Below, one piece after another: positions 1 through 64,000 of a stretch of DNA of 64,000 bases. The position numbers and the translations under genes are program-made. Location: NCBI RefSeq assembly GCF_030553305.1, contig NZ_JARRAH010000001.1, positions 1,674,001 to 1,738,000 on the forward strand, read 5' to 3'. How positions within the stretch are numbered: position 1 is the first letter of the stretch; each line of letters opens with the position of its first letter. The stretch comes from Halomarina ordinaria (GTDB lineage: Archaea > Halobacteriota > Halobacteria > Halobacteriales > Haloarculaceae). The notes beneath the pieces were generated by a model. It did not search any database. It worked only from the letters and a program-made list of their open reading frames with translations, and was not told the DNA's origin.

Positions 1-1
1 G

Positions 2-1444
2 AAGGGCACCATCGACACGGACATCGGCGACAAGGAGGGCCAGGAACCCGTCTACGTCGAACTGGGCGACGTCCGGGTGACGACGCCGCGCGTCCGGGAG
101 GCCGACGGGAGCGAGGAGTTGCTCTACCCGCAGGAGGCCCGCCTCCGGAACATCACCTACTCCGCGCCGGTGTTCATGGAGATGAGCATCGTCCGCGGCG
201 GGAAAGAGGAGGAGGAACACGTCGTCGACCAGGCCGAGACGAAGGTCGGGCGCATGCCCATCATGGTCGGCTCGAACAAGTGTAACATCGCCGGCTTCTC
301 CGACGAGGAACTCGTCGAGATCGGCGAGGACCCCGCCGACCCCGGCGGCTACTTCATCGTCAACGGTTCCGAGCGCGTGCTGATGACGAGCGAGGACCTC
401 GCGCCGAACAAGATCCTCGCCGAGTACGACACGCGCTACGGCGACGAGATTCAGGTGGCGAAGACGTTCAGCCAGCGCCGCGGCTACCGGGCGCTGGTGC
501 TCTGTGAGCGCAACCGCAGCGGCATCCTCGAGGTGTCGTTCCCCTCGGTGTCGGGGAGCATCAACTTCGTCACGCTCGTCCGGGCGCTCGGCCTCGAATC
601 CGACGAGGAGATCGTCCACCGCGTGAGCGACGACCCCGAGGTCGTGAAGTTCATGCTGGAGAACCTGGAGGCCGCGGAGGTCCAGTCGACCCCGGAGGCC
701 ATCGAGGCGCTCGGCAAGCGCGTCGCCAGCGGCCAGGGGAAGAACTACCAGCTGAAGCGGGCGAACTACGTCGTCGACCGCTACCTCCTGCCGCACCTCC
801 ACGAGGAGGGCATCGACGAGGAGAAGATTCGCATGAACAAGGCGTACTACCTCTGTCGGATGGCCGAGGCGTGCTTCGAACTCGCGCTCAAGCGCCGCGA
901 CTCCGACGACAAGGACCACTACGCCAACAAGCGCCTGAAGGTCAGCGGCGACCTGATGCGCGACCTGTTCCGGACGGCGCTGAACAAACTGGCGCGCGAC
1001 GTGAAGTACCAGCTCGAGCGCGCGAACATGCGCAACCGGAACCTCACCGTGAGCACGGTCGTCCGCTCGGACGTGCTCACCGAGCGCCTCGAACACCCCA
1101 TCGCGACGGGCAACTGGGTGGGCGGTCGCTCGGGCGTCTCCCAGCTGGTCGACCGGACGGACTACATGGGCGTCCTGTCGCACCTGCGTCGGCTCCGCTC
1201 GCCGCTGTCGCGGAGCCAGCCGCACTTCGAGGCGCGTGACCTGCACGCCACGCAGTGGGGGCGCATCTGTCCCTCCGAGACCCCCGAGGGGCCGAACTGC
1301 GGCCTCGTGAAGAACTTCGCGCAGGCCATGGAGCTCTCCCAGAACGTCGAGGACGAGCGCGGGCTGAAGCGCGAACTCGCCACGATGGGCGTCGAGGGGA
1401 TGCCGGGTATCGAGACGTTCGAACAGCAGCCAGCGGACGACTAA
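2..1444 (+). CDS. rpoB2: DNA-directed RNA polymerase subunit B'' (partial, 5' end outside window)
   Basis: This is the C-terminal part of the N-terminal half of the split archaeal RNA polymerase beta-like subunit. The reading frame is open back to base 2, so the gene starts left of the window; the GTG at 77 is internal. Conserved stretches include [36 protein letters not shown] and the fork-loop region [17 protein letters not shown] (bases about 1267-1317), which is typical of B'' C-termini. It ends with TAA and rpoB' begins one base later, so the two halves of the split subunit are co-transcribed. In haloarchaea rpoH precedes this gene, but it is not in view. Confidence 0.97.
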
Positions 1445-1445
1445 C

Positions 1446-3272
1446 ATGAGTCAGGCACGAGACGCGAAAGTCTACGTCAACGGCAGTCTGGTCGGTACCC
1501 ACCCCGACCCCGAGAAGCTCGCGAGCGACATCCGGCAGGCGCGCCGTCGCGGCGACGTCAGTTCGATGGTGAACGTCTCCGTCAAGGGGCGTACCGGCGA
1601 GGTCATCATCAACGCGGACGCGGGGCGAGCCCGTCGGCCGCTCATCGTCGTCGAGAACGGCGAGCCGCTCCTCACCGACGAGGACGTCGAGGCGCTCGAG
1701 GCGGGGCAGATCGAGTTCCACGACCTCGTGGAGACGGGCGCCATCGAGTTCATCGACGCCGAGGAGGAGGAGGACATCTACGTCGCGGTCGACGAGGACG
1801 ACCTCACGACCGACCACACCCACCTCGAGATCGACCCGCAGCTCATCTTCGGTATCGGCGCCGGGATGATTCCGTACCCGGAGCACAACGCCAGCCCGCG
1901 CATCACGATGGGGTCGGGGATGATCAAGCAGTCGCTCGGCCTGCCGAGCGCGAACTACCGCATCCGCCCCGACACCCGCCAGCACCTGCTGCACTACCCG
2001 CAGCTCTCGATGGTCAAGACCCAGACCACGGAGCAGATCGGGTTCGACGACCGCCCGGCGGCGCAGAACTTCGTCGTCGCCGTGATGAGCTACGAGGGGT
2101 TCAACATCGAGGACGCGCTCGTCCTCAACGGCGGGTCGGTCGACCGCGCGCTCGGGCGCTCGCACTTCTTCCGGACCTACGAGGGCGAGGAGCGACGCTA
2201 CCCCGGCGGCCAGGAGGACCGCTTCGAGATGCCCGACGACGAGGTGCGCGGCGCGCGCGGCGAGGAGGCGTACACCCACCTCGACGAGGACGGCCTCGTC
2301 AACCCCGAGACCGACGTCGACGAGAACGACGTCCTCCTCGGGAAGACCTCCCCGCCGCGGTTCCTCGAGGAACCCGACGACATGGGCGGGCTCTCCCCCC
2401 AGAAGCGCCGCGAGACGAGCGTGACGATGCGCTCGGGCGAGAACGGCACCGTCGACACGGTGACGCTCATGGAGGGCGAGGACGGTTCGAAGCTCTCGAA
2501 GGTCTCGGTCAGGGACGAGCGCATCCCCGAACTCGGGGACAAGTTCGCCTCCCGGCACGGCCAGAAGGGCGTCATCGGCCACATCGCCCCCCAGGAGGAC
2601 ATGCCCTTCACGCAGGAGGGGGTCGTCCCGGACCTCATCGTCAACCCGCACGCGCTCCCCTCGCGCATGACGGTGGGTCACGTCCTGGAGATGCTGGGCG
2701 GGAAGGTCGGCGCGCTGGAGGGACGGCGCGTCGACGGGACCGCCTTCCAGGGCGAGGACGAGGCGGAACTGCGCGACGCCCTGCAGGACCACGGCTTCGA
2801 GTCCTCGGGCAAGGAGGTCATGTACTCCGGCGTCACCGGCGAGAAGATCGAGGCCGAGATCTTCGTCGGCATCATCTTCTACCAGAAGCTCTACCACATG
2901 GTCTCGAACAAGATTCACGCGCGCTCGCGGGGGCCGGTCCAGGTGCTCACCCGCCAGCCGACGGAGGGGCGCGCCCGCGAGGGCGGCCTGCGCGTGGGTG
3001 AGATGGAACGCGACGTGCTCATCGGTCACGGCGCGGCGATGGCGCTCAAAGAGCGCCTGCTCGACGAGTCCGACCGCGAGTTCATCGACGTCTGTGGCAA
3101 CTGCGGGATGACCGCCGTCGAGAACGTCGAGCAACGGCGGGTCTACTGTCCGAACTGTGGCGAGGAGACGGACATCCACGAGCTCGAGATGAGCTACGCG
3201 TTCAAACTCCTCCTCGACGAGATGAAGGCGCTCGGCATCGCCCCGCGCATCGAACTGGAGGACGCGGTCTAA
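1446..3272 (+). CDS. rpoB1: DNA-directed RNA polymerase subunit B'
   Basis: C-terminal half of the split second-largest RNA polymerase subunit, 608 residues, the usual length for the split form. Diagnostic motifs are [28 protein letters not shown] (catalytic-centre lysines), [20 protein letters not shown] and [16 protein letters not shown]. Near the C-terminus CGNCG...YCPNCG forms the zinc-binding site of the clamp region. ATG start one base after the rpoB'' stop; rpoA1 follows after 3 bases. It carries much of the active-site wall and binds A' and the D/L platform. No sign of truncation or frameshift. Confidence 0.98.
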
Positions 3273-3275
3273 TAC

Positions 3276-6203
3276 ATGAGTGTAAACCAGTCACCCAAGG
3301 AGATCGGGTCCATCAGCTTCGGGCTGATGAACCCCGAGGAGTATCGAGACATGTCCGCGACGAAGGTCATCACCGCGGACACGTACGACGACGACGGGTT
3401 CCCCATCGACATGGGGCTGATGGACCCCCGACTGGGCGTCATCGACCCCGGGCTGGAGTGCAAGACCTGCGGGAAGCACTCCGGGTCGTGTAACGGGCAC
3501 TTCGGGCACATCGAGCTGGCCGCGCCGGTCATCCACGTCGGGTTCTCGAAGCTCATCCGACGGCTGCTGCGCGGCACCTGTCGGGACTGCTCGCGCCTCT
3601 GTCTCACGGAGGAGGAGCGCGACGAGTTCCGCGACCGTCTGGAGCGCGACCGCCAGCTCGGTAACGACCTGAACAACGTGACGAAGGCGGCCATCCGTCA
3701 GGCGCGCAAGAAGTCGCGCTGTCCGCACTGCGGCGGCAAGCAGTACGACATCAACCACGAGAAGCCGACGACCTACTACGAGGTCCAGGACGTCCTCTCG
3801 GCGGACTACGCCGAACGCATCGCCGCCGCGATGGAGGGGCGCGCCCTCGAGGAGGAGGACCCCGAGGACGTCGACCGCGAGCCGATGTCGCCCGTCGACC
3901 TCGCGGAGAAGACGGACATCGACAGCTCGCGCATCAACGAGATCATCTCCGGGGAGTTCCGCCCGCGCCCCGCCGACCGCGAGTCCATCGAGAAGGCCCT
4001 CGGCATCGACCTCACCGAGGAGGACATGAACAAGCTGATGCCGAGCGACGTCCGCGACTGGTTCGAGGACATCCCCGACGAGGACCTCCGCGTGCTCGGC
4101 ATCGACGAGGAGCGCTCGCGCCCCGAGTGGATGATACTGACCGTGCTCCCGGTACCGCCAGTGACCGCGCGACCCTCCATCACGCTCGACAACGGGCAGC
4201 GCTCCGAGGACGACCTCACGCACAAGCTGGTCGACATCATCCGCATCAACCAGCGGTTCATGGAGAACCGCGAGGCGGGCGCGCCACAGCTCATCATCGA
4301 GGACCTGTGGGAGCTGCTCCAGTACCACGTGACGACGTTCATGGACAACGAGATCTCGGGCACGCCGCCGGCCCGCCATCGCTCCGGACGGCCGCTGAAG
4401 ACGCTCAGCCAGCGCCTGAAGGGCAAGGAGGGGCGGTTCCGCGGCTCGCTCTCGGGCAAGCGCGTGAACTTCTCCGCTCGCACGGTGATATCGCCGGACC
4501 CGACGCTCTCGCTGAACGAGGTCGGCGTCCCCGACCGCGTGGCGACGGAGATGACCCAGACGATGAACGTCACCGAGCGCAACCTGGAGGAGGCGCGCCG
4601 GTACGTTCGCAACGGCCCGGAGAGCCACCCCGGGGCGAACTACGTCAAGCGCCCGGACAACCGACGGCTGAAGGTGACCGAGAAGAACTGCGAGGAGCTG
4701 AGCGAGAAGGTCGAGGCCGGCTGGGAGGTCAACCGCCACCTCGTCGACGGCGACATCGTCATCTTCAACCGACAGCCCTCGCTGCACCGCATGTCCATCA
4801 TGGCCCACGAGGTCGTGGTGATGCCGTACAAGACCTTCCGGCTGAACACGGTCGTCTGCCCGCCGTACAACGCCGACTTCGACGGCGACGAGATGAACAT
4901 GCACGCCCTCCAGAACGAGGAGGCGCGCGCCGAGGCGCGCGTGCTCATGCGCGTGCAGGAGCAGATTCTCTCGCCGCGCTTCGGCGGGAACATCATCGGC
5001 GCCATCCAGGACCACATCAGCGGGACGTACCTGCTGACCCACGAGAACCCGCGGTTCAACGAGACGCAGGCGCTCGACCTGCTCCGGGCGACCCGCGTCG
5101 ACGAACTGCCCGAGGCGGACGGCGAGGACGAGGCGGGCGTCCCCTACTGGACCGGCCGCACCATCTTCACCGAACTGCTGCCCGACGCGCTGAACCTGGA
5201 GTTCACCTCCTCGGCGGGCGACCCCGTCGTCATCGAGGACGGCGTGCTGGTCGAGGGGACGGTCGACGAGGACGCGGTCGGCGCGTTCGGCGGCGAGATC
5301 GTCGACACCATCTGCAAGCAGTACTCGACGACGCGTGCCCGGATGTTCATCAACGAGGTGGCGTCGCTGGCGATGCGCGCCATCATGCACTTCGGGTTCT
5401 CGGTCGGCATCGACGACGAGTCGGTGCCCACGGAGGCCGAAGAGCAGATCACGGAGGCCATCGACAACGCCTACGACCGCGTCGAGGAGCTCATCCGGAC
5501 GTACGAGGCGGGCGACCTGGAGAGCCTGCCCGGTCGGACGGTCGACGAGACCCTCGAGATGAAGATCATGCAGACCCTCGGGAAGGCCCGCGACAGCGCG
5601 GGTGACATCGCCGAGGAGTACCTGGAGGAGGACAACCCGGCGGTCATCATGGCCCGCTCGGGGGCCCGCGGCTCGCTGCTCAACCTGACCCAGATGGCCG
5701 GCTGTGTCGGCCAGCAGGCGGTTCGGGGCGAGCGCATCAACCGCGGCTACGAGGACCGCACCCTCAGCCACTACCAGCCCAACAACCTGTCGGCGGACGC
5801 CCACGGCTTCGTGGAGTCGTCGTACCGGTCCGGCCTCGGCCCGCGGGAGTTCTTCTTCCACGCGATGGGCGGCCGCGAGGGGCTGGTCGACACGGCGGTG
5901 CGCACCTCGAAGTCCGGCTACCTCCAGCGACGGCTCATCAACGCGCTGTCCGAACTGGAGACGCAGTACGACGGGACGGTGCGCGACACGAGCGACACCA
6001 TCGTCCAGTTCGAGTTCGGCGAGGACGGCACCAGTCCGGTGACCGTCTCCTCGTCGGCCGACAACGACATCGACGTGGACGACATCGCGACCCGCGTGCT
6101 CGACGCCGAGTTCGAGGACGAGGGCGACGCGTTCCTCGAGGACCAGGACCGACAGACGAACCTCTCCGAACAGATGGACAGCATGGCGCTGGGTGACGAC
6201 TGA
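3276..6203 (+). CDS. rpoA1: DNA-directed RNA polymerase subunit A'
   Basis: N-terminal part of the split largest RNA polymerase subunit, 975 residues. C62/C65/C72/H75 ([14 protein letters not shown]) and a second cluster (CRDC at 102-105, CPHC near 149-152) are the N-terminal zinc sites. [12 protein letters not shown] at about residues 532-543 holds the three Asp that bind catalytic Mg. Residues about 205-250 carry an insert that reads like a helix-turn-helix ([15 protein letters not shown] then [11 protein letters not shown]), which probably explains part of the extra length compared with non-halophilic A' subunits of under 900 residues. Trigger-loop and C-terminal parts are in the separate rpoA2 gene directly downstream. 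Confidence 0.98.
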
Positions 6204-6204
6204 A

Positions 6205-7419
6205 ATGGCGACAGTGGACAACGAGACGAAGGCGGTCGTCGAGGGGACGGACCTCCCCCGACGGCTCAAGGACGAGGTGTATCGCGTCGTCGACGAGAAG
6301 GGCGTCTCCGACACGGAGACCGTCGAGGAGATAGCCGCGCGCGTCGAGCGCCGGTATCTCGACACCCGCGTCGACCCGCTCGACCCCGTGGGGACCGTGA
6401 GCGCGCAGTCCATCGGGGAGCCGGGGACGCAGATGACGATGAACACGTTCCACTACGCGGGCGTCGCCGAGATCGACGTCACGCAGGGGCTCCCCCGGCT
6501 CATCGAGCTGGTGGACGCCCGCAAGACGCCGAACACCCCGATGATGACGGTCTACCTCGAGGACGAGTTCGCGGTCGACCGCGAGCGCGCCCACGAGGTC
6601 GTCTGGAAGGTGGAGGCGACGCGCATCCTCGCGCTCGGTGACGTCTCGACGAACGTCGCGGACATGCTCGTGCGCATCGACCTCAACGAGGAGACGCTCG
6701 ACGAGCGCTGGCCGACCGTCGAGGCGACGGAGGACATCACCGCGGAGGTCGCCGCGACCATCGAGAGCGAACTCGGCGTCGAGACCGCCCGGCCGGAGCC
6801 GACGGTCGTCGAGTTCGGCCCCGAGGAGCCGAGCTACCGCGGCCTCCTCCAGCTGGTCGAGGAACTGCGCGACATCGTGTTCAAGGGCATCGACGAGGTG
6901 TCGCGCGTCGTCATCCGCAAGGAGGCGACCGACGAGGGGGGCGAGGAGTTCGTGCTCTACACCGAGGGGTCGGCCTTCGGCAAGACCCTCGAGATAGAGG
7001 GCGTCGACGCCTCGCGGACGACGTGTAACAACATCCACGAGGTCCACCGCCAGCTGGGCATCGAGGCGGCCCGCGAGGCCATCATCGAGGAGACGATGAA
7101 CACGCTCGAAGAGCAGGGGCTGGGCGACGTGAACATCCGCCACCTGATGCTCGTCGCGGACATCATGACCAACCGCGGGGAGATCGAGTCCATCGGCCGC
7201 CACGGCATCTCCGGCAACAAGGACTCGGTGCTCGCCCGTGCGGCGTTCGAGGTGACGGTCAACCACCTCCTCGACGCCGCCATCCACGGCGAGATAGACG
7301 ACCTCGACGGCGTGACGGAGAACGTCATCGTCGGCAAGCCAATCCGCCTGGGGACGGGCGACGTGAACCTGCGGATGGGGACCGTCGACCGCGACGCCGT
7401 CGACGCCGACGCGGACTGA
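6205..7419 (+). CDS. rpoA2: DNA-directed RNA polymerase subunit A''
   Basis: C-terminal part of the split largest subunit, about 404 residues. [20 protein letters not shown] with FHYAGV is the trigger-loop region that positions the incoming NTP. I choose ATG at 6205, two bases after the rpoA1 stop, giving MATVDNETK; an in-frame GTG at 6193 would overlap rpoA1 by 11 bases and is less likely. The C-terminal part ([19 protein letters not shown]) matches the conserved end of archaeal A''. It is part of the rpo operon and is followed after 3 bases by nusA. Confidence 0.97.
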
Positions 7420-7422
7420 GCG

Positions 7423-7848
7423 ATGCGCGTCACCCTCTCGGACCGGGCGCGGCGGTTCATCGCGCTGTTCGAGGACGTCACCGACGTCGCCGCGCGCGAC
7501 TGCATCGTCGACGACGACGAGGACCGGGTCGTCTACCTCGTCCCGCCCGGCGAGATGGGCAAGGCCATCGGGCCGGACGGCTACCACGTCGAGCGGGTCG
7601 AGGAGCGCCTCGGCCGGCGCGTCGAACTGGTCGAGGACGCGGACACGCCGGAGGCGTTCGTCGCCAACGCGCTCGCGCCCGCGGCGGTGTACAACGTCAC
7701 CGTCAGCCGGAACCGCGACGTCGTCGCGTACGCGGAGGTCGCGCACGAGGACCGGGGGGTCGCCATCGGGACGGGCGGGCGGAACATCGAGCGGGCGCGG
7801 ACGCTCGCGCGACGCCACTACGACATCGACGACGTCGAGTTGACCTGA
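7423..7848 (+). CDS. nusA: NusA-like transcription factor (KH domain protein)
   Basis: Short archaeal NusA homologue, 141 residues, made of two KH-type RNA-binding modules without the N-terminal and S1 domains of bacterial NusA. The GXXG loops are visible in PPGEMGKAIGPDGYHVE (about residues 42-58) and in DRGVAIGTGGRNIERARTL near the C-terminus. It lies 3 bases after rpoA2 and upstream of rps12, the standard archaeal position between RNA polymerase and ribosomal protein genes. By family it probably binds nascent RNA during elongation or termination; the archaeal role is less well defined than the bacterial one. Confidence 0.93.
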   Translation: MRVTLSDRARRFIALFEDVTDVAARDCIVDDDEDRVVYLVPPGEMGKAIGPDGYHVERVEERLGRRVELVEDADTPEAFVANALAPAAVYNVTVSRNRDVVAYAEVAHEDRGVAIGTGGRNIERARTLARRHYDIDDVELT

Positions 7849-7911
7849 GGCTCGGCGTGCGAGCGGACGGGAGGGCTCGACTGCTCGGTTCTACCGCCTG
7901 CGCCGGCGGGT

Positions 7912-8202
7912 TCAGAACGCGCGCTTGACCAGCGTGACGACCACCGCGAGGACGGCGACGACGGCGGTGAGGAGCGCGAAACTGAACGCGATGCCGACGA
8001 GCACGTTGTTCATCGCGGTGTCGTTCAGAACGCCGAACTCCATGAGCAACTCGATGAAGAGGCCGACGGCGACCATCAGGGCGATGGCACCCGCGACGCG
8101 GAGGGCGATACCGGAGAACAGTCCGCCCGTCGTCTGGTCGGCGGTCGGGCGGCTCACCCCGTCGGGGGCGTCGGGGTCGGTCGAGGCCGATGCGTTTGCC
8201 AT
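7912..8202 (-). CDS. Small haloarchaeal membrane protein of unknown function
   Basis: About 96 residues from ATG at 8202 (MANASASTDPDAP). A polar, Pro/Asp-rich N-terminus of about 35 residues is followed by two hydrophobic helices (ALRVAGAIALMVAVGLFIEL and VLVGIAFSFALLTAVVAVLA), ending in the positive tail LVKRAF. Longer ORF starts upstream (8229, 8301) have uncharacteristic composition. It sits on the opposite strand between nusA and rps12, so it splits the operon and is transcribed divergently from rps12 from a shared gap of about 160 bases. I do not recognise the family; function unknown. Confidence 0.72.
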   Translation of the reverse strand: MANASASTDPDAPDGVSRPTADQTTGGLFSGIALRVAGAIALMVAVGLFIELLMEFGVLNDTAMNNVLVGIAFSFALLTAVVAVLAVVVTLVKRAF

Positions 8203-8330
8203 GTCAGCCGTATTACCACGGACGTACATGAGACTTCGGGGATACGTCGGCGCGTGCGAACACTCCGCACGTCGAGGAGGAGGCGTGAAACCGGTGCACA
8301 CGGCCCGAACGCGGGTCGGGCCGAAAGGGG

Positions 8331-8366
8331 AGTCTTAAGTAGCTCGGATAGGTACCGAATGGTACT
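8331..8366 (+). promoter_or_regulatory. Candidate TATA box and very short leader of rps12
   Basis: The sequence CTTAAG at 8334-8339 lies about 30 bases before the rps12 ATG at 8367. That is the usual TATA position for a haloarchaeal leaderless or near-leaderless transcript. The leader contains GGTACC and a second GGTACT, a small imperfect repeat just before the start codon, and no good Shine-Dalgarno motif. It supports a separate rps12-rps7 transcript. Confidence 0.6.
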
Positions 8367-8795
8367 ATGGCGAACGGCAAGTACGCCGCGCGGAAGCTCA
8401 AGAAGGACCGCCAGAACCACCGGTGGTCCGACTCTGAGTACGCGCGACGCGCCCGCGGGCTCGGCAAGAAGTCCGACCCGCTCGAGGGCGCTCCGCAGGG
8501 TCGAGGTATCGTCCTGGAGAAGGTGGGCATCGAGGCGAAGCAGCCCAACTCCGCCATCCGGAAGTGTGTCCGCGTCCAGCTCATCAAGAACGGGAAGCAG
8601 GTCACCGCGTTCTGCCCCGGCGACGGCGCCATCTCGTTCATCGACGAGCACGACGAGGTCACCATCGCCGGTATCGGCGGGGCGAAGGGTCGCGCGATGG
8701 GCGACCTCTCCGGCGTGAACTACAAAGTCGAGAAGGTAAACGGCGTCTCGATGATCGAACTGGTGCGCGGCAACGCCGAGAAACCGGTGCGCTGA
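8367..8795 (+). CDS. rps12: 30S ribosomal protein uS12
   Basis: 142 residues, the archaeal/eukaryotic-type S12. Motifs: [13 protein letters not shown] near the N-terminus, [20 protein letters not shown] at about 57-76 and the P-loop-like decoding-site region [14 protein letters not shown]. The protein sits at the decoding centre of the small subunit and checks codon-anticodon fit. ATG start follows a TATA-like box at -30. rps7 starts one base after its stop, indicating translational coupling. Full length; nothing unusual. Confidence 0.97.
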
Positions 8796-8796
8796 G

Positions 8797-9417
8797 ATGA
8801 GCGAGAGCGAAGCCCCCGAACCCGAGGAACCGGAGGGGACGGAGGACGAAGAGGAGAGCGTCGACGCCCTGCTGTTCACGAAGTGGGACGTCTCCGACGT
8901 CACCTACGCGGACCCCTCGATGGAGCGCTACATCACCGTCACGCCCATCGCCCACACGATGGGTCGGCACGCCGGCAAGCAGTTCAAGAAGTCCGAGATC
9001 AGCATCGTCGAGCGGCTCACCAACCGCCTGATGCAGACCGAGGAGAACACCGGCAAGAAGCAGAAGACGCTGAAGATCGTCCGCGAGGCGTTCGACATCG
9101 TCCACGACCGCACGGAGGAGAACCCCGTGCAGGTGCTCGTCTCGGCCATCGAGAACGCCGGCCCGCGCGAGGAGACCGTCCGCCTCAAGTACGGTGGCAT
9201 CTCGGTCCCGAAGGCGGTCGACGTCGCCCCGCAGCGCCGGGTCGACCAGTCGCTGAAGTTCATCGCCGAGGGCACCCACAGCGCGTCGTTCAAGACGTCG
9301 ACCTCCGCCGCGGAGGCGCTGGCCCAGCAGCTCATCGGCGCCGCCGACTACGACGTCCAGACGTACGCCATCAACCAGAAAGAGGAGAAAGAGCGCGTCG
9401 CGGCCGCGGCCCGGTAA
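8797..9417 (+). CDS. rps7: 30S ribosomal protein uS7
   Basis: 206 residues, the archaeal form with an acidic N-terminal extension (residues 1-26, mostly Glu/Asp/Pro). The S7 core includes [20 protein letters not shown] and [14 protein letters not shown]. It nucleates assembly of the small-subunit head and contacts E-site tRNA. It begins one base after rps12. Downstream is a pyrimidine-rich stretch and a T5 run at 9513-9517, which could aid termination but also serves as the TATA region of the next gene. Confidence 0.96.
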
Positions 9418-9508
9418 CCTCTCTCCCTCTCCGCGCGGTCCCGCTCAGGGACGCCACGTTTTCGGCGCGTCCCGTCCCGTGTTCCCCCACGCAGCGTACC
9501 GCCTGCAG

Positions 9509-9543
9509 CGTGTTTTTACCCCTGGCGCGAGTAGGTCGACGGG
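9509..9543 (+). promoter_or_regulatory. TATA-like box upstream of the gene at 9544
   Basis: GTTTTTACC at 9512-9520 is centred about 28 bases upstream of ATG 9544, matching leaderless haloarchaeal promoter spacing. The same T-run lies about 95 bases after rps7 and may double as a termination signal. Confidence 0.5.
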
Positions 9544-10128
9544 ATGACCGACCTGAACGACGCCGTCCTGGACGAGGCCGAGCATCGCGGCAAGTACCTG
9601 TTGCCGCGCGAACTCCTCACGATGGTCGAGTACCACCACGGGGAGGGGACGCCCGGCGTCGACCGCGAGCACTTCGTCGCGTACACGGAGGCGCTCGACG
9701 AACGGACGGACGCCATCGACCACGAGACGTTCGAGTCCACCCTCGACGACCAGCTCACGGACGAGGAGTCCTGGGTCGACGAGGAGGCGGTGTACGAACT
9801 GCCCTCGGGTCGCATCAGCGCCTACCCGGCCCGGTTCCACGAGACGCTCGCGGGGTCGAACGACCCCCGGGCCTACCTGCGGTTCCTGCAGGCCGACAGC
9901 TCGTTCGAACCGAACACCACCGGCACCACCACCGGCGTCCCAGAGGGCCAGCTCGTCGACGTCATGAGCGTCGTCGGGCACGTGACCCCCGACGAGGCGA
10001 AGGCCGCCATCGAGCGCCTCCGGGAGGAAGGCGAGGTCGTCGAGGACGCGGACCAGCACCCCGACGCCAACGTCTACCTCGACGAGCAGACAGAGTACGA
10101 CCGCGAGGAGATGGTCGACAAGGAGTGA
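9544..10128 (+). CDS. Conserved haloarchaeal protein of unknown function (possibly DUF5797-like)
   Basis: 194 residues, acidic, no membrane segment or signal peptide. N-terminal MTDLNDAVLDEAEHRGKYLL reads like a short helical region; the C-terminal VIGH-type section, VTPDEAKAAIERLREEGEVV, resembles the recognition part of a winged helix, so a nucleic-acid-binding or regulatory role is possible. The name DUF5797 is from memory and not checked. It stands between rps7 and aef2, a neighbourhood conserved in haloarchaea. Its stop is four bases from the stop of the convergent gene at 10133. Confidence 0.72.
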   Translation: MTDLNDAVLDEAEHRGKYLLPRELLTMVEYHHGEGTPGVDREHFVAYTEALDERTDAIDHETFESTLDDQLTDEESWVDEEAVYELPSGRISAYPARFHETLAGSNDPRAYLRFLQADSSFEPNTTGTTTGVPEGQLVDVMSVVGHVTPDEAKAAIERLREEGEVVEDADQHPDANVYLDEQTEYDREEMVDKE

Positions 10129-10132
10129 GCGG

Positions 10133-10882
10133 TCAGTCCGCCGCCTGTCCCGTCTCGACGGCGTACTGGTGGGTGACGTCGACGAGCGCCTTGCGGTACT
10201 CGCTCTCGTCGGGGTCGTCGACGAGCGTCTTGAAGCGGTGTTTGAACCGTTCGATGGAGACGCCCGGTGCGTCGTCGGCCGCGGCGTGGGCGAGGTCGTA
10301 GAGGCGGTGGTCCGGGGTGAGCAGGTCGTGGCGCTCACAGAGCGCGAGGGCGAACGCGGCGTTCACCGCCGTGATGTCGGGGTCGGCGGCGGGGGTGAGG
10401 CGCTGCCAGCGCGGCGGGTCGTGCGGGCGGTCGGCCAGCGCGGTGGCGAGACTCGCCTCCAGGAAGGCCACGAGTTTGTCCGCCGGCGCCACCGAGAGGG
10501 TGATGTCGTCGGCGTAGATGTCCTTCATGTGGTTCGCGATCTGGTAGCAGTGCGTCAGTTTGCGGCGCTCGACGCGCCGGCCGGCGAGCGCGAGGTAGAG
10601 CGCCTCGGCGGTCGACTGCGTGTGTGAGGGGTGGGCCTCCTCGTTGCGCCGCATGTGGGCGTACTCGTGGAGGGCGAGTTCGCGAGCCATCGCGCTGGTG
10701 GCGGCCTGCGCGGAGATGTTGAGGACGTGGTGGTCGGGGTAGTGACCCGTCCACGTCCGTTCGTCGGGGTCCCGTCGGATACGGACGCGCACCGGCATCG
10801 AGAGGTCGTACTCCGTCTCGAAGAGGTCCTGTGCGCCGAGAAACGGTTCCGCCGGGCCGCGACCCAGTACTCGAACGTCCAT
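10133..10882 (-). CDS. Conserved haloarchaeal protein with HExxH motif (putative metal-dependent hydrolase, possibly DUF5781)
   Basis: 249 residues from ATG 10882 (MDVRVLGRGPAEPF); upstream ORF extension is low-complexity and discarded. Residues about 61-78 read TSAMARELALHEYAHMRR, with H72-E73-Y-A-H76 forming an HExxH zinc site in a helix, as in gluzincins. HCYQIANHMKDIYADD near 111-126 may supply another ligand. No signal peptide, so probably cytosolic. The DUF name is from memory. It is convergent with the gene at 9544 and divergent from the J-domain gene, with which its start region almost overlaps. Protease activity is inference from the motif only. Confidence 0.75.
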   Translation of the reverse strand: MDVRVLGRGPAEPFLGAQDLFETEYDLSMPVRVRIRRDPDERTWTGHYPDHHVLNISAQAATSAMARELALHEYAHMRRNEEAHPSHTQSTAEALYLALAGRRVERRKLTHCYQIANHMKDIYADDITLSVAPADKLVAFLEASLATALADRPHDPPRWQRLTPAADPDITAVNAAFALALCERHDLLTPDHRLYDLAHAAADDAPGVSIERFKHRFKTLVDDPDESEYRKALVDVTHQYAVETGQAAD

Positions 10883-10910
10883 GCGTACTCCTACCACGAC
10901 CGGCGGCTGT

Positions 10911-11633
10911 ATGACTCTTGTGACGGCGCGGGCAGGGCGGTGGGATGGATTTACTACGCGAGCGTCGGTATCGTGGGGTGTGCTCGTCTGGGTCGCGGTG
11001 ACGCTCGCGGCGGTGTTCGGTGCGCTCGGAGCCGTCGCCTGTCTGGTCGGACTGACCGGCACGCCCCTCGGTTACCCGGCGGCGCTCGCCCTCGGGGCGA
11101 CGAGCTATCGCTGTTGGCGCTACGCCGACGCGCGCGTCGTCGAGGACGTCTACGGCGACATCGGCGTCGACCCGGACCCCGCGGACGACGGGGGGCGAAC
11201 GCCGGGCGACGACTGGCACCGCGAGGGGTGGGACCACCGCGGCGAGTGGGCGACAGAGGGCGAGTGGACCGGCGACGACTGGACGTGGGCGGACGGGGAG
11301 TGGGCCCACGGCGAGTGGGCGGACCGGGAGGGGAGACGGGACGGCGCGTGGACGGAGGACGAGCGAGTCGGGCCGGGGCGACGGGTCGACCCCGACCGGG
11401 GGGCGGTAGCGCTCGACCGGGAGACCGCCGAGGCGTACCGCGTCCTCGGCGTCCCGCCGGAGGCGGACGCCGAGACGGTGCGCCGGGCCTACCGCGAGCG
11501 GGTGAAGGAGACGCACCCGGACGCCGGCGGGAGTCCCGAGGCGTTCAGGCGCGTCCGGTGGGCCTACGAGCGAGTCCGAGAGAGGAAGTCGGACCGAACG
11601 GCGAGGAGGGAGCCGGAAGCGCGACGCGAGTGA
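10911..11633 (+). CDS. Membrane-anchored J-domain (DnaJ-like) protein with Trp-rich linker
   Basis: 240 residues from ATG 10911. Residues about 23-68 hold two hydrophobic helices. Residues 98-150 are a hydrophilic linker with repeated GEW/DW units (WDHRGEWATEGEW and WADGEWAHGEW). Residues 174-227 form a compact J domain (AYRVLGVPPEADAETVRRAY) with the HPD tripeptide at 202-204 that stimulates DnaK-type Hsp70 ATPase. No zinc-finger or substrate-binding DnaJ domains, so this is a class III J protein that probably recruits Hsp70 to the membrane. An in-frame GTG at 10980 with a TATA-like TTTACT about 28 bases before it is an alternative start that keeps both helices. No dnaK in the window. Confidence 0.8.
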   Translation: MTLVTARAGRWDGFTTRASVSWGVLVWVAVTLAAVFGALGAVACLVGLTGTPLGYPAALALGATSYRCWRYADARVVEDVYGDIGVDPDPADDGGRTPGDDWHREGWDHRGEWATEGEWTGDDWTWADGEWAHGEWADREGRRDGAWTEDERVGPGRRVDPDRGAVALDRETAEAYRVLGVPPEADAETVRRAYRERVKETHPDAGGSPEAFRRVRWAYERVRERKSDRTARREPEARRE

Positions 11634-11725
11634 GCGCGAGACGGCGCGCGGACGGAGTCCTCCCGTGCGGTCCGTATGAGCCGCATTCTCACAATTCTCG
11701 ACCGATATACTGCGGCGGAAACACT

Positions 11726-11759
11726 ACCCTTTTCACTACGCTGTCGGTATGTCCCGCTA
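11726..11759 (+). promoter_or_regulatory. TATA-like box of the aEF-2 gene
   Basis: CCTTTTCACTA at 11728-11738 is about 27 bases upstream of the ATG at 11760, consistent with a leaderless or very short-leader transcript. No Shine-Dalgarno sequence precedes the start. Confidence 0.55.
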
Positions 11760-13949
11760 ATGGGCCGACGTAAGAAAATCGTACAGGAATGTGAGAAGCT
11801 GATGGACAAGCCGGAGAACATCCGGAACATCGCCATCGCGGCTCACGTCGACCACGGGAAGACGACGCTCTCGGACAACCTCCTCGCGGGTGCGGGCATG
11901 ATCTCTAACGAGACGGCCGGCCAGCAGCTCGCCATGGACACGGAGGACGACGAGCAGGAACGCGGGATCACCATCGACGCGGCGAACGTCTCGATGACCC
12001 ACGAGTACGAGGGGAACAACCACCTCATCAACCTCATCGACACGCCGGGCCACGTCGACTTCGGTGGCGACGTGACCCGCGCGATGCGCGCCGTCGACGG
12101 TGCGCTCGTCGTGGTGGACGCCGTCGAGGGCGCGATGCCCCAGACGGAGACGGTGCTGCGCCAGGCGCTCCGCGAGGGCGTCAAGCCCGCGCTGTTCATC
12201 AACAAGGTCGACCGCCTCATCTCCGAACTGCAGGAGGGACCCCAGGAGATGCAAGAGCGCCTCCTGAGCGTCATCCGTGACGTCAACGAACTCATCCGCG
12301 GGATGACCGACGACATGGACGACATCAACGACGACTGGCGTGTCTCCGTCGAGGACGGGACCGTCGCGTTCGGGTCGGCCCTCTACAAGTGGGGCGTCTC
12401 CATGCCCTCGATGCAGGCGACCGGTATGGACTTCGGCGACATCATCGACATGGAGCGCAACGACCAGCGCCAGGAGCTCCACGAGGCGACGCCCCTCTCG
12501 AACGTCGTCCTCGACATGGTCTGTGAGCACTTCCCGGACCCCATCGACGCCCAGCCCCGTCGTATCCCGCGCATCTGGCGCGGCGACGCCGAGTCGGACC
12601 TCTCCGAGCAGATGCGTCTGGTCGACGACGACGGCGAGGTCGTCCTGATGGTCACCGACATCTCGATGGACCCCCACGCCGGTGAAATCGCCACGGGACG
12701 CGTCTTCTCCGGCACCATCGAGAAGGGTCAGGAGCTCTACGTCTCCGGTACCGCCGGCACGAACCGCGTCCAGTCCGTCGGCATCTTCATGGGCGGCGAG
12801 CGCGAGGAGGTCGGCCGCGTCCCCGCGGGGAACATCGCCGCCGTCACCGGCCTGCGCGACGCCATCGCCGGTTCGACCGTCTCCTCCATCGAGATGACCC
12901 CGTTCGAGTCCATCGAGCACATCTCCGAGCCGGTCATCACCAAGAGCGTGGAGGCCAAGAGCATGGACGACCTCCCGAAGCTCATCGAGACGCTCCGACA
13001 GGTCTCGAAGGAGGACCCCACCATCCGCATCGAGATCAACGAGGACACCGGCGAGCACCTCATCAGCGGACAGGGCGAACTCCACCTCGAGGTCATCACC
13101 CAGCGTATCGAGAGCAACCAGGGCATCCCCGTCATCACTGGCGAGCCCATCGTCGTCTTCCGCGAGCAGCCGACGCGCGCCGGCGACGTCGTCGAGGGCA
13201 TCTCGCCGAACCGTCACAACCGGTTCTACATCAGCGTCGAACCGCTCAGCGAGGAACTCGTCGACACGCTCAAGCTCGGCGAGGCGACGATGGACATGCC
13301 GGAACTGGAACGCCGCGAGGCGCTCCAGGACGCCGGGATGGACAAGGACTCCTCTCAGAACGTCGAGCACATCTACGGGACGAACATCGTCATCGACGAC
13401 ACGAAGGGTATCCAGCACCTCAACGAGACGATGGAGCTGTTCATCGAGGGCCTCGAGGAGGCCCTCGACGACGGCCCACTCGCTGCGGAGCCGGTCCAGG
13501 GGGCGCTCGTCCGACTGCACGACGCGAAGCTCCACGAGGACGCCATCCACCGCGGTCCCGCGCAGGTCATCCCGGCGACCCGCGAGGCCGTCCACCGCGG
13601 CCTCATCGACGCCGAGGTCCGTCTGCTCGAACCCATCCAGAACGTGCGCATCGACGTGCCCAACGAGCACATGGGTGCGGCCTCGGGTGAGATTCAGGGT
13701 CGACGCGGCCGCGTCGACGACATGTTCCAGGAGGGCGACCTGATGGTCGTCGAGGGCGTCGCGCCCGTCTCCGAGATGCTCGGCTTCTCCAGCGACATCC
13801 GCAGCGCCACCGAGGGCCGCGCGTCGTGGAACACGGAGAACGCCGGCTTCCAGGTCATGGCCGACAACCTCCAGCCCGAGACCATCATGGAGATTCGCGA
13901 GCGCAAGGGGATGAAGACGGAACTGCCGCCGGCCATCGACTACCTCTAG
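11760..13949 (+). CDS. fusA: Elongation factor 2 (aEF-2)
   Basis: 729 residues from ATG 11760 ([15 protein letters not shown]); the in-frame extension upstream is not family-like. Translational GTPase: G1 [14 protein letters not shown]3 [13 protein letters not shown]4 NKVD are all present in the first 150 residues, followed by domain II ([15 protein letters not shown]), domain III and the domain IV motif [16 protein letters not shown], which contains the His expected to be modified to diphthamide. It translocates peptidyl-tRNA on the ribosome using GTP. The family is full length and intact. In Haloferax-type genomes the same gene follows the rps12-rps7 block, as here. Confidence 0.97.
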
Positions 13950-14255
13950 GAAGCCCACCTTTTACTGCGCTCGCGTGGCGGCGACACGCTTCGCGGTCGC
14001 CGCTGGCTCGCCGGCAAACGCCGAAGCAAAAGCCCGCGACGCTCCCTGCGGTCGCACCTCGGCCCGTTCGCTCTTTCCGGTCGCTCGCGGCTGCTGCGTC
14101 GCCGCCGGATGGCTCGTCACTGTCTCGCCCGTACGTTTATAAAAGAGGGCGCGACCAGAGCCGGCGTGACGTGACTCACGTCGCGGGGCGCTCGCGGGTG
14201 TGCGACGCCACGCCCCGCGGACCCGTTCGCGGCGTCGCCTGTTCGCCATCCCCTG
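13950..14255. repeat. Gene-free stretch with dispersed intergenic repeat (copy 1)
   Basis: No gene in 306 bases between aEF-2 and the aminopeptidase. Just after the aEF-2 stop is CCTTTTACT, a weak terminator. From about 13980 the stretch carries ordered blocks also found at 33915-34060: GCGACACGCTTCGCGGTC, then AAAAGC, then CCTCGGCCCGYTCGCT, then CCGGTCGCTCGCGG. The first block has the core GCTTCGC, the complement of GCGAAGC. The part near 14136-14145 (GTTTATAAAA) is AT-rich and could hold a promoter, but no ORF follows on the plus strand. Confidence 0.65.
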
Positions 14256-15350
14256 CTACGCCTCGAACCCGTCCTCCCACCGGAAGCGGCCGTTCCGCTG
14301 GACGACCTCGCCGTCGACCTCGAGGCGCGAGTCCTCGCTCACGTCGGTTATCATGTCGACGTGGACGGCCGACTCGTTGCCCGTCTCCCCCTCGGGAAGC
14401 GTCGAGTCGTAGGCCCGCCCGAGCGCCAGGTGGACGGTGTCGCCCATCTTCTCGTCGAAGAGGATGTTGTCGGTGAAGCGGTCGATACCGCGGTTCATCC
14501 CGATGCCCAGTTCGCCGAGCCGTCGCGCCCCCTCGTCGGTCGACAGGATGTCGGAGAGGACCGCCTCGTTGGACTCGGCCGCGTAGTCGACGACCTCGCC
14601 GTCCTCGAAGGTGAGGTGGACGTCCTGGACGCGCTTGCCGTGGAGCGTCATCGGGACGTCGAAGAACACCTTGCCCTCGGTGGCGTAGGGTGCGGTGAAC
14701 ACCTCGCCGGAGGGGAGGTTGTGGCTGTCGTAGTCGACGCTGGCGGCGCTGTTGACCGCCGTGCGACCCTCGACGGACATCGTGAGGTCGGTGTCCTCTT
14801 TCACGAGCCTTACCTCGCTCCCGTCGTCGAGGAGCTCCTTCATCCGGGCCATCTCGTCGGCCAGCGCCGCCCAGTCGCGGAGGATGGCGGCGTAGGCGAA
14901 GTCGCAGTACTCCCCGTAGGCCATGCCGGCCTGCTGAGCGAGCGAGCGCGTCGGGTGTTGCGTCGACACCCAGCGCGTGTCCATGCGTGCCTCGCGGACG
15001 GGGGTGCTCGCCGTCGCGTACGCCTGGCGTGCCTCGCCCGGGACGTCGGCGGTCGCACTGGTGTTGCGTCCACCGCCCAGCGAGAGGACGACGTCGGCGT
15101 GTTCGTACAGCGCGAGTTCGTGGTCGGGGGTCTCGAATTCGTCGCCGTGCGCGCGGAGGTACGCGCGCGTGAGTTCGCCGGAGTCGTAGGTCGTCACGAC
15201 GTTCGCGCCGGCCTCGCCCAGTCGTTCGTACACCGCGGCGGCCAGTTCGTGAGCCTCCGGGCCGACCGAGACGACGACGTCGTCGCCGCGCTCGACGCGG
15301 GCGCTCCACTCGACGAGCACGCGGGCGTGCTCGCGGATGCGTTCGTCCAT
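14256..15350 (-). CDS. Aminopeptidase, peptidase family M29
   Basis: 364 residues, ATG at 15350, matching the usual 365-410 of thermophilic-type M29 metallo-aminopeptidases (AmpS/AmpT). The N-terminal half has a flavodoxin-like region (VVSVGPEAHELAAAVYERL). The C-terminal half has the metal-site segments NLPSGEVFTAP, GELGIGMNRGI, DEKMGDTVHLALG and HVDMI that supply Glu, His and Asp ligands. Likely cytosolic exopeptidase that removes N-terminal residues from peptides. Stands alone, 51 bases from the stop of valS and on the same strand, possibly read from the same transcript. Confidence 0.9.
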   Translation of the reverse strand: MDERIREHARVLVEWSARVERGDDVVVSVGPEAHELAAAVYERLGEAGANVVTTYDSGELTRAYLRAHGDEFETPDHELALYEHADVVLSLGGGRNTSATADVPGEARQAYATASTPVREARMDTRWVSTQHPTRSLAQQAGMAYGEYCDFAYAAILRDWAALADEMARMKELLDDGSEVRLVKEDTDLTMSVEGRTAVNSAASVDYDSHNLPSGEVFTAPYATEGKVFFDVPMTLHGKRVQDVHLTFEDGEVVDYAAESNEAVLSDILSTDEGARRLGELGIGMNRGIDRFTDNILFDEKMGDTVHLALGRAYDSTLPEGETGNESAVHVDMITDVSEDSRLEVDGEVVQRNGRFRWEDGFEA

Positions 15351-15401
15351 GTCGACGACTGGCGCGGGCGCGATAAAAGGGGAACCGGTACCGCGGGAGC
15401 G

Positions 15402-18032
15402 TCAGCCCTCGTAGATGAGGACGGTCGCGTCGTCGAGTTCGAGCACCGTGACCTCCTCGCCGCTCGCGGCGCGCTGTTCCTCGACGACGTCGACGGCGTC
15501 GGCCGTCAGGACGGCGACCTCGCCGCCGGCGTCGAGTTCGAGTTCGCCGTGGGTGTCGAGTTGTGCCTTCACTTCGGCGGGGTCGGCGGCCTCGAGTGCG
15601 CCGATGACCGCCCCCGCCCGGTCGCGGAACTCCGGCCCGATGGTGGCGTGGTCGGGGTCGACGCCGACCGGAACCATCTCGACGTTCGGCCGGCCGCTCT
15701 CGATGTAGACGGGGCCGTTGACGGCGCTCGCGAGGTCGTACGTGTCGAGCGCACGCTCGCCGTCGGCGAGGTAGACCTCGACGCGGTCGAGTTCCGTGTT
15801 GAGCGCCATCCCCTGCTCGGACTTCCAGCCGCGTATCTCGCTGGTGACGTCCGCGACGAGTCGGCCACGCGCCTCCGCGTCCTCGTCGTGCGCCTCCAGG
15901 TCGGGCCAGCGCGCGTTGTGAACGCTCCCTTCCGTCCCCGGGAGCGCCCGGTAGGCCTCCTCCGAGAGGAACGGCGCGAACGGCGAGAGCATCCGCAGTG
16001 AGGCCGACAGCACGGTGTAGAGCGCGTGGCGGGCGGCGTTGCGCTCGCCCGGCCGCCCCTCGTAGAGCCGGCCCTTGATGAGTTCGAGGTAGTCGTCGGC
16101 CAGGTCGTGCCAGACGAACTCGCGGAGTTCCCGGAGCGCCGCGTCGTAGCGGTACTCGTCCATGTGGGCGGCGACGTTCTCGGCGACGGTCGCAGCCCGC
16201 GAGAGGATCCACTCGTCGGCGTCGCGGTAGGCGGGGCTCTCGACGTCGGGCGTCCGCTCGTCGAAGTGCCCGGAGGCGAACTTCGTGATGTTCCACACCT
16301 TGGTGAGGAACCGCGAGGCGGACTTCACCTCCTTCCACTGGAACTGGACGTCGGTACCGGGCTGGCCACCGAGCGCGAGCGACTGCCGGAAGGCGTCGGC
16401 GGAGTGCTCCGCGACCGCCTCGTCCGGCGAGACGACGTTCCCGCGCGACTTCGACATCTTGCGGCCGTCCTCGCCGAAGACCATTCCGTTGATGAGTATC
16501 TCGTCCCAGGGACGTTCGTCCTCCAGTGCGGCGGTCCGGAGGAGGGTGTAGAACGCCCACGTGCGGATGATGTCGTGGCCCTGCGGGCGGAGCGCGACCG
16601 GCGAGAACTCCTCGTCCGGCCAGCCGCTGATGTACAGCGGGGAGATAGAGGAGTCCATCCACGTGTCCATGACGTCCGTCTCGCCGCGCCACGCGTCGCC
16701 CCCGCAGTCCGGGCAGGCCCCGACGGCCGGGTCGGTCTCGGTGGGGTCGAGCGGGAGGTCCGACTCCTCGGCGACGTGGACGTGTCCGCAGTCCTCGCAG
16801 AACCACGCGGGGATGGGCGTCGCGAAGACGCGCTGACGGGAGATGACCCAGTCCCAGTCCATCCCCTCGGTCCACTCCTCCAGGCGAGTGTACATGTGCT
16901 CGGGTACCCACTCGACCTCGCGAGCCTTCTCGAGTATCTCCTCCTGGTCGACGCGGACGAACCACTGTTCCTTCGAGAGGATTTCGATGGGGGTGTCACA
17001 GCGCCAGCAGACGCCGACCGACTGGGCGGTCGGTTCGCGGGCGCCGAGGACGCCCGCGTCCTCCAGGGCCGACGCGACGGCCTCCTTCCCCTCGCTGACG
17101 GTGAGGCCGGCGAACTCGCCGGCCGCCTCGTTCAGGTGGCCGTCCTCCGTGAGGACGGGCCGGAGGTCGAGGTCGTGTTCGGCCCACCACGTCACGTCCT
17201 GCTTGTCGCCGAAGGTACAGACCATGACCGCGCCGGTCCCGAACTCGCCGTCGACGTCGGCGTCGGCGAACAGGTCGACCTCCTGGCCGAACAGCGGCAC
17301 CTCGAAGGTGTCGTCGAGGCGGTCGGCGTAGCGCTCGTCGTCGGGGTCGACCGCGATGCCGACGCAGGCGGCGAGCAGTTCCGGCCGGGTGGTGGCGATG
17401 TCGACGTCGTCGTTGCCGACGCCCTCGAACGTGATTTCGTAGAGCGTCCCCTCGCGGTCTTCCTTCTCGACTTCGGCGTCGGCGATGGCGGTCTCACAGC
17501 GCGGACACCAGTTGACCGGGTGTTCGTCGCGGTGGACGTAGTCGGCGGCGGCCATCCGGACGAACGACCGCTGGGTCTCCCCCCAGTACTCGGGGTCCAT
17601 CGTCCGGAACTCGTGGTCCCAGTCGATGGAGAACCCGAGGAGGTCCATCGTCTCGTGCATCGAGTCGATCTGTTCTTCGGTGTACTCGATACACAGGTCG
17701 CGGAACTCCTCGCGAGAGACCTCCGTCCGGTGGATGTCGTGTATCTCCTCGACTTTCACCTCCGTCGGGAGGCCGTGGCAGTCCCACCCCTGCGGGAAGA
17801 GGACGTCCTCGCCCTGCAGGCGGTGGTAGCGGGCGGCGAAGTCGATGTAGGTCCACCCGAGGCCGTGACCGATGTGGAGGTTGCCGGTGGGGTACGGCGG
17901 CGGCGTGTCGATGACGTACTCGGGGCGGTCCTCGTCGTCACCGTCGAACGCGTAGACGTCGCTCTCGCGCCACTCGTCGCGCCACTTCTGCTCGATTCGG
18001 TCCGGGTCGTACTCGTCTGGTAGTCCTGTCAT
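15402..18032 (-). CDS. valS: Valine--tRNA ligase
   Basis: Class I aminoacyl-tRNA synthetase, 876 residues. HIGH at 53-56 in [15 protein letters not shown] and KMSKS at 525-529 in [10 protein letters not shown] are the ATP-binding signatures; [10 protein letters not shown] is typical of Val/Ile/Leu enzymes. CPRCE (near residue 173) and two later Cys pairs, C-E-D-C and C-P-D-C, are zinc-type sites. The editing domain (CP1) is present between them. A short alpha/beta C-terminal region replaces the long coiled coil of bacterial ValRS. A TATA-like GATTTATCC on the minus strand (about 18130-18139) would give a leader of roughly 75 bases. Confidence 0.97.
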
Positions 18033-18205
18033 TGTCGCACTGGTGCGGTCGTCGAGCGGTGCTGGGGGAGAAGGAGCCTACACACGTACTACGGACGACC
18101 GATACATGGTCGGACCTATACGAGTCGGCGGGATAAATCTTCGCGTCCGGACGCGAGCGGCCCGGTCGCGGCGGTCGGCGTGCGAGTCGGGCGAGTCGAG
18201 AGGCA

Positions 18206-18241
18206 AGTGATTAGACGCCGCTCCGTGGAGTACGGTCAGTG
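18206..18241 (+). promoter_or_regulatory. TATA-like box of the gene at 18242
   Basis: TGATTAGA at 18208-18215 lies about 30 bases before ATG 18242, consistent with a leaderless start. The 209-base gap also serves the divergent valS promoter. Confidence 0.5.
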
Positions 18242-19147
18242 ATGGCGAAACGGAGCCCCACCGGGCGCGGCGCGCAGGTCCTCCGGCACGTGTTGCGCGA
18301 GGGACGGTACTACGGGAAGATCGCCCTCATCGGGGCGTTCACCGCCGGCGCGCGCGGCGGCACGCACGTCTACGACGAGGAGTGGGACGTGCTCGTCGTC
18401 CTCGACGCCTGCCGGCCCGACCTCATCGCGGCGGTCGAAGCCGACTACGGCTTCCTCGCAGACCCGCGCGTGGTACGCTCGATAGCGAGCTACTCGAAGT
18501 CCTGGATGCGCCGGACCTTCGGTTCGAAACACGCCGAGAGCGTCGCACGCACCGCCTACGTCACCGGGAACCCCTTCTCGGGGGAGGTGCTCGACGGCGA
18601 CGCGTTCGCCCACTTCGACGAGGTGTGGCGCTACGCGTGGGACGACGAGGAGGGGACCGTCCTCCCGCGGCCCATCACGGACCGCGCCATCGAACACTAC
18701 CGCGAACACGACCCCGAGCGGCTGGTCGTCCACTACATGCAACCGCACCACCCGTTCCTCGACGACGACACCGGGGGCTTCGACGAGGGGGCGTTCCCCG
18801 ACCCGCGGACGGCCGACCCGTGGGACCAGGTGCGGAGGGGCCAGCGCGACCTCGCGGACGTCCTCGACGCCTACCGGGCGAACCTCCGATACGCGCTCGA
18901 CGACGTACGTCTGCTCCTCGACAGCGTCGACGCCGAACGGGTGGTCGTCACCGCCGACCACGCCAACGCCGTCGGCGAGCGCGGCATCTACGGCCATCCC
19001 GCGTTCGCGGGCATCGACGCCGTCCGGGAGGTACCGTGGTACGTCACGAGCGCGCGCGACACCGGCGAGTACGAACCCGCCGTCCGCGAGACGGACGCCC
19101 AGGGGTACGACCCGGCCGACCAGCTCGAACAGCTGGGCTATCGCTGA
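18242..19147 (+). CDS. Alkaline-phosphatase/sulfatase-fold protein
   Basis: About 301 residues from ATG 18242. EEWDVLVVLDACRPDLI near residues 46-62 is the metal-binding beginning of the alkaline phosphatase superfamily (Asp then a nucleophile position), HYMQPHHPF near 160-168 and TADHANAVGERGIYGHP near 240-256 are the later metal-binding motifs. No CxPSR sulfatase signature, so not a formylglycine sulfatase. No signal peptide or membrane segment. Similar proteins in haloarchaea often sit near surface-glycan genes, but here neighbours are valS and gnd. It may act on phosphorylated or sulfated saccharides; substrate unknown. Confidence 0.8.
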   Translation: MAKRSPTGRGAQVLRHVLREGRYYGKIALIGAFTAGARGGTHVYDEEWDVLVVLDACRPDLIAAVEADYGFLADPRVVRSIASYSKSWMRRTFGSKHAESVARTAYVTGNPFSGEVLDGDAFAHFDEVWRYAWDDEEGTVLPRPITDRAIEHYREHDPERLVVHYMQPHHPFLDDDTGGFDEGAFPDPRTADPWDQVRRGQRDLADVLDAYRANLRYALDDVRLLLDSVDAERVVVTADHANAVGERGIYGHPAFAGIDAVREVPWYVTSARDTGEYEPAVRETDAQGYDPADQLEQLGYR

Positions 19148-19192
19148 GGGCGGAACCACAACCCCTTAGCGCCCGCTCGCGGACCCTCACCC

Positions 19193-20092
19193 ATGCAACT
19201 GGGAGTCGTCGGCCTCGGTCGGATGGGTCGCATCGTCGCCGAACGGGTCATGGACGCCGGACACGACGTGGTCGCGTTCGACGTCGACGAGACGGCCGTC
19301 GCGGCGGCGGCCGACGCGGGGGCGACGCCCGCCGCGTCGCTCGCGGCGCTGGCGGACGAACTCGGCGAGGACAAGCGCATCTGGCTGATGGTCCCCGCGG
19401 GCGACATCGTGGACGCGACGCTCTCGGAACTCGAACCGCACCTCACGAGCGACGACGTCGTCGTCGACGGCGGGAACTCCCACTTCGAGGACTCGGTGCG
19501 GCGCGCCGAGTCGACGCCCGCGGCGTACCTCGACTGCGGCACGAGCGGCGGACCGGCCGGCGCCGACCTCGGCTTCTCGCTGATGGTCGGCGGCCCCGAG
19601 TGGGCCTACGAGGAACTGACGCCCGTCTTCGACGCCGTCGCGACCGGTCCCGACGGCCACGACCGGATGGGTCCCGCCGGGTCGGGCCACTACGTGAAGA
19701 TGGTCCACAACGGCGTCGAGTACGCCCTCATGCAGACCTACGGCGAGGGGTTCGACCTGCTGGCGAACGGGCGCTACGACCTCGACCTCGAGGCCGTCGC
19801 TCGCACGTGGAACAACGGCGCCGTCATCCGGTCGTGGCTGCTCGAACTCTGCGAGGAGGCGTTCCGCGAGGAGGGGAGCGACCTGGGTACCGTCGCCGAC
19901 CGCATCGAGGGCGGGTCGACCGGCACGTGGACGGTCCAGGAGGCGCTCGAACAGGAGGTGGCGATGCCGCTCGTCTACGCGGCGCTGGCGGAGCGCTTCG
20001 GCTCGCGGGCCGACGACGGCCGGTTCTCCCGGCGGCTGGCGAACCGCCTGCGCTACGGCTTCGGGCGTCACGAAGTCGTCCGCGAGGAGTGA
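19193..20092 (+). CDS. gnd: 6-phosphogluconate dehydrogenase, decarboxylating (short, YqeC/GndA type)
   Basis: 299 residues, the short form of the family, usually NAD-linked. N-terminal Rossmann motif GVVGLGRMG, catalytic region GTSGGPAGADLGFSLMVGG, and the substrate loop GHYVKMVHNGVEYALMQ with the key Lys and Asn. It oxidises 6-phosphogluconate to ribulose 5-phosphate plus CO2, supplying pentose phosphates and reducing power; haloarchaea use this oxidative route for pentoses. Starts at ATG 19193, 45 bases after the preceding gene, with AT-poor spacer. Intact. Confidence 0.93.
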   Translation: MQLGVVGLGRMGRIVAERVMDAGHDVVAFDVDETAVAAAADAGATPAASLAALADELGEDKRIWLMVPAGDIVDATLSELEPHLTSDDVVVDGGNSHFEDSVRRAESTPAAYLDCGTSGGPAGADLGFSLMVGGPEWAYEELTPVFDAVATGPDGHDRMGPAGSGHYVKMVHNGVEYALMQTYGEGFDLLANGRYDLDLEAVARTWNNGAVIRSWLLELCEEAFREEGSDLGTVADRIEGGSTGTWTVQEALEQEVAMPLVYAALAERFGSRADDGRFSRRLANRLRYGFGRHEVVREE

Positions 20093-20261
20093 GCAGGGGC
20101 GTACAGGCGACACGCGGGCGTTCGCGGGTGGCCGCGGACGCTCGTGTCGCACTCCGTCGAGGTGGTGGCCCCGCAGCGCGCCCGCGGGTGACGGTCAGCG
20201 CACGGGGGCACTGGTCCCGGCTTCGTACTCGAACTCGCGGCCGGGAGACGCCCGATAGTCC

Positions 20262-20320
20262 GATTATTGTTAACTAACGTTTATCATCGTCGTCGGCAAG
20301 TGGCGACTCGGAGAGGACTC
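20262..20320 (+). promoter_or_regulatory. Promoter region and ribosome-binding site of the E1/lipoyl operon
   Basis: An AT-rich island in GC-rich DNA: TTGTTAACTAACG at 20267-20279 followed by TTTATCA at 20279-20285. The latter is about 36 bases before ATG 20321. GGAGAGGA at 20310-20317 is a Shine-Dalgarno-like sequence close to the start, unlike the leaderless genes nearby. GTTAACTAAC may also be an operator. Confidence 0.5.
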
Positions 20321-21352
20321 ATGCCAACCGTTAGCGAACTACAGGGGATGTACGAGTGGATGGTGACCGCTCGGCACTACGAGGAACGCCTCCAGGAGGA
20401 GTACCTGGAGGGGAAACAGCCGGCGTTCGACATCTCGGCGGGGCCGATACCCGGCGAGTTGCACCTGGCGGCGGGTCACGAGGCGGCCGCGGCGGGCGTC
20501 TGCGCACACCTGCGCGACGACGACGTCGTGACGGCGACGCACCGCCCCCACCACGTCGCCATCGCGAAGGGCGTCGACCTGAAGCGGATGACCGCCGAGA
20601 TATTCGGCCGGCGGACCGGCCTCTGCAAGGGGAAGGGCGGCCACATGCACCTGTTCGACCCCGACGTGAACTTCGCGTGTAGCGGCATCATCGCGGAGGG
20701 CTGTCCGCCCGCAGTGGGAGCGGCGATGGCCGCGAAGAAACGGAACACCGACGGCGTGGCCGTCTCGTTCGTCGGCGAGGGGGCCATCGACCAGGGCGGG
20801 TTCCTCGAGTCGCTGAACCTCGCCGCGGTCCACGACCTGCCGGTCGTGTTCGTCATCGAGGACAACGACTGGGCCATCAGCATGCCGAAAGAGCGCGTAA
20901 CGGACGTCTCGGACGGCTCCCAGCGCGCGGCGGGGTTCGACATGCCGGGCGTCCGTATCGACTACGACGACGCCGTCGCGGTCTTCGAGGCCGCGGAGGA
21001 GGCCGTCATGCGCGCCCGGGCGGGCAACGGCCCCTCGCTCGTCGAGGTCCAGGTCCACCGCCGGATGGGGCACTTCATGGGCGACGCCGAGGCCTACCGC
21101 CCGGAGGACGACGTCGAGCGCCACCAGCGACTCGACTCCGTCGAGCGACTCGCGGACGACCTGCGCTCCTCGGACGTGAGCGACGAGGAGCTGGCGGCGA
21201 TACGCGAACGCGCCCACGAACGCGTCGAGGAGGCCATCGCGTGGGCGAAAGACCAGCCCGAGCCGGACCCGGCGGAGGTCACGGAGGACGTCTTCGTGGA
21301 CGGGGGGCAGCGTCCGCGGGCGGCCGACGCGCCCGCCGGAGGTGACGACTGA
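20321..21352 (+). CDS. 2-oxoacid (pyruvate/acetoin-type) dehydrogenase E1 component, alpha subunit
   Basis: About 343 residues from ATG 20321 (MPTVSELQGMYEWM), preceded by GGAGAGGA. ThDP-binding motif begins GEGAIDQGGF and ends ..VFVIEDNDWAIS, the GDG-(X)n-N pattern with GEG replacing GDG. GKGKGGHMHLF and HRRMGHFMGDAE are the E1-alpha signatures. With the beta subunit it decarboxylates a 2-oxoacid or acetoin and passes the acyl group to a lipoyl domain. The acetoin dehydrogenase type is the closest by length. The stop overlaps the beta start by one base (TGATG). Confidence 0.93.
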   Translation: MPTVSELQGMYEWMVTARHYEERLQEEYLEGKQPAFDISAGPIPGELHLAAGHEAAAAGVCAHLRDDDVVTATHRPHHVAIAKGVDLKRMTAEIFGRRTGLCKGKGGHMHLFDPDVNFACSGIIAEGCPPAVGAAMAAKKRNTDGVAVSFVGEGAIDQGGFLESLNLAAVHDLPVVFVIEDNDWAISMPKERVTDVSDGSQRAAGFDMPGVRIDYDDAVAVFEAAEEAVMRARAGNGPSLVEVQVHRRMGHFMGDAEAYRPEDDVERHQRLDSVERLADDLRSSDVSDEELAAIRERAHERVEEAIAWAKDQPEPDPAEVTEDVFVDGGQRPRAADAPAGGDD

Positions 21353-22368
21353 TGGCGCAGGCGGCCACCGAGCGGGAGTTGACGATGAGCCGCGCGATGG
21401 TCGAGGCCGTCGCGAGCGAGATGCGCGACGGCGACGAGGTGTTCGTCATGGGCGAGGACGTCGCCGACTACGGCGGCATCTTCGACTCGACGCAGGGGCT
21501 GCTGGCGGAGTTCGGCCGCGACCGGGTGATGGACGTCCCCATCAGCGAGACGGCGTTCATCGGGGCGGCCGTGGGGGCGGCCCAGCAGGGGATGCGCCCG
21601 ATTGCCGAGCTGATGTTCGTCGACTTCTTCGGCGTCTGTATGGACCAGATCTACAACCAGATGGCGAAGAACACGTACATGAGCGGCGGGGCGGTTAACG
21701 TCCCGATGGTCCTCACGACCGCCGTCGGCGGGACGTACAACGACGCGGCCCAGCACTCCCAGACGCTCTACGGCACCTTCGCACATCTACCGGGGATGAA
21801 GGTGGTCGTCCCGTCGACGGCCTACGACGCCAAGGGACTGATGCACAGCGCCATCCGCGACGACGACCCGGTCGTCTACATGTTCCACAAGCGCCTGATG
21901 GGACTGGGCTGGATGCCCGCCCCTGAGGGGCCGAAGACGCCCGTCCCCGAGGAGGCGTACACCATCCCCTTCGGCGAGGCCGACGTGAAACGCGAGGGGA
22001 GCGACGCCACCGTCGTCACCCTCGGCCTGCACGTCCACCGGGCGCTCGAGGCGGCCGAGACGCTCGCCGAGGAGGGCGTCGAGGCGGAGGTCGTCGACCT
22101 GCGGACGCTCGTCCCGATGGACACCGAGACGGTCGTCGAGTCGGTCCGGAAGACCGGTCGGCTGGTCGTCGTCGACGAGGACTACCGCTCGTTCGGCCTC
22201 ACCGGTGAGGTCGTCACGCGGGTCGCCGAGCGCGCCCTCGACGACCTGGAGGCGGTGCGTCGACTCGCCGTCCCGGACGTGCCGATTCCGTACGCCCGAC
22301 CGCTCGAGGAGGCGGTCAATCCGGACACCGGGGCCATCGCCGAGGCGGTCCGCGAGACCGTCGAATGA
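21352..22368 (+). CDS. 2-oxoacid (pyruvate/acetoin-type) dehydrogenase E1 component, beta subunit
   Basis: 338 residues. N-terminal REMTMSRAMVEAV-type region (here ELTMSRAMVEAVASEM), GEDVADYGGIFDSTQGL, PISETAFIGAAVGAAQQGMRP and ELMFVDFFGVCMDQIYNQMA are the transketolase pyrimidine-binding domain; the C-terminal part (PYARPLEEAVNPD) is the transketolase-C domain. It pairs with E1 alpha in an alpha2beta2 complex. Start ATG 21352 overlaps the alpha stop, and its stop overlaps the lipoyl gene start by four bases, so the three are translationally coupled. Confidence 0.94.
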   Translation: MAQAATERELTMSRAMVEAVASEMRDGDEVFVMGEDVADYGGIFDSTQGLLAEFGRDRVMDVPISETAFIGAAVGAAQQGMRPIAELMFVDFFGVCMDQIYNQMAKNTYMSGGAVNVPMVLTTAVGGTYNDAAQHSQTLYGTFAHLPGMKVVVPSTAYDAKGLMHSAIRDDDPVVYMFHKRLMGLGWMPAPEGPKTPVPEEAYTIPFGEADVKREGSDATVVTLGLHVHRALEAAETLAEEGVEAEVVDLRTLVPMDTETVVESVRKTGRLVVVDEDYRSFGLTGEVVTRVAERALDDLEAVRRLAVPDVPIPYARPLEEAVNPDTGAIAEAVRETVE

Positions 22369-22646
22369 GCCGGGACGAGGGTGAAGACGAGGCCGACCGG
22401 GTGGCGCTCGACTCGGGTGCGGTCTGGCCGGCGGACGCCGACGACGTCGAGGAGGCCGTCGTCGCCAACTGGTTCGTCCGCGAGGGCGGGCGCGTCGAGG
22501 CGGACGCCGTGGTCTGTGAGATACAGGTCGAGAAGGTGAGCATCGACGTTCCGTCCCCGGTGACGGGAACGCTCGCCGAGGTGCTGGTCGCGGAGAACGA
22601 GTCGTTCGCCCGCGGCGACCCGCTGGCGTACGTCACGCCGGCGTGA
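22365..22646 (+). CDS. Stand-alone lipoyl-domain protein
   Basis: 93 residues: a short acidic N-terminal tail (1-15), then one lipoyl/biotinyl domain. K57 in CEIQVEKVSIDVPSP is the predicted lipoylation site. There is no peripheral-subunit-binding domain and no catalytic acyltransferase domain. It overlaps the E1 beta gene by ATGA and is the last gene of the operon; no E2 acyltransferase or dihydrolipoamide dehydrogenase follows. It probably accepts the acyl group from E1, but a partner is needed to complete the reaction. Biotin instead of lipoate cannot be excluded, although EKV rather than MKM favours lipoate. Confidence 0.85.
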   Translation: MSRDEGEDEADRVALDSGAVWPADADDVEEAVVANWFVREGGRVEADAVVCEIQVEKVSIDVPSPVTGTLAEVLVAENESFARGDPLAYVTPA

Positions 22647-22658
22647 CGGGAACGCGGT

Positions 22659-23858
22659 TCAGACGGTGAACCCGTTCGTCTCGCGCTCGGGGAGTTGCGT
22701 GACGTTCTCCGGGTCGACGTCGTCGAGCGAGCCGTCGGCGGTGGCGTCGAGACACGACAGCAGCGACTCGAACACCTGACGGACGCGGAACTCGCGGTCG
22801 CCGAGCGTGCCGGCGCTCAGTTCGTAGAGGACGCTCCCGCGCCCCTGCAGACCGTAGGCGTTGCGGGCGATGCCGGCGTAGGTACCGCCGGGGTAGCGCG
22901 TGACCGTCGAGCGGTCGAAGGCGGTGAGCGCCTCGGTCATCGTCCAGACGAGTCGCTTCGAGAGGTCCTGGGCCTCCTGGGGGACGTCCTCGTTGATGGG
23001 CCAGAACACCGAGGTGGTGACGAGTTCGCCGCCCCCGTCGTCGTCGCGCGACGGCGGGTACTCCCCACGCTCGTACGCCTCGCCGGGGTTCTCCGGGTCG
23101 AAGGTGGCGTCGGGGTCGACGCAGTAGGTCCCCTGGCGGTGGTAGTCGATAATCCAGTCGGGGTCGACCCTCTCGACGGCGTCGAGGAGCGCCTGCGCCT
23201 CGACGACGGGGTTGACCGGGTACTCCTCGGGGAGTGCCTGGTAGAGGTTGCTCTCGGTCCAGTCGTCCCAGTGATACCGGTTGACGTCCCAGCCGACTCC
23301 CTCCTCGCCGGCGGTGTAGAAACCGGTGTCGCCGCCGAAGATGCCGTCGTCGTCGCCGGCCGCGGGCGCGTGCGTGTCGACGTTGTAGCGCTGGCGCGCG
23401 ACGAACCCGTCGGGGTTGGCGCGGGGGACGACGTGCAGGGTGAGGTTCTCGCGGATGGCCTCCGCGCTCGGGTCGCTCGCGACGAACTGCACCGCCGAGA
23501 GCAGTCCCTCGGCGGAGGAGACCATCTCGTCGCCGTGCTGCTGGCCGATGGCCATCACGTCGGTGCCGTCGTCGCCGGTGACGTTCCCGACGCTGACCGC
23601 CCAGATGGACCGGCGCTGGTTCGACCGGCCGATGCGCTTGAGGCGGACGTGCTCGGGGTACTCGCGACGGAGCGCACGCAGCACCGACTCGAGTTCGTCG
23701 TTGTCGAGGAGGTCGTCGTTCGAGAGGTAGTCGAGTGCGACGCGCTCGCGCGAGCGCCGGTCGCTGGAGGGCGACGCCCCGGCAGTCGAACTGCCGAGCG
23801 TGCCGGCGGCGAGGAGCCCACCGAGGGCCTTCAGAGTCGTTCGTCGGGTTAGTTCCAT
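22659..23858 (-). CDS. Tat-exported zinc carboxypeptidase (M14 family)
   Basis: 399 residues from ATG 23858 (MELTRRTTLKALGGLLAAG). The twin-arginine motif TRRTTLKAL and following hydrophobic stretch are a Tat signal; TGASPS marks a likely cleavage area. The M14 zinc ligands are in GQQHGDEMVS (HxxE) and a later His in DYHRQGTY. A Glu in VLYELSAG is the probable catalytic base. It would trim C-terminal residues from extracellular peptides. An upstream ATG at 23873 gives a weaker signal sequence start. It is convergent with the lipoyl gene. Confidence 0.88.
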   Translation of the reverse strand: MELTRRTTLKALGGLLAAGTLGSSTAGASPSSDRRSRERVALDYLSNDDLLDNDELESVLRALRREYPEHVRLKRIGRSNQRRSIWAVSVGNVTGDDGTDVMAIGQQHGDEMVSSAEGLLSAVQFVASDPSAEAIRENLTLHVVPRANPDGFVARQRYNVDTHAPAAGDDDGIFGGDTGFYTAGEEGVGWDVNRYHWDDWTESNLYQALPEEYPVNPVVEAQALLDAVERVDPDWIIDYHRQGTYCVDPDATFDPENPGEAYERGEYPPSRDDDGGGELVTTSVFWPINEDVPQEAQDLSKRLVWTMTEALTAFDRSTVTRYPGGTYAGIARNAYGLQGRGSVLYELSAGTLGDREFRVRQVFESLLSCLDATADGSLDDVDPENVTQLPERETNGFTV

Positions 23859-24174
23859 GTAGATGAGTCTCATTTTGCCCGTGTATTAAGTTTAATTCAC
23901 TAAAGAGAGAAATGATATAATAATTCAGGATGCGGCCTGATAGGATGTCGAAGGTCGCGAACCGTGTCGCACGGACCGTTCACCGTCGGGCGGTGGGCCA
24001 CGCCGGTCGGGACGCGCTCGACACTCGGTCGCTGTCCGGAGCGACGGCGCCGGCCTCGCGGTGGGTCTGCCTGCCGACGGATACGCGGGCGGCGTTGCGA
24101 ACGCACACCCGGCGCGTACGCCGAATCTCGGTGGAATCACAACGCAATTAAGCACCTGTTCCCAATCGCTCAGC
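23859..24174. other. Gene-free divergent promoter region
   Basis: 316 bases without a gene between the M14 gene (minus) and the ferredoxin gene (plus). The left part 23868-23930 is strikingly AT-rich for this chromosome (AATTAAACTTAATAC and ATTATTATATCAT on the minus strand) and should contain the M14 promoter, perhaps two. AATTAA near 24146-24151 is about 27 bases before ATG 24175 and is the ferredoxin TATA box. The GC-rich middle shows no repeat or ORF with coding character. Confidence 0.6.
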
Positions 24175-24762
24175 ATGGTTGACGCACTGGGTATCGGGCT
24201 GGGGGCGCTCTTCACCCTCATCGCCGTCTCGCTACACTACACGAGGGGCACCGAGTGGACGCCGACGGAGGACATCTCCGAGGACGTCCTCGAACGGCGC
24301 GCGGCGAGCGTTCCGAAGACCGACTTCCCCGAGCCGATGAACCGCTCCATCGGGGGCGGCGGCGCCGCCGCCGGGGCCGTCGCCGCCGGCGAGGGGGAGG
24401 GCGAGCTCGAGGAGGGTGGCGCGGCGGCCGAGGGCGACGACGACCCCTCGGCCATCCCCGACGACGAGGCGGAGGTGTTCGAGATCGAGTACACGAAGGA
24501 GGGCCAGACCATCGAGGTCAAGGAGAACGAGACCCTCCTCGAGGCGGGCGAGGACGAGGGCTGGGACCTCCCCTACGCCTGCCGTCAGGGGCAGTGCATC
24601 TCCTGTTCCGGCCACATCGCCGACGGCGGGCACAGCGAGGACTACGTCACGCACCACACCAACGAGATGCTCGGCGACGAGGAGATGTCCGAGGGCTACA
24701 CGCTCACCTGCGTGGCCTACCCCACCACCGACTTCACCCTCGAAACCGGCGAGAGCCCCTAG
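24175..24762 (+). CDS. Membrane-anchored 2Fe-2S ferredoxin
   Basis: 195 residues from ATG 24175. One hydrophobic helix at about 4-20, a charged region, then a low-complexity Gly/Ala/Glu-rich linker at 60-90, and a plant-type ferredoxin domain at 98-190. The cluster ligands are C136, C141, C144 (CRQGQCISC) and C179 (LTCVAYP). The halophilic insertion common in soluble haloarchaeal ferredoxins is not obvious. It probably carries electrons to a membrane enzyme; the partner is not in the window. Leaderless start from AATTAA at about -27. Confidence 0.9.
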   Translation: MVDALGIGLGALFTLIAVSLHYTRGTEWTPTEDISEDVLERRAASVPKTDFPEPMNRSIGGGGAAAGAVAAGEGEGELEEGGAAAEGDDDPSAIPDDEAEVFEIEYTKEGQTIEVKENETLLEAGEDEGWDLPYACRQGQCISCSGHIADGGHSEDYVTHHTNEMLGDEEMSEGYTLTCVAYPTTDFTLETGESP

Positions 24763-24971
24763 ACGAACCGACGCCCGACCCGCGACCCACCCCTGTTCCT
24801 CCGTCGACCGACCGTTCGAGGGCCGGCGACGCGGCAGTCGCCCGCACTTCACGTTTCCGCTCCGAACTGCGCCGGGTTCAGCACCGCTCGCCCGAACGCG
24901 AGCGAGCGGCGTGCTACGTTCGTGACACGGGCGCGAGCGAACCAGCGCACTCAAATGGTCGCCCTCGCTGA

Positions 24972-26471
24972 GTGTCGAGGGTGAGCCCCGCACGCGACTC
25001 GATAACCGAGGGGGGACTGGCCCGCCCCCTGTTCACCCTCGCGTGGCCCATCGTCGTCACCGAACTCCTCCAGGTGGCGTACAACGTCGCCGACACCCTC
25101 TGGCTCGGCCAGCTCTCGGCGGCGGCGGTGGCGGCCATGAGCATCGCCTTCCCGCTCATCTTCCTCTTTCTCTCCATCGGCGGCGGGTTCACCGTCGCCG
25201 GGAGCATCCTCGTCGCGCAGTACACCGGTGCCGACAGCGACGACGACGCGGGGAAGATAGCCGGTCAGACCCTCTCGTTCATCACCCTGCTGGCGGTGGC
25301 CATCGCCGTCGTCGGCTACCTCGCGACGGGGCCGTTACTGGCGCTCATACCCACGGACCCGGAGACGGCGGTGGACGTCGTCCCGCTCGCCGAGGAGTAC
25401 ATGCGCGTGTTCTTCCTCGGGACGCCGTTCATGTTCGGGTTCTTCGTCTTCTCCGCGCTCATGCGCGGGTACGGCGACACTCGCACCCCGATGCGCGTCA
25501 TGTTCCTCTCGGTGGCGCTCAACGTCGCGCTCGACCCCGTGTTCATCTTCGGGTTCGAGGCCAACCCGCTGTTCGGCGTCCTCGGCCTCGCAGGCGTAGA
25601 GGCGGCGCTGTTCGAGGCGACGGGCTTCGCCGGGATGGGCGTCGCGGGCGCGGCGCTCGCCACCCTCCTCTCGCGGCTGGTCGCCATGGGCGTCGGCTTC
25701 TACCTCATCCTCGCGACCGGCGCCGGCCCGGCCGTCTCGCTCGGCCACCTCCGCCCCGACCTCGACGCCATCCGGAAGATAGTCCGCATCGGCGTGCCGA
25801 GCGCGCTCGAACAGTCCACCAGCGCGCTGGCGATGATAACCCTCACCGTCATGGTCGCGACGTTTCCGACGGCGACCGTCGCCGCCTACGGCCTCGGTAA
25901 CCGCCTCGTCTCGCTCGTCTTCCTCCCCGCGATGGGCCTCGGCCGGGCGACCGACACCATGGTCGGGCAGAACCTCGGCGCCGGCAAGGACGGCCGCGCG
26001 GAACGGGCCGTCCACCTCGCCGCTGGCACCGGCGCGGGGGTGATGCTCGTCGTCGCCGGCCTGGCGTTCGTCGCCGCCGAACCCGTCGTGAACGTCTTCA
26101 TCGGCGAACGCACCCCCGAGGCGCTCCGCACCATCGACCTCGGCGCCGAGTACCTCCGCATCCGCACCGTCGAGTTCGCCTTCATCGGCGTCCTCCAGGT
26201 CCTCCTCGGGGCGTACCGGGGGGCGGGCAAGACCCGGACGGCGCTCGCGTTCTCGATGGTGGCGCTGTGGCTGGGGCGCGTCCCGACCGTCTACTATCTC
26301 GCGTTCGTCGCCGACATGGGCGCGACCGGCATCTGGATCGGCATGGCCCTCGGCAACGTCGTCGGCGCCGTCGCCGCCGGCGCGTGGTTCCTCCGCGGGA
26401 CGTGGAAACAGCGAGTCGTCGACGTGGACGTGCCCTCGCGACCGGAGGCGGTCGGAGACGGCGAGGACTGA
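24972..26471 (+). CDS. MATE family multidrug/Na+-coupled exporter
   Basis: 499 residues, about 12 hydrophobic helices, as expected for MATE (NorM/DinF) transporters. ELLQVAYNVADTLWLGQLS and GRATDTMVGQNLGAGK are conserved MATE signatures in the first and seventh helix regions. It exports organic cations, antibiotics or metabolites coupled to Na+ or H+. Start is GTG 24972 (or GTG 24981, with MSPARDSITEGG). No ligand-specific residues can be deduced. Downstream lies the repeat-bearing gap before tRNA-Arg. Confidence 0.92.
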   Translation: MSRVSPARDSITEGGLARPLFTLAWPIVVTELLQVAYNVADTLWLGQLSAAAVAAMSIAFPLIFLFLSIGGGFTVAGSILVAQYTGADSDDDAGKIAGQTLSFITLLAVAIAVVGYLATGPLLALIPTDPETAVDVVPLAEEYMRVFFLGTPFMFGFFVFSALMRGYGDTRTPMRVMFLSVALNVALDPVFIFGFEANPLFGVLGLAGVEAALFEATGFAGMGVAGAALATLLSRLVAMGVGFYLILATGAGPAVSLGHLRPDLDAIRKIVRIGVPSALEQSTSALAMITLTVMVATFPTATVAAYGLGNRLVSLVFLPAMGLGRATDTMVGQNLGAGKDGRAERAVHLAAGTGAGVMLVVAGLAFVAAEPVVNVFIGERTPEALRTIDLGAEYLRIRTVEFAFIGVLQVLLGAYRGAGKTRTALAFSMVALWLGRVPTVYYLAFVADMGATGIWIGMALGNVVGAVAAGAWFLRGTWKQRVVDVDVPSRPEAVGDGED

Positions 26472-26549
26472 CGCCCCGTGAGCCTCGTCCGGCAGCACCG
26501 AGGGGTGGAGCGAACCCACAGCGACGAGAAGAGCCGGAAGATACGAAAA

Positions 26550-26724
26550 GAGCCCGACGGGGGTGGATGAACACGAAGCGTTCGCACCCTCTTTCGAATC
26601 CCGCCAGCAGTCGCTTTTCACTGCTCACTGTCGTTCGCAGGGAGAACGAGGGCCCGACGGGAGTGAGCGAACGCGAAGCGTTCGCGAACTACGTCGGGCG
26701 AGGAGCGGAGCGCGAAGCGCTCCG
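26550..26724. repeat. Cluster of tRNA-end-like fragments and GAA-loop hairpins
   Basis: In the gap between the MATE gene and tRNA-Arg. GAGCCCGACGGG at 26550-26561 and GCCCGACGGG at 26652-26661 repeat the 3' end of tRNA-Arg (26729-26740, plus-strand view). Each is followed by about 20 further shared bases ending in CGAAGCGTTCGC. The second copy forms a perfect hairpin, GCGAACGC-GAA-GCGTTCGC (26667-26685); another perfect hairpin CGGAGCGC-GAA-GCGCTCCG lies at 26706-26724, three bases from the tRNA 3' end. All centre on GCGAAGC. Confidence 0.8.
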
Positions 26725-26727
26725 TGA

Positions 26728-26800
26728 CGAGCCCGACGGGATTTGAACCCGCGACATCTTGGTCCGGAACCAAGCACTCTGTCCACTGAGCTACAGGCTC
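26728..26800 (-). tRNA. tRNA-Arg (anticodon CCG)
   Basis: 73 bases, minus strand. Acceptor stem GAGCCTG/CGGGCTC (one G-U pair), D arm with GCTC, anticodon stem CTTGG/CCAAG with loop TTCCGGA (CCG, reads CGG), T arm with loop TTCAAAT. Discriminator G; no CCA encoded. No intron. Minus-strand TATA-like GTTATACC at about 26827-26834 lies roughly 27-30 bases upstream. A perfect hairpin directly downstream of the 3' end may guide trailer processing or termination. Confidence 0.95.
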
Positions 26801-26892
26801 TCGTCACATCGTACCCCACACTGCGGTATAACGGTTGTGTGTTCGTCCGATCGGTGACCGAACTGGCAGAACGAGACGGCGCAGTCCGTGGG

Positions 26893-28584
26893 CTACTCCC
26901 CGACCGCGTCGTGTTCGAAGTCGTGGAGCATCTCGTCGGTCCCCGCGACGACGACCGTGTCGTCCAGGCGGATGGTGGTGGTCTCGTCCGTGTGGAGCGC
27001 CCCGTTCCGTTCGACGCCGACGAGGACACGCCCGCTCCCGGAGCGGTCGTCGGCGTCGGCGAGCGATTCGTCGGCGAAGTTCTCCCCATCGACGCGGATG
27101 AATCGGACCTGACCGACGGGGTGGACGACCGACTCGCGGTGGACCTCCGTGGCGAGCGTCCGGGCGGTCGTGCGCTGCTCCGAGAGGGCGTAGTCGGCCC
27201 CCGCGTCGAACGCCTTCGGGACGTTCTCGGCGTCCGAGACCCGAACCAGTATCTCGATGTCGTCGGTCAGCGACCGGCCGATAGCGGTGGTCAACAGCGC
27301 GTCGTCGTCGTCGTCGAGGGCGACGACGAGCGCCGTGGCGTCCTCGAGACCCGCCTCGCGGAGCGTGGCCGCCTCGCTCGCGTCGCCGACGACGTCCGCG
27401 TCGGGACCGTCCTCGACGTCGACCGTCACCACGTCGACCTCGTCGGGGAATCGCTCGACTGCGGTGCTGCCGGCCTGGCCGACGCCGGCGACGACGACGC
27501 TCGTGTGCCGGCGGGGGGAGCGGACGCCGGCGACACCTTCGTCGGCCGATTCGAGCGACGACGCCGGACCGACGACGACCAGCACCGCGTCGGGGGTCAG
27601 GCGGTCGGTCGGCCGCGGCGGGAGGCGCAACTCCCCGTCGACCCAGGCGGCGACGAGCGTGAGTTCGGGGGCGGCCGCGACGGCGGTCTCGCCGACCCGC
27701 GTGCCGTCGAGCGCGCCGCCACGTCTGACGACCAGTTCCCTGACGACGGTGTCGTCGTCGAAGCCGTCGACGGACGGTGCGAGGTCGAACGTCGTCGTCG
27801 CCTTCTCGGCCAGGCGCCGGCCGATGAGCGCCGAGGGACAGACCACGCGGTCGGCGCCGATGCGTTCGAGGGCCTCGCGCCGACGCTGGGTCTCCGTGAG
27901 ACAGAGGAGTCGGGCCTCGTCGTTCAGTCGGCGGGCCGTCAACAGCACGCTCGCGTTGCGGTCGCCGGCGTCGCTGACGACGAACGCCGCCTTCCCGACG
28001 GAGGCGCGCTCCAGCGTCTCCGTCCGCGTCGGGTCGCCGTCGATGGCCTGGTAGTCGCGGTTCGACAGGTCGATGGCCTCCTGTTTGTCCGAGTTGACGA
28101 GGACGTACTCGATGCCGGACTCCTCGAGTTCGTCGAGGAGCACGTCCTTCCCCCGGCCGTACTCACAGACGACGACGTGGCCGTCCTTCGACGTCAGTCG
28201 GTCGTCGAGGACGACCGGTGCGCGCTCGAACAGCGGGATGATGAGGATGCGCAGGGTGACGAGGCCGATGACGATACCGGAGAGCTGGTACGAGACGACG
28301 AGCGCGTTCATCCAGGGGCTCCCCCACGGTGCGTCGGAGCCGTACCCGGTGGTGGTCATCGTCGCGACGACGGTGTTGAGCGCCTGAAAGAAGGTCCGGT
28401 CGGTTCCCTCCAGCGTGCGCATCCCGTACTGGTAGACCAGCGCGTAGCAGACGAGCAGGGTGGCCAGCGCCGCGCCGAACGTCACGACCTTGCGCTGGCG
28501 GCCCGAGAGGTCGCCGAGCGACTCGACCGACCGGAGGTGCCGCAACTGCTGTTCGAGCGGGTCGTACGGTTTTCCCGGACTCAT
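26893..28584 (-). CDS. Potassium channel with tandem TrkA (RCK) domains
   Basis: 563 residues. Residues 34-120 hold two transmembrane helices around a pore loop with selectivity filter TTGYG (78-82). Next is a RCK/TrkA-N domain (HVVVCEYGRGKDVLLDEL), a TrkA-C region, and a second TrkA-N domain (TSVVVAGVGQAGSTAVERF) followed by another TrkA-C. The second Rossmann GxGxxG is a good match; the first has GRGK. It would form ligand-gated K+ flow, important for intracellular K+ balance in a salt-in organism. 86 bases separate it from the CBS gene upstream on the same strand, so co-transcription is possible. Confidence 0.93.
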   Translation of the reverse strand: MSPGKPYDPLEQQLRHLRSVESLGDLSGRQRKVVTFGAALATLLVCYALVYQYGMRTLEGTDRTFFQALNTVVATMTTTGYGSDAPWGSPWMNALVVSYQLSGIVIGLVTLRILIIPLFERAPVVLDDRLTSKDGHVVVCEYGRGKDVLLDELEESGIEYVLVNSDKQEAIDLSNRDYQAIDGDPTRTETLERASVGKAAFVVSDAGDRNASVLLTARRLNDEARLLCLTETQRRREALERIGADRVVCPSALIGRRLAEKATTTFDLAPSVDGFDDDTVVRELVVRRGGALDGTRVGETAVAAAPELTLVAAWVDGELRLPPRPTDRLTPDAVLVVVGPASSLESADEGVAGVRSPRRHTSVVVAGVGQAGSTAVERFPDEVDVVTVDVEDGPDADVVGDASEAATLREAGLEDATALVVALDDDDDALLTTAIGRSLTDDIEILVRVSDAENVPKAFDAGADYALSEQRTTARTLATEVHRESVVHPVGQVRFIRVDGENFADESLADADDRSGSGRVLVGVERNGALHTDETTTIRLDDTVVVAGTDEMLHDFEHDAVGE

Positions 28585-28670
28585 CGCATGGTGGGTTCAC
28601 TCGAAGGCGGACGAAGAGTCCACCGGTGGCGCGACTCGACCCGTCTGAGCCGGTCGGTCACGGCGACGCG

Positions 28671-29075
28671 CTACGCCGGACTCGGCGTCCGGACGTACGA
28701 CAGGTACGCCGTGAGGTCGGTGGTCGACAGCATCCCGATGACGACGTCCTCGTCGTCGACGACTGGCATGTGGTGGACGCCACGTTCGATCATGGCGTCG
28801 GCCGCCTCGCGGATGGGCACCTGCGCCGTCAGGGTGGTGACGTCCGTCGACATGTAGCGCGAGACGGTCGTCCGTGCCTTCGGGCGGCTCTCGGCGACGA
28901 TGTGCACGAAGTCGGTGGAGGTGAGGATGCCCACGAGGTGGCCCGCCTCGTCGGTGACGACGACCGAACCGATGCCGTTGTCGAGCATGACGCTGGCCGC
29001 GTCCGCGACGAGCGTGTCGGCGGAGACGGTGTACGGCGGCGAGGACATGAGCTGGGCAACGAAGATGTCGTCCAT
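28671..29075 (-). CDS. Two-CBS-domain protein
   Basis: 134 residues from ATG 29075 (MDDIFVAQLMSSPPY). Two CBS repeats, about 8-65 and 75-130, with GSVVVTDEAGHLVGILTSTD and HMPVVDDEDVVIGMLSTTD as the core strands. CBS pairs bind adenine nucleotides and tune partner proteins. It lies just upstream of the K+ channel gene on the same strand, so a role as nucleotide sensor for that channel is a reasonable guess. A GTG at 29099 gives eight more residues and is closer to a TATA-like TAAAAAC on the minus strand. Confidence 0.85.
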   Translation of the reverse strand: MDDIFVAQLMSSPPYTVSADTLVADAASVMLDNGIGSVVVTDEAGHLVGILTSTDFVHIVAESRPKARTTVSRYMSTDVTTLTAQVPIREAADAMIERGVHHMPVVDDEDVVIGMLSTTDLTAYLSYVRTPSPA

Positions 29076-29099
29076 GGACGGTGATGTCGCGGCACTCAC

Positions 29100-29445
29100 A
29101 TAGTGGTTCCTACAGGGGTTTTTACGATAGTCGCGTGGCGGGGAGCCGCAGCAGTCGACCGGACACCCGGGGGCGGGGCGGGTCGAGACGGTGCCGGGTC
29201 GGCCGCTCGAACCGGAAGTAGTCTCACGCCCGGTAATTCACCGATTTCGAATCGATACGAGCGGCCGACACTCCCATACGAGTCCGATTGCTATACTCAT
29301 AGTCTCGTGATAGTCAGAGGGCTATGTGTATTGACGAACCCGTCATGCGGGTCTACTCGTCAGAGTCAGGTAACACGATACGTCTGGATGGCGATAGGAG
29401 CGCGGAGATGGGCCGCGTTCGCCGTCGACGTCGTGGCTGGCACAC
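29100..29445. other. Gene-free stretch before the metzincin gene
   Basis: 346 bases without a convincing gene. Contains GTTTTTACG at 29118-29126 (probable CBS promoter, read on the minus strand), an AT-richer part at 29290-29330, and a small hairpin ACCCG-TCATG-CGGGT at 29339-29353. Its GC content is lower than neighbouring coding DNA. I see nothing else in it. Confidence 0.5.
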
Positions 29446-30204
29446 ATGAGACGGCGCAAGTTCCTGCTTTCGGTGGGAGCGGTCGGGTCGATGGGCGTCA
29501 CCGGCCGCCGCATCGCCCACCCCGAGCGGACGCTCAACGTAAAGCTGTGGTTCAGCGACCGCGCGGCCGCCTACTCGGGGCTGTGGTCGCGCGTCGAGGG
29601 CTACCTGCGGCGGGCCTTCGAGGACGCGCACGGCGACGCCGTCGTGGAGTACGGTGGAACCGTCTCGGTCACGTCCGAACGGGCCTACGACCTCGTCGTC
29701 GAGGGGGAGTGGCCCCGCCGCCTCGTCGAGGGAGCCGCCGGCGTCGGACCGGTCGACCCCTGCGACGACGTGAACCTCCTCGTCACCGACGAACCGATGA
29801 CCGAGTGGCCCACCGGCGCGGGCATCCCGCACGTCGCGGCCGTCGGCGGGGCCGCGGAACTGGCCGGCCTCCCGCCCGTCGGGGAGACCGAACCGGTCGT
29901 CTCGCGCACGTGGGGGACCTACGCCCTCCAGGTGCTCCTCCACGAGTGCGGCCACACCATCGGGCTGGACCACGACCACGGGTCGATGCGCACCGTGGCC
30001 GACGGCCTCGTCGTCAGCCCGATGGTCAGCGGCTACCCCTGGGAGACCGAGTCGGTCAAGTCGGAGCACTTCGACTACGACGCGAGCGTCTGCGGCTGTC
30101 GGTACGTCGAACCCGAGGGCCGCGACCCGCGACTGCTCCTGCAGTTCGACGACTGCGAGGCCGAGCGCATCCGCGACTACCGCGGCGGCGTCACGCCGTG
30201 GTGA
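29446..30204 (+). CDS. Tat-exported metzincin-like metalloprotease
   Basis: 252 residues. MRRRKFLLSVGAVGSMGVTG is a Tat signal sequence. The mature domain has H166-E-C-G-H170-T-I-G-L-D-H176-D, the HExxHxxGxxH zinc signature of metzincins plus Asp, and a Met-turn S-P-M193 downstream. Several Cys (106, and the C-terminal CGC and DC) could form disulfides. It is probably secreted and folded before export. No pro-domain or C-terminal anchor is visible. Family assignment within the metzincins (archaemetzincin, snapalysin-like or other) is not clear. Confidence 0.85.
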   Translation: MRRRKFLLSVGAVGSMGVTGRRIAHPERTLNVKLWFSDRAAAYSGLWSRVEGYLRRAFEDAHGDAVVEYGGTVSVTSERAYDLVVEGEWPRRLVEGAAGVGPVDPCDDVNLLVTDEPMTEWPTGAGIPHVAAVGGAAELAGLPPVGETEPVVSRTWGTYALQVLLHECGHTIGLDHDHGSMRTVADGLVVSPMVSGYPWETESVKSEHFDYDASVCGCRYVEPEGRDPRLLLQFDDCEAERIRDYRGGVTPW

Positions 30205-30213
30205 GCGAGGGGG

Positions 30214-30255
30214 CGACGTCGTTCGCGAACGCCTCGCGTTCGCTCACCCCCGTCG
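30214..30255 (-). repeat. Inverted copy of the GCGAACGC hairpin repeat
   Basis: In the 54-base gap between two convergent genes. The minus-strand sequence matches about 37 bases of the copy at 26655-26695 with roughly three differences, and has the same arms GCGAACGC/GCGTTCGC with a different three-base loop (CTC on the plus strand). It may act as a bidirectional terminator. Confidence 0.75.
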
Positions 30256-30258
30256 TAC

Positions 30259-30972
30259 TCACTCCTCGTCGTCCGAGACGGCGCCCTCCTCCCACCCCTC
30301 GGTGTACACCCGCTCGTCGGGCGCGCCGAGGTCCGCCAGCCGCTCTCTCGTGTCGACGACCATCTGGGGGACGCCACAGACGTAGAAGTCCCGTTCCTCG
30401 ACGTCGACGTACTCCTCGACGTGCTCCTGGACGTGGCCGGTCGGGCCGTCCCACTCGTAGCCGCTGTCCGACAGCGAGTAGACCACCGTGAGGTTCTCGT
30501 GCTCCGCTTCGAGCTGTTCGAGCGTCTCGCGGTAGATGACCGACTCCTGGTCCTTCTCCCCGAAGAAGAAGTGGACGTCGCCCGTCCCCTCCCGGAGGTA
30601 CTGCTTGAGCAACGCGAACGTCGGCGTGATGCCCGTGCCGGTGGCGACGAAGGCGACGTCGGCGTCCGGGTCGCGCAGCGTGAGGTTCCCCTCCAGCGAC
30701 CCGATGGTCACCTCGTCGCCGACCCGACGCTGGTGCATGTACGCCGAGGCGGTGCCGTCGTCGTACACCTTGATGGCGAGCGTGATGGCGTCGGTACCGG
30801 GGAGGCTCGTGGGCGTGTACGGCCTGACCACCTCCTCGCCCTCGTGGTCGAACTGGACGGTCGTGTGCTGGCCCGGTTCGTGGTCGAACTCGTGGCCCTC
30901 GACGCGCAGGCGGAACTGTTTGACGCGGGGCGTCAGGTCGTGAATCGCCTCGACGGTCGCCGTATGTGTCAT
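30259..30972 (-). CDS. FAD/NAD-binding oxidoreductase (ferredoxin-NADP reductase-like)
   Basis: 237 residues from ATG 30972 (MTHTATVEAIHDLTPRVKQF). RPYTPTS near residue 48 binds FAD (RxYS/T motif), GTGITPTFALL near 113 binds the pyridine nucleotide, and CGVPQM is the typical late motif. No ferredoxin domain is fused. It would pass electrons between NAD(P)H and a flavin partner such as ferredoxin, a hydroxylase or a nitrate reductase. The partner is not evident nearby. The gene is convergent with the metzincin gene. Confidence 0.88.
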   Translation of the reverse strand: MTHTATVEAIHDLTPRVKQFRLRVEGHEFDHEPGQHTTVQFDHEGEEVVRPYTPTSLPGTDAITLAIKVYDDGTASAYMHQRRVGDEVTIGSLEGNLTLRDPDADVAFVATGTGITPTFALLKQYLREGTGDVHFFFGEKDQESVIYRETLEQLEAEHENLTVVYSLSDSGYEWDGPTGHVQEHVEEYVDVEERDFYVCGVPQMVVDTRERLADLGAPDERVYTEGWEEGAVSDDEE

Positions 30973-31105
30973 GAGGGCGGTACGACCCCGCGCCGGGAGT
31001 AGTTCTCCCAGCAGGGCCATGTCGCCGCTACCCACACGGTCATGTCGGGTCGTGAGGACCGCGCGACCCCGGGTCGGTCACGGAGACAAGGGGAGCCTCA
31101 AACGG

Positions 31106-31579
31106 TCACAGGTTCTCCCCCTGGTAGCTCCCCTCGTACGTCCCCTCGTGGTCCGCGCGCGCGAGGACGAGTTGCGCGACGCGCGCGCCCCGTTCGAGGT
31201 CGACGGGGTGATGGACCTGCAACAACCCCTCTCCCTTCCCCTCGTACCCCGCGTCCCAGACCGCCGTGTTGAGCATACAGGAGTTACGCATGAGCGACGA
31301 GCGGGGGTAGATGAACCCGACGTGGTCCTCGGGGATGCCGACCGTCTCCGCGTAGCGAAGCACGTATCCCCCAGGTTCGAGGCGGAACACGTCCGTGTCC
31401 GGTCCCTCCCGGGGGTCACACTCCTCGCGGTCGCCGACGGTCTTTCCCTCGCGCGCGATGCGCCCGCGCGAGACCTGTTCGAGGACGGTCCCCAGCGTGA
31501 GGTCGAGACCGTTCGGCTGGACTTGGTCGGACGAAACCGGCGAGCAGTGCTCCGCGACGAACGCGCCGCTTCGGTACAT
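31106..31579 (-). CDS. dCTP deaminase/dUTPase family protein
   Basis: 157 residues from ATG 31579 (MYRSGAFVAEHCSPVSSDQV), preceded by GGAG 7-10 bases upstream. Family features: QPNGLDLTLG near residue 20, the trimer-forming FIYPRSSLMRNSCMLN and the active-site NTAVWDAGYEGKGEG. The Dcd/Dut family removes dUTP or makes dUMP and keeps uracil out of DNA. Longer upstream ORF is Pro/Arg-rich and not part of it. Whether it deaminates dCTP or hydrolyses dUTP cannot be read from the motifs; the length and DAGY motif favour dUTPase. Confidence 0.85.
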   Translation of the reverse strand: MYRSGAFVAEHCSPVSSDQVQPNGLDLTLGTVLEQVSRGRIAREGKTVGDREECDPREGPDTDVFRLEPGGYVLRYAETVGIPEDHVGFIYPRSSLMRNSCMLNTAVWDAGYEGKGEGLLQVHHPVDLERGARVAQLVLARADHEGTYEGSYQGENL

Positions 31580-31894
31580 GTCGACTCCTGCGGCCAGTGG
31601 TCGAAAGACGCTTTCTACTGGCGGCGACGGGTGCGTCGCCGACGACGCGAACCGGCCGGGCGCGGGCGGGGCGAACGCTCGTCCAGTTTCGGGTCGAGGG
31701 ACCGCTCGCGTACTCGCCGGTGCTCCCGGGGACGAAGCCGGAAACCGGGCGACGGAACCGTCCTCATCGTTCGTGGACGTTTCCTCACCGTGAGGGGGTC
31801 GAAACTGGCGAATATCGTGGTTTGAGGCGGTCCTAGCGCAACACTGACCGAACACGCGGGATTTATATCTTCAGGCGAGCGACCTTCGAGTGAT
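31580..31894. other. Gene-free divergent promoter region of dUTPase and aconitase
   Basis: 315 bases with no convincing gene. TTTATAT at 31862-31868, about 30 bases before ATG 31895, is a clear TATA box for aconitase. On the minus strand CTTTCG near 31603-31609 is a weak TATA candidate for the dUTPase gene. The remainder is GC-rich without repeats. Confidence 0.6.
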
Positions 31895-33871
31895 ATGGGA
31901 CAGACGCTCGCTGAGAAGATTCTGGCCGACCACCTCGTCGAGGGAGAACTCGAGACCGGCGAGGAGATCGGGATAGAGATAGACCAGGTGCTCACGCAGG
32001 ACACGACGGGGACGCTCGTCTGGCTGCAGTTCGAGGCCCTCGGCCTCGACGAGGTCCAGACGGAACTCGCCGCCCAGTACTGTGACCACCAGACCTACCA
32101 GTTCGACTTCAAGAACACGGACGACCACCGCTTCCTCCGCTCTGCGGCCGGGACCTTCGGCGCTCACTTCTCCCGCCCGGGCAACGGTATCTGCCACAAC
32201 GTCCACAAGGAGAACTTCGCCGCGCCCGGCAAGACGCTCCTCGGGTCGGACTCCCACACGCCGACGCCGGGCGGCCTCGGCCAGCTCGCCATCGGTTCGG
32301 GGGGACTGGACGTCGCCGTCGCGATGGGCGGCGGCGCCTACTACATCGAGATGCCGGAGGTCGTCAACGTCCGTCTGGAGGGTGAGCTCCCCGAGTGGGC
32401 CACCGCGAAGGACGTCATCCTCGAGATGCTGCGTCGCCTCTCCGTGAAGGGCGGCGTCGGCAAGATATTCGAGTACACCGGGCCGGGCGTCGAGACGCTC
32501 TCGGTCCCCGAGCGCACCACCATCACGAACATGGGGACGGAACTCGGTGCGACCTCCTCGCTCTTCCCGACCGACGAGAAGACGAAGGACTACCTCGAGC
32601 GCCAGGGCCGCGGCGACCAGTACGTCGAGCTCCAGCCCGACGACGACGCCGAGTACGCCGACGAGATCGTCGTCGACCTCTCGGACCTCGAACCGCTCAT
32701 CGCGACGCCGTCGATGCCCGACAACGTCGTGCCCGTCCGCGAGGTCGCCGGCCAGTCCGTCGACCAGGTCATGATCGGCTCCTGTACGAACGGCGGCTAC
32801 GAGGACATCCTCCCCGGCGCGAAGATGCTCGAGGGCCGCGAGGTCGACAAGAAGACCGACATGATCGTCGCCCCCGGCTCCAAGCAGGCCTCGGAACTGC
32901 TCGCCCGCGAGGGCTGGGTCGCGGAACTGATGGCCGCCGGCGTCAACTTCTCGGAGGCAACCTGCGGGGCCTGCATCGGCATCGGCCACGTCCCCGCCTC
33001 CGACTCCGTCAGCCTGCGCACCTTCAACCGTAACTTCGAGGGCCGCTCCGGCATCGAGGACGACAACGTCTACCTCTGCTCGCCGGAGGTGGCCACCGCG
33101 GCCGCCATCAAGGGCGAGATCATCGACCCGCGCGACCTCGCCGAGGAACTCGGCGACCTGGAGGCGCCCGGCACGGAACTGCCCGACGCCTACAGCGGCT
33201 CGAAGGTCGACCTCATCGCGCCCGACGAGGCCGTCGACGACGGCCTCGTGAAGGGGCCGAACATCGGCGACGTTCCCCTCAAGGACCCCCTCGAGGCGAC
33301 CCTCGCCGGCCCCGCCCTCCTGAAGATGGAGGACAACATCACGACCGACCACATCATCCCGGCGACGCAGGACATCCTGATGTACCGGTCGAACATCCCG
33401 AAGCTGAGCGAGTTCACCCTCTCGCGCGTCGACGAGAACTTCGCCCAGCGCGCGCTCGACGCCGACGGCGGCTTCCTCGTCGCCGGCGAGAACTACGGGC
33501 AGGGGTCCTCGCGTGAGCACGCGGCGCTGTGCCCGATGTACCTCGGCGTGCAGGGCGTCCTCGCCCAGAGCTTCGCCCGCATCCACAAGGCGAACCTGTT
33601 CAACTTCGGCCTCCTCCCGCTGGTCATCGACGAGGAGACGTACGAGCGAATCGAGGAGGGCGACGACATCGAGGTCGTCGACGACGTCAGCGAGGCCGTC
33701 ACCTCCGGCCAGGAGGAGTTCACGGTCCGCGTGAACGACGACTGGGAGTTCACGGCCGAACTCGACGCCTCCGCGCGCGAGCGCGACATCCTCGCCGCCG
33801 GCGGGAAGCTCTCGCTCACGAAGCAGCAGTACGAGGACTCCTCGGGCGGCGCGGCCCCCGCGGACGACTGA
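31895..33871 (+). CDS. acn: Aconitate hydratase
   Basis: 658 residues, the archaeal/mitochondrial-type aconitase. GSCTNGGYED and ATCGACIGIG hold the three Cys ligands of the 4Fe-4S cluster (the first in SCTN, the others in CGAC). PGNGICHNVHKENF and GSDSHTPTPGGLG are substrate-binding segments; GENYGQGSSREHAAL belongs to the swivelling domain 4. It isomerises citrate to isocitrate in the TCA cycle. Leaderless TATA box at about -30. A T7 run at 33893-33899 just downstream is a strong terminator. Confidence 0.97.
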   Translation: MGQTLAEKILADHLVEGELETGEEIGIEIDQVLTQDTTGTLVWLQFEALGLDEVQTELAAQYCDHQTYQFDFKNTDDHRFLRSAAGTFGAHFSRPGNGICHNVHKENFAAPGKTLLGSDSHTPTPGGLGQLAIGSGGLDVAVAMGGGAYYIEMPEVVNVRLEGELPEWATAKDVILEMLRRLSVKGGVGKIFEYTGPGVETLSVPERTTITNMGTELGATSSLFPTDEKTKDYLERQGRGDQYVELQPDDDAEYADEIVVDLSDLEPLIATPSMPDNVVPVREVAGQSVDQVMIGSCTNGGYEDILPGAKMLEGREVDKKTDMIVAPGSKQASELLAREGWVAELMAAGVNFSEATCGACIGIGHVPASDSVSLRTFNRNFEGRSGIEDDNVYLCSPEVATAAAIKGEIIDPRDLAEELGDLEAPGTELPDAYSGSKVDLIAPDEAVDDGLVKGPNIGDVPLKDPLEATLAGPALLKMEDNITTDHIIPATQDILMYRSNIPKLSEFTLSRVDENFAQRALDADGGFLVAGENYGQGSSREHAALCPMYLGVQGVLAQSFARIHKANLFNFGLLPLVIDEETYERIEEGDDIEVVDDVSEAVTSGQEEFTVRVNDDWEFTAELDASARERDILAAGGKLSLTKQQYEDSSGGAAPADD

Positions 33872-33883
33872 AGCGACCGTTCA

Positions 33884-33902
33884 CCAACGACCTTTTTTTG
33901 TG
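33884..33902 (+). terminator. T-rich terminator after aconitase
   Basis: A run of seven T at 33893-33899, 20 bases after the aconitase stop, in GC-rich DNA. Archaeal transcription ends at T-runs without needing a hairpin. Confidence 0.7.
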
Positions 33903-34130
33903 GTCGCTTGCGAGCGACACGCTTCGCGGTCTCGCAGTCGCCCCCGAAAAAGCTCGACCAAAAGCACAGCGTCACTCCCGTCGGAACGCGAGCGCAGCGA
34001 GCGTTCCGGTAGTCGTTCCTCGGCCCGCTCGCTCCCGCCGGTCGCTCGCGGTTCGGAATCGGTGTCCGAGAGGTTCGCTCGCTCGCCGTCGACTCGCGGT
34101 TCGGCGTCGAGACGTGCGACAGTCATCGTC
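33903..34130. repeat. Dispersed intergenic repeat (copy 2)
   Basis: Between the aconitase terminator and rimI. It carries in the same order the blocks found at 13980-14110: GCGACACGCTTCGCGGTC at 33914-33931, AAAAGC at 33960-33966, CCTCGGCCCGCTCGCT at about 34019-34034 and CCGGTCGCTCGCGG near 34038-34051. Both copies sit just downstream of a plus-strand gene. Further short palindromes, such as GAACGCGAGCGCAGCGAGCGTTC at 33981-34003, lie between the blocks. Confidence 0.7.
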
Positions 34131-34152
34131 GCGGACCCGGTAGCTCATACTC

Positions 34153-34647
34153 GTGGCGTTCCTCTGGCGGGACGTGACGACGACGAGTCCGGGGGACGCG
34201 ACGACGCCGACCGTCCGGCCGGTCGTCGAGGCCGACCTGCTCGACGTCTCCCGCATCGAGCGCGCGGTGTTCCCCCAGCCGTGGCCCTACGAGGCGTTCC
34301 GGCGCTTCCTCGACGAACCGGGGTTCCTCGTCGCCGAGGTCGGCGGGCGGGTGGCGGGCTACGTCGTGGCGGACGTGACGCCGAACTTCGGGCACGACGT
34401 CGGCCACGTCAAGGACATCGCGGTCCACCCCGAGTTCCAGGGTCGCGGTATCGGGACGACGCTCCTCGAACGGGCGCTGGCCACGCTCGCGGCGGTCGGC
34501 GCGGGGTCGGTGAAACTGGAGGTGCGCGCGAGCAACGAGGAGGCCATCCGCCTCTACCGCCGCCACGGTTTCGAGTACCGCCGGACGATACCGCGCTACT
34601 ACGGCGACGGCGAGAACGCGCTGGTGCTCGTCCGGCCGACCGACTGA
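34153..34647 (+). CDS. rimI: Ribosomal protein S18-alanine N-acetyltransferase-like GNAT protein
   Basis: 164 residues from GTG 34153; GTG 34174 is equally plausible and would give MTTTSPGDATTP. GNAT fold: DIAVHPEFQGRGIGT is the acetyl-CoA-binding motif A, SVKLEVRASNEEAIRLYRR and GFEYRRTIPRYYGDGENA complete it. Archaeal members acetylate protein N-termini (NatA-like). It is convergent with the methyltransferase gene, only four bases between stops. Substrate specificity is inferred from family resemblance. Confidence 0.85.
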   Translation: MAFLWRDVTTTSPGDATTPTVRPVVEADLLDVSRIERAVFPQPWPYEAFRRFLDEPGFLVAEVGGRVAGYVVADVTPNFGHDVGHVKDIAVHPEFQGRGIGTTLLERALATLAAVGAGSVKLEVRASNEEAIRLYRRHGFEYRRTIPRYYGDGENALVLVRPTD

Positions 34648-34651
34648 ACCC

Positions 34652-35380
34652 TCACGTCTCCAGGACGCACCGGTAGTAGGGCGTCCCGTCGCGCCGCAGG
34701 ACCTCCCGCACCGACCACGGCGTACCGACGCAGGCGTCTCGGAGGCGTGCCGGCGAGAACAGGACGAACGAGAGCGACGGCCCGACCAGTCGCTCGCCGG
34801 CGCGGTCGTACTCGACGTGGAACGTCCGCCGACAGACCCCCTCGCGCGGGTCCGGTCGGTGCCCCCCGAACCCTTCGGGGGCGATGCGCCCGGGGTCGTA
34901 GCTGTCGACGACGGCGACGCCCGACCCGTCGGTGACCGGAGCGAGGTCGGCGAGGAGCGCGGCGACGCCGGGGAGCGACCCGGCGAGGCCGAGTTGCGTC
35001 CCGTTGAGCAGTACGGCCCGGTACGCGTCGGTGAACGGCCCCGGGAGGTCGAACATGTCGAACACGCGGGCGTCCTCGACGCCGCGCTCGCGGGCCGCCC
35101 TGACGGCGTTGGGCGACACGTCGAACGCGGTCACGTCGACGCCGTGGTGCTGGAAGGTCAACGCGTGCTGGCCCGCGCCACAGCCCACGTCGAGGACCGG
35201 TCCGGCGAGCGAGTCGTAGAGCGCGGCGTCCGAGTGCCACGCGTCCGTCGGCCCGAAGTAGTTCGCTTCGATACTGGCGTCCCACACCTCGGCCCCGTCG
35301 CGGTGAATCGCCTCGCCGCGCAGGTCATCCCGGTAAACGTCGAGCATCGCCGTGCCGAGTGCGTCCTCCTCCGACTCCAT
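34652..35380 (-). CDS. SAM-dependent methyltransferase
   Basis: 242 residues from ATG 35380 (MESEEDALGTAMLDVYRDDL). Motif I VLDVGCGAGQHAL near residue 58 binds S-adenosylmethionine, followed by VTAFDVSPNAVRAARERG (motif II). The C-terminal half is consistent with a class I fold. Substrate unknown. It is convergent with rimI and is separated from the gdh gene by about 160 bases, so it is probably transcribed from its own promoter. Confidence 0.85.
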   Translation of the reverse strand: MESEEDALGTAMLDVYRDDLRGEAIHRDGAEVWDASIEANYFGPTDAWHSDAALYDSLAGPVLDVGCGAGQHALTFQHHGVDVTAFDVSPNAVRAARERGVEDARVFDMFDLPGPFTDAYRAVLLNGTQLGLAGSLPGVAALLADLAPVTDGSGVAVVDSYDPGRIAPEGFGGHRPDPREGVCRRTFHVEYDRAGERLVGPSLSFVLFSPARLRDACVGTPWSVREVLRRDGTPYYRCVLET

Positions 35381-35537
35381 ACCACGCCGGAGCGTGCCAC
35401 GTGTAATAACTCCGTACCGAGGTGTGACACCGACACGCGAACGTCCCGGGAGTCGAGGGGACCGGCGGTGCTGGCGCTCCGATGGGCCGAGAGTGAGCGG
35501 AAGCGAGCGGCGGGCGGCACGTCGCCGACGGTGGGGA

Positions 35538-36929
35538 CTACGGCCAGAGGCCGCGTGCGGTGTGGGCGTCGACGATGCGCTGGAGGCCGACGACGTAGGT
35601 GGCGTCGCGCCACGAGAGGTCCTCGTCGGCCTCGTAGGCGGTTCGCACGTCGTTCCAGGCGTCGAGCATGGCGGTCTCCAGTTCCTCGTTGACGCGCTCC
35701 AGCGACCACGCGCGGTGGTTGACGTCCTGGAGCCACTCGAAGTAGCTGACGGTGACGCCGCCGGCGTTGGCGAGGATGTCGGGGATGACCGGGATACCGC
35801 GGCGGTTGAGCACGTCGTCGGCCGCGAACGTCGTCGGGCCGTTGGCCCCCTCGACGACCATGTTCGCACGAATCTCGCTCGCGTTCGCCTCGGTGATGAC
35901 GTTCCCGACGGCGGCGGGGATGAGCACGTCCACGTCGAGTTCGACGAGGTCCTCGTTCGAGAGCGTCTCCGGGGCGTCGTAACCCGAGACCATGCCGGGG
36001 CGCTCCTCGTGCCCCATCACGTCGTTCGTGTCCAGTCCGTCGGGGTCGTAGATGGCGCCGTTGACGTCGCTGAGCGCGACGACGGTCGCCCCCCACTCGT
36101 CGAGCGCGCGGGCGGCGTTCGCGCCGACGCTCCCGAACCCCTGGACGGCGACGGTGGTGTCGGCGAGGTCCATCCCGTAGAAGTCGACGGCCTCGCGGGC
36201 GACGATGGCGACGCTGCGCCCCGGAGCTTCCTCGCGCCCGAGGCTCCCGCCGATGACCGGCGGCTTGCCGGTGACGACGCCGGCGATGGTCTCGCCCTCC
36301 TGCATCGAGTAGGCGTCCATGAACCAGCCCATCGTCTCCGCGTCCGTCCCCATGTCGGGGGCGGGGATGTCCCGCATGGGGCCGATGACGTCCCGCAGTT
36401 CCTGGGCGAACCGTCGGGTGAGGCGCTCTTTCTCCTCGGTCGAGAGGTCCTTCGGGTCGACGACGATGCCGCCCTTCGCGCCGCCGAAGGGGAGGTCCAT
36501 GACGGCGCACTTCCACGTCATCCACATCGCGAGGCCGATGCACTCCTCCTCGCTGACGTCCGGGTGGTAGCGCAGGCCGCCCTTGAACGGTCCGCGGACG
36601 CTGTCGTGCTGGGCGCGGTAGCCCGTGTACACCTCGACGCGCCCGTCGTCGCGCTCCAGCGGGAGCGAGACGCGCTGGACGCGCTGGGGGTGCTTGAGGC
36701 GCTCGACGACGTTCGGGTCGATGTCGAGGGTCGCCGCGGCGCGTTCGAGCTGTCGGCGGGCGGTCGCGAGCGCCGACTCGGGTTCGGCCCTCGATTCGGC
36801 CGCCGACGGGACGGTGTCGGGGTCGCTCGTCGCCACCGTCACCGCCCTCCGAGGGGTCGAGTCGGCCGTGTCGTTCGATGCGTCGTTCGGTGCGTGCGAC
36901 CGCTGGTCGTCGACGGGGTCCGCCCCCAC
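35538..36929 (-). CDS. gdhB: Glutamate dehydrogenase
   Basis: 463 residues from GTG 36929, with a longer N-terminus than the usual 415-430. Glu/Leu/Phe/Val dehydrogenase motifs: [13 protein letters not shown] (glutamate-binding), [15 protein letters not shown] with catalytic Lys, and the Rossmann [13 protein letters not shown]. It interconverts glutamate and 2-oxoglutarate plus ammonia, central to nitrogen balance. The first 50 residues are low complexity (Asp/Ser/Pro) and may start later, at an internal GTG near residue 31. An AT-rich palindromic region lies upstream. Confidence 0.95.
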
Positions 36930-36942
36930 CTCAGGGTCATGG

Positions 36943-36998
36943 CGCCCACTTCCCCATCCGTCAATATAGTATTAATCCATATATGGTATATTAACACA
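36943..36998 (-). promoter_or_regulatory. AT-rich palindromic promoter/operator upstream of gdhB
   Basis: The perfect ten-base palindrome CCATATATGG at 36977-36986 is embedded in ATTAAT...ATATTAA, an inverted repeat of about 23 bases. On the minus strand, ATTAATACTATATT just downstream could hold the TATA box and give a start around 36940-36945. Such symmetry suits a dimeric repressor of the Lrp/AsnC kind, but this is inference. Confidence 0.55.
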
Positions 36999-37106
36999 CG
37001 GGCGCGAGATAGTGTGGCGTGCGAGGCGGTCGGTCGCGCCCGAGGGGACGGACCGAACCCGGTCGGCACGCAACACGACTTTGTCCGTCGCGGCGGTATC
37101 GTGGGT

Positions 37107-37607
37107 ATGGGATACGCCTGTCCGGTCTGTGAGACGCCGCAGTCGGACGCACGACACCTCGCCAACCACCTCGCGTTCACGGCGCTCATCCGGGGGGCAG
37201 ACCACGAGGCGTGGCTCGACGACCACGTCCCCGGGTGGGACGAGGAGGGGGAGGCGGAACTCGCGGCGCGCGTCGAGACGCTCGCCGAGGAGACCGACTT
37301 CCCGCAGGTGTTCGAGGACACGGTCGGGACGGCGGGCGAACACCAGCACGACGGCGAGCGCTCGGGGCGACTGTTCGAGGACGACGGGCCGGGCGTCGAT
37401 GGGCACGGGCACGGCCACGGCCACGGGCACGACCACGACCACGACCACGGGACGCCCGCGCGGAACGCCCCGCCGGCCCCGCGGGACGAGGAGACGCGCG
37501 CCGTCCTCGAGGAGGCGCGGGACCTGACCGAGCGGATGCTCGCGGAGGACGACTCGGAGAGCGAGACGGCCGACGACGCGGGGACGGAACCCGACGACAA
37601 CGCGTAA
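37107..37607 (+). CDS. Zinc-finger, His-rich haloarchaeal protein (DUF5810-like)
   Basis: 166 residues from ATG 37107. The N-terminal C5-x2-C8-x8-H17-x3-H21 is a C2H2-type zinc finger (CPVCETPQSDARHLANH). A His/Gly/Asp-rich run GHGHGHGHGHDHDHDHG at about 100-116 looks like a metal-chelating loop. The C-terminal 40 residues are acidic. The family name is from memory. It starts an operon with the next gene, a membrane protein and a NUDIX enzyme. It may bind metals or act as a regulator; function unknown. Confidence 0.8.
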   Translation: MGYACPVCETPQSDARHLANHLAFTALIRGADHEAWLDDHVPGWDEEGEAELAARVETLAEETDFPQVFEDTVGTAGEHQHDGERSGRLFEDDGPGVDGHGHGHGHGHDHDHDHGTPARNAPPAPRDEETRAVLEEARDLTERMLAEDDSESETADDAGTEPDDNA

Positions 37608-37631
37608 TTACCTCCCGCGACTAGTGTCGGT

Positions 37632-38051
37632 ATGCACACCGAGGGGACGCTCGCCCCCGACTCGCCCGAGGCCGCGCGCGACGCCTACGACGCCTACGGA
37701 CCGGCCGCACGGACCGTCGTCCGCGAGGTGACCCGCCGGATGGACTTCGACCGCGAGGAGTACGAGGAACGGGTCACCGGCGACGTGGTCGCCACCGCCC
37801 GCGACGCGCTGTTCGCCTCCCTGCTCTCGGTCACCGTCGGCACCCGCGAGGAGTTCGAGGCGTGGTACGCGGAGCACGACGACCTGGACCTCGACCGCCA
37901 CGGCAGCGAGACCGTCGACCACGTCGCGTGGCACGTCGTGCCCTTCGCCGAACGCGTCGTCGCGACGACGTTCCAGAACGAGGAGGCGGCGGCCGTCGCA
38001 ACCCTGCGGCGCATCTGTTTCGGGAGCCAGTACCGCGAGGTCGTCGAATGA
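37632..38051 (+). CDS. Conserved haloarchaeal protein (DUF5809-like)
   Basis: 139 residues, ATG 37632, 24 bases after the zinc-finger gene. Predominantly helical. HVAWHVVPFAERVVATTFQN and RRICFGSQYREVVE near the C-terminus are the most conserved-looking parts. No membrane helix or signal. Its stop overlaps the start of the next gene by four bases (ATGA). The name is from memory; function unknown. Co-location with the DUF5810-like gene suggests a shared role. Confidence 0.78.
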   Translation: MHTEGTLAPDSPEAARDAYDAYGPAARTVVREVTRRMDFDREEYEERVTGDVVATARDALFASLLSVTVGTREEFEAWYAEHDDLDLDRHGSETVDHVAWHVVPFAERVVATTFQNEEAAAVATLRRICFGSQYREVVE

Positions 38052-38455
38052 GGCGGATAACCCGGAACCTCATCGCCGTCATCCTCGCGGTCCTCGTCGT
38101 CCTGCTCGCGCTGGGGGCGCTCCCGGGCTACCTCCGCACGGGCGACCCGTACTACCTCACCGCCGAACCCGTCGAGGACCGCGACGGTCCGACGGTCAAC
38201 GCGACCGGCCTCTCCGAGCAGCGCTTCCCCTACACCACCGCCGCGGTCGAGGACGGCCGGTCCGACCCCTACTGGGAGGGCCCCACCGGCCTGAAGGAGG
38301 CGTTCACGCACTCCCCGTTCGACGAGATGAGCGAACTCGACCAGCGCGACCGGAACGCCGACGGCACGGACGCCGGCGCGGTCAACGAGACCACCGCCTA
38401 CGTGACGGACGACGGGACGGTCTACCGCATCGACCTCGTCAGGGAGGACGAGTGA
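38048..38455 (+). CDS. Membrane-anchored small protein of unknown function
   Basis: 135 residues from ATG 38048, overlapping the previous stop. One N-terminal helix (NLIAVILAVLVVLLALGAL) preceded by MRRITR, so the C-terminus is probably outside the cell. The following 110 residues are acidic and Tyr-rich (PYYLTAEPVEDRD and EGPTGLKEAF). No known domain recognised. It is coupled to the NUDIX gene by a GTGA overlap. Confidence 0.78.
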   Translation: MRRITRNLIAVILAVLVVLLALGALPGYLRTGDPYYLTAEPVEDRDGPTVNATGLSEQRFPYTTAAVEDGRSDPYWEGPTGLKEAFTHSPFDEMSELDQRDRNADGTDAGAVNETTAYVTDDGTVYRIDLVREDE

Positions 38456-39042
38456 CCGTGGTGCCCGAGGACTGGGAGCGCGTCGAGTCGGTCGTCGAGT
38501 ACGAGACGGGGTGGTACACCGGCGGCTACGACCTGCTCAGACAGCCGGACGGGACGGAGAAGCGCTACTACTGGGCCGAACTCCCGCCGGCGACCGTCGC
38601 CGTCGTCCGCGAGGGCGACCACCTCATGATGGTCCAGCAGTACCGCCCGCCCATCCGCGAGTACTGCCTCGAACTGCCCGCCGGCATCGTCGAGGACGTG
38701 GACGTACCGGGCGACGGGGCCGTCGAGCCACAGGCGTCGGTCCCCCCCGAGGCGTACGAGAACGCCGCCGCCCGCGAGGTGCGCGAGGAGACGGGGTACG
38801 ACCCGGGAGCGGTGCACTTCCTCGAGGACGTCTGGGTCTCGACGGGCGTGTTGCGCCACCGCCGCGGCCTCGTCTTCGCCACCGACCTCGAACCGGCCCA
38901 GCGCGCGCTCGACACCAACGAGTTCATCGAGGTGACGCGCGTGCCCGTCGCGGACGTCTTCGAGCGGGTGCGCGTCGACCCCGCGAACGACGCGACGCTC
39001 GAAGGCGTGTTGCTAGCTGAGCGGGCGGGCCTGCTCGACTGA
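38452..39042 (+). CDS. NUDIX hydrolase, ADP-ribose pyrophosphatase type
   Basis: 196 residues from GTG 38452. Nudix box REVREETGYDPG is well conserved, with the preceding Gly (ELPAGIVED) separated by an expanded loop of about 25 residues (EDVDVPGDGAVEPQ...). HLMMVQQYRPPIREYCLELP is the usual beginning for ADP-ribose or nucleoside-diphosphate sugar hydrolases. It probably splits ADP-ribose to AMP and ribose 5-phosphate. Last gene of the operon. Confidence 0.88.
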   Translation: MTVVPEDWERVESVVEYETGWYTGGYDLLRQPDGTEKRYYWAELPPATVAVVREGDHLMMVQQYRPPIREYCLELPAGIVEDVDVPGDGAVEPQASVPPEAYENAAAREVREETGYDPGAVHFLEDVWVSTGVLRHRRGLVFATDLEPAQRALDTNEFIEVTRVPVADVFERVRVDPANDATLEGVLLAERAGLLD

Positions 39043-39122
39043 GCCGGCGCGGTCGACGCAACCGACGGGACCGACGCCCTCGCAACTGAGTCTTTATCCG
39101 TCCGGACCCGCTCACCTCGACC

Positions 39123-39530
39123 ATGGACGACGAGATCTCCGTCGACGAGTTGAACGCGCTGCTGGAGGACGGCGAGGACGTCCGCCTCGTCGACATCCGC
39201 TCGCGCGCGGCGTTCGAGCGGGGACACATCGAGGGCAGCGAGAACATCCCGTTCGCGGAACTCCCGAGTCACATCGAGGAACTCGACGGTGCCGACCACA
39301 TCGTCACCATCTGTCCGATGGGGAAGTCCTCGATTCAGGCCGCCCGCCTCATCAAGTCCTACGAGGGGACGAGCGGCGCCACCGTCGAGAGCCTCCGCGA
39401 GGGGCTCAACGGCTGGGAGTACGGACTCGTCGACGGCGACAGCGACGGCGACGGCGACGAGGGGAGCGGCCACGGCGAGCAGCGGGCGCAGGCGAGCGCG
39501 ACGAGCGAGGGCCCGGACGCGCCGTTCTGA
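39123..39530 (+). CDS. Rhodanese-like sulfurtransferase
   Basis: 135 residues. The rhodanese domain covers about 1-105, with VRLVDIRSRAAFERGHIEGS and the active-site loop C64-P-M-G-K-S-S. The C-terminal 30 residues are an Asp/Gly/Ser-rich tail. It transfers sulfane sulfur, for example in thiolation of tRNA or cofactor synthesis, or in stress protection. TATA-like GTCTTTATCC lies about 30 bases upstream, so it is probably leaderless. Stands alone. Confidence 0.87.
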   Translation: MDDEISVDELNALLEDGEDVRLVDIRSRAAFERGHIEGSENIPFAELPSHIEELDGADHIVTICPMGKSSIQAARLIKSYEGTSGATVESLREGLNGWEYGLVDGDSDGDGDEGSGHGEQRAQASATSEGPDAPF

Positions 39531-39632
39531 GTCGGAGGGGCGTCACGCGTCGTTCGTCACTCACCGCCCCGTCTCCCCTCGGACGCGTCGCTCTCGGCGC
39601 GAGCGGTCGGAAAAGCGGAATCGGAAGGGGGG

Positions 39633-39938
<306 letters not shown>

Positions 39939-40022
39939 CTACTCGATGCCTATATTAAACGTTGTCGGGAACTGCGAGGAGGACGGGACAGCGCGGTGAC
40001 GGCGGGCGGTTTCGCCCCGACG

Positions 40023-42263
40023 CTACAGTCGGGTCCGGTCGTCGACCAGGTCGTCGACGAGCGCGATGGCCTCGTCGGCGAGTGCGCGGTCGGACCGCCC
40101 GGCGTACACCGCCCGTTCGTACAGTTCGCCGACGCGACGCGCCCGTTCGTCGGGCATCGTCCCGAGGTACTGCCGGGGGGTCTCGCCGGGGGCGCGGGCG
40201 CGACCGGTCCGTTCGAGGAGGTACTCGAGGCGGTCGAACGCGCGCCTGACGTCCGCCTCGGGGTCGTCAGTGGCCGACTGGCGGCGCAACCAGAACGCCC
40301 GGTAGGCCCGGCCGTCGAGGCCCGTGCGCCGCACGCCGGCGACGAGGCCGACGGCGAGGGCGAGGCCGAGCGCCGCCTGTTCGGGCGTCGGCGGCGTCAA
40401 CTGGAAGCCCGCGCCCTCGTCGCCACCACCGTCGCCGTCGCCGGTGTCGGTGTCGCTCCCCCCGCCGTCGGAGCCGAGGCCGTCCGGCCCGGCGACACCG
40501 CTCCCGGACTGGCCGCCCGCGCTCTCGTTCGTGCTCTCGTTGCCGTCCGTCCCGTTGGGCGCCGTCTCGTTCGTCTCGTTGGCCGCCGTCCCGTTGTCCG
40601 GGTCGGGCTCGGAGTCGTTCTCCGGCGGGTCCGGCCGCGTCTCGTTCGTGTCGACGTCCTCCGTGCCGTTAGCGCGTGCGTCGTCGAGTCGACCCTGTTC
40701 GGTCGACTCGCGGGGGCCGGACGGCGTGGGGTCGAAGGCGACCCACCCCTGTCCGGGGAAGTAGACCTCGACCCAGGCGTGGGCGTCGAGGCCGCGGACG
40801 ACCCACTCGTCGTCGTCGACGCGCTCGCCCTCGGTGTAGCCGGTGACCATCCGGGCGGGGACGTCCTGCGAGCGGAGCATCGTCACCATCGTCGTCGCGT
40901 AGTAGGTGCAGTAGCCCGCCTCCATCTCGAAGAGGAACTGGTCCGCGATGTCGCCGCTCGGCTTGCGGACGTCGAGCGAGTACTCCTTCTCGTCTTCGAG
41001 GTACGTCTCGACGACGCGGGCGGTGTCGTAGGGGTTGTCCGCGTTCGCGGTCAGGCGCTCGGTGAACGTCCCCACGCGGTCGGGCGTGCTGTCGGGCAAC
41101 TGGGTGTAGCGCTCGGTCACGCCGTCCGGGTAGCTCGTCCCCGCGTCGCGGAGCTGTCCGGGGCGAGGGGTGGGCGTCTGGCTGACGACCGTGTAGTCGT
41201 CACCCGGCGCGAGCGGTTCGGCGGGTTCCAGCCCGCCGAAGTCCGTCGCGCGCGTCGAGTGCCCCGACATGGCGACGGGCTTCCACGCCGCTGGCATCAC
41301 GTTCAGGTCGTCCTCGGCGGTCACCCGCTGGCGGACCCGCTGGCTCTCGCCGGGGGGCGGGTCGAGGAGGCCGTCACGGTACGGCTGTGACTCCGCGGTG
41401 CGAATCCAGCCGTCGCCCGTGTAGCGGTCGTAGGCGTCGATGCGCCAGTAGTCCCCGCGGTCGCTCTCGACGCGGAAGCGAACCTCCGGGCTGAGGTCGA
41501 TGGCGCCCTGGACGGCGAACTGGCCGTCGTCGTTCACGAGGCTCCCCTCGACCGTCTCGGCCTGCGGGCCGTCCGTCGAGAGCAGCGGCTGGCCCGACCC
41601 GGTCGGGACCACGCTCGCCGAGACGGTGAGGACGACCATCGCGGCGACGACCAGCACCACCCCGTCCGCGTCGGCCAGACGGCCGTCACGCCGGTCGAGG
41701 TCACCCACCCCGAGGACGACGGCGGCGGCGACGACGCCCACGAGCGCGGTGAGGAGGGACGCGTCCCCCGTGAGGACGAAGAACACGAGCGGGGCGCCGC
41801 TGACGCCCGCCGCGAGCGCGTATCGACGCCGGGCCGTCAGGTACCACGAGAGGAACACCGGCACCGGCGCGACGGCGAGCGCCCACAGTTCGGCGTTGAT
41901 GATGCGAAGGATGGACAGCCCCGTCACCAGCGCGAGGACGTCGCCCCAGATGAAGCGCACCTGGTCGGCGAGCGCGTACGTGTTCGGGACCGTCGGGAAG
42001 TAGAGCAGGCCGCCGGCGACGGCGATGACGGCGGTGAGCGCGAACGCCCCGAGCGGCGGGAGGTAGCGCGCGAGCACCACGCCCGCGAGGAGCGACCCCG
42101 CCACCAGCAGGGCGAACGTCCCCGGGTCGCCGGTCACGTCGACGATGCCGTAGAGGACGCTCAGGTACGACGCCGTGAGGACGGCCATCGCGGCGACGCT
42201 GACCGCGCGCGTCCCCGCGACGGGGACACGGGACCCGAGCGAGGACCGGGCGTCGGTGCTCAC
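40023..42263 (-). CDS. Transglutaminase-like membrane protein (TgpA/DUF3488 type)
   Basis: 746 residues from GTG 42263. The N-terminal 230 residues contain about six to seven helices. A large exposed region carries a transglutaminase-like domain: catalytic Cys in EAGYCTYYATTMV, His in LDAHAWVEVYFPG and Asp in VAFDPTPSG. Then a low-complexity, Asn/Thr/Glu-rich linker and a final helix (LALGLALAVGLVAGV) with a cytosolic tail (DUF4129 resemblance). It overlaps the DUF58 gene by four bases. The MoxR/DUF58/transglutaminase set is a recurrent prokaryotic cluster of uncertain role, possibly protein assembly at the membrane. Confidence 0.88.
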   Translation of the reverse strand: MSTDARSSLGSRVPVAGTRAVSVAAMAVLTASYLSVLYGIVDVTGDPGTFALLVAGSLLAGVVLARYLPPLGAFALTAVIAVAGGLLYFPTVPNTYALADQVRFIWGDVLALVTGLSILRIINAELWALAVAPVPVFLSWYLTARRRYALAAGVSGAPLVFFVLTGDASLLTALVGVVAAAVVLGVGDLDRRDGRLADADGVVLVVAAMVVLTVSASVVPTGSGQPLLSTDGPQAETVEGSLVNDDGQFAVQGAIDLSPEVRFRVESDRGDYWRIDAYDRYTGDGWIRTAESQPYRDGLLDPPPGESQRVRQRVTAEDDLNVMPAAWKPVAMSGHSTRATDFGGLEPAEPLAPGDDYTVVSQTPTPRPGQLRDAGTSYPDGVTERYTQLPDSTPDRVGTFTERLTANADNPYDTARVVETYLEDEKEYSLDVRKPSGDIADQFLFEMEAGYCTYYATTMVTMLRSQDVPARMVTGYTEGERVDDDEWVVRGLDAHAWVEVYFPGQGWVAFDPTPSGPRESTEQGRLDDARANGTEDVDTNETRPDPPENDSEPDPDNGTAANETNETAPNGTDGNESTNESAGGQSGSGVAGPDGLGSDGGGSDTDTGDGDGGGDEGAGFQLTPPTPEQAALGLALAVGLVAGVRRTGLDGRAYRAFWLRRQSATDDPEADVRRAFDRLEYLLERTGRARAPGETPRQYLGTMPDERARRVGELYERAVYAGRSDRALADEAIALVDDLVDDRTRL

Positions 42264-43246
42264 GCGCGGACCACCTCACGGCCCGTCCGCAGGTCGTCGT
42301 AGGCGACGGTCCGCCCCTGGATGTCGACCGTCACGCGCCCCTCGGCGTCGGCGTGGACGCGCACGTCGGCGCGGTCGAGGTCGGCCGTCGAGAGGTGCCC
42401 CGGCGGCGTGCGCGCGAGCAGTTCGAGGGCGGCCAGTCGCTGCCGGTCGCCGAGGCCGCGGTCGAGGGAGCCGCCGGGCGTGACGAGCGACACCTCGACG
42501 CCCTCGTTGAGGAGGTACGCGACGATGCTGGCCGTCGCGGCGGCCATCGCGTCGGCGTTGCGTCCCCGGTCGCCGGCGACGGCCTCGCAGGCGAGCGCGA
42601 CCGTCCCGCTGTCCTCGTCGGCGAACTCCATCACGACGAAGTCACCCTGGCGCTTGGCGCTCGTCTTCCAGTGGATGTCGCGGAGGGCGTCGCCGGGGGC
42701 GTACTCCCGCAGGGTGTCGAACGCCTGGCGTTCGGTCGTCCCGGCGCGGTCGACCAGCCCCGTGAAGTACCCGCCCGGCGCGACCCGCTCGACCTCCGGG
42801 TAGACGAGCAACTGCTCGTCGGTCGTCGCCTCGTACGTCCGCTCGAAGAGGCCGAGCGCGTCGCGGACCGTCACGGTGAGCGGACCGACCTCGTGGGCCC
42901 CCCGCTCGACGAGGTCCACGTCGTACGCGACGGTGCGCGACCCGGCGAGTTCGTGGACCGACCGCCGGGGGCGGACGCCGTAGCCGAGGCGGTCGGTGAC
43001 CGTCGTCGGACCGCTCGCGTCGACGTGGACGCGCATCGTGCGCGTCTCGCCGGGGAACCCCGGCGCCGGGACGATGCGGTCGACCGAGGGCCGCCCCGCG
43101 TAGCGCATCTGGACGACGCCGGCCGCGAGCGCGATGAGCGCCGGGGCGGCGAGGGCGTTGAGCGCCCCCTGGCCGAACGTCGCCGCGAGGACGAACGCGA
43201 GGAGCGTCAGCCCGACGACCACGACCCCTCTTCGCGTCGGTCTCAT
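42260..43246 (-). CDS. DUF58 domain protein
   Basis: 328 residues from ATG 43246. Two N-terminal helices (about 8-45), then a beta-rich stretch and the DUF58 signature YAPGDALRDIHWKTSAKRQGD followed by VWA-like acidic residues. Usually works with MoxR and sometimes carries a VWA fold. It is translationally coupled on both sides: ATGA overlap with moxR upstream and GTGA-type overlap with the transglutaminase gene downstream. Confidence 0.9.
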   Translation of the reverse strand: MRPTRRGVVVVGLTLLAFVLAATFGQGALNALAAPALIALAAGVVQMRYAGRPSVDRIVPAPGFPGETRTMRVHVDASGPTTVTDRLGYGVRPRRSVHELAGSRTVAYDVDLVERGAHEVGPLTVTVRDALGLFERTYEATTDEQLLVYPEVERVAPGGYFTGLVDRAGTTERQAFDTLREYAPGDALRDIHWKTSAKRQGDFVVMEFADEDSGTVALACEAVAGDRGRNADAMAAATASIVAYLLNEGVEVSLVTPGGSLDRGLGDRQRLAALELLARTPPGHLSTADLDRADVRVHADAEGRVTVDIQGRTVAYDDLRTGREVVRA

Positions 43247-44202
43247 ACCGACGTCGTGCCGAGCGCCGTCTCGACGATGTCGCGGCCCGTCCGCTCGCCG
43301 CCGGGGGCGGGGCGGATGCGGTGAGCGAGCGTCACGACCGCCTCGCGCTGGACGTCGTCGGGGACGACGTACCCCCGGCCGTCGAGGACTGCCCGCGCCT
43401 GGGCCGCCCGCAGGAGGGCGATGGAGCCGCGGGGGCTCACGCCGAGCTGGGCGTGGTCGCGGGTGTAGCGAGCGAGGCGCGTCACGTAGTCACGGACGTC
43501 CCCCTCGACGGTGACGCGGGCGACCGTCTCGCGGGCGGCGCGGAGGTCGTCCGCGCTCGCGACGGGGTCGAGCGTCTCGATGGGGTGGTCGCCGACGACC
43601 CGCGCGAGGACCTCCGACTCCTCGGCCGCCTCCGGGTAGCCGAGGTGGAGTTGCTTCATGAAGCGGTCGAGTTCGGCCGCCGGGAGTTCGTAGGTCCGGT
43701 CGCGTTCGACGGAGTTTTGCGTCGCGATGACGACGAAGGGGTCGGGGACGTAGTGGGTCTCGCCGTCGACGGTCACCTGCGCCTCCTCCATCGATTCGAG
43801 GAGGGCGGACTGGGTCTTCGGCGGCGCGCGGTTGATTTCGTCGCCGAGGACGACGTTCGCGAACACCGGCCCCGGACGGAACTCGAACTCGCGGGTCTGC
43901 TGGTTGAACACGTTCACGCCCGTCACGTCCGTCGGGAGGAGGTCGGGCGTGAACTGGATGCGCTTGAACGACCCGTCGACCGACCGTGCGACGGCGCGCG
44001 CGAGCATCGTCTTGCCGACGCCGGGCACGTCCTCCAGGAGGACGTGCCCCCGCGCCAGCACCGCCGTCACGATGTCCTCGACGGCGTCGTGATGGCCGAC
44101 GATGACGCGCTCGACGTTCTCGGTGAGGAGGCGGGCGAGGGCGCCCGCCTCCTCGACGGCCACGTCCTCGGCCGTCGCGTCGGCCGCGAGATTATCGCTC
44201 AT
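43243..44202 (-). CDS. MoxR family AAA+ ATPase
   Basis: 319 residues. Walker A GVGKTMLARA (EDVPGVGKT) and Walker B GDEINRAPPKTQSALLESM are intact; DPFVVIATQNSVE is the sensor 1 region. MoxR ATPases act as chaperone-like machines for metal insertion or assembly, normally with VWA/DUF58 partners. It heads the three-gene operon. Upstream on the minus strand there are two small inverted repeats (44213-44229 and 44314-44327). Confidence 0.94.
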   Translation of the reverse strand: MSDNLAADATAEDVAVEEAGALARLLTENVERVIVGHHDAVEDIVTAVLARGHVLLEDVPGVGKTMLARAVARSVDGSFKRIQFTPDLLPTDVTGVNVFNQQTREFEFRPGPVFANVVLGDEINRAPPKTQSALLESMEEAQVTVDGETHYVPDPFVVIATQNSVERDRTYELPAAELDRFMKQLHLGYPEAAEESEVLARVVGDHPIETLDPVASADDLRAARETVARVTVEGDVRDYVTRLARYTRDHAQLGVSPRGSIALLRAAQARAVLDGRGYVVPDDVQREAVVTLAHRIRPAPGGERTGRDIVETALGTTSV

Positions 44203-44343
44203 TGTCCCGCTATGTCACCCTGCGTGACAAGTGCTTTCCGTCCGGCCGGCTGGGCGAGGGGTTGTCTCACAGGCTCCACAGGGGCCGGAGCAAAGTAATT
44301 CTGCTGATAGCGTGTTGATACGTCAACGGTCCTCAGGGGAGAC
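44203..44343. promoter_or_regulatory. moxR upstream region with two inverted repeats
   Basis: TGTCAC-CCTGC-GTGACA at 44213-44229 lies 11 bases upstream of the moxR start; GTTGA-TACG-TCAAC at 44314-44327 lies farther upstream. Both could be operators. CAAAGTAATT at 44291-44300 is the only AT-rich candidate for a promoter element. Confidence 0.4.
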
Positions 44344-44697
44344 CTACCACTCCTTGCAGTCGGCGCAGACCAGTCCATCGCCGTCGCGCCAGCGACGCTC
44401 GACGTGCGTCCCGCAGGCCGCACACGGCGCGCCCCCGGACGTCCAGTCCATCGTCGAGACGGCGGGTCGAAGCGGGAGCCCGTCGGGGAGGTCGGGCACC
44501 TCGGCCGCGACCGGCGAGTCGGCGGCGACTGCTGTCTCACCGTCGGGCGACTCCGACGACGGGTCGCTCGCCTCTCCCGCGCGCGCGTCACTCGTGCAGT
44601 CCGCGTCGTCACGGTTCGAGTCGTCACGGTTCGCGCCGTCGCTCTCGGCGTCGGCGTCGGCCGCGGCGAACTCGTCGAGCGAGCGGTCCCGCACCAT
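44344..44697 (-). CDS. Small acidic zinc-ribbon protein
   Basis: 117 residues from ATG 44697 (MVRDRSLDEFAAADAD). N-terminal and middle parts are Asp/Ser/Glu-rich low complexity; the C-terminus has CAACGTHVERRWRDGDGLVCADC, a Cx2C-x15-Cx2C ribbon. Proteins of this shape are common and uncharacterised in haloarchaea. The conserved MVRDRSLDEF start supports the chosen start. Divergent from the small membrane gene at 44774. Confidence 0.75.
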   Translation of the reverse strand: MVRDRSLDEFAAADADAESDGANRDDSNRDDADCTSDARAGEASDPSSESPDGETAVAADSPVAAEVPDLPDGLPLRPAVSTMDWTSGGAPCAACGTHVERRWRDGDGLVCADCKEW

Positions 44698-44773
44698 GTA
44701 CCCACTCGCGGGGGCGGGACGTATAGCCGTGGCGGACGGACACACACAAGTACCAGCGCCCGTAGGTCGAGGT

Positions 44774-45022
44774 ATGCAGAACGTGCTCGTCGAACTCCTC
44801 GGAAGCATCCCGGAACTCGTCACCCGGTTCGTCGACATCGCCACGATGAGCGTCGGACAGGCGGTGCTGCTGGCGATAGGGGCGCTGCTCGTCACCGTCA
44901 GCGTCGTCGTCTTCGGCTACCTCGTCTTCGGGGCGTTCGTCCGGCCCATCGCCAACTTCTCCTCGCCCGGCCGCGGCCCCCGCGAGCGCCGCGAGCAGGA
45001 GTATCGCGAACCGCGTTACTGA
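44774..45022 (+). CDS. Small membrane protein
   Basis: 82 residues from ATG 44774 (MQNVLVELLGSIPELV). One helix at about 25-55 (VGQAVLLAIGALLVTVSVVVFG) then a charged cytosolic tail (PRERREQEYREPRY). No recognised domain. Weak promoter region shared with the divergent zinc-ribbon gene. Function unknown. Confidence 0.7.
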   Translation: MQNVLVELLGSIPELVTRFVDIATMSVGQAVLLAIGALLVTVSVVVFGYLVFGAFVRPIANFSSPGRGPRERREQEYREPRY

Positions 45023-45031
45023 ACCTCCTTC

Positions 45032-46015
45032 TCACTCCGCCCGGTCGAGCGCCGTCGCCGCGAGGTCCACCGCCGTCTCCAGGTCAGGTCCCAGCGGCGC
45101 CCCCACCACGACGCTGTCTGCGTACTCGAGCAGCGACCCGAGGCGGTCACCCACCGTCTCGGGCGTCCCGGCCGCCGAGAAGGCGTCGAGCATCGCGGGC
45201 GTCACGCGCTCGAACGCCTCGCTGAACGACCCCGCGCTGATGGCGTCGCCGATGGCTTCGGCGCGCTCGGCGTCGACGCCGTGGCGCTCCAGCACCGGGG
45301 GAGCCGCCCCCGCGGTGATGAACGCCACGGGCGGCCGGGCCGCCTCGCGGGCGGTCGCTTCCTCGTCGGCGACGCTCACGCTCGCGTACGCCGCGAGGTC
45401 GAAGTCGCCGCGCGACTCGGGGCGCTCGTCGAGTCCTTCGTGTACGCGCTCGCGCGCCCACGCGAGGTCCTCGGGGTGCGAGCCGTTGAACAGCAGGCCG
45501 TCGGCGTGTTTCGCGGCCATCCGGCACATGTGCGGCCCCTCGCCGCCGACGTAGACCGGAATCGAGTCGCCGCTGGGCGGCGCGTAGTTCAGCCCCGCGT
45601 CCTCGGCGACGAACGTCCCGTCGTGGGTGACACGTTCGCCGCGCCAGAGCGCCTGCGCGCTCTTGAACGCCTCCAGCACCGGTCGGAGGCCTCGCTCGTC
45701 GAGCAGGCCGAGGTTCCGGAGCGTCGAGGGGTCGCCCGGTCCGATGCCGAACACCGCCCGACCGTCGCTCACCTCGTCGAGCGTGGCGACCGAGGAGGCC
45801 AGCCTGACGGGGTGGGTCTCGTAGGGGTTCGCCACCCCCGGCCCGAGGCGGACCTCGTCGGTCGCCCTCGCGATACCCGAGAGCGCGACGAACGGGTCGC
45901 GGTTGTTGTAGTGGCAACTCGTGAACACCGTGTCGAAGCCCGCACGCTCGGCTCGCCGGGCGAGGTCGACCACCCGGGAGACGTCGTGTTCGGGCGTGAG
46001 TTCGATTCCTCTCAT
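45032..46015 (-). CDS. mer: F420-dependent methylenetetrahydromethanopterin reductase-like LLM oxidoreductase
   Basis: 327 residues from ATG 46015 (MRGIELTPEHDVSRVVDLAR). LLM-class TIM barrel with conserved features: VFTSCHYNNRDPFVALSGIA, GVANPYETHPVRLASSVATLDE and VGGEGPHMCRMAAKHADG. The Mer family uses coenzyme F420 to reduce methylene-tetrahydromethanopterin or a related folate. It overlaps cofE by four bases (ATGA), linking it to F420 synthesis. The true C1 carrier in haloarchaea (probably a folate derivative) is not shown by sequence. Confidence 0.9.
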   Translation of the reverse strand: MRGIELTPEHDVSRVVDLARRAERAGFDTVFTSCHYNNRDPFVALSGIARATDEVRLGPGVANPYETHPVRLASSVATLDEVSDGRAVFGIGPGDPSTLRNLGLLDERGLRPVLEAFKSAQALWRGERVTHDGTFVAEDAGLNYAPPSGDSIPVYVGGEGPHMCRMAAKHADGLLFNGSHPEDLAWARERVHEGLDERPESRGDFDLAAYASVSVADEEATAREAARPPVAFITAGAAPPVLERHGVDAERAEAIGDAISAGSFSEAFERVTPAMLDAFSAAGTPETVGDRLGSLLEYADSVVVGAPLGPDLETAVDLAATALDRAE

Positions 46016-46764
46016 GACGGAAACTCCCACTCCTCGAGGGCCTGGCGGACCAGGTCGTCCTCGCGCGCACGAAACAGGGCGTCGCTACCGGCGTGGTCGC
46101 CGAAGTCGAAGTCGCGGACGACGACGACGGGCGTGCCGCCACTCCCCTCGCCGGAGACGAGGTTCGCGGCGGCGGCGAGTTCGTCCACGACGGCCTCGAC
46201 GGTGACGCCCAGTTCCCGGCCGTCGCGGTCGCGCTCGCCGCGCCAGTCGCGACTCGCGGGCAGGCCGGCCCACCCGATGGCGACGCCGCGCTGGCCGTGG
46301 CGGAACGGCCGCCCGCACGTGTCGGTGACGACGACGGGCGTCCCCAGCGATTCGGAGAGCGCCCGCGCGCTCGCCGTCGGGTCCTCCGGGAGGAGGAGCA
46401 GGTCCGCCTCGGGGACGTTCGAGCGGTCGATGCCGGCGTTGACCGTGACGTGCCCGAAGCGCGTCTGCGTCAGGAGGAAGGGCGCCTCCAGCAACAGCGC
46501 GCTCGACTCCTCCAGGACGACCTGCGCGAACCGGGGGTCCTTCGCCTCGCCCGTGACGGCTTCGAGTCGCTCGGCGACGGCGCGGGCACGCTCGCCGGCC
46601 GTCACGTCCGCGAGGTCCATCGTCCGGCCCTCGGCCTTCGAGACGACGGTGCTCGCCACGCAGACGACGTCGTCGGCCCGCAACTCGACGCGCTCCTCGA
46701 CGAGCGACGCGAGGTCGTCGCCCGCGCGTATCTCGGGCAGGTCGGGGACCGCGAACACCTCCAT
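46012..46764 (-). CDS. cofE: Coenzyme F420-0:gamma-glutamyl ligase
   Basis: 250 residues from ATG 46764. GRPFRHGQRGVAIGWAGLP and VVSKAEGRTMDLADV are CofE signatures; it adds glutamates to F420-0 using GTP. The bacterial C-terminal nitroreductase-like domain is absent, as usual in archaea. Co-transcribed with the mer gene. Intact. Confidence 0.93.
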   Translation of the reverse strand: MEVFAVPDLPEIRAGDDLASLVEERVELRADDVVCVASTVVSKAEGRTMDLADVTAGERARAVAERLEAVTGEAKDPRFAQVVLEESSALLLEAPFLLTQTRFGHVTVNAGIDRSNVPEADLLLLPEDPTASARALSESLGTPVVVTDTCGRPFRHGQRGVAIGWAGLPASRDWRGERDRDGRELGVTVEAVVDELAAAANLVSGEGSGGTPVVVVRDFDFGDHAGSDALFRAREDDLVRQALEEWEFPS

Positions 46765-46860
46765 GCGTGTGACTCGGTGTGACGCGACGTAAAGGGACGC
46801 GATACCGGAGAGGTCGGCTGGTGTCGTTCTCGCCCGACATCGAAAGGCGGTCTCGTCGGA

Positions 46861-47658
46861 CTACTCCGCCGAGAGCGTCCACCCGCCGTCAGCCTGAACG
46901 TTCAGGTAATAGATACCGTCGAGCCGTTCGGAGGTCGACGCCTCGGTACTCCCGATTTCGTTTATCAAGATGCGGTCGTCCAGCGTGTCGCCCTCGACGG
47001 CGTACGCCTCGACGATGAAGTTCCGCTCACCCTCGTGCGTCCCCGAGACTTCAGTCACGCCGCTGAACGCGTACGGTCCCTCGTACTGGTTGCCCGACCC
47101 GGACAGGTCGACGGGAGCGTCCTCCGCCCCATCAGTCCCTGGCTGCGCGAGTTCGATGGTCCACTCACCGTCCGCGTCGACGTTGAGTTGGTACGGCCCG
47201 CTCCCGAGGCGGTTCGCCTGCCCTCCCTCGACCGCACCGATTTCGTTGACGAGGATGCGGTCGTCCAGTTCGTCGCCCTCGACGGCGAGCGCTTCGGCGA
47301 TAAAGTTTCGCTCCCCGTCGTGCGTGAAGTCGACGGTCACAACCCCACCCGACACCTCGAACTCGTCACTCGTGTCGGTGCCAGAGCCCTCGAACGAGTA
47401 CGACTCGCCGGCGGACGAACCGGAACCGTCAAGGTCGGAGTCGTTCTCTGTGTCGTCTCCGGTATCGTCCCCGGTGTCGTTATTCCCGTTTCCGGTGCCG
47501 AGTGTCCCGTCCTCGGAGACGCCCGAGGACTGGTTCGTCTCCCCGTCGTCGCCACCCGATTCGTTCCCCTCCGTCGACTCCGCACACCCGGCGAGCGGGA
47601 GAAGTGCGGTCGAGCCGGCTAGCGCCAGATAATACCGTCTTGTCAGTGACGTTTCCAC
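46861..47658 (-). CDS. Tat-type lipoprotein with two tandem repeats
   Basis: 265 residues from GTG 47658, which lies 27 bases downstream of a TATA-like ATATTTATTA. The signal has R7-R8 and lipobox LAGC25, so the mature protein is lipid-anchored. A Gly/Asp/Ser/Thr-rich linker (27-100) is followed by two copies of a 70-residue unit at about 103-172 and 193-264: each contains H(D/E)GERNFI, VEGDxLDDRIL(V/I)NEIG, and a final Trp strand (GEWTIEL/GGWTLSA). A beta-sandwich-like surface protein is likely. Function unknown. Confidence 0.85.
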   Translation of the reverse strand: METSLTRRYYLALAGSTALLPLAGCAESTEGNESGGDDGETNQSSGVSEDGTLGTGNGNNDTGDDTGDDTENDSDLDGSGSSAGESYSFEGSGTDTSDEFEVSGGVVTVDFTHDGERNFIAEALAVEGDELDDRILVNEIGAVEGGQANRLGSGPYQLNVDADGEWTIELAQPGTDGAEDAPVDLSGSGNQYEGPYAFSGVTEVSGTHEGERNFIVEAYAVEGDTLDDRILINEIGSTEASTSERLDGIYYLNVQADGGWTLSAE

Positions 47659-47675
47659 ACCAGAGTTAATTACTG

Positions 47676-47700
47676 TCTGGTAATAAATATACAGTGACAA
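47676..47700 (-). promoter_or_regulatory. TATA box of the tandem-repeat lipoprotein gene
   Basis: Minus-strand ATATTTATTACC, centred about 27 bases from the GTG at 47658. Decides the start in favour of this GTG over the longer ORF that begins with TTG at 47700. Confidence 0.7.
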
Positions 47701-47740
47701 TAAATATCGCGGGACAGCCGTTCCGTCCGGTGTCTCCGGC

Positions 47741-48247
47741 TTACCGCTCCTCGGCGCTCACCTCGTACGCGCCGTCGGAACAGCGGACGACGAGCATGGT
47801 CGTCCGCATCGCGGGGTCGGCACCCGTCGCGCTCCCCGGGTTCAGCAGTCGGAGGTCGTCCAGTCGCTCGTCGGTGAGCTGGTGGGTGTGTCCGCTGACG
47901 CCGACGACGGGGCCGTCGTGGTCGTCGGCCTCGGCGCGGACGACGCCCTCGACGCGCTCGCGGTAGGTGTCGAGGGCACCCGTCCCGTGGGTGACGACGA
48001 ACCGGACGCCGTCGAGGTCGACCGACGCCACCTCCGGGAGGTCGCCGTCGGCCATCGGGGGGTCCATGTTCCCCCGGACGGCCGTCAGTTCGGCGGCGAG
48101 GTCGACGACCGTCTCGTACGCCTCCCGGGAGTCGAAGTCGCCGGCGTGAATCGTGTGGTCGGCCGCCCGCACCTCGTCTCGCACCCACGCCGGAATCCCC
48201 ACCGCCCGCGAGGGGACGTGGGTGTCGCTGATGATGGCAACGCGCAT
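47741..48247 (-). CDS. YfcE/MJ0936-type phosphodiesterase
   Basis: 168 residues from ATG 48247 (MRVAIISDTHVPSRAV). Calcineurin-like metal ligands: SDTH near 8-11, HAGDFD, RGNMD and SGHTHQ. Acts on small phosphodiesters. Start shares a gap of about 60 bases with the divergent NUDIX/eIF2B-like gene. Usually a single-domain cytosolic enzyme in archaea. Confidence 0.9.
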   Translation of the reverse strand: MRVAIISDTHVPSRAVGIPAWVRDEVRAADHTIHAGDFDSREAYETVVDLAAELTAVRGNMDPPMADGDLPEVASVDLDGVRFVVTHGTGALDTYRERVEGVVRAEADDHDGPVVGVSGHTHQLTDERLDDLRLLNPGSATGADPAMRTTMLVVRCSDGAYEVSAEER

Positions 48248-48308
48248 GGCCGACCCGTCGGCGGGGAACGGTATAAGCGTCCCGCGGTCCCACACGCCTG
48301 CGAGTGCC

Positions 48309-49580
48309 ATGGACGAGACCCACGTCGTCACCTGCTTCCTGCGCGAGGGGAGTGACGTCCTCCTGCTCCGGCGGAGCGACGCCGTCGGGTCGTACTCGGG
48401 GCTGTGGGGGGCGGTCGCCGGCCACGCCGAGAGTGACCCCGACGCGCTCGCGCGCGAGGAGATAGCCGAGGAGACGGGGCTGCTCGACGGCTGTGCATTC
48501 GTCCGCCGGGGCGACCCCGTGGAGGTGCCGGACGACGCCCTCGGCGTACGCTGGGTGGTCCACCCCTACCTGTTCGACTGCGACTCGCGCGCCGTCGAGA
48601 CGAACGACGAGAGCGTCGCCCACGAGTGGGTCCCGCCGACGGAGATACGCGAGCGCGAGACGGTACCCGACCTCTGGCGGTCGTACGCCGCGGTCGCGCC
48701 CACCGTCGAGCGCGTCGCCGAGGACCGCACCCACGGCGCGGCGTACCTCTCGCTGCGCGCGCTCGAAGTCCTCCGGGACCGGGCGGCGGAGGGTGAAGCG
48801 TGGGCCGACCTCGCCGACCTCGCCCGCGACCTGCGAACCGCTCGACCGAGTATGCCGGTCGTGGCCGCCCGAATCGACCGGGCGATGGCCGGCGCGCTCG
48901 ACGAGGCGGACGGAGAAGCGGAGCCGGCCACCGTCGCGGAACACGCGCAGACCGGCATCGACCGGGCACTCTCGGCCGACGCACTGGCCGCCGAGGCAGT
49001 CGTTGCTACCCTCTCCGACCTCGTGGAGGCGGACCGCGCTCCTCGAGTCCTCACCTGCTCGCGGTCGGGGACGGTCCGCGAGGCGCTCGCGGGCGCCGAC
49101 CTCGACCGGGTCTTCGTCGCCGAGTCGCGCCCCGGGGGCGAGGGCGTCGGGGTGGCCGAGACGCTCGCCGAGGACGTGGACGTGACGCTCCTCCCGGACG
49201 CCGCCGTCGCGCAGGCGCTCGCCGACGAGGGCGTCGACGCCGTCCTCGTCGGGGCCGACGCGGTGCTCTCGGACGGCCGGGTCGTGAACAAGGTCGGGAC
49301 GCGCGCGGCGGCGCTCGCGGCGCACGAGGTCGGTGTCCCCACCTACGCCGTCGCCGCCGCGGACAAGGTGAGTCCGACGACCGACGCACACCTCGAGAAG
49401 CGGGAGCGGGAGGCCGTCTACGGGGGCGATGCCCCGCTGTCGGTCTACGCACCCACCTTCGACGTGACGCCCGCGGAGCGAGTGACGCTCGTGACGGAGG
49501 ACGGCCCGCAGTCGGTCGAGGACGTCCGTGCGCAGGCGGCGGCCGCCCGCGACCGGGCGCGGTGGGTCGAGCGGGCGTAG
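48309..49580 (+). CDS. NUDIX hydrolase fused to eIF2B-like/ribose-1,5-bisphosphate isomerase-like domain
   Basis: 423 residues from ATG 48309. N-terminal NUDIX domain (about 1-135) with AGHAESDPDALAREEIAEETG, where the usual Arg of REUxEE is Glu. C-terminal eIF2B-like domain (about 145-420) with LTCSRSGTV, VLVGADAVLSDGRVVNKVG and PTYAVAAADKVSP. In the R15P isomerase family, catalytic Cys and Asp fall in such TCSR and GAD motifs. A joint role in nucleotide salvage (hydrolase plus isomerase) is suggested. Similar fusions occur in haloarchaea; the substrate is unknown. Confidence 0.88.
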   Translation: MDETHVVTCFLREGSDVLLLRRSDAVGSYSGLWGAVAGHAESDPDALAREEIAEETGLLDGCAFVRRGDPVEVPDDALGVRWVVHPYLFDCDSRAVETNDESVAHEWVPPTEIRERETVPDLWRSYAAVAPTVERVAEDRTHGAAYLSLRALEVLRDRAAEGEAWADLADLARDLRTARPSMPVVAARIDRAMAGALDEADGEAEPATVAEHAQTGIDRALSADALAAEAVVATLSDLVEADRAPRVLTCSRSGTVREALAGADLDRVFVAESRPGGEGVGVAETLAEDVDVTLLPDAAVAQALADEGVDAVLVGADAVLSDGRVVNKVGTRAAALAAHEVGVPTYAVAAADKVSPTTDAHLEKREREAVYGGDAPLSVYAPTFDVTPAERVTLVTEDGPQSVEDVRAQAAAARDRARWVERA

Positions 49581-49733
49581 GACCGAAACGTCGAAGCGTG
49601 GCGTTCTTCATTCGTGGAGCAGAACGGACACGCGGTGGCGATGATGAGGGTTACCCCCACTCAGCCCCTTGTGATGACGAACTCACGCTGAGCCACCATC
49701 CGATTCAGACAGTCATATGCGACCGCGCCCTGA

Positions 49734-50657
<924 letters not shown>

Positions 50658-50666
50658 CCCGGCGCG

Positions 50667-51635
50667 TCAGTCGTCGGAGACCGCCCGGACCGCCGACCGC
50701 CGCGCGGGGGGACTGCTCGCGTGGGCGTCGGCGACCGATTGCAGCGACCCGACCACGTCGACCATGTCGGGGTGGTCGAGGTGGCGGCAGGCCCGCTCGC
50801 TCAGGTCGTCGACGGTCGTCGCGCTCGCCACCTCGTCGCGCAGGGCCTGCCACTCCTCGTGGCGGACGACGACGCAGACGGGTATCTCCGCGACGTCGAG
50901 GTGCTGCGCGAACCAGAGGCGGTGGCGGCCGTTGTGCTGTATCACCTCGCCGTCGCGGCCGATGTCGACCTGTATCTCGGCCAGCCAGTCGAAGACCGTG
51001 ACGTCGTCCGTGTCGGCGAAGAACATCGACTCGTTGGCGACGGGGCGGAACCGGTCGACGAGCGAGTCGTGGTCGCTCGCGGCCGCCTCCTCGAACGAGG
51101 TGTCGAGGATGTCACGCGCGGAGCGGTAGCCGTCGTCCCGGATGCTCTCGTACACCTCGTCGAGGGACTCGACCCACGCCCAGACGTCCTCGCCGGTCGC
51201 GAACCGCCAGCGCTCCTCGCCCGCGAGTACCCGCTGGACGAGTCCCACGTCCTCCCAGTCGCGGCCCTCCTCGTACCGGGCGGCGAGCGCCTCCCAGATG
51301 TAGTCGAACTTCTCGGCGAGCGGTTCGGACTCGACGTCCCAGTCGCCGCCGCGGACGGCGCCGAACTTCCGGAAACAAAAGCGCGTCTCGAAGGGGGAGG
51401 AGCGGGTGATACGCGAGGGGTCGACGTACCGCAGCGCCCGGGGGTCCGCGGCCGCGTCGACGCCGCACCGGTTCCGCCAGACGGTGTACTCGTACCACTG
51501 CCGGTCGGTCAGGACGGCGCGCTCCAGCGCGAACACCGCGTGTTCGAGGCTGAAGGCCGCCTGGTCCCGTGTCTTCGAGACCACCCGTTCGAGGCCACCC
51601 TCCCGGTAGTGTTCGAAGACATTCTTTAGTACCAT
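50667..51635 (-). CDS. ParB-like domain protein of unknown function
   Basis: 322 residues from ATG 51635 (MVLKNVFEHYREGGLER). N-terminal 80 residues helical, with charged QWYEYTVWRNRCGVD. Residues 222-262 read QVDIGRDGEVIQHNGRHRLW then IPVCVVVRHEEW, the shape of a ParB/Srx-type fold (GrHRl, then IPV). No HTH is evident. The family is not otherwise recognised. It lies upstream-side of a flippase gene on the same strand, 209 bases away, in what may be a small surface-polymer locus; no glycosyltransferase is seen. Confidence 0.7.
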   Translation of the reverse strand: MVLKNVFEHYREGGLERVVSKTRDQAAFSLEHAVFALERAVLTDRQWYEYTVWRNRCGVDAAADPRALRYVDPSRITRSSPFETRFCFRKFGAVRGGDWDVESEPLAEKFDYIWEALAARYEEGRDWEDVGLVQRVLAGEERWRFATGEDVWAWVESLDEVYESIRDDGYRSARDILDTSFEEAAASDHDSLVDRFRPVANESMFFADTDDVTVFDWLAEIQVDIGRDGEVIQHNGRHRLWFAQHLDVAEIPVCVVVRHEEWQALRDEVASATTVDDLSERACRHLDHPDMVDVVGSLQSVADAHASSPPARRSAVRAVSDD

Positions 51636-51843
51636 ATAGACACAATAGATAGATAGACACGTAGTTATGTCTATGCTAGACAACGTCCGACGACCCACGT
51701 CCCGGTGTGTTGTATCTGATATGACACCATTGCGTGAGACACGACACGGAGTCGAATCCCCTCCACGGGGCTCGGTGGACGCGGCCGTCGAGTGGTAGAC
51801 GGACGGTACCGGTCGGTTAGTCGATAACTAGAGCGACGGTCAC

Positions 51844-53346
51844 TCAGAGGCTTCCCCGGACCTGTCCGACGAGGTCGTTCAGTCCGATGTCGAAGCGCTG
51901 TTCGAGCGCGAACATGACGAGTGCGTAGACGACCACGCCGGTGAGGACCGTCGCGACGAACCCGACGAACATCCCCGCCGTCTCGGTGACCGCCCGACGG
52001 GCGAACAGTGCGCAGCCGCCCATGACGACGCTCCCGAACGCCGGGAACACGATGGGGGCAGCGAGCGAGCGCAGGTCGTCGTCGACGATGCGGAGGGCCA
52101 GCCACGCCGCGACGGGGAGACCGACCGCGCTCGTCACGAGGACCGCGAGCGACGTCCCCGGGAGGCCGAACGCGGTGGTCAGCGGGTAGATGGCGACCGC
52201 CAGGACGGCCAGTCGGAGGGCGTGGAGTTTCGCGCCGTAGTCCGGGCGGCCGACCGCGTTGAACAGCGGCGAGGTACACGTCCGGACCGACCGCAGGAGA
52301 CCGAAGCCGGCGAGTATCTGCATGGGGACGATCATCGCCTCCCAGCCGTCGCCGAGGAACACGGGGACGAAGACGGGCGCGACGACGGCGATGCCGACGC
52401 CGACCGGCAGCGAGACGAGCGAGGAGAGCCGCAGCACGCGGTAGAACCCCTCGCGCAGGGCGGCCGTGTCGTCCTGCACCTTCGAGTAGGCGGGCATGGC
52501 GACCCGCGAGATGGTGTGTGAGATCTCCGTGGCGGGGGCGTTCGAGAGCTGGTAGGCGAGCTGGTAGGCACCGAGGGCGCCCGAGCCGAGGACGCGACCG
52601 ACGAAGATGTCGTCGCCCTCGCTGTAGAGGAACGACACCATCGAGGAGCCGAGAATCCACTTCCCGTAGCCGATGATCTCGCCCGCGTACGTGCGGTTGA
52701 ACCGCGGCCAGGGGCGATAGTCGTGGATGGCGTAGGAGGTGAGCATCCGGACCACGTTACCGGCGATGAACCCGACGGCGAGCGCCCACACCGTCGCCTC
52801 GACGAACAGCGCGTAGCCGATGGACACCACGACGCGGGGGAGCGTCCCGCTGAGCGAGAAGACGAACTGTTTGTGGAACGCGAGGTCCTTCTCGAAGTAG
52901 ACCCGCCCCGGGTTGTAGAGCGTCTCGAAGAGCGTCGCGATGGCGAGGACGCGCAACAGCAGTTCCGCCTGCGGTTCGTCGAAGAACGGGGCGACGAACG
53001 GCGCCGAGAGGTAGGCCACCGCCGCGATGGCGATTCCTCGAAGTATCTGGAGGGTGAACGCCGTGTCGAGGTAGGCGTCGACGTTCTCGTCCTTTCGCTG
53101 GATGAGGGCCGTGTCCAGGCCGAGGCGCGAGAACCGCTTGAACGCGGAGAGCGCGATCATGGCGATACCGAACAGCCCGAAGTCCGCCGGCGAGAGCAGG
53201 CGCGCCATCACGACGAGCATCACCGTCTCCAGCACGCGGTTGCCGCCGTTGGTGAACGCGACCCACAACCCGCTGACGACCGTCCGCGAGGTGAGGTCGC
53301 CGTCGGGCGAGAGCGACCGCTTGAGCAGCCTGAGGAGTCGCCTCAT
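51844..53346 (-). CDS. Oligosaccharide/polysaccharide flippase (Wzx-like)
   Basis: 500 residues from ATG 53346 (MRRLLRLLKRSLSPDGDLTS), about 14 membrane helices. Polysaccharide-transporter signatures LLSPADFGLFGIAMIALSAF and PGRVYFEKDLAFHKQFVFS. It probably flips lipid-linked oligosaccharides to the outer face for S-layer glycosylation. An ATG at 53475 would add a 43-residue Pro/Ser-rich tail; either could be the start. No companion glycan genes are visible. Confidence 0.88.
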   Translation of the reverse strand: MRRLLRLLKRSLSPDGDLTSRTVVSGLWVAFTNGGNRVLETVMLVVMARLLSPADFGLFGIAMIALSAFKRFSRLGLDTALIQRKDENVDAYLDTAFTLQILRGIAIAAVAYLSAPFVAPFFDEPQAELLLRVLAIATLFETLYNPGRVYFEKDLAFHKQFVFSLSGTLPRVVVSIGYALFVEATVWALAVGFIAGNVVRMLTSYAIHDYRPWPRFNRTYAGEIIGYGKWILGSSMVSFLYSEGDDIFVGRVLGSGALGAYQLAYQLSNAPATEISHTISRVAMPAYSKVQDDTAALREGFYRVLRLSSLVSLPVGVGIAVVAPVFVPVFLGDGWEAMIVPMQILAGFGLLRSVRTCTSPLFNAVGRPDYGAKLHALRLAVLAVAIYPLTTAFGLPGTSLAVLVTSAVGLPVAAWLALRIVDDDLRSLAAPIVFPAFGSVVMGGCALFARRAVTETAGMFVGFVATVLTGVVVYALVMFALEQRFDIGLNDLVGQVRGSL

Positions 53347-53590
53347 CGACGAGAGGAGACGAACGGACGTCGGCCGCCGGACCCGCGGAACGAGTCCCTC
53401 GGGAAGGACGACGCAGGAGGGAGGGACGAGTCCGTAGGGGAACGATGCGGTACTGTCACAGTCATACGTCTCCATACGGGAGGAATACTATTTCGATACT
53501 GTCCGTCTACCCCGTCGGTCCGCCGGGAATGGCGGTGGCTACTTCCGGCGAGGTGGGACGTGAATCGAAGAGAGGGCGCGACGCAGACCA

Positions 53591-53603
53591 CTCGAAAAAG
53601 CCG
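53591..53603 (-). terminator. T-rich terminator after the M32 carboxypeptidase gene
   Basis: A T5 run on the minus strand (AAAAA at 53595-53599 in the plus view), flanked by GC, about 46 bases after the stop of the gene at 53649. Confidence 0.55.
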
Positions 53604-53648
53604 GTGACAGAGACGGTGTCGTCCGGACGTCCGGTCCGCGTCGGGTCG

Positions 53649-55139
53649 CTACAGGTCGTACAGGTCGCCGTACTTCCCCTCCACGTAGTCGAGGAAGTAG
53701 TCGGCCGTGTACGCCTCGCCGGTCGCCTCGCGGACGAGGTCGGGCGTGGTGTAGCGCTGGCCGTGGCGGTGGACGTGCTCGCGGAGCCAGTCGCGCAGGG
53801 TGTCGAAGTCCCCCTCGCGGACCTGCGCCTCGACGTCGCCGACGTCGCGCTCCGCCGCCGCGAACAGCTGGGCGGCGAGGACGCTCCCGAGCGAGTACGT
53901 CGGGAAGTAGCCGAAGTTCGCGTGCGCCCAGTGGATGTCCTGAAGGCACCCCTCGGCGTCGGTCTCGGGTCGCACCCCGAGGTACGACTCCATCTTGTCG
54001 TTCCACGCCTCGGGGACGTCCGCGACGGCCAGGTCGCCGCTGACGAGGGCGCGCTCTATCTCGAACCGGAGGATGATGTGGAGGTGGTAGGTGAGTTCGT
54101 CCGCCTCCACCCGAATCAGGTTGTCCGGGTAGACGCGGTTGGCCGCCTCGAACAGCTCCCCGGACGAGACGTCGCCGAGGTGGTCGCTCACGACCGGCGC
54201 GAGCAGGTCCCAGAACGCCCGCGTCCGGCCGACGTGGTTCTCCCAGAGGCGCGACTGCGACTCGTGGACCGTGAGGTCGCGCGACCGACCGAGGGGCGTG
54301 CCGTACGCCTCGTCGGGGAGGCCGAGCTGGTAGGTGGCGTGGCCGAACTCGTGGACGACGGCGGTGAGCGCGTCCATCGGCTCGTCGGGCTTGAAGCGCG
54401 TCGTCACGCGGGCGTCGAACTGCGTCCCGGACATGAAGGGGTGGGGGGCGGTGTCGAGGCGGCCGCGCTCCCACGGGTAGCCGAGCGTGTCGAGCACGTC
54501 GCGTGCCAGCGCCATCTGCGTCTCGTCGTCGTAGGTGCCCGAGAAGGGCGACTCGAAGGAGACGTCGCTCGCCTCGACCGCCTCGATGAGCGGGACGAGT
54601 CGCTCGCGGAGGCGTTCGAGCACGCGCTCGGCCGTCTCCAGGTCGAGGTACGGTTCGTAGTCGGCGAACAGCACCGCGTAGGGGTCGGCGTCGGGGTCGA
54701 TGTGCGCGGCGTACTCGCGTTTGAGTTCCACGAGGCGTTCGAGCGTCGGCGCGAAGTGCTCGAAGTCGTCCTCGTCCTTCGCCCGCTGCCAGACCGACAG
54801 CGCCTCGCTCGTCGCCTCGGATATCTCCTCGACCAGGTCGGCGGGGACGCTCGCCGCGCGGTCGTGTTCGCGCCGGAGTTCGCGGACGACCGCCCGCCGG
54901 TCGTCGTCGAGGTCCGTCGACTCGAGCGCGTCGAGGTGGGTGGCCATCCCCTCGTCGGTGAGCAGTTCGTGCGAGAGCGCGGAGAGCGTCGAGAGCTGTT
55001 TCGACCGGGCCGGCGTCCCCCCCTCGGGCATCATCACCTGCTGGTCCCACGAGAGGACCCCGCCCGCGGTCTGGAGGTTCGAGATGCGGCGGACCCGCGT
55101 CAGGAAGTCGTCGTACTGCGACGGCTGGTCAGTCGCCAT
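53649..55139 (-). CDS. Metal-dependent carboxypeptidase (M32, Taq type)
   Basis: 496 residues from ATG 55139. Zinc motif HEFGHATYQLGL (HExxH) and HESQSRLWENHVGR with the third ligand Glu are the M32 signatures. The substrate-region SGTQFDARVTTRF is also conserved. Removes C-terminal residues with broad specificity; cytosolic. The gene runs alone and ends with a T-rich terminator. Confidence 0.95.
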   Translation of the reverse strand: MATDQPSQYDDFLTRVRRISNLQTAGGVLSWDQQVMMPEGGTPARSKQLSTLSALSHELLTDEGMATHLDALESTDLDDDRRAVVRELRREHDRAASVPADLVEEISEATSEALSVWQRAKDEDDFEHFAPTLERLVELKREYAAHIDPDADPYAVLFADYEPYLDLETAERVLERLRERLVPLIEAVEASDVSFESPFSGTYDDETQMALARDVLDTLGYPWERGRLDTAPHPFMSGTQFDARVTTRFKPDEPMDALTAVVHEFGHATYQLGLPDEAYGTPLGRSRDLTVHESQSRLWENHVGRTRAFWDLLAPVVSDHLGDVSSGELFEAANRVYPDNLIRVEADELTYHLHIILRFEIERALVSGDLAVADVPEAWNDKMESYLGVRPETDAEGCLQDIHWAHANFGYFPTYSLGSVLAAQLFAAAERDVGDVEAQVREGDFDTLRDWLREHVHRHGQRYTTPDLVREATGEAYTADYFLDYVEGKYGDLYDL

Positions 55140-55165
55140 ACGTGACGCCTAGCCAGCTCGTACCA

Positions 55166-55357
55166 TCAACCTGCTGAATAGTCCGGCGCGACGAGCGCGA
55201 CGTAGAGGCCGACGCAGCCCCCGAGGGCGAACAGGAGGCCCGCCGCGAGCGCGTACGGTGAGACGGCGTAGAGCGCGACGAACGCGCCGGTCCCGAGCGC
55301 GAACAGCGAGGCCAGCGCCGCGACGGCGCGCAGCGCCGGGGAGAGCGGGTCGGACAT
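55166..55357 (-). CDS. Small two-helix membrane protein
   Basis: 63 residues from ATG 55357 (MSDPLSPALRAVAALASLFA). Two hydrophobic helices (about 7-33 and 35-57) and no soluble domain. The upstream extension is Arg-rich and unlikely to be translated. Family not recognised. It stands between the M32 and M20 genes, all on the minus strand. Confidence 0.7.
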   Translation of the reverse strand: MSDPLSPALRAVAALASLFALGTGAFVALYAVSPYALAAGLLFALGGCVGLYVALVAPDYSAG

Positions 55358-55400
55358 CGACCCCCACCACGGGGGGCGGGGGCGAGAACGCTTCGGTCGG

Positions 55401-56519
55401 TCAGCGCGACGCCGCCCGCTCCGTGATTCCCCGGTACGCCGCGTAACAGCGGTCGAGGACCGCGAGCGAGACGCTCTCACCGGCCGTGTGTGCCTCGCCC
55501 GGTTCGGCGGCCCCACAGACGACGCAGGCGGTGCCCGCCTGCGCGAGCCACCCGGCGTCGGTCGCGTGGGGCTTGGCGACGCGCTCGCCCGCGCCGTCTT
55601 GCACCGCGCGCACGGCGTCGAGGGCGGCCGCCGCGAACGCCTCGTCGGAGCAGGCCATCGGCGGGAGGTCCTGCTCGACGCGCCACTCGACGTCCTCGCT
55701 CGCGGCGGCGGCGAGGTCGGCGCGCTCCCCGGGGACGGTCCGCTCGTCTATCGTCACGGTACAGCGCTCGGGGACGACGTTCCACCCGCTCCCGCCCTCG
55801 ATTTCGGTGACGACGACGCTCCCCGCGAGGTCGGTCCCGAGGACCGTCGCGCTCGGCGCCGCCAGGTCGCGCACCACGTCGACGGCGTCGAGCGCGCGGT
55901 AGACCGCGTTCTCGCCGGCGTCCGGTTCGCTCGCGTGGGCGGCCGTCCCGTGCGCGACGAGCGTGCTCGCGCGCCGCCCCTTGTGCGCGACGGCGACGTC
56001 CGTCACGCCCGGCGAGGAGTAGCCCGTCGACCCCTCACCCACGACGGCGTAGTCGGGCGCGAAACCCCGGTCGATGGCCCGGCGGGCGCCGACGCCGCCG
56101 ACCTCCTCGCCGGCGAACGACGCGAGGGTACAGGGGGCGTCGGTGTCGCGGAACGCGCAGCACAGCGCGGCGAGCGACCCCTTCATGTCCGCGCTCCCGC
56201 GCCCGTGGAGGCGACCGTCGCACTCCTCGACGACGTAGTCGTCGCCGTCGACCTGCGCCTCGTCCGGCGCCACCACGTCGTGGTGGCCGACGAGCGCTAT
56301 TCCTCCCTCGACCGCCCACGGACTGTCGTGTTCGCACTCGTCACGGCGGGCGACGACGCCGGCGTCGGTGTGGGCGACCGTCGCGTCGGTGTGCTCGCGG
56401 AGCCACCGTGCGATGGCGTTGCCGGCGGCCGTCTCGTCGTCGTGGCTCGGGACGGCCACGAGGTCGCGGGCGAGCGCGCGAACGTCGGGCGTCTCGGGGA
56501 CGTCCGGAGTCGGCTCCAT
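55401..56519 (-). CDS. M20 family metallopeptidase/deacylase (DapE/ArgE-like)
   Basis: 372 residues from ATG 56519 (MEPTPDVPETPDVRALARDL). Metal ligands and catalytic residues: VGHHDVVAPDEA, GRGSADMKGSLAAL, FAGEEVGGVGAR (catalytic Glu) and GEGSTGYSSPG. The lid domain has VAHKGRRASTLVAHGTAAH. Acts on N-acyl or peptide bonds, perhaps in Lys/Arg metabolism. It is divergent from the PIN-ATPase gene, with 79 bases between them, so that gap must hold both promoters. Confidence 0.88.
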   Translation of the reverse strand: MEPTPDVPETPDVRALARDLVAVPSHDDETAAGNAIARWLREHTDATVAHTDAGVVARRDECEHDSPWAVEGGIALVGHHDVVAPDEAQVDGDDYVVEECDGRLHGRGSADMKGSLAALCCAFRDTDAPCTLASFAGEEVGGVGARRAIDRGFAPDYAVVGEGSTGYSSPGVTDVAVAHKGRRASTLVAHGTAAHASEPDAGENAVYRALDAVDVVRDLAAPSATVLGTDLAGSVVVTEIEGGSGWNVVPERCTVTIDERTVPGERADLAAAASEDVEWRVEQDLPPMACSDEAFAAAALDAVRAVQDGAGERVAKPHATDAGWLAQAGTACVVCGAAEPGEAHTAGESVSLAVLDRCYAAYRGITERAASR

Positions 56520-56598
56520 GGGTCGGAGGAGCGTCCGCCGGCGCGTAAGGCTTCGCGTGTTGAACACGCTTATACGGCGTGCCGGCGGACTCCTCCCC

Positions 56599-58470
56599 AT
56601 GAATGTCGTTCCGGACACGAGCGTGGTCGTCGACGGCCGCGTGTCCGAGCGGGTCGAGAGCGGCGCGTTCGCCGACGCCGCGATTTACGTCCCGGAGGCG
56701 GTGGTGAGCGAACTGGAGTCGCAGGCCAACAGCGACCGCGAGATCGGCTGGCAGGGCCTCCAGGAACTCCAGCGACTCACCGAGTTCGCCGACGAGGGAC
56801 GCATCCAGCTCGAATACGTCGGTCGGCGACCGAACGAGGAGGAGATACGCCGCGCGAGCGCGGGCGAGATAGACGCCATCATCCGCGACGTGGCGAGCGA
56901 GTACGACGCCACCTTCGTCACCAGCGACATCGTCCAGGGCGAGGTGGCGAAGGCGAAGGGACTCGACGTCGAGTACCTCGAACCGTACGACTCGGAGGTC
57001 GAGGAGCTCTCCATCCAGCCGTACTTCGACGAGGGGACGATGAGCGTCCACCTGAAGACGGGGATGGTGCCGATGGCCAAGCGCGGCACGGTCGGCGAGA
57101 TGCGCTACGAACCCATCGGCGAGACGGAACTGGACGACGAGACGATGCGCGAGTACGTCCACGACGTCACGAACGCCGCCTCCAGTTCCGACGAGGGCTT
57201 CACCGAACTCTCGGAACCGGGGATGCAGATCATCCAGTTCCGCAACTACCGCATCGCCATCGCCCAGCCGCCGTTCAGCGACGGGGTCGAGATAACCGCC
57301 GTCCGACCCATCGCCAAGACGACGATGGCCGACTACAGCTACGCCGAGGAGGTCGAAGAGCGCCTGCTCGACCGGCAGCGCGGCGTCCTCATCGCCGGCG
57401 CGCCCGGTGCCGGGAAGTCCACGTTCGCGCAGGCCGTCGCGGAGTTCCTCGCGGACGCCGACTACTCCGTGAAGACGATGGAGAAACCCCGCGACCTGCA
57501 GGTCGGCCCGGACATCACCCAGTACACCGAACTCGACGGGCAGATGGAGAAGACGGCCGACGCCCTGCTGATGGTCCGGCCCGACTACACCATCTACGAC
57601 GAGGTCCGGAAGACCAGCGACTTCCGCACCTTCTCGGACATGCGGCTGGCCGGGGTGGGGATGGTCGGCGTCGTCCACGCCACGCGCGCCATCGACGCCC
57701 TCCAGCGCCTCGTCGGCCGCGTCGAACTGGGCATGATTCCGCAGGTGGTCGACACCGTCGCCTACGTCGAGGCGGGCGACCTCACGACGGTCTACGACGT
57801 GAAGACGGAGGTGAAGGTGCCCGCCGGCCTGATGGAGGAGGACCTCGCCCGACCCGTCATCGTCGTCAGCGACCACGAGACCGGCACGCCGGAGTACGAG
57901 ATATACACCTTCAACCGGCAGGTCGTCACCGTCCCCATCGGCGAGGAGGGCGGCGAGCGCGAGACGGGCGTCGGCCGCATCGCCAAACAGGAGATAGAGC
58001 GCGAGATTCGCGCCGTCGCCCGCGGGCACGTCCAGGTCGAACTCCAGGGACAGAACCGCGCGGTCGTCTACGTCGAGGACGACGACATCTCCTACGTCAT
58101 CGGGAAGGGCGGCGGGCGCATCTCCCAGATAGAGGACGACCTCGGCATCAACATCGACGTGCGCACGCTCGACGAGCGCCCCCAGCGCAGCACCGGCGGG
58201 GGCGCTGGCGGCGGGAGCGCGAGTGCGAGCGGCGGGAGTCAGCGACAGCAGGGGGAGGTCGTCACCCCCGAGATAACCGCCCGGCACATCATCGTCCCCC
58301 TCGACGGGTACGCCGGCGAGACCGTCGAGGTCCGCGCCGGCGGGGAGTACCTCTTCACCGCGACGGTCTCGCGCGGCGGCGAGATTCAGGTCTCGCGGGG
58401 GAGCGCCATCGCCGAGGAGATGGAACGGGCCATCGACGACGGCAAGCAACTCACGGTCCTCGCGTCCTGA
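56599..58470 (+). CDS. PIN domain/PilT-type ATPase/KH domain protein
   Basis: 623 residues from ATG 56599. N-terminal PIN nuclease domain (1-140): D6 and D12 in PDTSVVVDG, EIDAIIRDV and VTSDIVQ supply the acidic cluster. Then a PilT/VirB11-like ATPase with Walker A AGAPGAGKSTFAQAVAEFL (about 268-285). The C-terminal part contains a KH-like loop YVIGKGGGRISQIEDD and a Gly/Ser-rich linker. The combination suggests an RNA- or DNA-processing ATPase. Known widely in archaea but with no settled function. Confidence 0.9.
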   Translation: MNVVPDTSVVVDGRVSERVESGAFADAAIYVPEAVVSELESQANSDREIGWQGLQELQRLTEFADEGRIQLEYVGRRPNEEEIRRASAGEIDAIIRDVASEYDATFVTSDIVQGEVAKAKGLDVEYLEPYDSEVEELSIQPYFDEGTMSVHLKTGMVPMAKRGTVGEMRYEPIGETELDDETMREYVHDVTNAASSSDEGFTELSEPGMQIIQFRNYRIAIAQPPFSDGVEITAVRPIAKTTMADYSYAEEVEERLLDRQRGVLIAGAPGAGKSTFAQAVAEFLADADYSVKTMEKPRDLQVGPDITQYTELDGQMEKTADALLMVRPDYTIYDEVRKTSDFRTFSDMRLAGVGMVGVVHATRAIDALQRLVGRVELGMIPQVVDTVAYVEAGDLTTVYDVKTEVKVPAGLMEEDLARPVIVVSDHETGTPEYEIYTFNRQVVTVPIGEEGGERETGVGRIAKQEIEREIRAVARGHVQVELQGQNRAVVYVEDDDISYVIGKGGGRISQIEDDLGINIDVRTLDERPQRSTGGGAGGGSASASGGSQRQQGEVVTPEITARHIIVPLDGYAGETVEVRAGGEYLFTATVSRGGEIQVSRGSAIAEEMERAIDDGKQLTVLAS

Positions 58471-58471
58471 C

Positions 58472-58897
58472 TCAGAACGACGAGGCGGGCCGCCCCGCGC
58501 GGTCGATGACGGCGTCGGAGATTTCGATGGGGCATTCGAGGCGTAACGCGAGCGCGATGGCGTCGCTCGGCCGGGCGTCGAACGAGAGGTCGCGGCGCTC
58601 GCCGTCGCGGTACTGTTCGGCGTCGATCTTCGCGTAGAACGTCGCGTCGGCGAGGTCGTCGATGCGGACGCGGTCGACGGCGCCGCCGAGTTCCATCACC
58701 ATCTCCACCAGCAGGTCGTGTGTGAGCGGTCGCTCGAAGCTCTCGCCGTCGATGGCGAGTTGCATCGACTGCGCCTGGTCGTCGCTGACGAAGATGGGGA
58801 CGACACGGTCGTCCGCGTCGAGGAGCACCACGGGCGTTCGATGACCGTCCTCGCTCACACTCACCCCCACTCCACGCACCGTGGCAGTCGTTGGCAT
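58472..58897 (-). CDS. Bifunctional nuclease-domain protein (DUF151)
   Basis: 141 residues from ATG 58897 (MPTTATVRGVGVSVSEDG). DUF151 signature LSFDARPSDAIALALRLEC near the C-terminus and PIFVSDDQAQSMQLAIDG. Family members have been linked to RNase/DNase activity. Convergent with the PIN-ATPase gene, one base between stops (TGA C TCA). Confidence 0.9.
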   Translation of the reverse strand: MPTTATVRGVGVSVSEDGHRTPVVLLDADDRVVPIFVSDDQAQSMQLAIDGESFERPLTHDLLVEMVMELGGAVDRVRIDDLADATFYAKIDAEQYRDGERRDLSFDARPSDAIALALRLECPIEISDAVIDRAGRPASSF

Positions 58898-58970
58898 GTC
58901 ATCCACTTCACGATGCTGGTATGAAAAGCTACCCTCACGGGGAACGTACAGTTCTCCCGAACGACCGGAC

Positions 58971-59264
58971 ATGAGCGAATCCACCTACACCGTGGCCGTG
59001 AAGCCCTCTGCACGTCGCCGGAGCGCCGCGGCGGGCCGGTGGGTGAACGACCGCGGTCCCCGCAGACGGTTCGAGACGAAGGCGCTCGCGCGCCAGTGGG
59101 CACGCGAACTGAGCACGCACAGCGTGACGCTCTGGGTACAGGACGCCGCGCCGAACGACCCCGCGCCGGTCGACGGCTACCTCGTCGCGCGTCGCGGTCC
59201 CTCCCGGGAGTCGACGACGGGAGGCGAGCAAGCGACGTTCCCACACAGCCACAACGGCTTTTGA
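58971..59264 (+). CDS. Small DUF2188-like protein
   Basis: 97 residues from ATG 58971 (MSESTYTVAVKPSARRRSAA). RWVNDRGPRRRFETKALARQ resembles the W-x-V...K-x-A pattern of the small DUF2188 proteins. The rest is polar with no helix or cluster that can be recognised. Low confidence in the family. Followed after 22 bases by the GYD gene. Confidence 0.65.
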   Translation: MSESTYTVAVKPSARRRSAAAGRWVNDRGPRRRFETKALARQWARELSTHSVTLWVQDAAPNDPAPVDGYLVARRGPSRESTTGGEQATFPHSHNGF

Positions 59265-59286
59265 CAGTGAGTTGTTACCGGTTCGC

Positions 59287-59571
59287 ATGGGCACGTACAT
59301 GGCGCTCGTCGACGTGCGCGACACGGTCCAGAACGTCCAGAAACTCGCCAGCGTCTGGGGCGACGTGCGAAACGAGATACACGACCTCGACGGCGAACTC
59401 CTGGACGCCTACGCCGTCCTCGGCGAGCACGACTACCTCGTGCTGTTCGAGGCGCCCAACCGCGAGCAGGCGCTCAAGATGTCGCTCGTCGTCGAGCGCC
59501 GGGGGCTCGACATGCAGACGATGGAGATAATCCCCGTCGAGCGCTTCGGGGAACTGGTCGAGGACTTCTGA
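59287..59571 (+). CDS. GYD domain protein
   Basis: 94 residues from ATG 59287 (MGTYMALVDVRDTVQNVQ). GYD proteins have a ferredoxin-like fold; here YAVLGEHDYLVLFEAPNRE gives the GxYD-type core (GEHDY). No catalytic motif recognised. Its stop TGA directly joins the stop of the convergent amidase gene as TGATCA (59569-59574). Confidence 0.8.
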   Translation: MGTYMALVDVRDTVQNVQKLASVWGDVRNEIHDLDGELLDAYAVLGEHDYLVLFEAPNREQALKMSLVVERRGLDMQTMEIIPVERFGELVEDF

Positions 59572-61023
59572 TCACCGCCCGGGTCGCCGGTCGTGCCAGG
59601 GACGCTCGCGCTCGTAGGCGGCGCTGGCGGCGAGGAGCGTCGCCTCGGCGTGGCGCGGGCCGGCGAGTTGGAAGCCGACCGGGAGGCCGTCGTCGGTCCA
59701 GCCCGCCGGGAGCGAGGCGGCCGGGTGGCCGGTCATGTTGAACGCCTGCGTCAGGTACCAGCCGGTGTAGGGGTCGACCGACTCGCCGGCTATCGTCTCG
59801 GGGCCGAACTCGGTCTTCGGGAACGGCGGGACCGCGAGCGTCGGGCAGGCGAGCAGGTCGTACTCCGCGAACACCGCCTCGAACGCGTCGAAGACGGCCG
59901 TCCGAGCCGCGTTCGCGGCACACAGCGAGACGGCGTCGTGCTCGCGCCCGCGGCGGACCATCGGTGCGAGGACGCCGCTCAGTTCCTCCAGGTGGTCACC
60001 CAGGTCGACGCCGAAGGCCGCCTCCGAGTTCGCCACCAGGGCCGCCACCTTCGCCTGGAACATCGTGAGCGACCCGGCGCGAGCGTCGTCCCAGAGGGGT
60101 GCGAGGTCCGGGTCGGCTCGCTCGACGGTCGCACCCGCGTCCGCGAGCGCCGCGACGGCCTCGTCGACGAGCGTCTCGACGCGCTCGTCGACCGGGAAGA
60201 CGCCGTCGAGCGTCGGCGAGTAGGCGACGCGCAGGTCGTCGACCCCCTCGTCGAGCGCCGCGACGAACGACCCCTGGGGGGCAGGGACGGAGAAGGGGTC
60301 CGCGGTGTGGGGGCCGGCCGTCACGTCGAGGAAGCACGCCGCGTCCTCGACGGTGCGCGCGAGCGGCCCGGTGCAGGTGAACGGGAGGACGTCGGCGAGC
60401 GCGTCGGGGCGGGTGTGACGCGGGACGAGGCCGAACGTCGGCTTGAGACCGTAGAGGCCGCAGGCGCTCGCGGGGATGCGCACCGACCCGCCGGCGTCGG
60501 TGCCCTGCGCCAGCGGCACCAGCCCGTCGGCGACGGCCGCCGCCGACCCGCCGGAGGAGCCGCCGGCGGTGCGCTCGGGCCCGTACGGCGTCCCCGTCGG
60601 GCCGAACAGCGCGTTGTCCGTGGTGGCCACGTGACCGAACTCCGAGGTGTTGGTCTTCCCGAGGACGATGGCGCCCGCCGCCCGCAGGCGCTCGACCACC
60701 GGGTCGTCACGGTCGGGGACGTGTTCGGCGAGCGGCGCGGAGCCGTACGTCGTCCGCACCCCCGCGACCGGCGTGAGGTCCTTGATGCCGACGGGGACGC
60801 CGTGGAGCGGGCCGAGCGACTCGCCGCGCGCGGCGGCCCGGTCGGCCTCGGCGGCGGCCGCGCGCGCCGCCTCGGCGCGGGCGGTGACGAAAGCGGTGGT
60901 GCGGTCGTTGCGCGCGTCGATGGCGTCGAGACACGCCTCGACGAGCGTCGACGCCGAGAGGTCGCCCGACCGGAGGCGGCGGGCGAGCGTCGTCGCCGAC
61001 GAGAACGTCAGGTCCTCGGTCAT
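59572..61023 (-). CDS. Amidase (amidase signature family)
   Basis: 483 residues from ATG 61023. Ser-cisSer-Lys triad: K81 in VPVGIKDL, S157 in GGSSGGSAAAV, nucleophile S180 in TDAGGSVRIPAS. It hydrolyses amides; members include GatA, but no gatB/gatC lies near and the C-terminal part differs, so a general amidase is more likely. TATA-like minus-strand CGCTTTTGGTA about 27 bases upstream fits a leaderless start. Confidence 0.9.
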   Translation of the reverse strand: MTEDLTFSSATTLARRLRSGDLSASTLVEACLDAIDARNDRTTAFVTARAEAARAAAAEADRAAARGESLGPLHGVPVGIKDLTPVAGVRTTYGSAPLAEHVPDRDDPVVERLRAAGAIVLGKTNTSEFGHVATTDNALFGPTGTPYGPERTAGGSSGGSAAAVADGLVPLAQGTDAGGSVRIPASACGLYGLKPTFGLVPRHTRPDALADVLPFTCTGPLARTVEDAACFLDVTAGPHTADPFSVPAPQGSFVAALDEGVDDLRVAYSPTLDGVFPVDERVETLVDEAVAALADAGATVERADPDLAPLWDDARAGSLTMFQAKVAALVANSEAAFGVDLGDHLEELSGVLAPMVRRGREHDAVSLCAANAARTAVFDAFEAVFAEYDLLACPTLAVPPFPKTEFGPETIAGESVDPYTGWYLTQAFNMTGHPAASLPAGWTDDGLPVGFQLAGPRHAEATLLAASAAYERERPWHDRRPGR

Positions 61024-61110
61024 GCCTGCCCGTGTGCGCCACGGTACCAAAAGCGTACGCGATGGCGCGACGAACGGGGGGCTTTTGCCTCCCCGGCACC
61101 GACACGGTGT

Positions 61111-61350
61111 ATGCGCTACGGCGAGAACGGTATCTCACGAAAGCGGGCGGCGCTCGCCATCTCGCCCTTCCTCTTCCTGGGGCTGTTCAACGTCGTCCTC
61201 CTCCTCACGTGGGGGCTCGAACCCCTCTGGGCGTTCATGATCCTCCCGCCCATCCTCTTCGTCTCGGTCATCGGCTGGTTCGCCTTCCGCGGCGGCCTGG
61301 TCCAACCCGAGGGCCCCGACGGCGAAGACCCGGAACCGGACCGGGCCTGA
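61111..61350 (+). CDS. Small two-helix membrane protein
   Basis: 79 residues from ATG 61111 (MRYGENGISRKRAALAISPF). Helices at about 13-35 (FLFLGLFNVVLLLTWGL) and 41-58, then an acidic tail (EGPDGEDPEPDRA). No family recognised. TATA-like CTTTTGCC about 35 bases before the start. Convergent with the gene at 61355, four bases between stops. Confidence 0.72.
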   Translation: MRYGENGISRKRAALAISPFLFLGLFNVVLLLTWGLEPLWAFMILPPILFVSVIGWFAFRGGLVQPEGPDGEDPEPDRA

Positions 61351-61354
61351 ATCG

Positions 61355-61564
61355 TCAGTCCACGGTCTCGGTCCGTCGGAGTTCCACGCCCGACCAGAGG
61401 CTCACCCCCGCGAAGAGCGCCACGAGGGCGTAGAACGGGTCGAATCGGAGCGGGCCGGCGGCGACGACGTACTCCCCCGGCGCGACGAACACGAGCGTCA
61501 ACGCCACGCCGACAGCGCCCACGAGGACCATCTGCCACTCGTAGAACCGTCGCCAGCCGTCCAT
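61355..61564 (-). CDS. Small two-helix membrane protein
   Basis: 69 residues from ATG 61564 (MDGWRRFYEWQMVLVGAVGV). Helices at about 10-28 and 43-60 and a short charged tail. No family recognised; convergent with the other small membrane gene, hinting at a functional link but not proving it. Confidence 0.65.
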   Translation of the reverse strand: MDGWRRFYEWQMVLVGAVGVALTLVFVAPGEYVVAAGPLRFDPFYALVALFAGVSLWSGVELRRTETVD

Positions 61565-61641
61565 GCGCGAGGTTCAGTTGCCGTGTACCCAAAGATGTTC
61601 GGGCGTCTCGGAGACGCACCTCGTGAGACGTGAGTGCGGGA

Positions 61642-61829
61642 GAAACGCCTCGCTGGGGAGTGAGTTCGACAGAAGCGCCGAGGGTGAGATTTGAACCCCG
61701 GTCGCTCGCTCGCGCTCGCTCCCTGCTTCAAATCTCACGGGGCCGTTCCCCGGACTCGAGAATCGCTCGGCGATGAAACGCCTCGCTGGGGAGTGAGTTC
61801 GACAGAAGCGCCGAGGGTGAGATTTGAAC
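61642..61829. repeat. Perfect 55-bp direct repeat, one copy ending in the tRNA-Ser 3' end
   Basis: Copies at 61642-61696 and 61775-61829, 133 bases apart, are identical over 55 bases. The second includes the last 21 bases of tRNA-Ser (T arm and acceptor 3' strand). After the first copy the sequence reads back as an inverted repeat: GTGAGATTTGAA at 61684-61695 and TTCAAATCTCAC at 61727-61738, a perfect 12-base pair with a 31-base spacer. It looks like a duplicated att-like site or local duplication. Confidence 0.85.
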
Positions 61830-61893
61830 TCACGTGTCCGTGAGGACAGCAGATTTCGAATCTGCCGCCTTGGCCGGGCTAGGCTACCTCGGC
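61809..61893 (-). tRNA. tRNA-Ser (anticodon CGA)
   Basis: 85 bases with long variable arm (TGTCCTCACGGACAC), as for class II tRNA-Ser. Acceptor GCCGAGG/CCTCGGC, anticodon stem GCAGA/TCTGC with loop TTCGAAA (CGA, reads UCG), T loop TTCAAAT, discriminator G. No CCA encoded and no intron. Minus-strand TATA-like ACTAAACC at about 61914-61921. The 3' end is duplicated downstream (see repeat). Confidence 0.95.
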
Positions 61894-61985
61894 TCAGCAG
61901 CGACTACCCCCGCGGAGGTTTAGTCGGTTTCGGTTCGGGAGCACCGCGCCGACAGTCCTAAACGCACACGGGTCAGCGTTCCGAC

Positions 61986-62933
61986 ATGGACATCGACGAG
62001 GCACGCGACGCCTGCGACGCCGTCTCGGACGCCGTGCTGTCGGCGGTCATCGCCGACCGGTCGTTCCTCGACCACCTCCTGCTGGGCGTGCTGGCGCGCG
62101 GGCACGTCCTCATCGAGGACGTGCCGGGGACGGGCAAGACGCTGACCGCACGGTCGGTGGCGCGGGCGCTCGGCCTCTCGTTCTCTCGCGTGCAGTTCAC
62201 CCCCGACCTCCTCCCCTCGGACGTGACCGGCACGCACGTCTTCGACGAACGCGAGCGGGCGTTCGAGTTCCAGGAGGGACCCGTCTTCGCCAACGTCGTG
62301 CTGGCCGACGAGATAAATCGCGCGCCGCCGAAGACCCAGTCCGCCCTCCTCGAGGCGATGGAGGAACGGCAGGTGACCGTCGACGGCGAGACCCATCCCC
62401 TCCCGGACCCCTTCGTCGTCATCGCCACGCAGAACCCCGTCGAGCAGGAGGGCACCTTCCCCCTCCCCGAGGCGCAGGTCGACCGGTTCGTGGCGAAGAC
62501 GACGCTCGGCTACCCCGACACGGAGGGCGAGATAGAGCTCCTGCGCCGCCGTGCGGCCCGCGAGCGGCGCAGTCCCGACGTCGAACCCGTCCTCGACCCG
62601 GACGCCGTCCGGGCGCTCCGGCGCGTCCCCGAGACGGTGCGCGTCGAGGAGGACCTCTTCGCGTACATGGTCGCGCTGGCGCAGGCCACACGCGAGGACC
62701 GGCGGGTCCGCGTCGGCGTCTCGCCCCGGGGGACCCAGCGGCTGTTCGAGGCCGCCCGCGCGCACGCCGTCCTCGGCGGCCGGGCGTTCGTCACGCCGGA
62801 CGACGTCAAGCGGGTCGCCCGACCGGTCCTCGCGCACCGACTGGTGCTGACGCCGGACGCGCGCGTGGAGGACGTCGAGAAGTCGGCCGTCGTCGAGAGC
62901 GCGCTCGACTCGACGCCCGTCCCGACGGTCTAG
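61986..62933 (+). CDS. MoxR family AAA+ ATPase (second copy)
   Basis: 315 residues from ATG 61986. Walker A EDVPGTGKTLTARS and Walker B ADEINRAPPKTQSALLEAM are intact, with VVIATQNPVEQEG as sensor 1. A paralogue of the ATPase at 43243. Its gene is convergent with the two minus-strand genes that follow, one base between stops (TAG G TCA), so it does not share a transcript with them although they belong to the same functional type. Confidence 0.93.
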   Translation: MDIDEARDACDAVSDAVLSAVIADRSFLDHLLLGVLARGHVLIEDVPGTGKTLTARSVARALGLSFSRVQFTPDLLPSDVTGTHVFDERERAFEFQEGPVFANVVLADEINRAPPKTQSALLEAMEERQVTVDGETHPLPDPFVVIATQNPVEQEGTFPLPEAQVDRFVAKTTLGYPDTEGEIELLRRRAARERRSPDVEPVLDPDAVRALRRVPETVRVEEDLFAYMVALAQATREDRRVRVGVSPRGTQRLFEAARAHAVLGGRAFVTPDDVKRVARPVLAHRLVLTPDARVEDVEKSAVVESALDSTPVPTV

Positions 62934-62934
62934 G

Positions 62935-63435
62935 TCACGTCCGGAGCGCCGTCGCGAGGACGAGCGCCCCGGCGAGCATCGCCACGAGCGCGGCGAGCGG
63001 TCGCCCGCCCGCGGACGCCCGAAACGCGAGGTAGCCGACGGCCGCCGCGACGCTCACCAGCCCCGCGGTGGTGGCGACGTGGACCGCGAACGGCCGCCCG
63101 GTGGCCGCGGGACGCCCGAGCGTCGCGGCGAGGTCGGCCGCCTGGACCGCCGCGTCCCACGCGACGACGCTCGCGGCCACCGAGAGGAGGACGACGGGCG
63201 GCGGCGCGCCGGCGACGCCGGCGAGGGCCGCCCCGGCGAACAGCGCCCCCGCCCCGAACGTCGCCAGCGACTCGGTGGCGCGGAGCGCCCCCAGCGCGAG
63301 CAGGACGACGCCGGCGGCGACGCCCACGAGCGCGGCGGGGAGCGCGACCAGCGGGAGCGCGGCGAGCGCCGCGAGGGCCGTCACGACGGCGACGGTCGAC
63401 CCGGCGGGGCGACGCTCGAGGCTGAACCCGCTCAC
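62935..63435 (-). CDS. Polytopic membrane protein next to MoxR/DUF58 (DUF7519-like)
   Basis: 166 residues from GTG 63435 (MSGFSLERRPAGSTVAVVTA), which overlaps the stop of the upstream gene (GTGA). About five hydrophobic segments rich in Ala, Val and Leu. The family name is a guess from neighbourhood and memory. Possibly a membrane partner of the MoxR/DUF58 machine. Confidence 0.72.
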   Translation of the reverse strand: MSGFSLERRPAGSTVAVVTALAALAALPLVALPAALVGVAAGVVLLALGALRATESLATFGAGALFAGAALAGVAGAPPPVVLLSVAASVVAWDAAVQAADLAATLGRPAATGRPFAVHVATTAGLVSVAAAVGYLAFRASAGGRPLAALVAMLAGALVLATALRT

Positions 63436-64000
63436 GCCGACCACCGCCGGGCGGCGTGCTCGACGGCCGCCCGGAACGAGCCGTCGCGCCAGTCGACGAC
63501 CGGGAGGCCCGCCTCGCGGAGCGTCGACGCGCGCAGCGAGCGTTCGAGGCGCGCCAGTCGCTCGCCGGTGGAGTCGGCCGCCGTCGGGTCGGGGCTGACG
63601 ACCGTCACCGGGTGGCCGGCGGCGTCGAGGCGGCGGGCCGCGCGGAGCGCGTAGTCGTCCGTCAGCGGCGTGCAGAACACGACCTGTGCCCCCGCCGGGA
63701 GGCGTCGGCGCAGGCGGGCGAGGCGGAGTGTCGGGAAGAACGGGTCGTCCGGAGCGACCGGCGAGAAGGCGGGGTGCGTCGCCAGGTGGTCGCGCGCGCG
63801 GACGCGGTGGTCCGCACCGGTGGCCGGTTCGAGCCAGCACGGCGTCGGGCCGAGCGCCGCGAGGCCGACCCGGTCGCCCGCGTCCAGTCGCCCCCGGAGG
63901 ACGCTCCCCGCGGCCTCGATGCCGCGTTCGAGCGCGGGCGGGTCGTCCGCGGTCGGCGCCACGTACGCCGCCTCGCGCGCGTCGACGACGACGCAGACCG
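63432..64000 (-). CDS. DUF58-type protein, C-terminal part (runs off right edge)
   Basis: At least 189 residues; the reading frame is open to base 64000 (edge reads VCVVVDAREAAYVAPTADDP). GSVLRGRLDAGDRVGLAALG and VVFCTPLTDDYALRAARRL fit the VWA-like C-terminal region of DUF58 proteins. The Asp/Arg near the left of the frame could be part of the metal-ion-dependent site. Translationally coupled to the downstream membrane protein. The N-terminal DUF58 core is outside the window, so the assignment rests on context. Confidence 0.72.
   Translation of the reverse strand, partial: VCVVVDAREAAYVAPTADDPPALERGIEAAGSVLRGRLDAGDRVGLAALGPTPCWLEPATGADHRVRARDHLATHPAFSPVAPDDPFFPTLRLARLRRRLPAGAQVVFCTPLTDDYALRAARRLDAAGHPVTVVSPDPTAADSTGERLARLERSLRASTLREAGLPVVDWRDGSFRAAVEHAARRWSA

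Follow-up and report, generated by a model that had tools for sequence, protein, structure and literature searches.

A haloarchaeal NUDIX fusion protein whose isomerase-like domain keeps a conserved and probably non-isomerising pocket for a proposed phosphosugar ligand

Halomarina ordinaria carries a gene in which a NUDIX hydrolase is joined to a domain of the eIF2B/ribose 1,5-bisphosphate (R15P) isomerase type, and we tentatively propose that this second domain holds a conserved phosphosugar pocket that is not that of an isomerase and may serve as a sensor or as an altered enzyme. The gene lies at 48309..49580 on the forward strand of the window, the whole stretch of 64,000 nucleotides analysed here, and encodes 423 amino acids plus a stop codon from an ATG start. 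The NUDIX/eIF-2B fusion is itself a known, widespread, and already annotated haloarchaeal architecture that is biochemically uncharacterised; no report on its biochemistry was found among the literature matches listed. New in this analysis are the pocket signature, a split gene pair, and bacterial copies.

Domain architecture and distribution

The first-pass annotation of this DNA had read the protein as a NUDIX domain joined to a domain of the eIF2B-like isomerase type, and both domains were borne out by Pfam, by the predicted structure, and by structural matches. The NUDIX domain (PF00293, 40.2 bits against a cut-off of 21.1) covers residues 7–124 (48327..48680, +), and the eIF2B/R15P isomerase-like domain (IF-2B, PF01008, 147 bits against a cut-off of 22.4) covers residues 141–399 (48729..49505, +). 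An AlphaFold model made with 26 alignment rows was confident over the full length (mean pLDDT 93.8, pTM 0.90). Residues 1–134 matched NUDIX structures, the best among the matches listed being 3grn (Z 15.7). For the C-terminal part (about residues 127–422), R15P isomerases of Pyrococcus and Thermococcus, including 5yfs, 5yfj, and 3a11, took ranks 1–7 (Z 28.1–29.0; E about 4e-19 in Foldseek), which upholds the kinship to R15P isomerase that had been claimed. A Leishmania chain (Z 27.9), eIF2B subunits, and MtnA followed; rows at most 1 Z unit apart count as ties, and the Leishmania chain ties with the lower of the R15P isomerases.

A full-length profile (A1) was built from 26 of 30 loci, with the window's protein standing for L003, and L004, L024, L028, and L031 (stops inside the match) left out. 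A genome was called fusion-bearing at E ≤ 1e-40 to A1, both domains being covered among the matches listed, and by this call the fusion occurred in 232/292 genomes and 71/77 genera of the class. An artefact, a sequencing error, or a frameshift as the origin of the fusion was ruled out because the same architecture recurs across these genomes, and the joining of both domains in one protein is thus confirmed. The closest named locus was that of Halomarina halobia (74% identity). Two congeners were sampled, the fusion being present in one (G156) and absent from the other (G159), and in G033 the match starts at profile position 86, the NUDIX part being eroded. Among 294 genomes across the phylum, no match outside the window's order was better than 2e-42, and no fusion was seen there.

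Conservation of the isomerase-like pocket

The R15P isomerase of Pyrococcus horikoshii (PH0208) uses Cys135 and Asp204 for catalysis; its 1-phosphate ligands are Arg22, Arg65, Gln166, and Lys215, its 5-phosphate is held by Ser137 and Lys240, and the sugar by Asp204, Asn214, and Lys215 (PMC5789824, in excerpt). We compared these positions in a MAFFT alignment of 117 fusions and 14 R15P isomerase references. The 117 fusions are the 132 loci with a BLASTP match at E ≤ 1e-40 minus copies of the window gene and duplicates, and include a copy from a Rhodothermia MAG (L101). The references are the 12 best TIGR00511 matches, all of which passed a THCHS filter, together with L145 and L146, which were not selected by motif. 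Two patterns, one containing TLSRSGTV, had yielded 80 loci, and 69 of the 117 fusions came from that scan, so the counts lean to the motif; a check on the 48 fusions that were not found by pattern gave the same pocket result.

The position of the catalytic Cys (C133/C135) was Ser251 in 117/117 fusions and Cys in 14/14 references, an equivalence that rests on sequence alignment, the structural matches having given residue ranges only. Ser251 lies in the motif T249-C-S-R-S-G-T255 (49053..49073, +), in which S253 stands at the 5-phosphate-binding Ser (Ser137) and was found in 117/117 fusions; K353, the equivalent of Lys240, was found in 116/117. The equivalent of the catalytic Asp204, D317 (49257..49259, +), was conserved in all fusions and in 14/14 references, and N327-K328 (49287..49292, +), which correspond to N214-K215 of the sugar and 1-phosphate sites, in 117/117 fusions. 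Thus, of the two catalytic residues to which the isomerase claim of the first-pass annotation was tied, the Asp stood and the Cys did not. Two of the four 1-phosphate ligands were also changed: the Arg22 position was His in 112/117 fusions and Arg in 5/117, and the Gln166 position was Glu278 in every fusion. The Arg65 position (R179) was kept in 112/117 and was Lys in 5/117.

Residue 250 was Leu in 115 fusions, Ile in 1, and Cys only in the window's protein. Cys250 was rejected as the catalytic Cys, since it aligns one residue before it at this Leu position and a split outgroup also reads TCSYS. The register of the alignment was supported by a pairwise comparison of that split relative (L144, described below) with 3a11, in which TCSYS faced THCHS. 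Among the 117 fusions, 8/14 isomerase ligand, catalytic, or adjoining positions were invariant versus 11/247 other positions of the domain. In the 48 fusions not fetched by motif, the figures were 8/14 versus 20/247 (p 1e-5), and Ser251, S253, E278, D317, N327, and K328 were each present in 48/48.

The fusion thus resembles the archaeal R15P isomerases (TIGR00511; PH0208, TK0185) in fold and in the Asp, Asn, Lys, and 5-phosphate Ser and Lys. It differs from them in having Ser for the Cys, His for Arg22, and Glu for Gln166, in the added NUDIX domain, and in its TIGR00511 score (76.9 bits versus a cut-off of 314.1); the MtnA model TIGR00512 scored 77.8 bits against a cut-off of 279. In the P. 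horikoshii enzyme, C135S abolished isomerisation and retained R15P binding (PMC5789824, in excerpt). Because the key Cys is replaced by Ser, the probable role of the fused domain is to bind or sense a phosphosugar, not to isomerise ribose bisphosphate. A pocket that has lost the Cys but kept the Asp and the contacts to the sugar and the 5-phosphate is what would be expected, by analogy, of a phosphosugar binder that does not isomerise R15P, and the His and Glu at 1-phosphate positions point to a ligand lacking the 1-phosphate.

The AMP pathway in the host genome

The protein had been assigned to the archaeal AMP pathway as a bifunctional enzyme, in which the NUDIX half would feed or clear the substrate and the second domain would convert R15P to ribulose 1,5-bisphosphate. 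The rank of the R15P isomerases among the structural matches (up to Z 29.0) and the Asp, Asn, and Lys kept in every fusion agree with this assignment, but the universal Ser, a substitution that inactivates the P. horikoshii enzyme, the two changed 1-phosphate ligands, and the TIGR00511 score contradict it, and so does the host genome. The AMP pathway is not recognisable there because R15P isomerase and AMP phosphorylase were below cut-off and Rubisco had no match: the best TIGR00511 match reached E 7.5e-47, far short of the genomes over the cut-off (190/292 in the class), and AMP phosphorylase scored 33 bits (cut-off 535).

By hand tally, R15P isomerase was over the cut-off in 140/232 fusion-bearing genomes versus 50/60 genomes without the fusion, "over cut-off" being taken as E < 1e-100, which reproduces the class total. 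The co-occurrence of the two was negative (p 0.0008); 29 of the 60 fusion-less genomes belong to one genus (g17), so it was given no weight. Replacement of R15P isomerase by the fusion was rejected, as those 140 genomes carry both, and the fusion is not simply a substitute. We consider an isomerase assignment unlikely, and the bifunctional AMP-pathway enzyme very unlikely.

The host genome encodes two PF01008 proteins, namely the fusion and L001. L001 (1435-2295) has a THDYS motif and no NUDIX domain, and its convergent, slightly overlapping neighbour gene appeared HAD hydrolase-like by eye. By its annotation, L001 is taken to resemble HVO_2706. It belongs to the same superfamily as the fusion and differs from it in the THDYS motif and the absence of NUDIX.

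The NUDIX half

The NUDIX box region spans residues 38–58 (G38 ... E51-I-x-E54-E55-x-G57-L58; 48420..48482, +) and, if G38 is the first Gly, has 21 residues versus the canonical 23, two short. The canonical box GX5EX7REUXEEXGU was not found intact: its REUXEEXGU part reads EEIAEETGL, with Glu at 51, 54, and 55 retained. Some known NUDIX hydrolases have boxes that are shortened or carry substitutions (PMC5389931, in excerpt, also the source of the canonical motif). Across the family alignment, E51 was kept in 110/117 fusions, and E54 and E55 in 113/117 each. At residue 50, the Arg position of the box, the Glu that had been pointed out earlier is present, but its reading as an unusual change that might alter activity did not hold: residue 50 was E in 34, V in 25, A in 22, R in 21, T in 6, Q in 4, and others in 5 of the 117 members. 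Glu50, which is presumably not among the metal-binding glutamates, was rejected as a special change because the Arg position is variable in the family.

Nine of the 117 fusions differed at one or more of the three glutamates, and the pocket signature was intact in 9/9. Some of these differences are conservative replacements (Glu to Asp in one), one or two are possibly alignment slips, and three of the proteins belong to the 48 fusions not fetched by motif. Eroded NUDIX boxes beside an intact second pocket were observed in L032, L095, L142, and L148, of which L095 and L142 are from Halococcus. The intact pocket beside altered NUDIX glutamates suggests that, of the two halves, the one with the pocket is harder to dispense with. 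This bears on whether the protein might be a NUDIX hydrolase of the ordinary house-cleaning kind, with an inert second domain that acts as a scaffold for oligomerisation. Such a role would suit the glutamates, retained in 110–113/117, and the hexameric state of the related R15P isomerase (PMC5789824, in excerpt); however, the pocket is stricter than those glutamates and outlasts their change in all nine deviant proteins, which makes a mere scaffold decidedly unlikely.

A split gene pair

In G316 (locus L144), which belongs to another archaeal genus, the two parts are separate genes in the same order as in the fusion: a NUDIX gene (4010-4420, −) comes first, and an eIF2B-like gene that overlaps it comes next. 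Should the eIF2B-like gene begin at its second Met, its start codon and the stop codon of the NUDIX gene would lie within one ATGA; the frame also allows a start 15 bases earlier. The NUDIX part was 43% and the eIF2B-like part 28% identical to the window's protein. The same arrangement was found in G325 of the same genus (locus L170), where the NUDIX gene is cut by the contig end, and in all, the split pair occurred in 2/5 genomes searched of the class of G316. The pocket of L144 agrees with that of the fusion at Ser251, S253, D317, N327, and K353, and has Tyr at the position of E278 and Gly at that of K328. Hence, the split pair is like the fusion in gene order and in the Ser at the Cys position, and unlike it in consisting of two genes and in these two residues of L144. 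The overlapping pair favours a functional link between the NUDIX and eIF2B-like parts, and the NUDIX half may, as the first-pass annotation had suggested, supply or clear the ligand of the other domain.

In G453, a relative of the NUDIX part stands by itself, with no eIF2B-like neighbour seen by eye (ORFs of at least 110 aa, 11 kb). In L144, the split pair stands within a same-strand run (3126-6739) with genes for a phosphoribosyltransferase, a UPF0047 protein, and a type I phosphodiesterase/nucleotide pyrophosphatase.

Bacterial copies and phylogeny

The Rhodothermia MAG (L101) carries a full fusion, and the surrounding genes appear bacterial by eye. In the class of this MAG, the full fusion was present in 8/117 genomes (MAG included) at E < 1e-150, and the other 49 matching genomes had values from 3e-28 to 7e-21. 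The pocket signature was kept in 8/8 bacterial copies, one of which is also within the 117 fusions, and the eight formed one group (support 93) in a quick tree that did not settle their placement relative to haloarchaea. Contamination as their source was rejected on the grounds that the gene of G559 lies on a 3.55-Mb contig with bacterial-looking genes, that eight genomes of the class carry the fusion, and that the copies form one group.

In a tree of the eIF2B-like domain, 13 fusions formed one group (100), joined by the split pair (85) and then by L001 (91, with long branches); they stood apart from MtnA-like proteins and from R15P isomerases, the latter falling into two groups of unsettled order. 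The trees are quick ones on partial rows (44 rows in the tree that places the bacterial copies, 13 fusions in that of the eIF2B-like domain) with long-branch warnings, and the sister order is provisional.

In the Rhodothermia-class loci (L193, L194, L185-L190), a PRPP synthetase gene lay close to the fusion in 6/7 loci other than the MAG's own, and a ribosomal protein L25 gene (named by eye) was nearby in the same six. A tRNA-Gln gene stood between the fusion and PRPP synthetase genes in both long loci scanned, and the locus is possibly an insertion spot beside a tRNA gene.

The main alternative to the proposed phosphosugar pocket is a PRPP-splitting NUDIX half, which would hydrolyse PRPP to R15P, with the second domain binding R15P or processing it differently. 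Some NUDIX enzymes are reported to make R15P from PRPP (Fisher 2002), and the PRPP synthetase genes of the Rhodothermia-class loci and the phosphoribosyltransferase gene in the L144 run are in keeping with this. However, the Glu and His at the Gln and Arg positions of the 1-phosphate site disfavour a bisphosphate, the tRNA-Gln between the bacterial genes may only mark an insertion spot, and no PRPP synthetase was found at E ≤ 1e-8 in the flanks (up to 6 kb) of the 80 related loci. Moreover, a table in PMC5389931 (in excerpt) rates the PRPP activity of AP4A_CAEEL as not sufficiently supported. On balance, we judge this alternative unlikely.

A gene with the R15P isomerase motif THCNS lies directly after, and overlaps, a PRPP synthetase-like gene on the same strand in G332 (L171, 2-1596), which suggests an R15P–PRPP link in that class.

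Relation to HVO_1934 and to translation

HVO_1934 of Haloferax volcanii is annotated as "NUDIX family hydrolase/eIF-2B domain protein" and aIF2Bsu (43.2 kDa), and is one of three eIF2B-like proteins of this organism; whether these act in translation or in sugar-phosphate metabolism is disputed (PMC8576121, in excerpt). The fusion shares with it the two-domain annotation, an N-terminal NUDIX and a C-terminal eIF-2B domain in one haloarchaeal protein, and a similar size; it was likened to HVO_1934 by architecture and size, not by sequence, and the two very probably belong to one orthologous family.

Deletion of HVO_1934 left growth unchanged in 12 conditions, and the double mutant with HVO_2706 was viable and grew like the wild type according to the text of PMC3828320 (in excerpt), contrary to the legend of its Fig. 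6, by which the double mutant differs in some conditions (complex, sucrose, xylose). The authors of that study doubted that HVO_1934 is a translation factor, and co-isolation gave no more than one or two interaction partners (PMC8576121, section 15). The fold and the historical aIF2B subunit annotation are what would recommend an archaeal eIF2B-like translation factor subunit with an accessory NUDIX domain, but the viable mutants and the sparse pull-down interactions tell against such a subunit. Its case is further weakened by the presence of the fusion in a bacterial class, as bacteria lack eIF2, and this role seems highly improbable.

Genomic neighbourhood

Upstream of the fusion gene, a divergent gene (47741..48331, −) encodes a YfcE-type metallophosphodiesterase (Metallophos_2, 112.7 bits; TIGR00040, 91.8 bits); its domain starts at Met 29, which places the likely start at 48247 and leaves a gap of about 61 bp to the fusion gene. 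A D-2-hydroxyacid dehydrogenase gene (49743..50657, +; NF041369, 471.5 bits, cut-off 400) lies downstream. Among the 80 related loci (73 with full flanks), F420-0:glutamate ligase recurred in 50, the YfcE-type phosphodiesterase in 47, a luciferase-like protein in 41, and the D-2-hydroxyacid dehydrogenase in 40; for each of these four, the relative strand was constant with a single exception. As a guide to a pathway, the neighbourhood was set aside: the counts are usable and not decisive, and the recurrent neighbours name no phosphosugar pathway.

In the window, the F420-0:gamma-glutamyl ligase and luciferase-like protein genes (45032-46764) overlap slightly. Between the ligase and phosphodiesterase genes, 46861-47700 encodes a predicted protein with a hydrophobic N-terminus, acidic by eye, that had no Pfam match and no homologue in the 80 related loci.

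Discussion

We propose, with some reserve, that the NUDIX half would cut a phosphoribosyl-type, ADP-ribose-like diphosphate. The second half retains the sugar and 5-phosphate contacts (S253, D317, N327, K328, and K353) with Ser for the catalytic Cys and with His and Glu where Arg and Gln hold the 1-phosphate. Because the sugar and 5-phosphate contacts are kept, the catalytic Cys is lost, and two 1-phosphate ligands are changed, the pocket should take a pentose or nucleotide that carries a 5-phosphate, and not R15P. It may act as a sensor, in the way that eIF2B-alpha does with sugar phosphates, or carry out altered chemistry; the retained Asp could mean a live enzyme instead of a sensor. A NUDIX half releasing the ligand of the pocket, e.g. 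ribose 5-phosphate from ADP-ribose, would account for the joining of the two domains in one protein as well as for their coupling as a gene pair. The link of the fusion to phosphoribose would be one of kinship only. Against the model stand the dispensability of HVO_1934, the partial pocket kept by L144, and neighbours that name no phosphosugar pathway.

A wider account is more doubtful. The fused domain may be a distinct functional branch of the R15P isomerase/MtnA/eIF2B superfamily, with a Ser–Asp pocket that takes a 5-phosphosugar or a nucleotide. Together with the NUDIX domain it would form a phosphoribose hydrolase-sensor that arose from a coupled gene pair, spread in haloarchaea, was exchanged with Rhodothermia-class bacteria, and works in some lineages without an active NUDIX half.

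The nearest functional parallel is eIF2B-alpha, which lacks the catalytic Cys (PMC5789824, in excerpt) and accommodates sugar phosphates at what was ancestrally the catalytic site (PMC8187479, in excerpt), as proposed for the fusion; unlike the fusion, it has no NUDIX domain. The human protein is thus a precedent for a sensor built on this pocket. The occurrence of the fusion in most haloarchaeal genera sampled and also in bacteria, with the pocket kept and the isomerase Cys lost, argues for a metabolic ligand, and the pocket signature provides exact residues for testing. The fusion would then give a prokaryotic parallel to the sensing of sugar phosphates by eIF2B-alpha.
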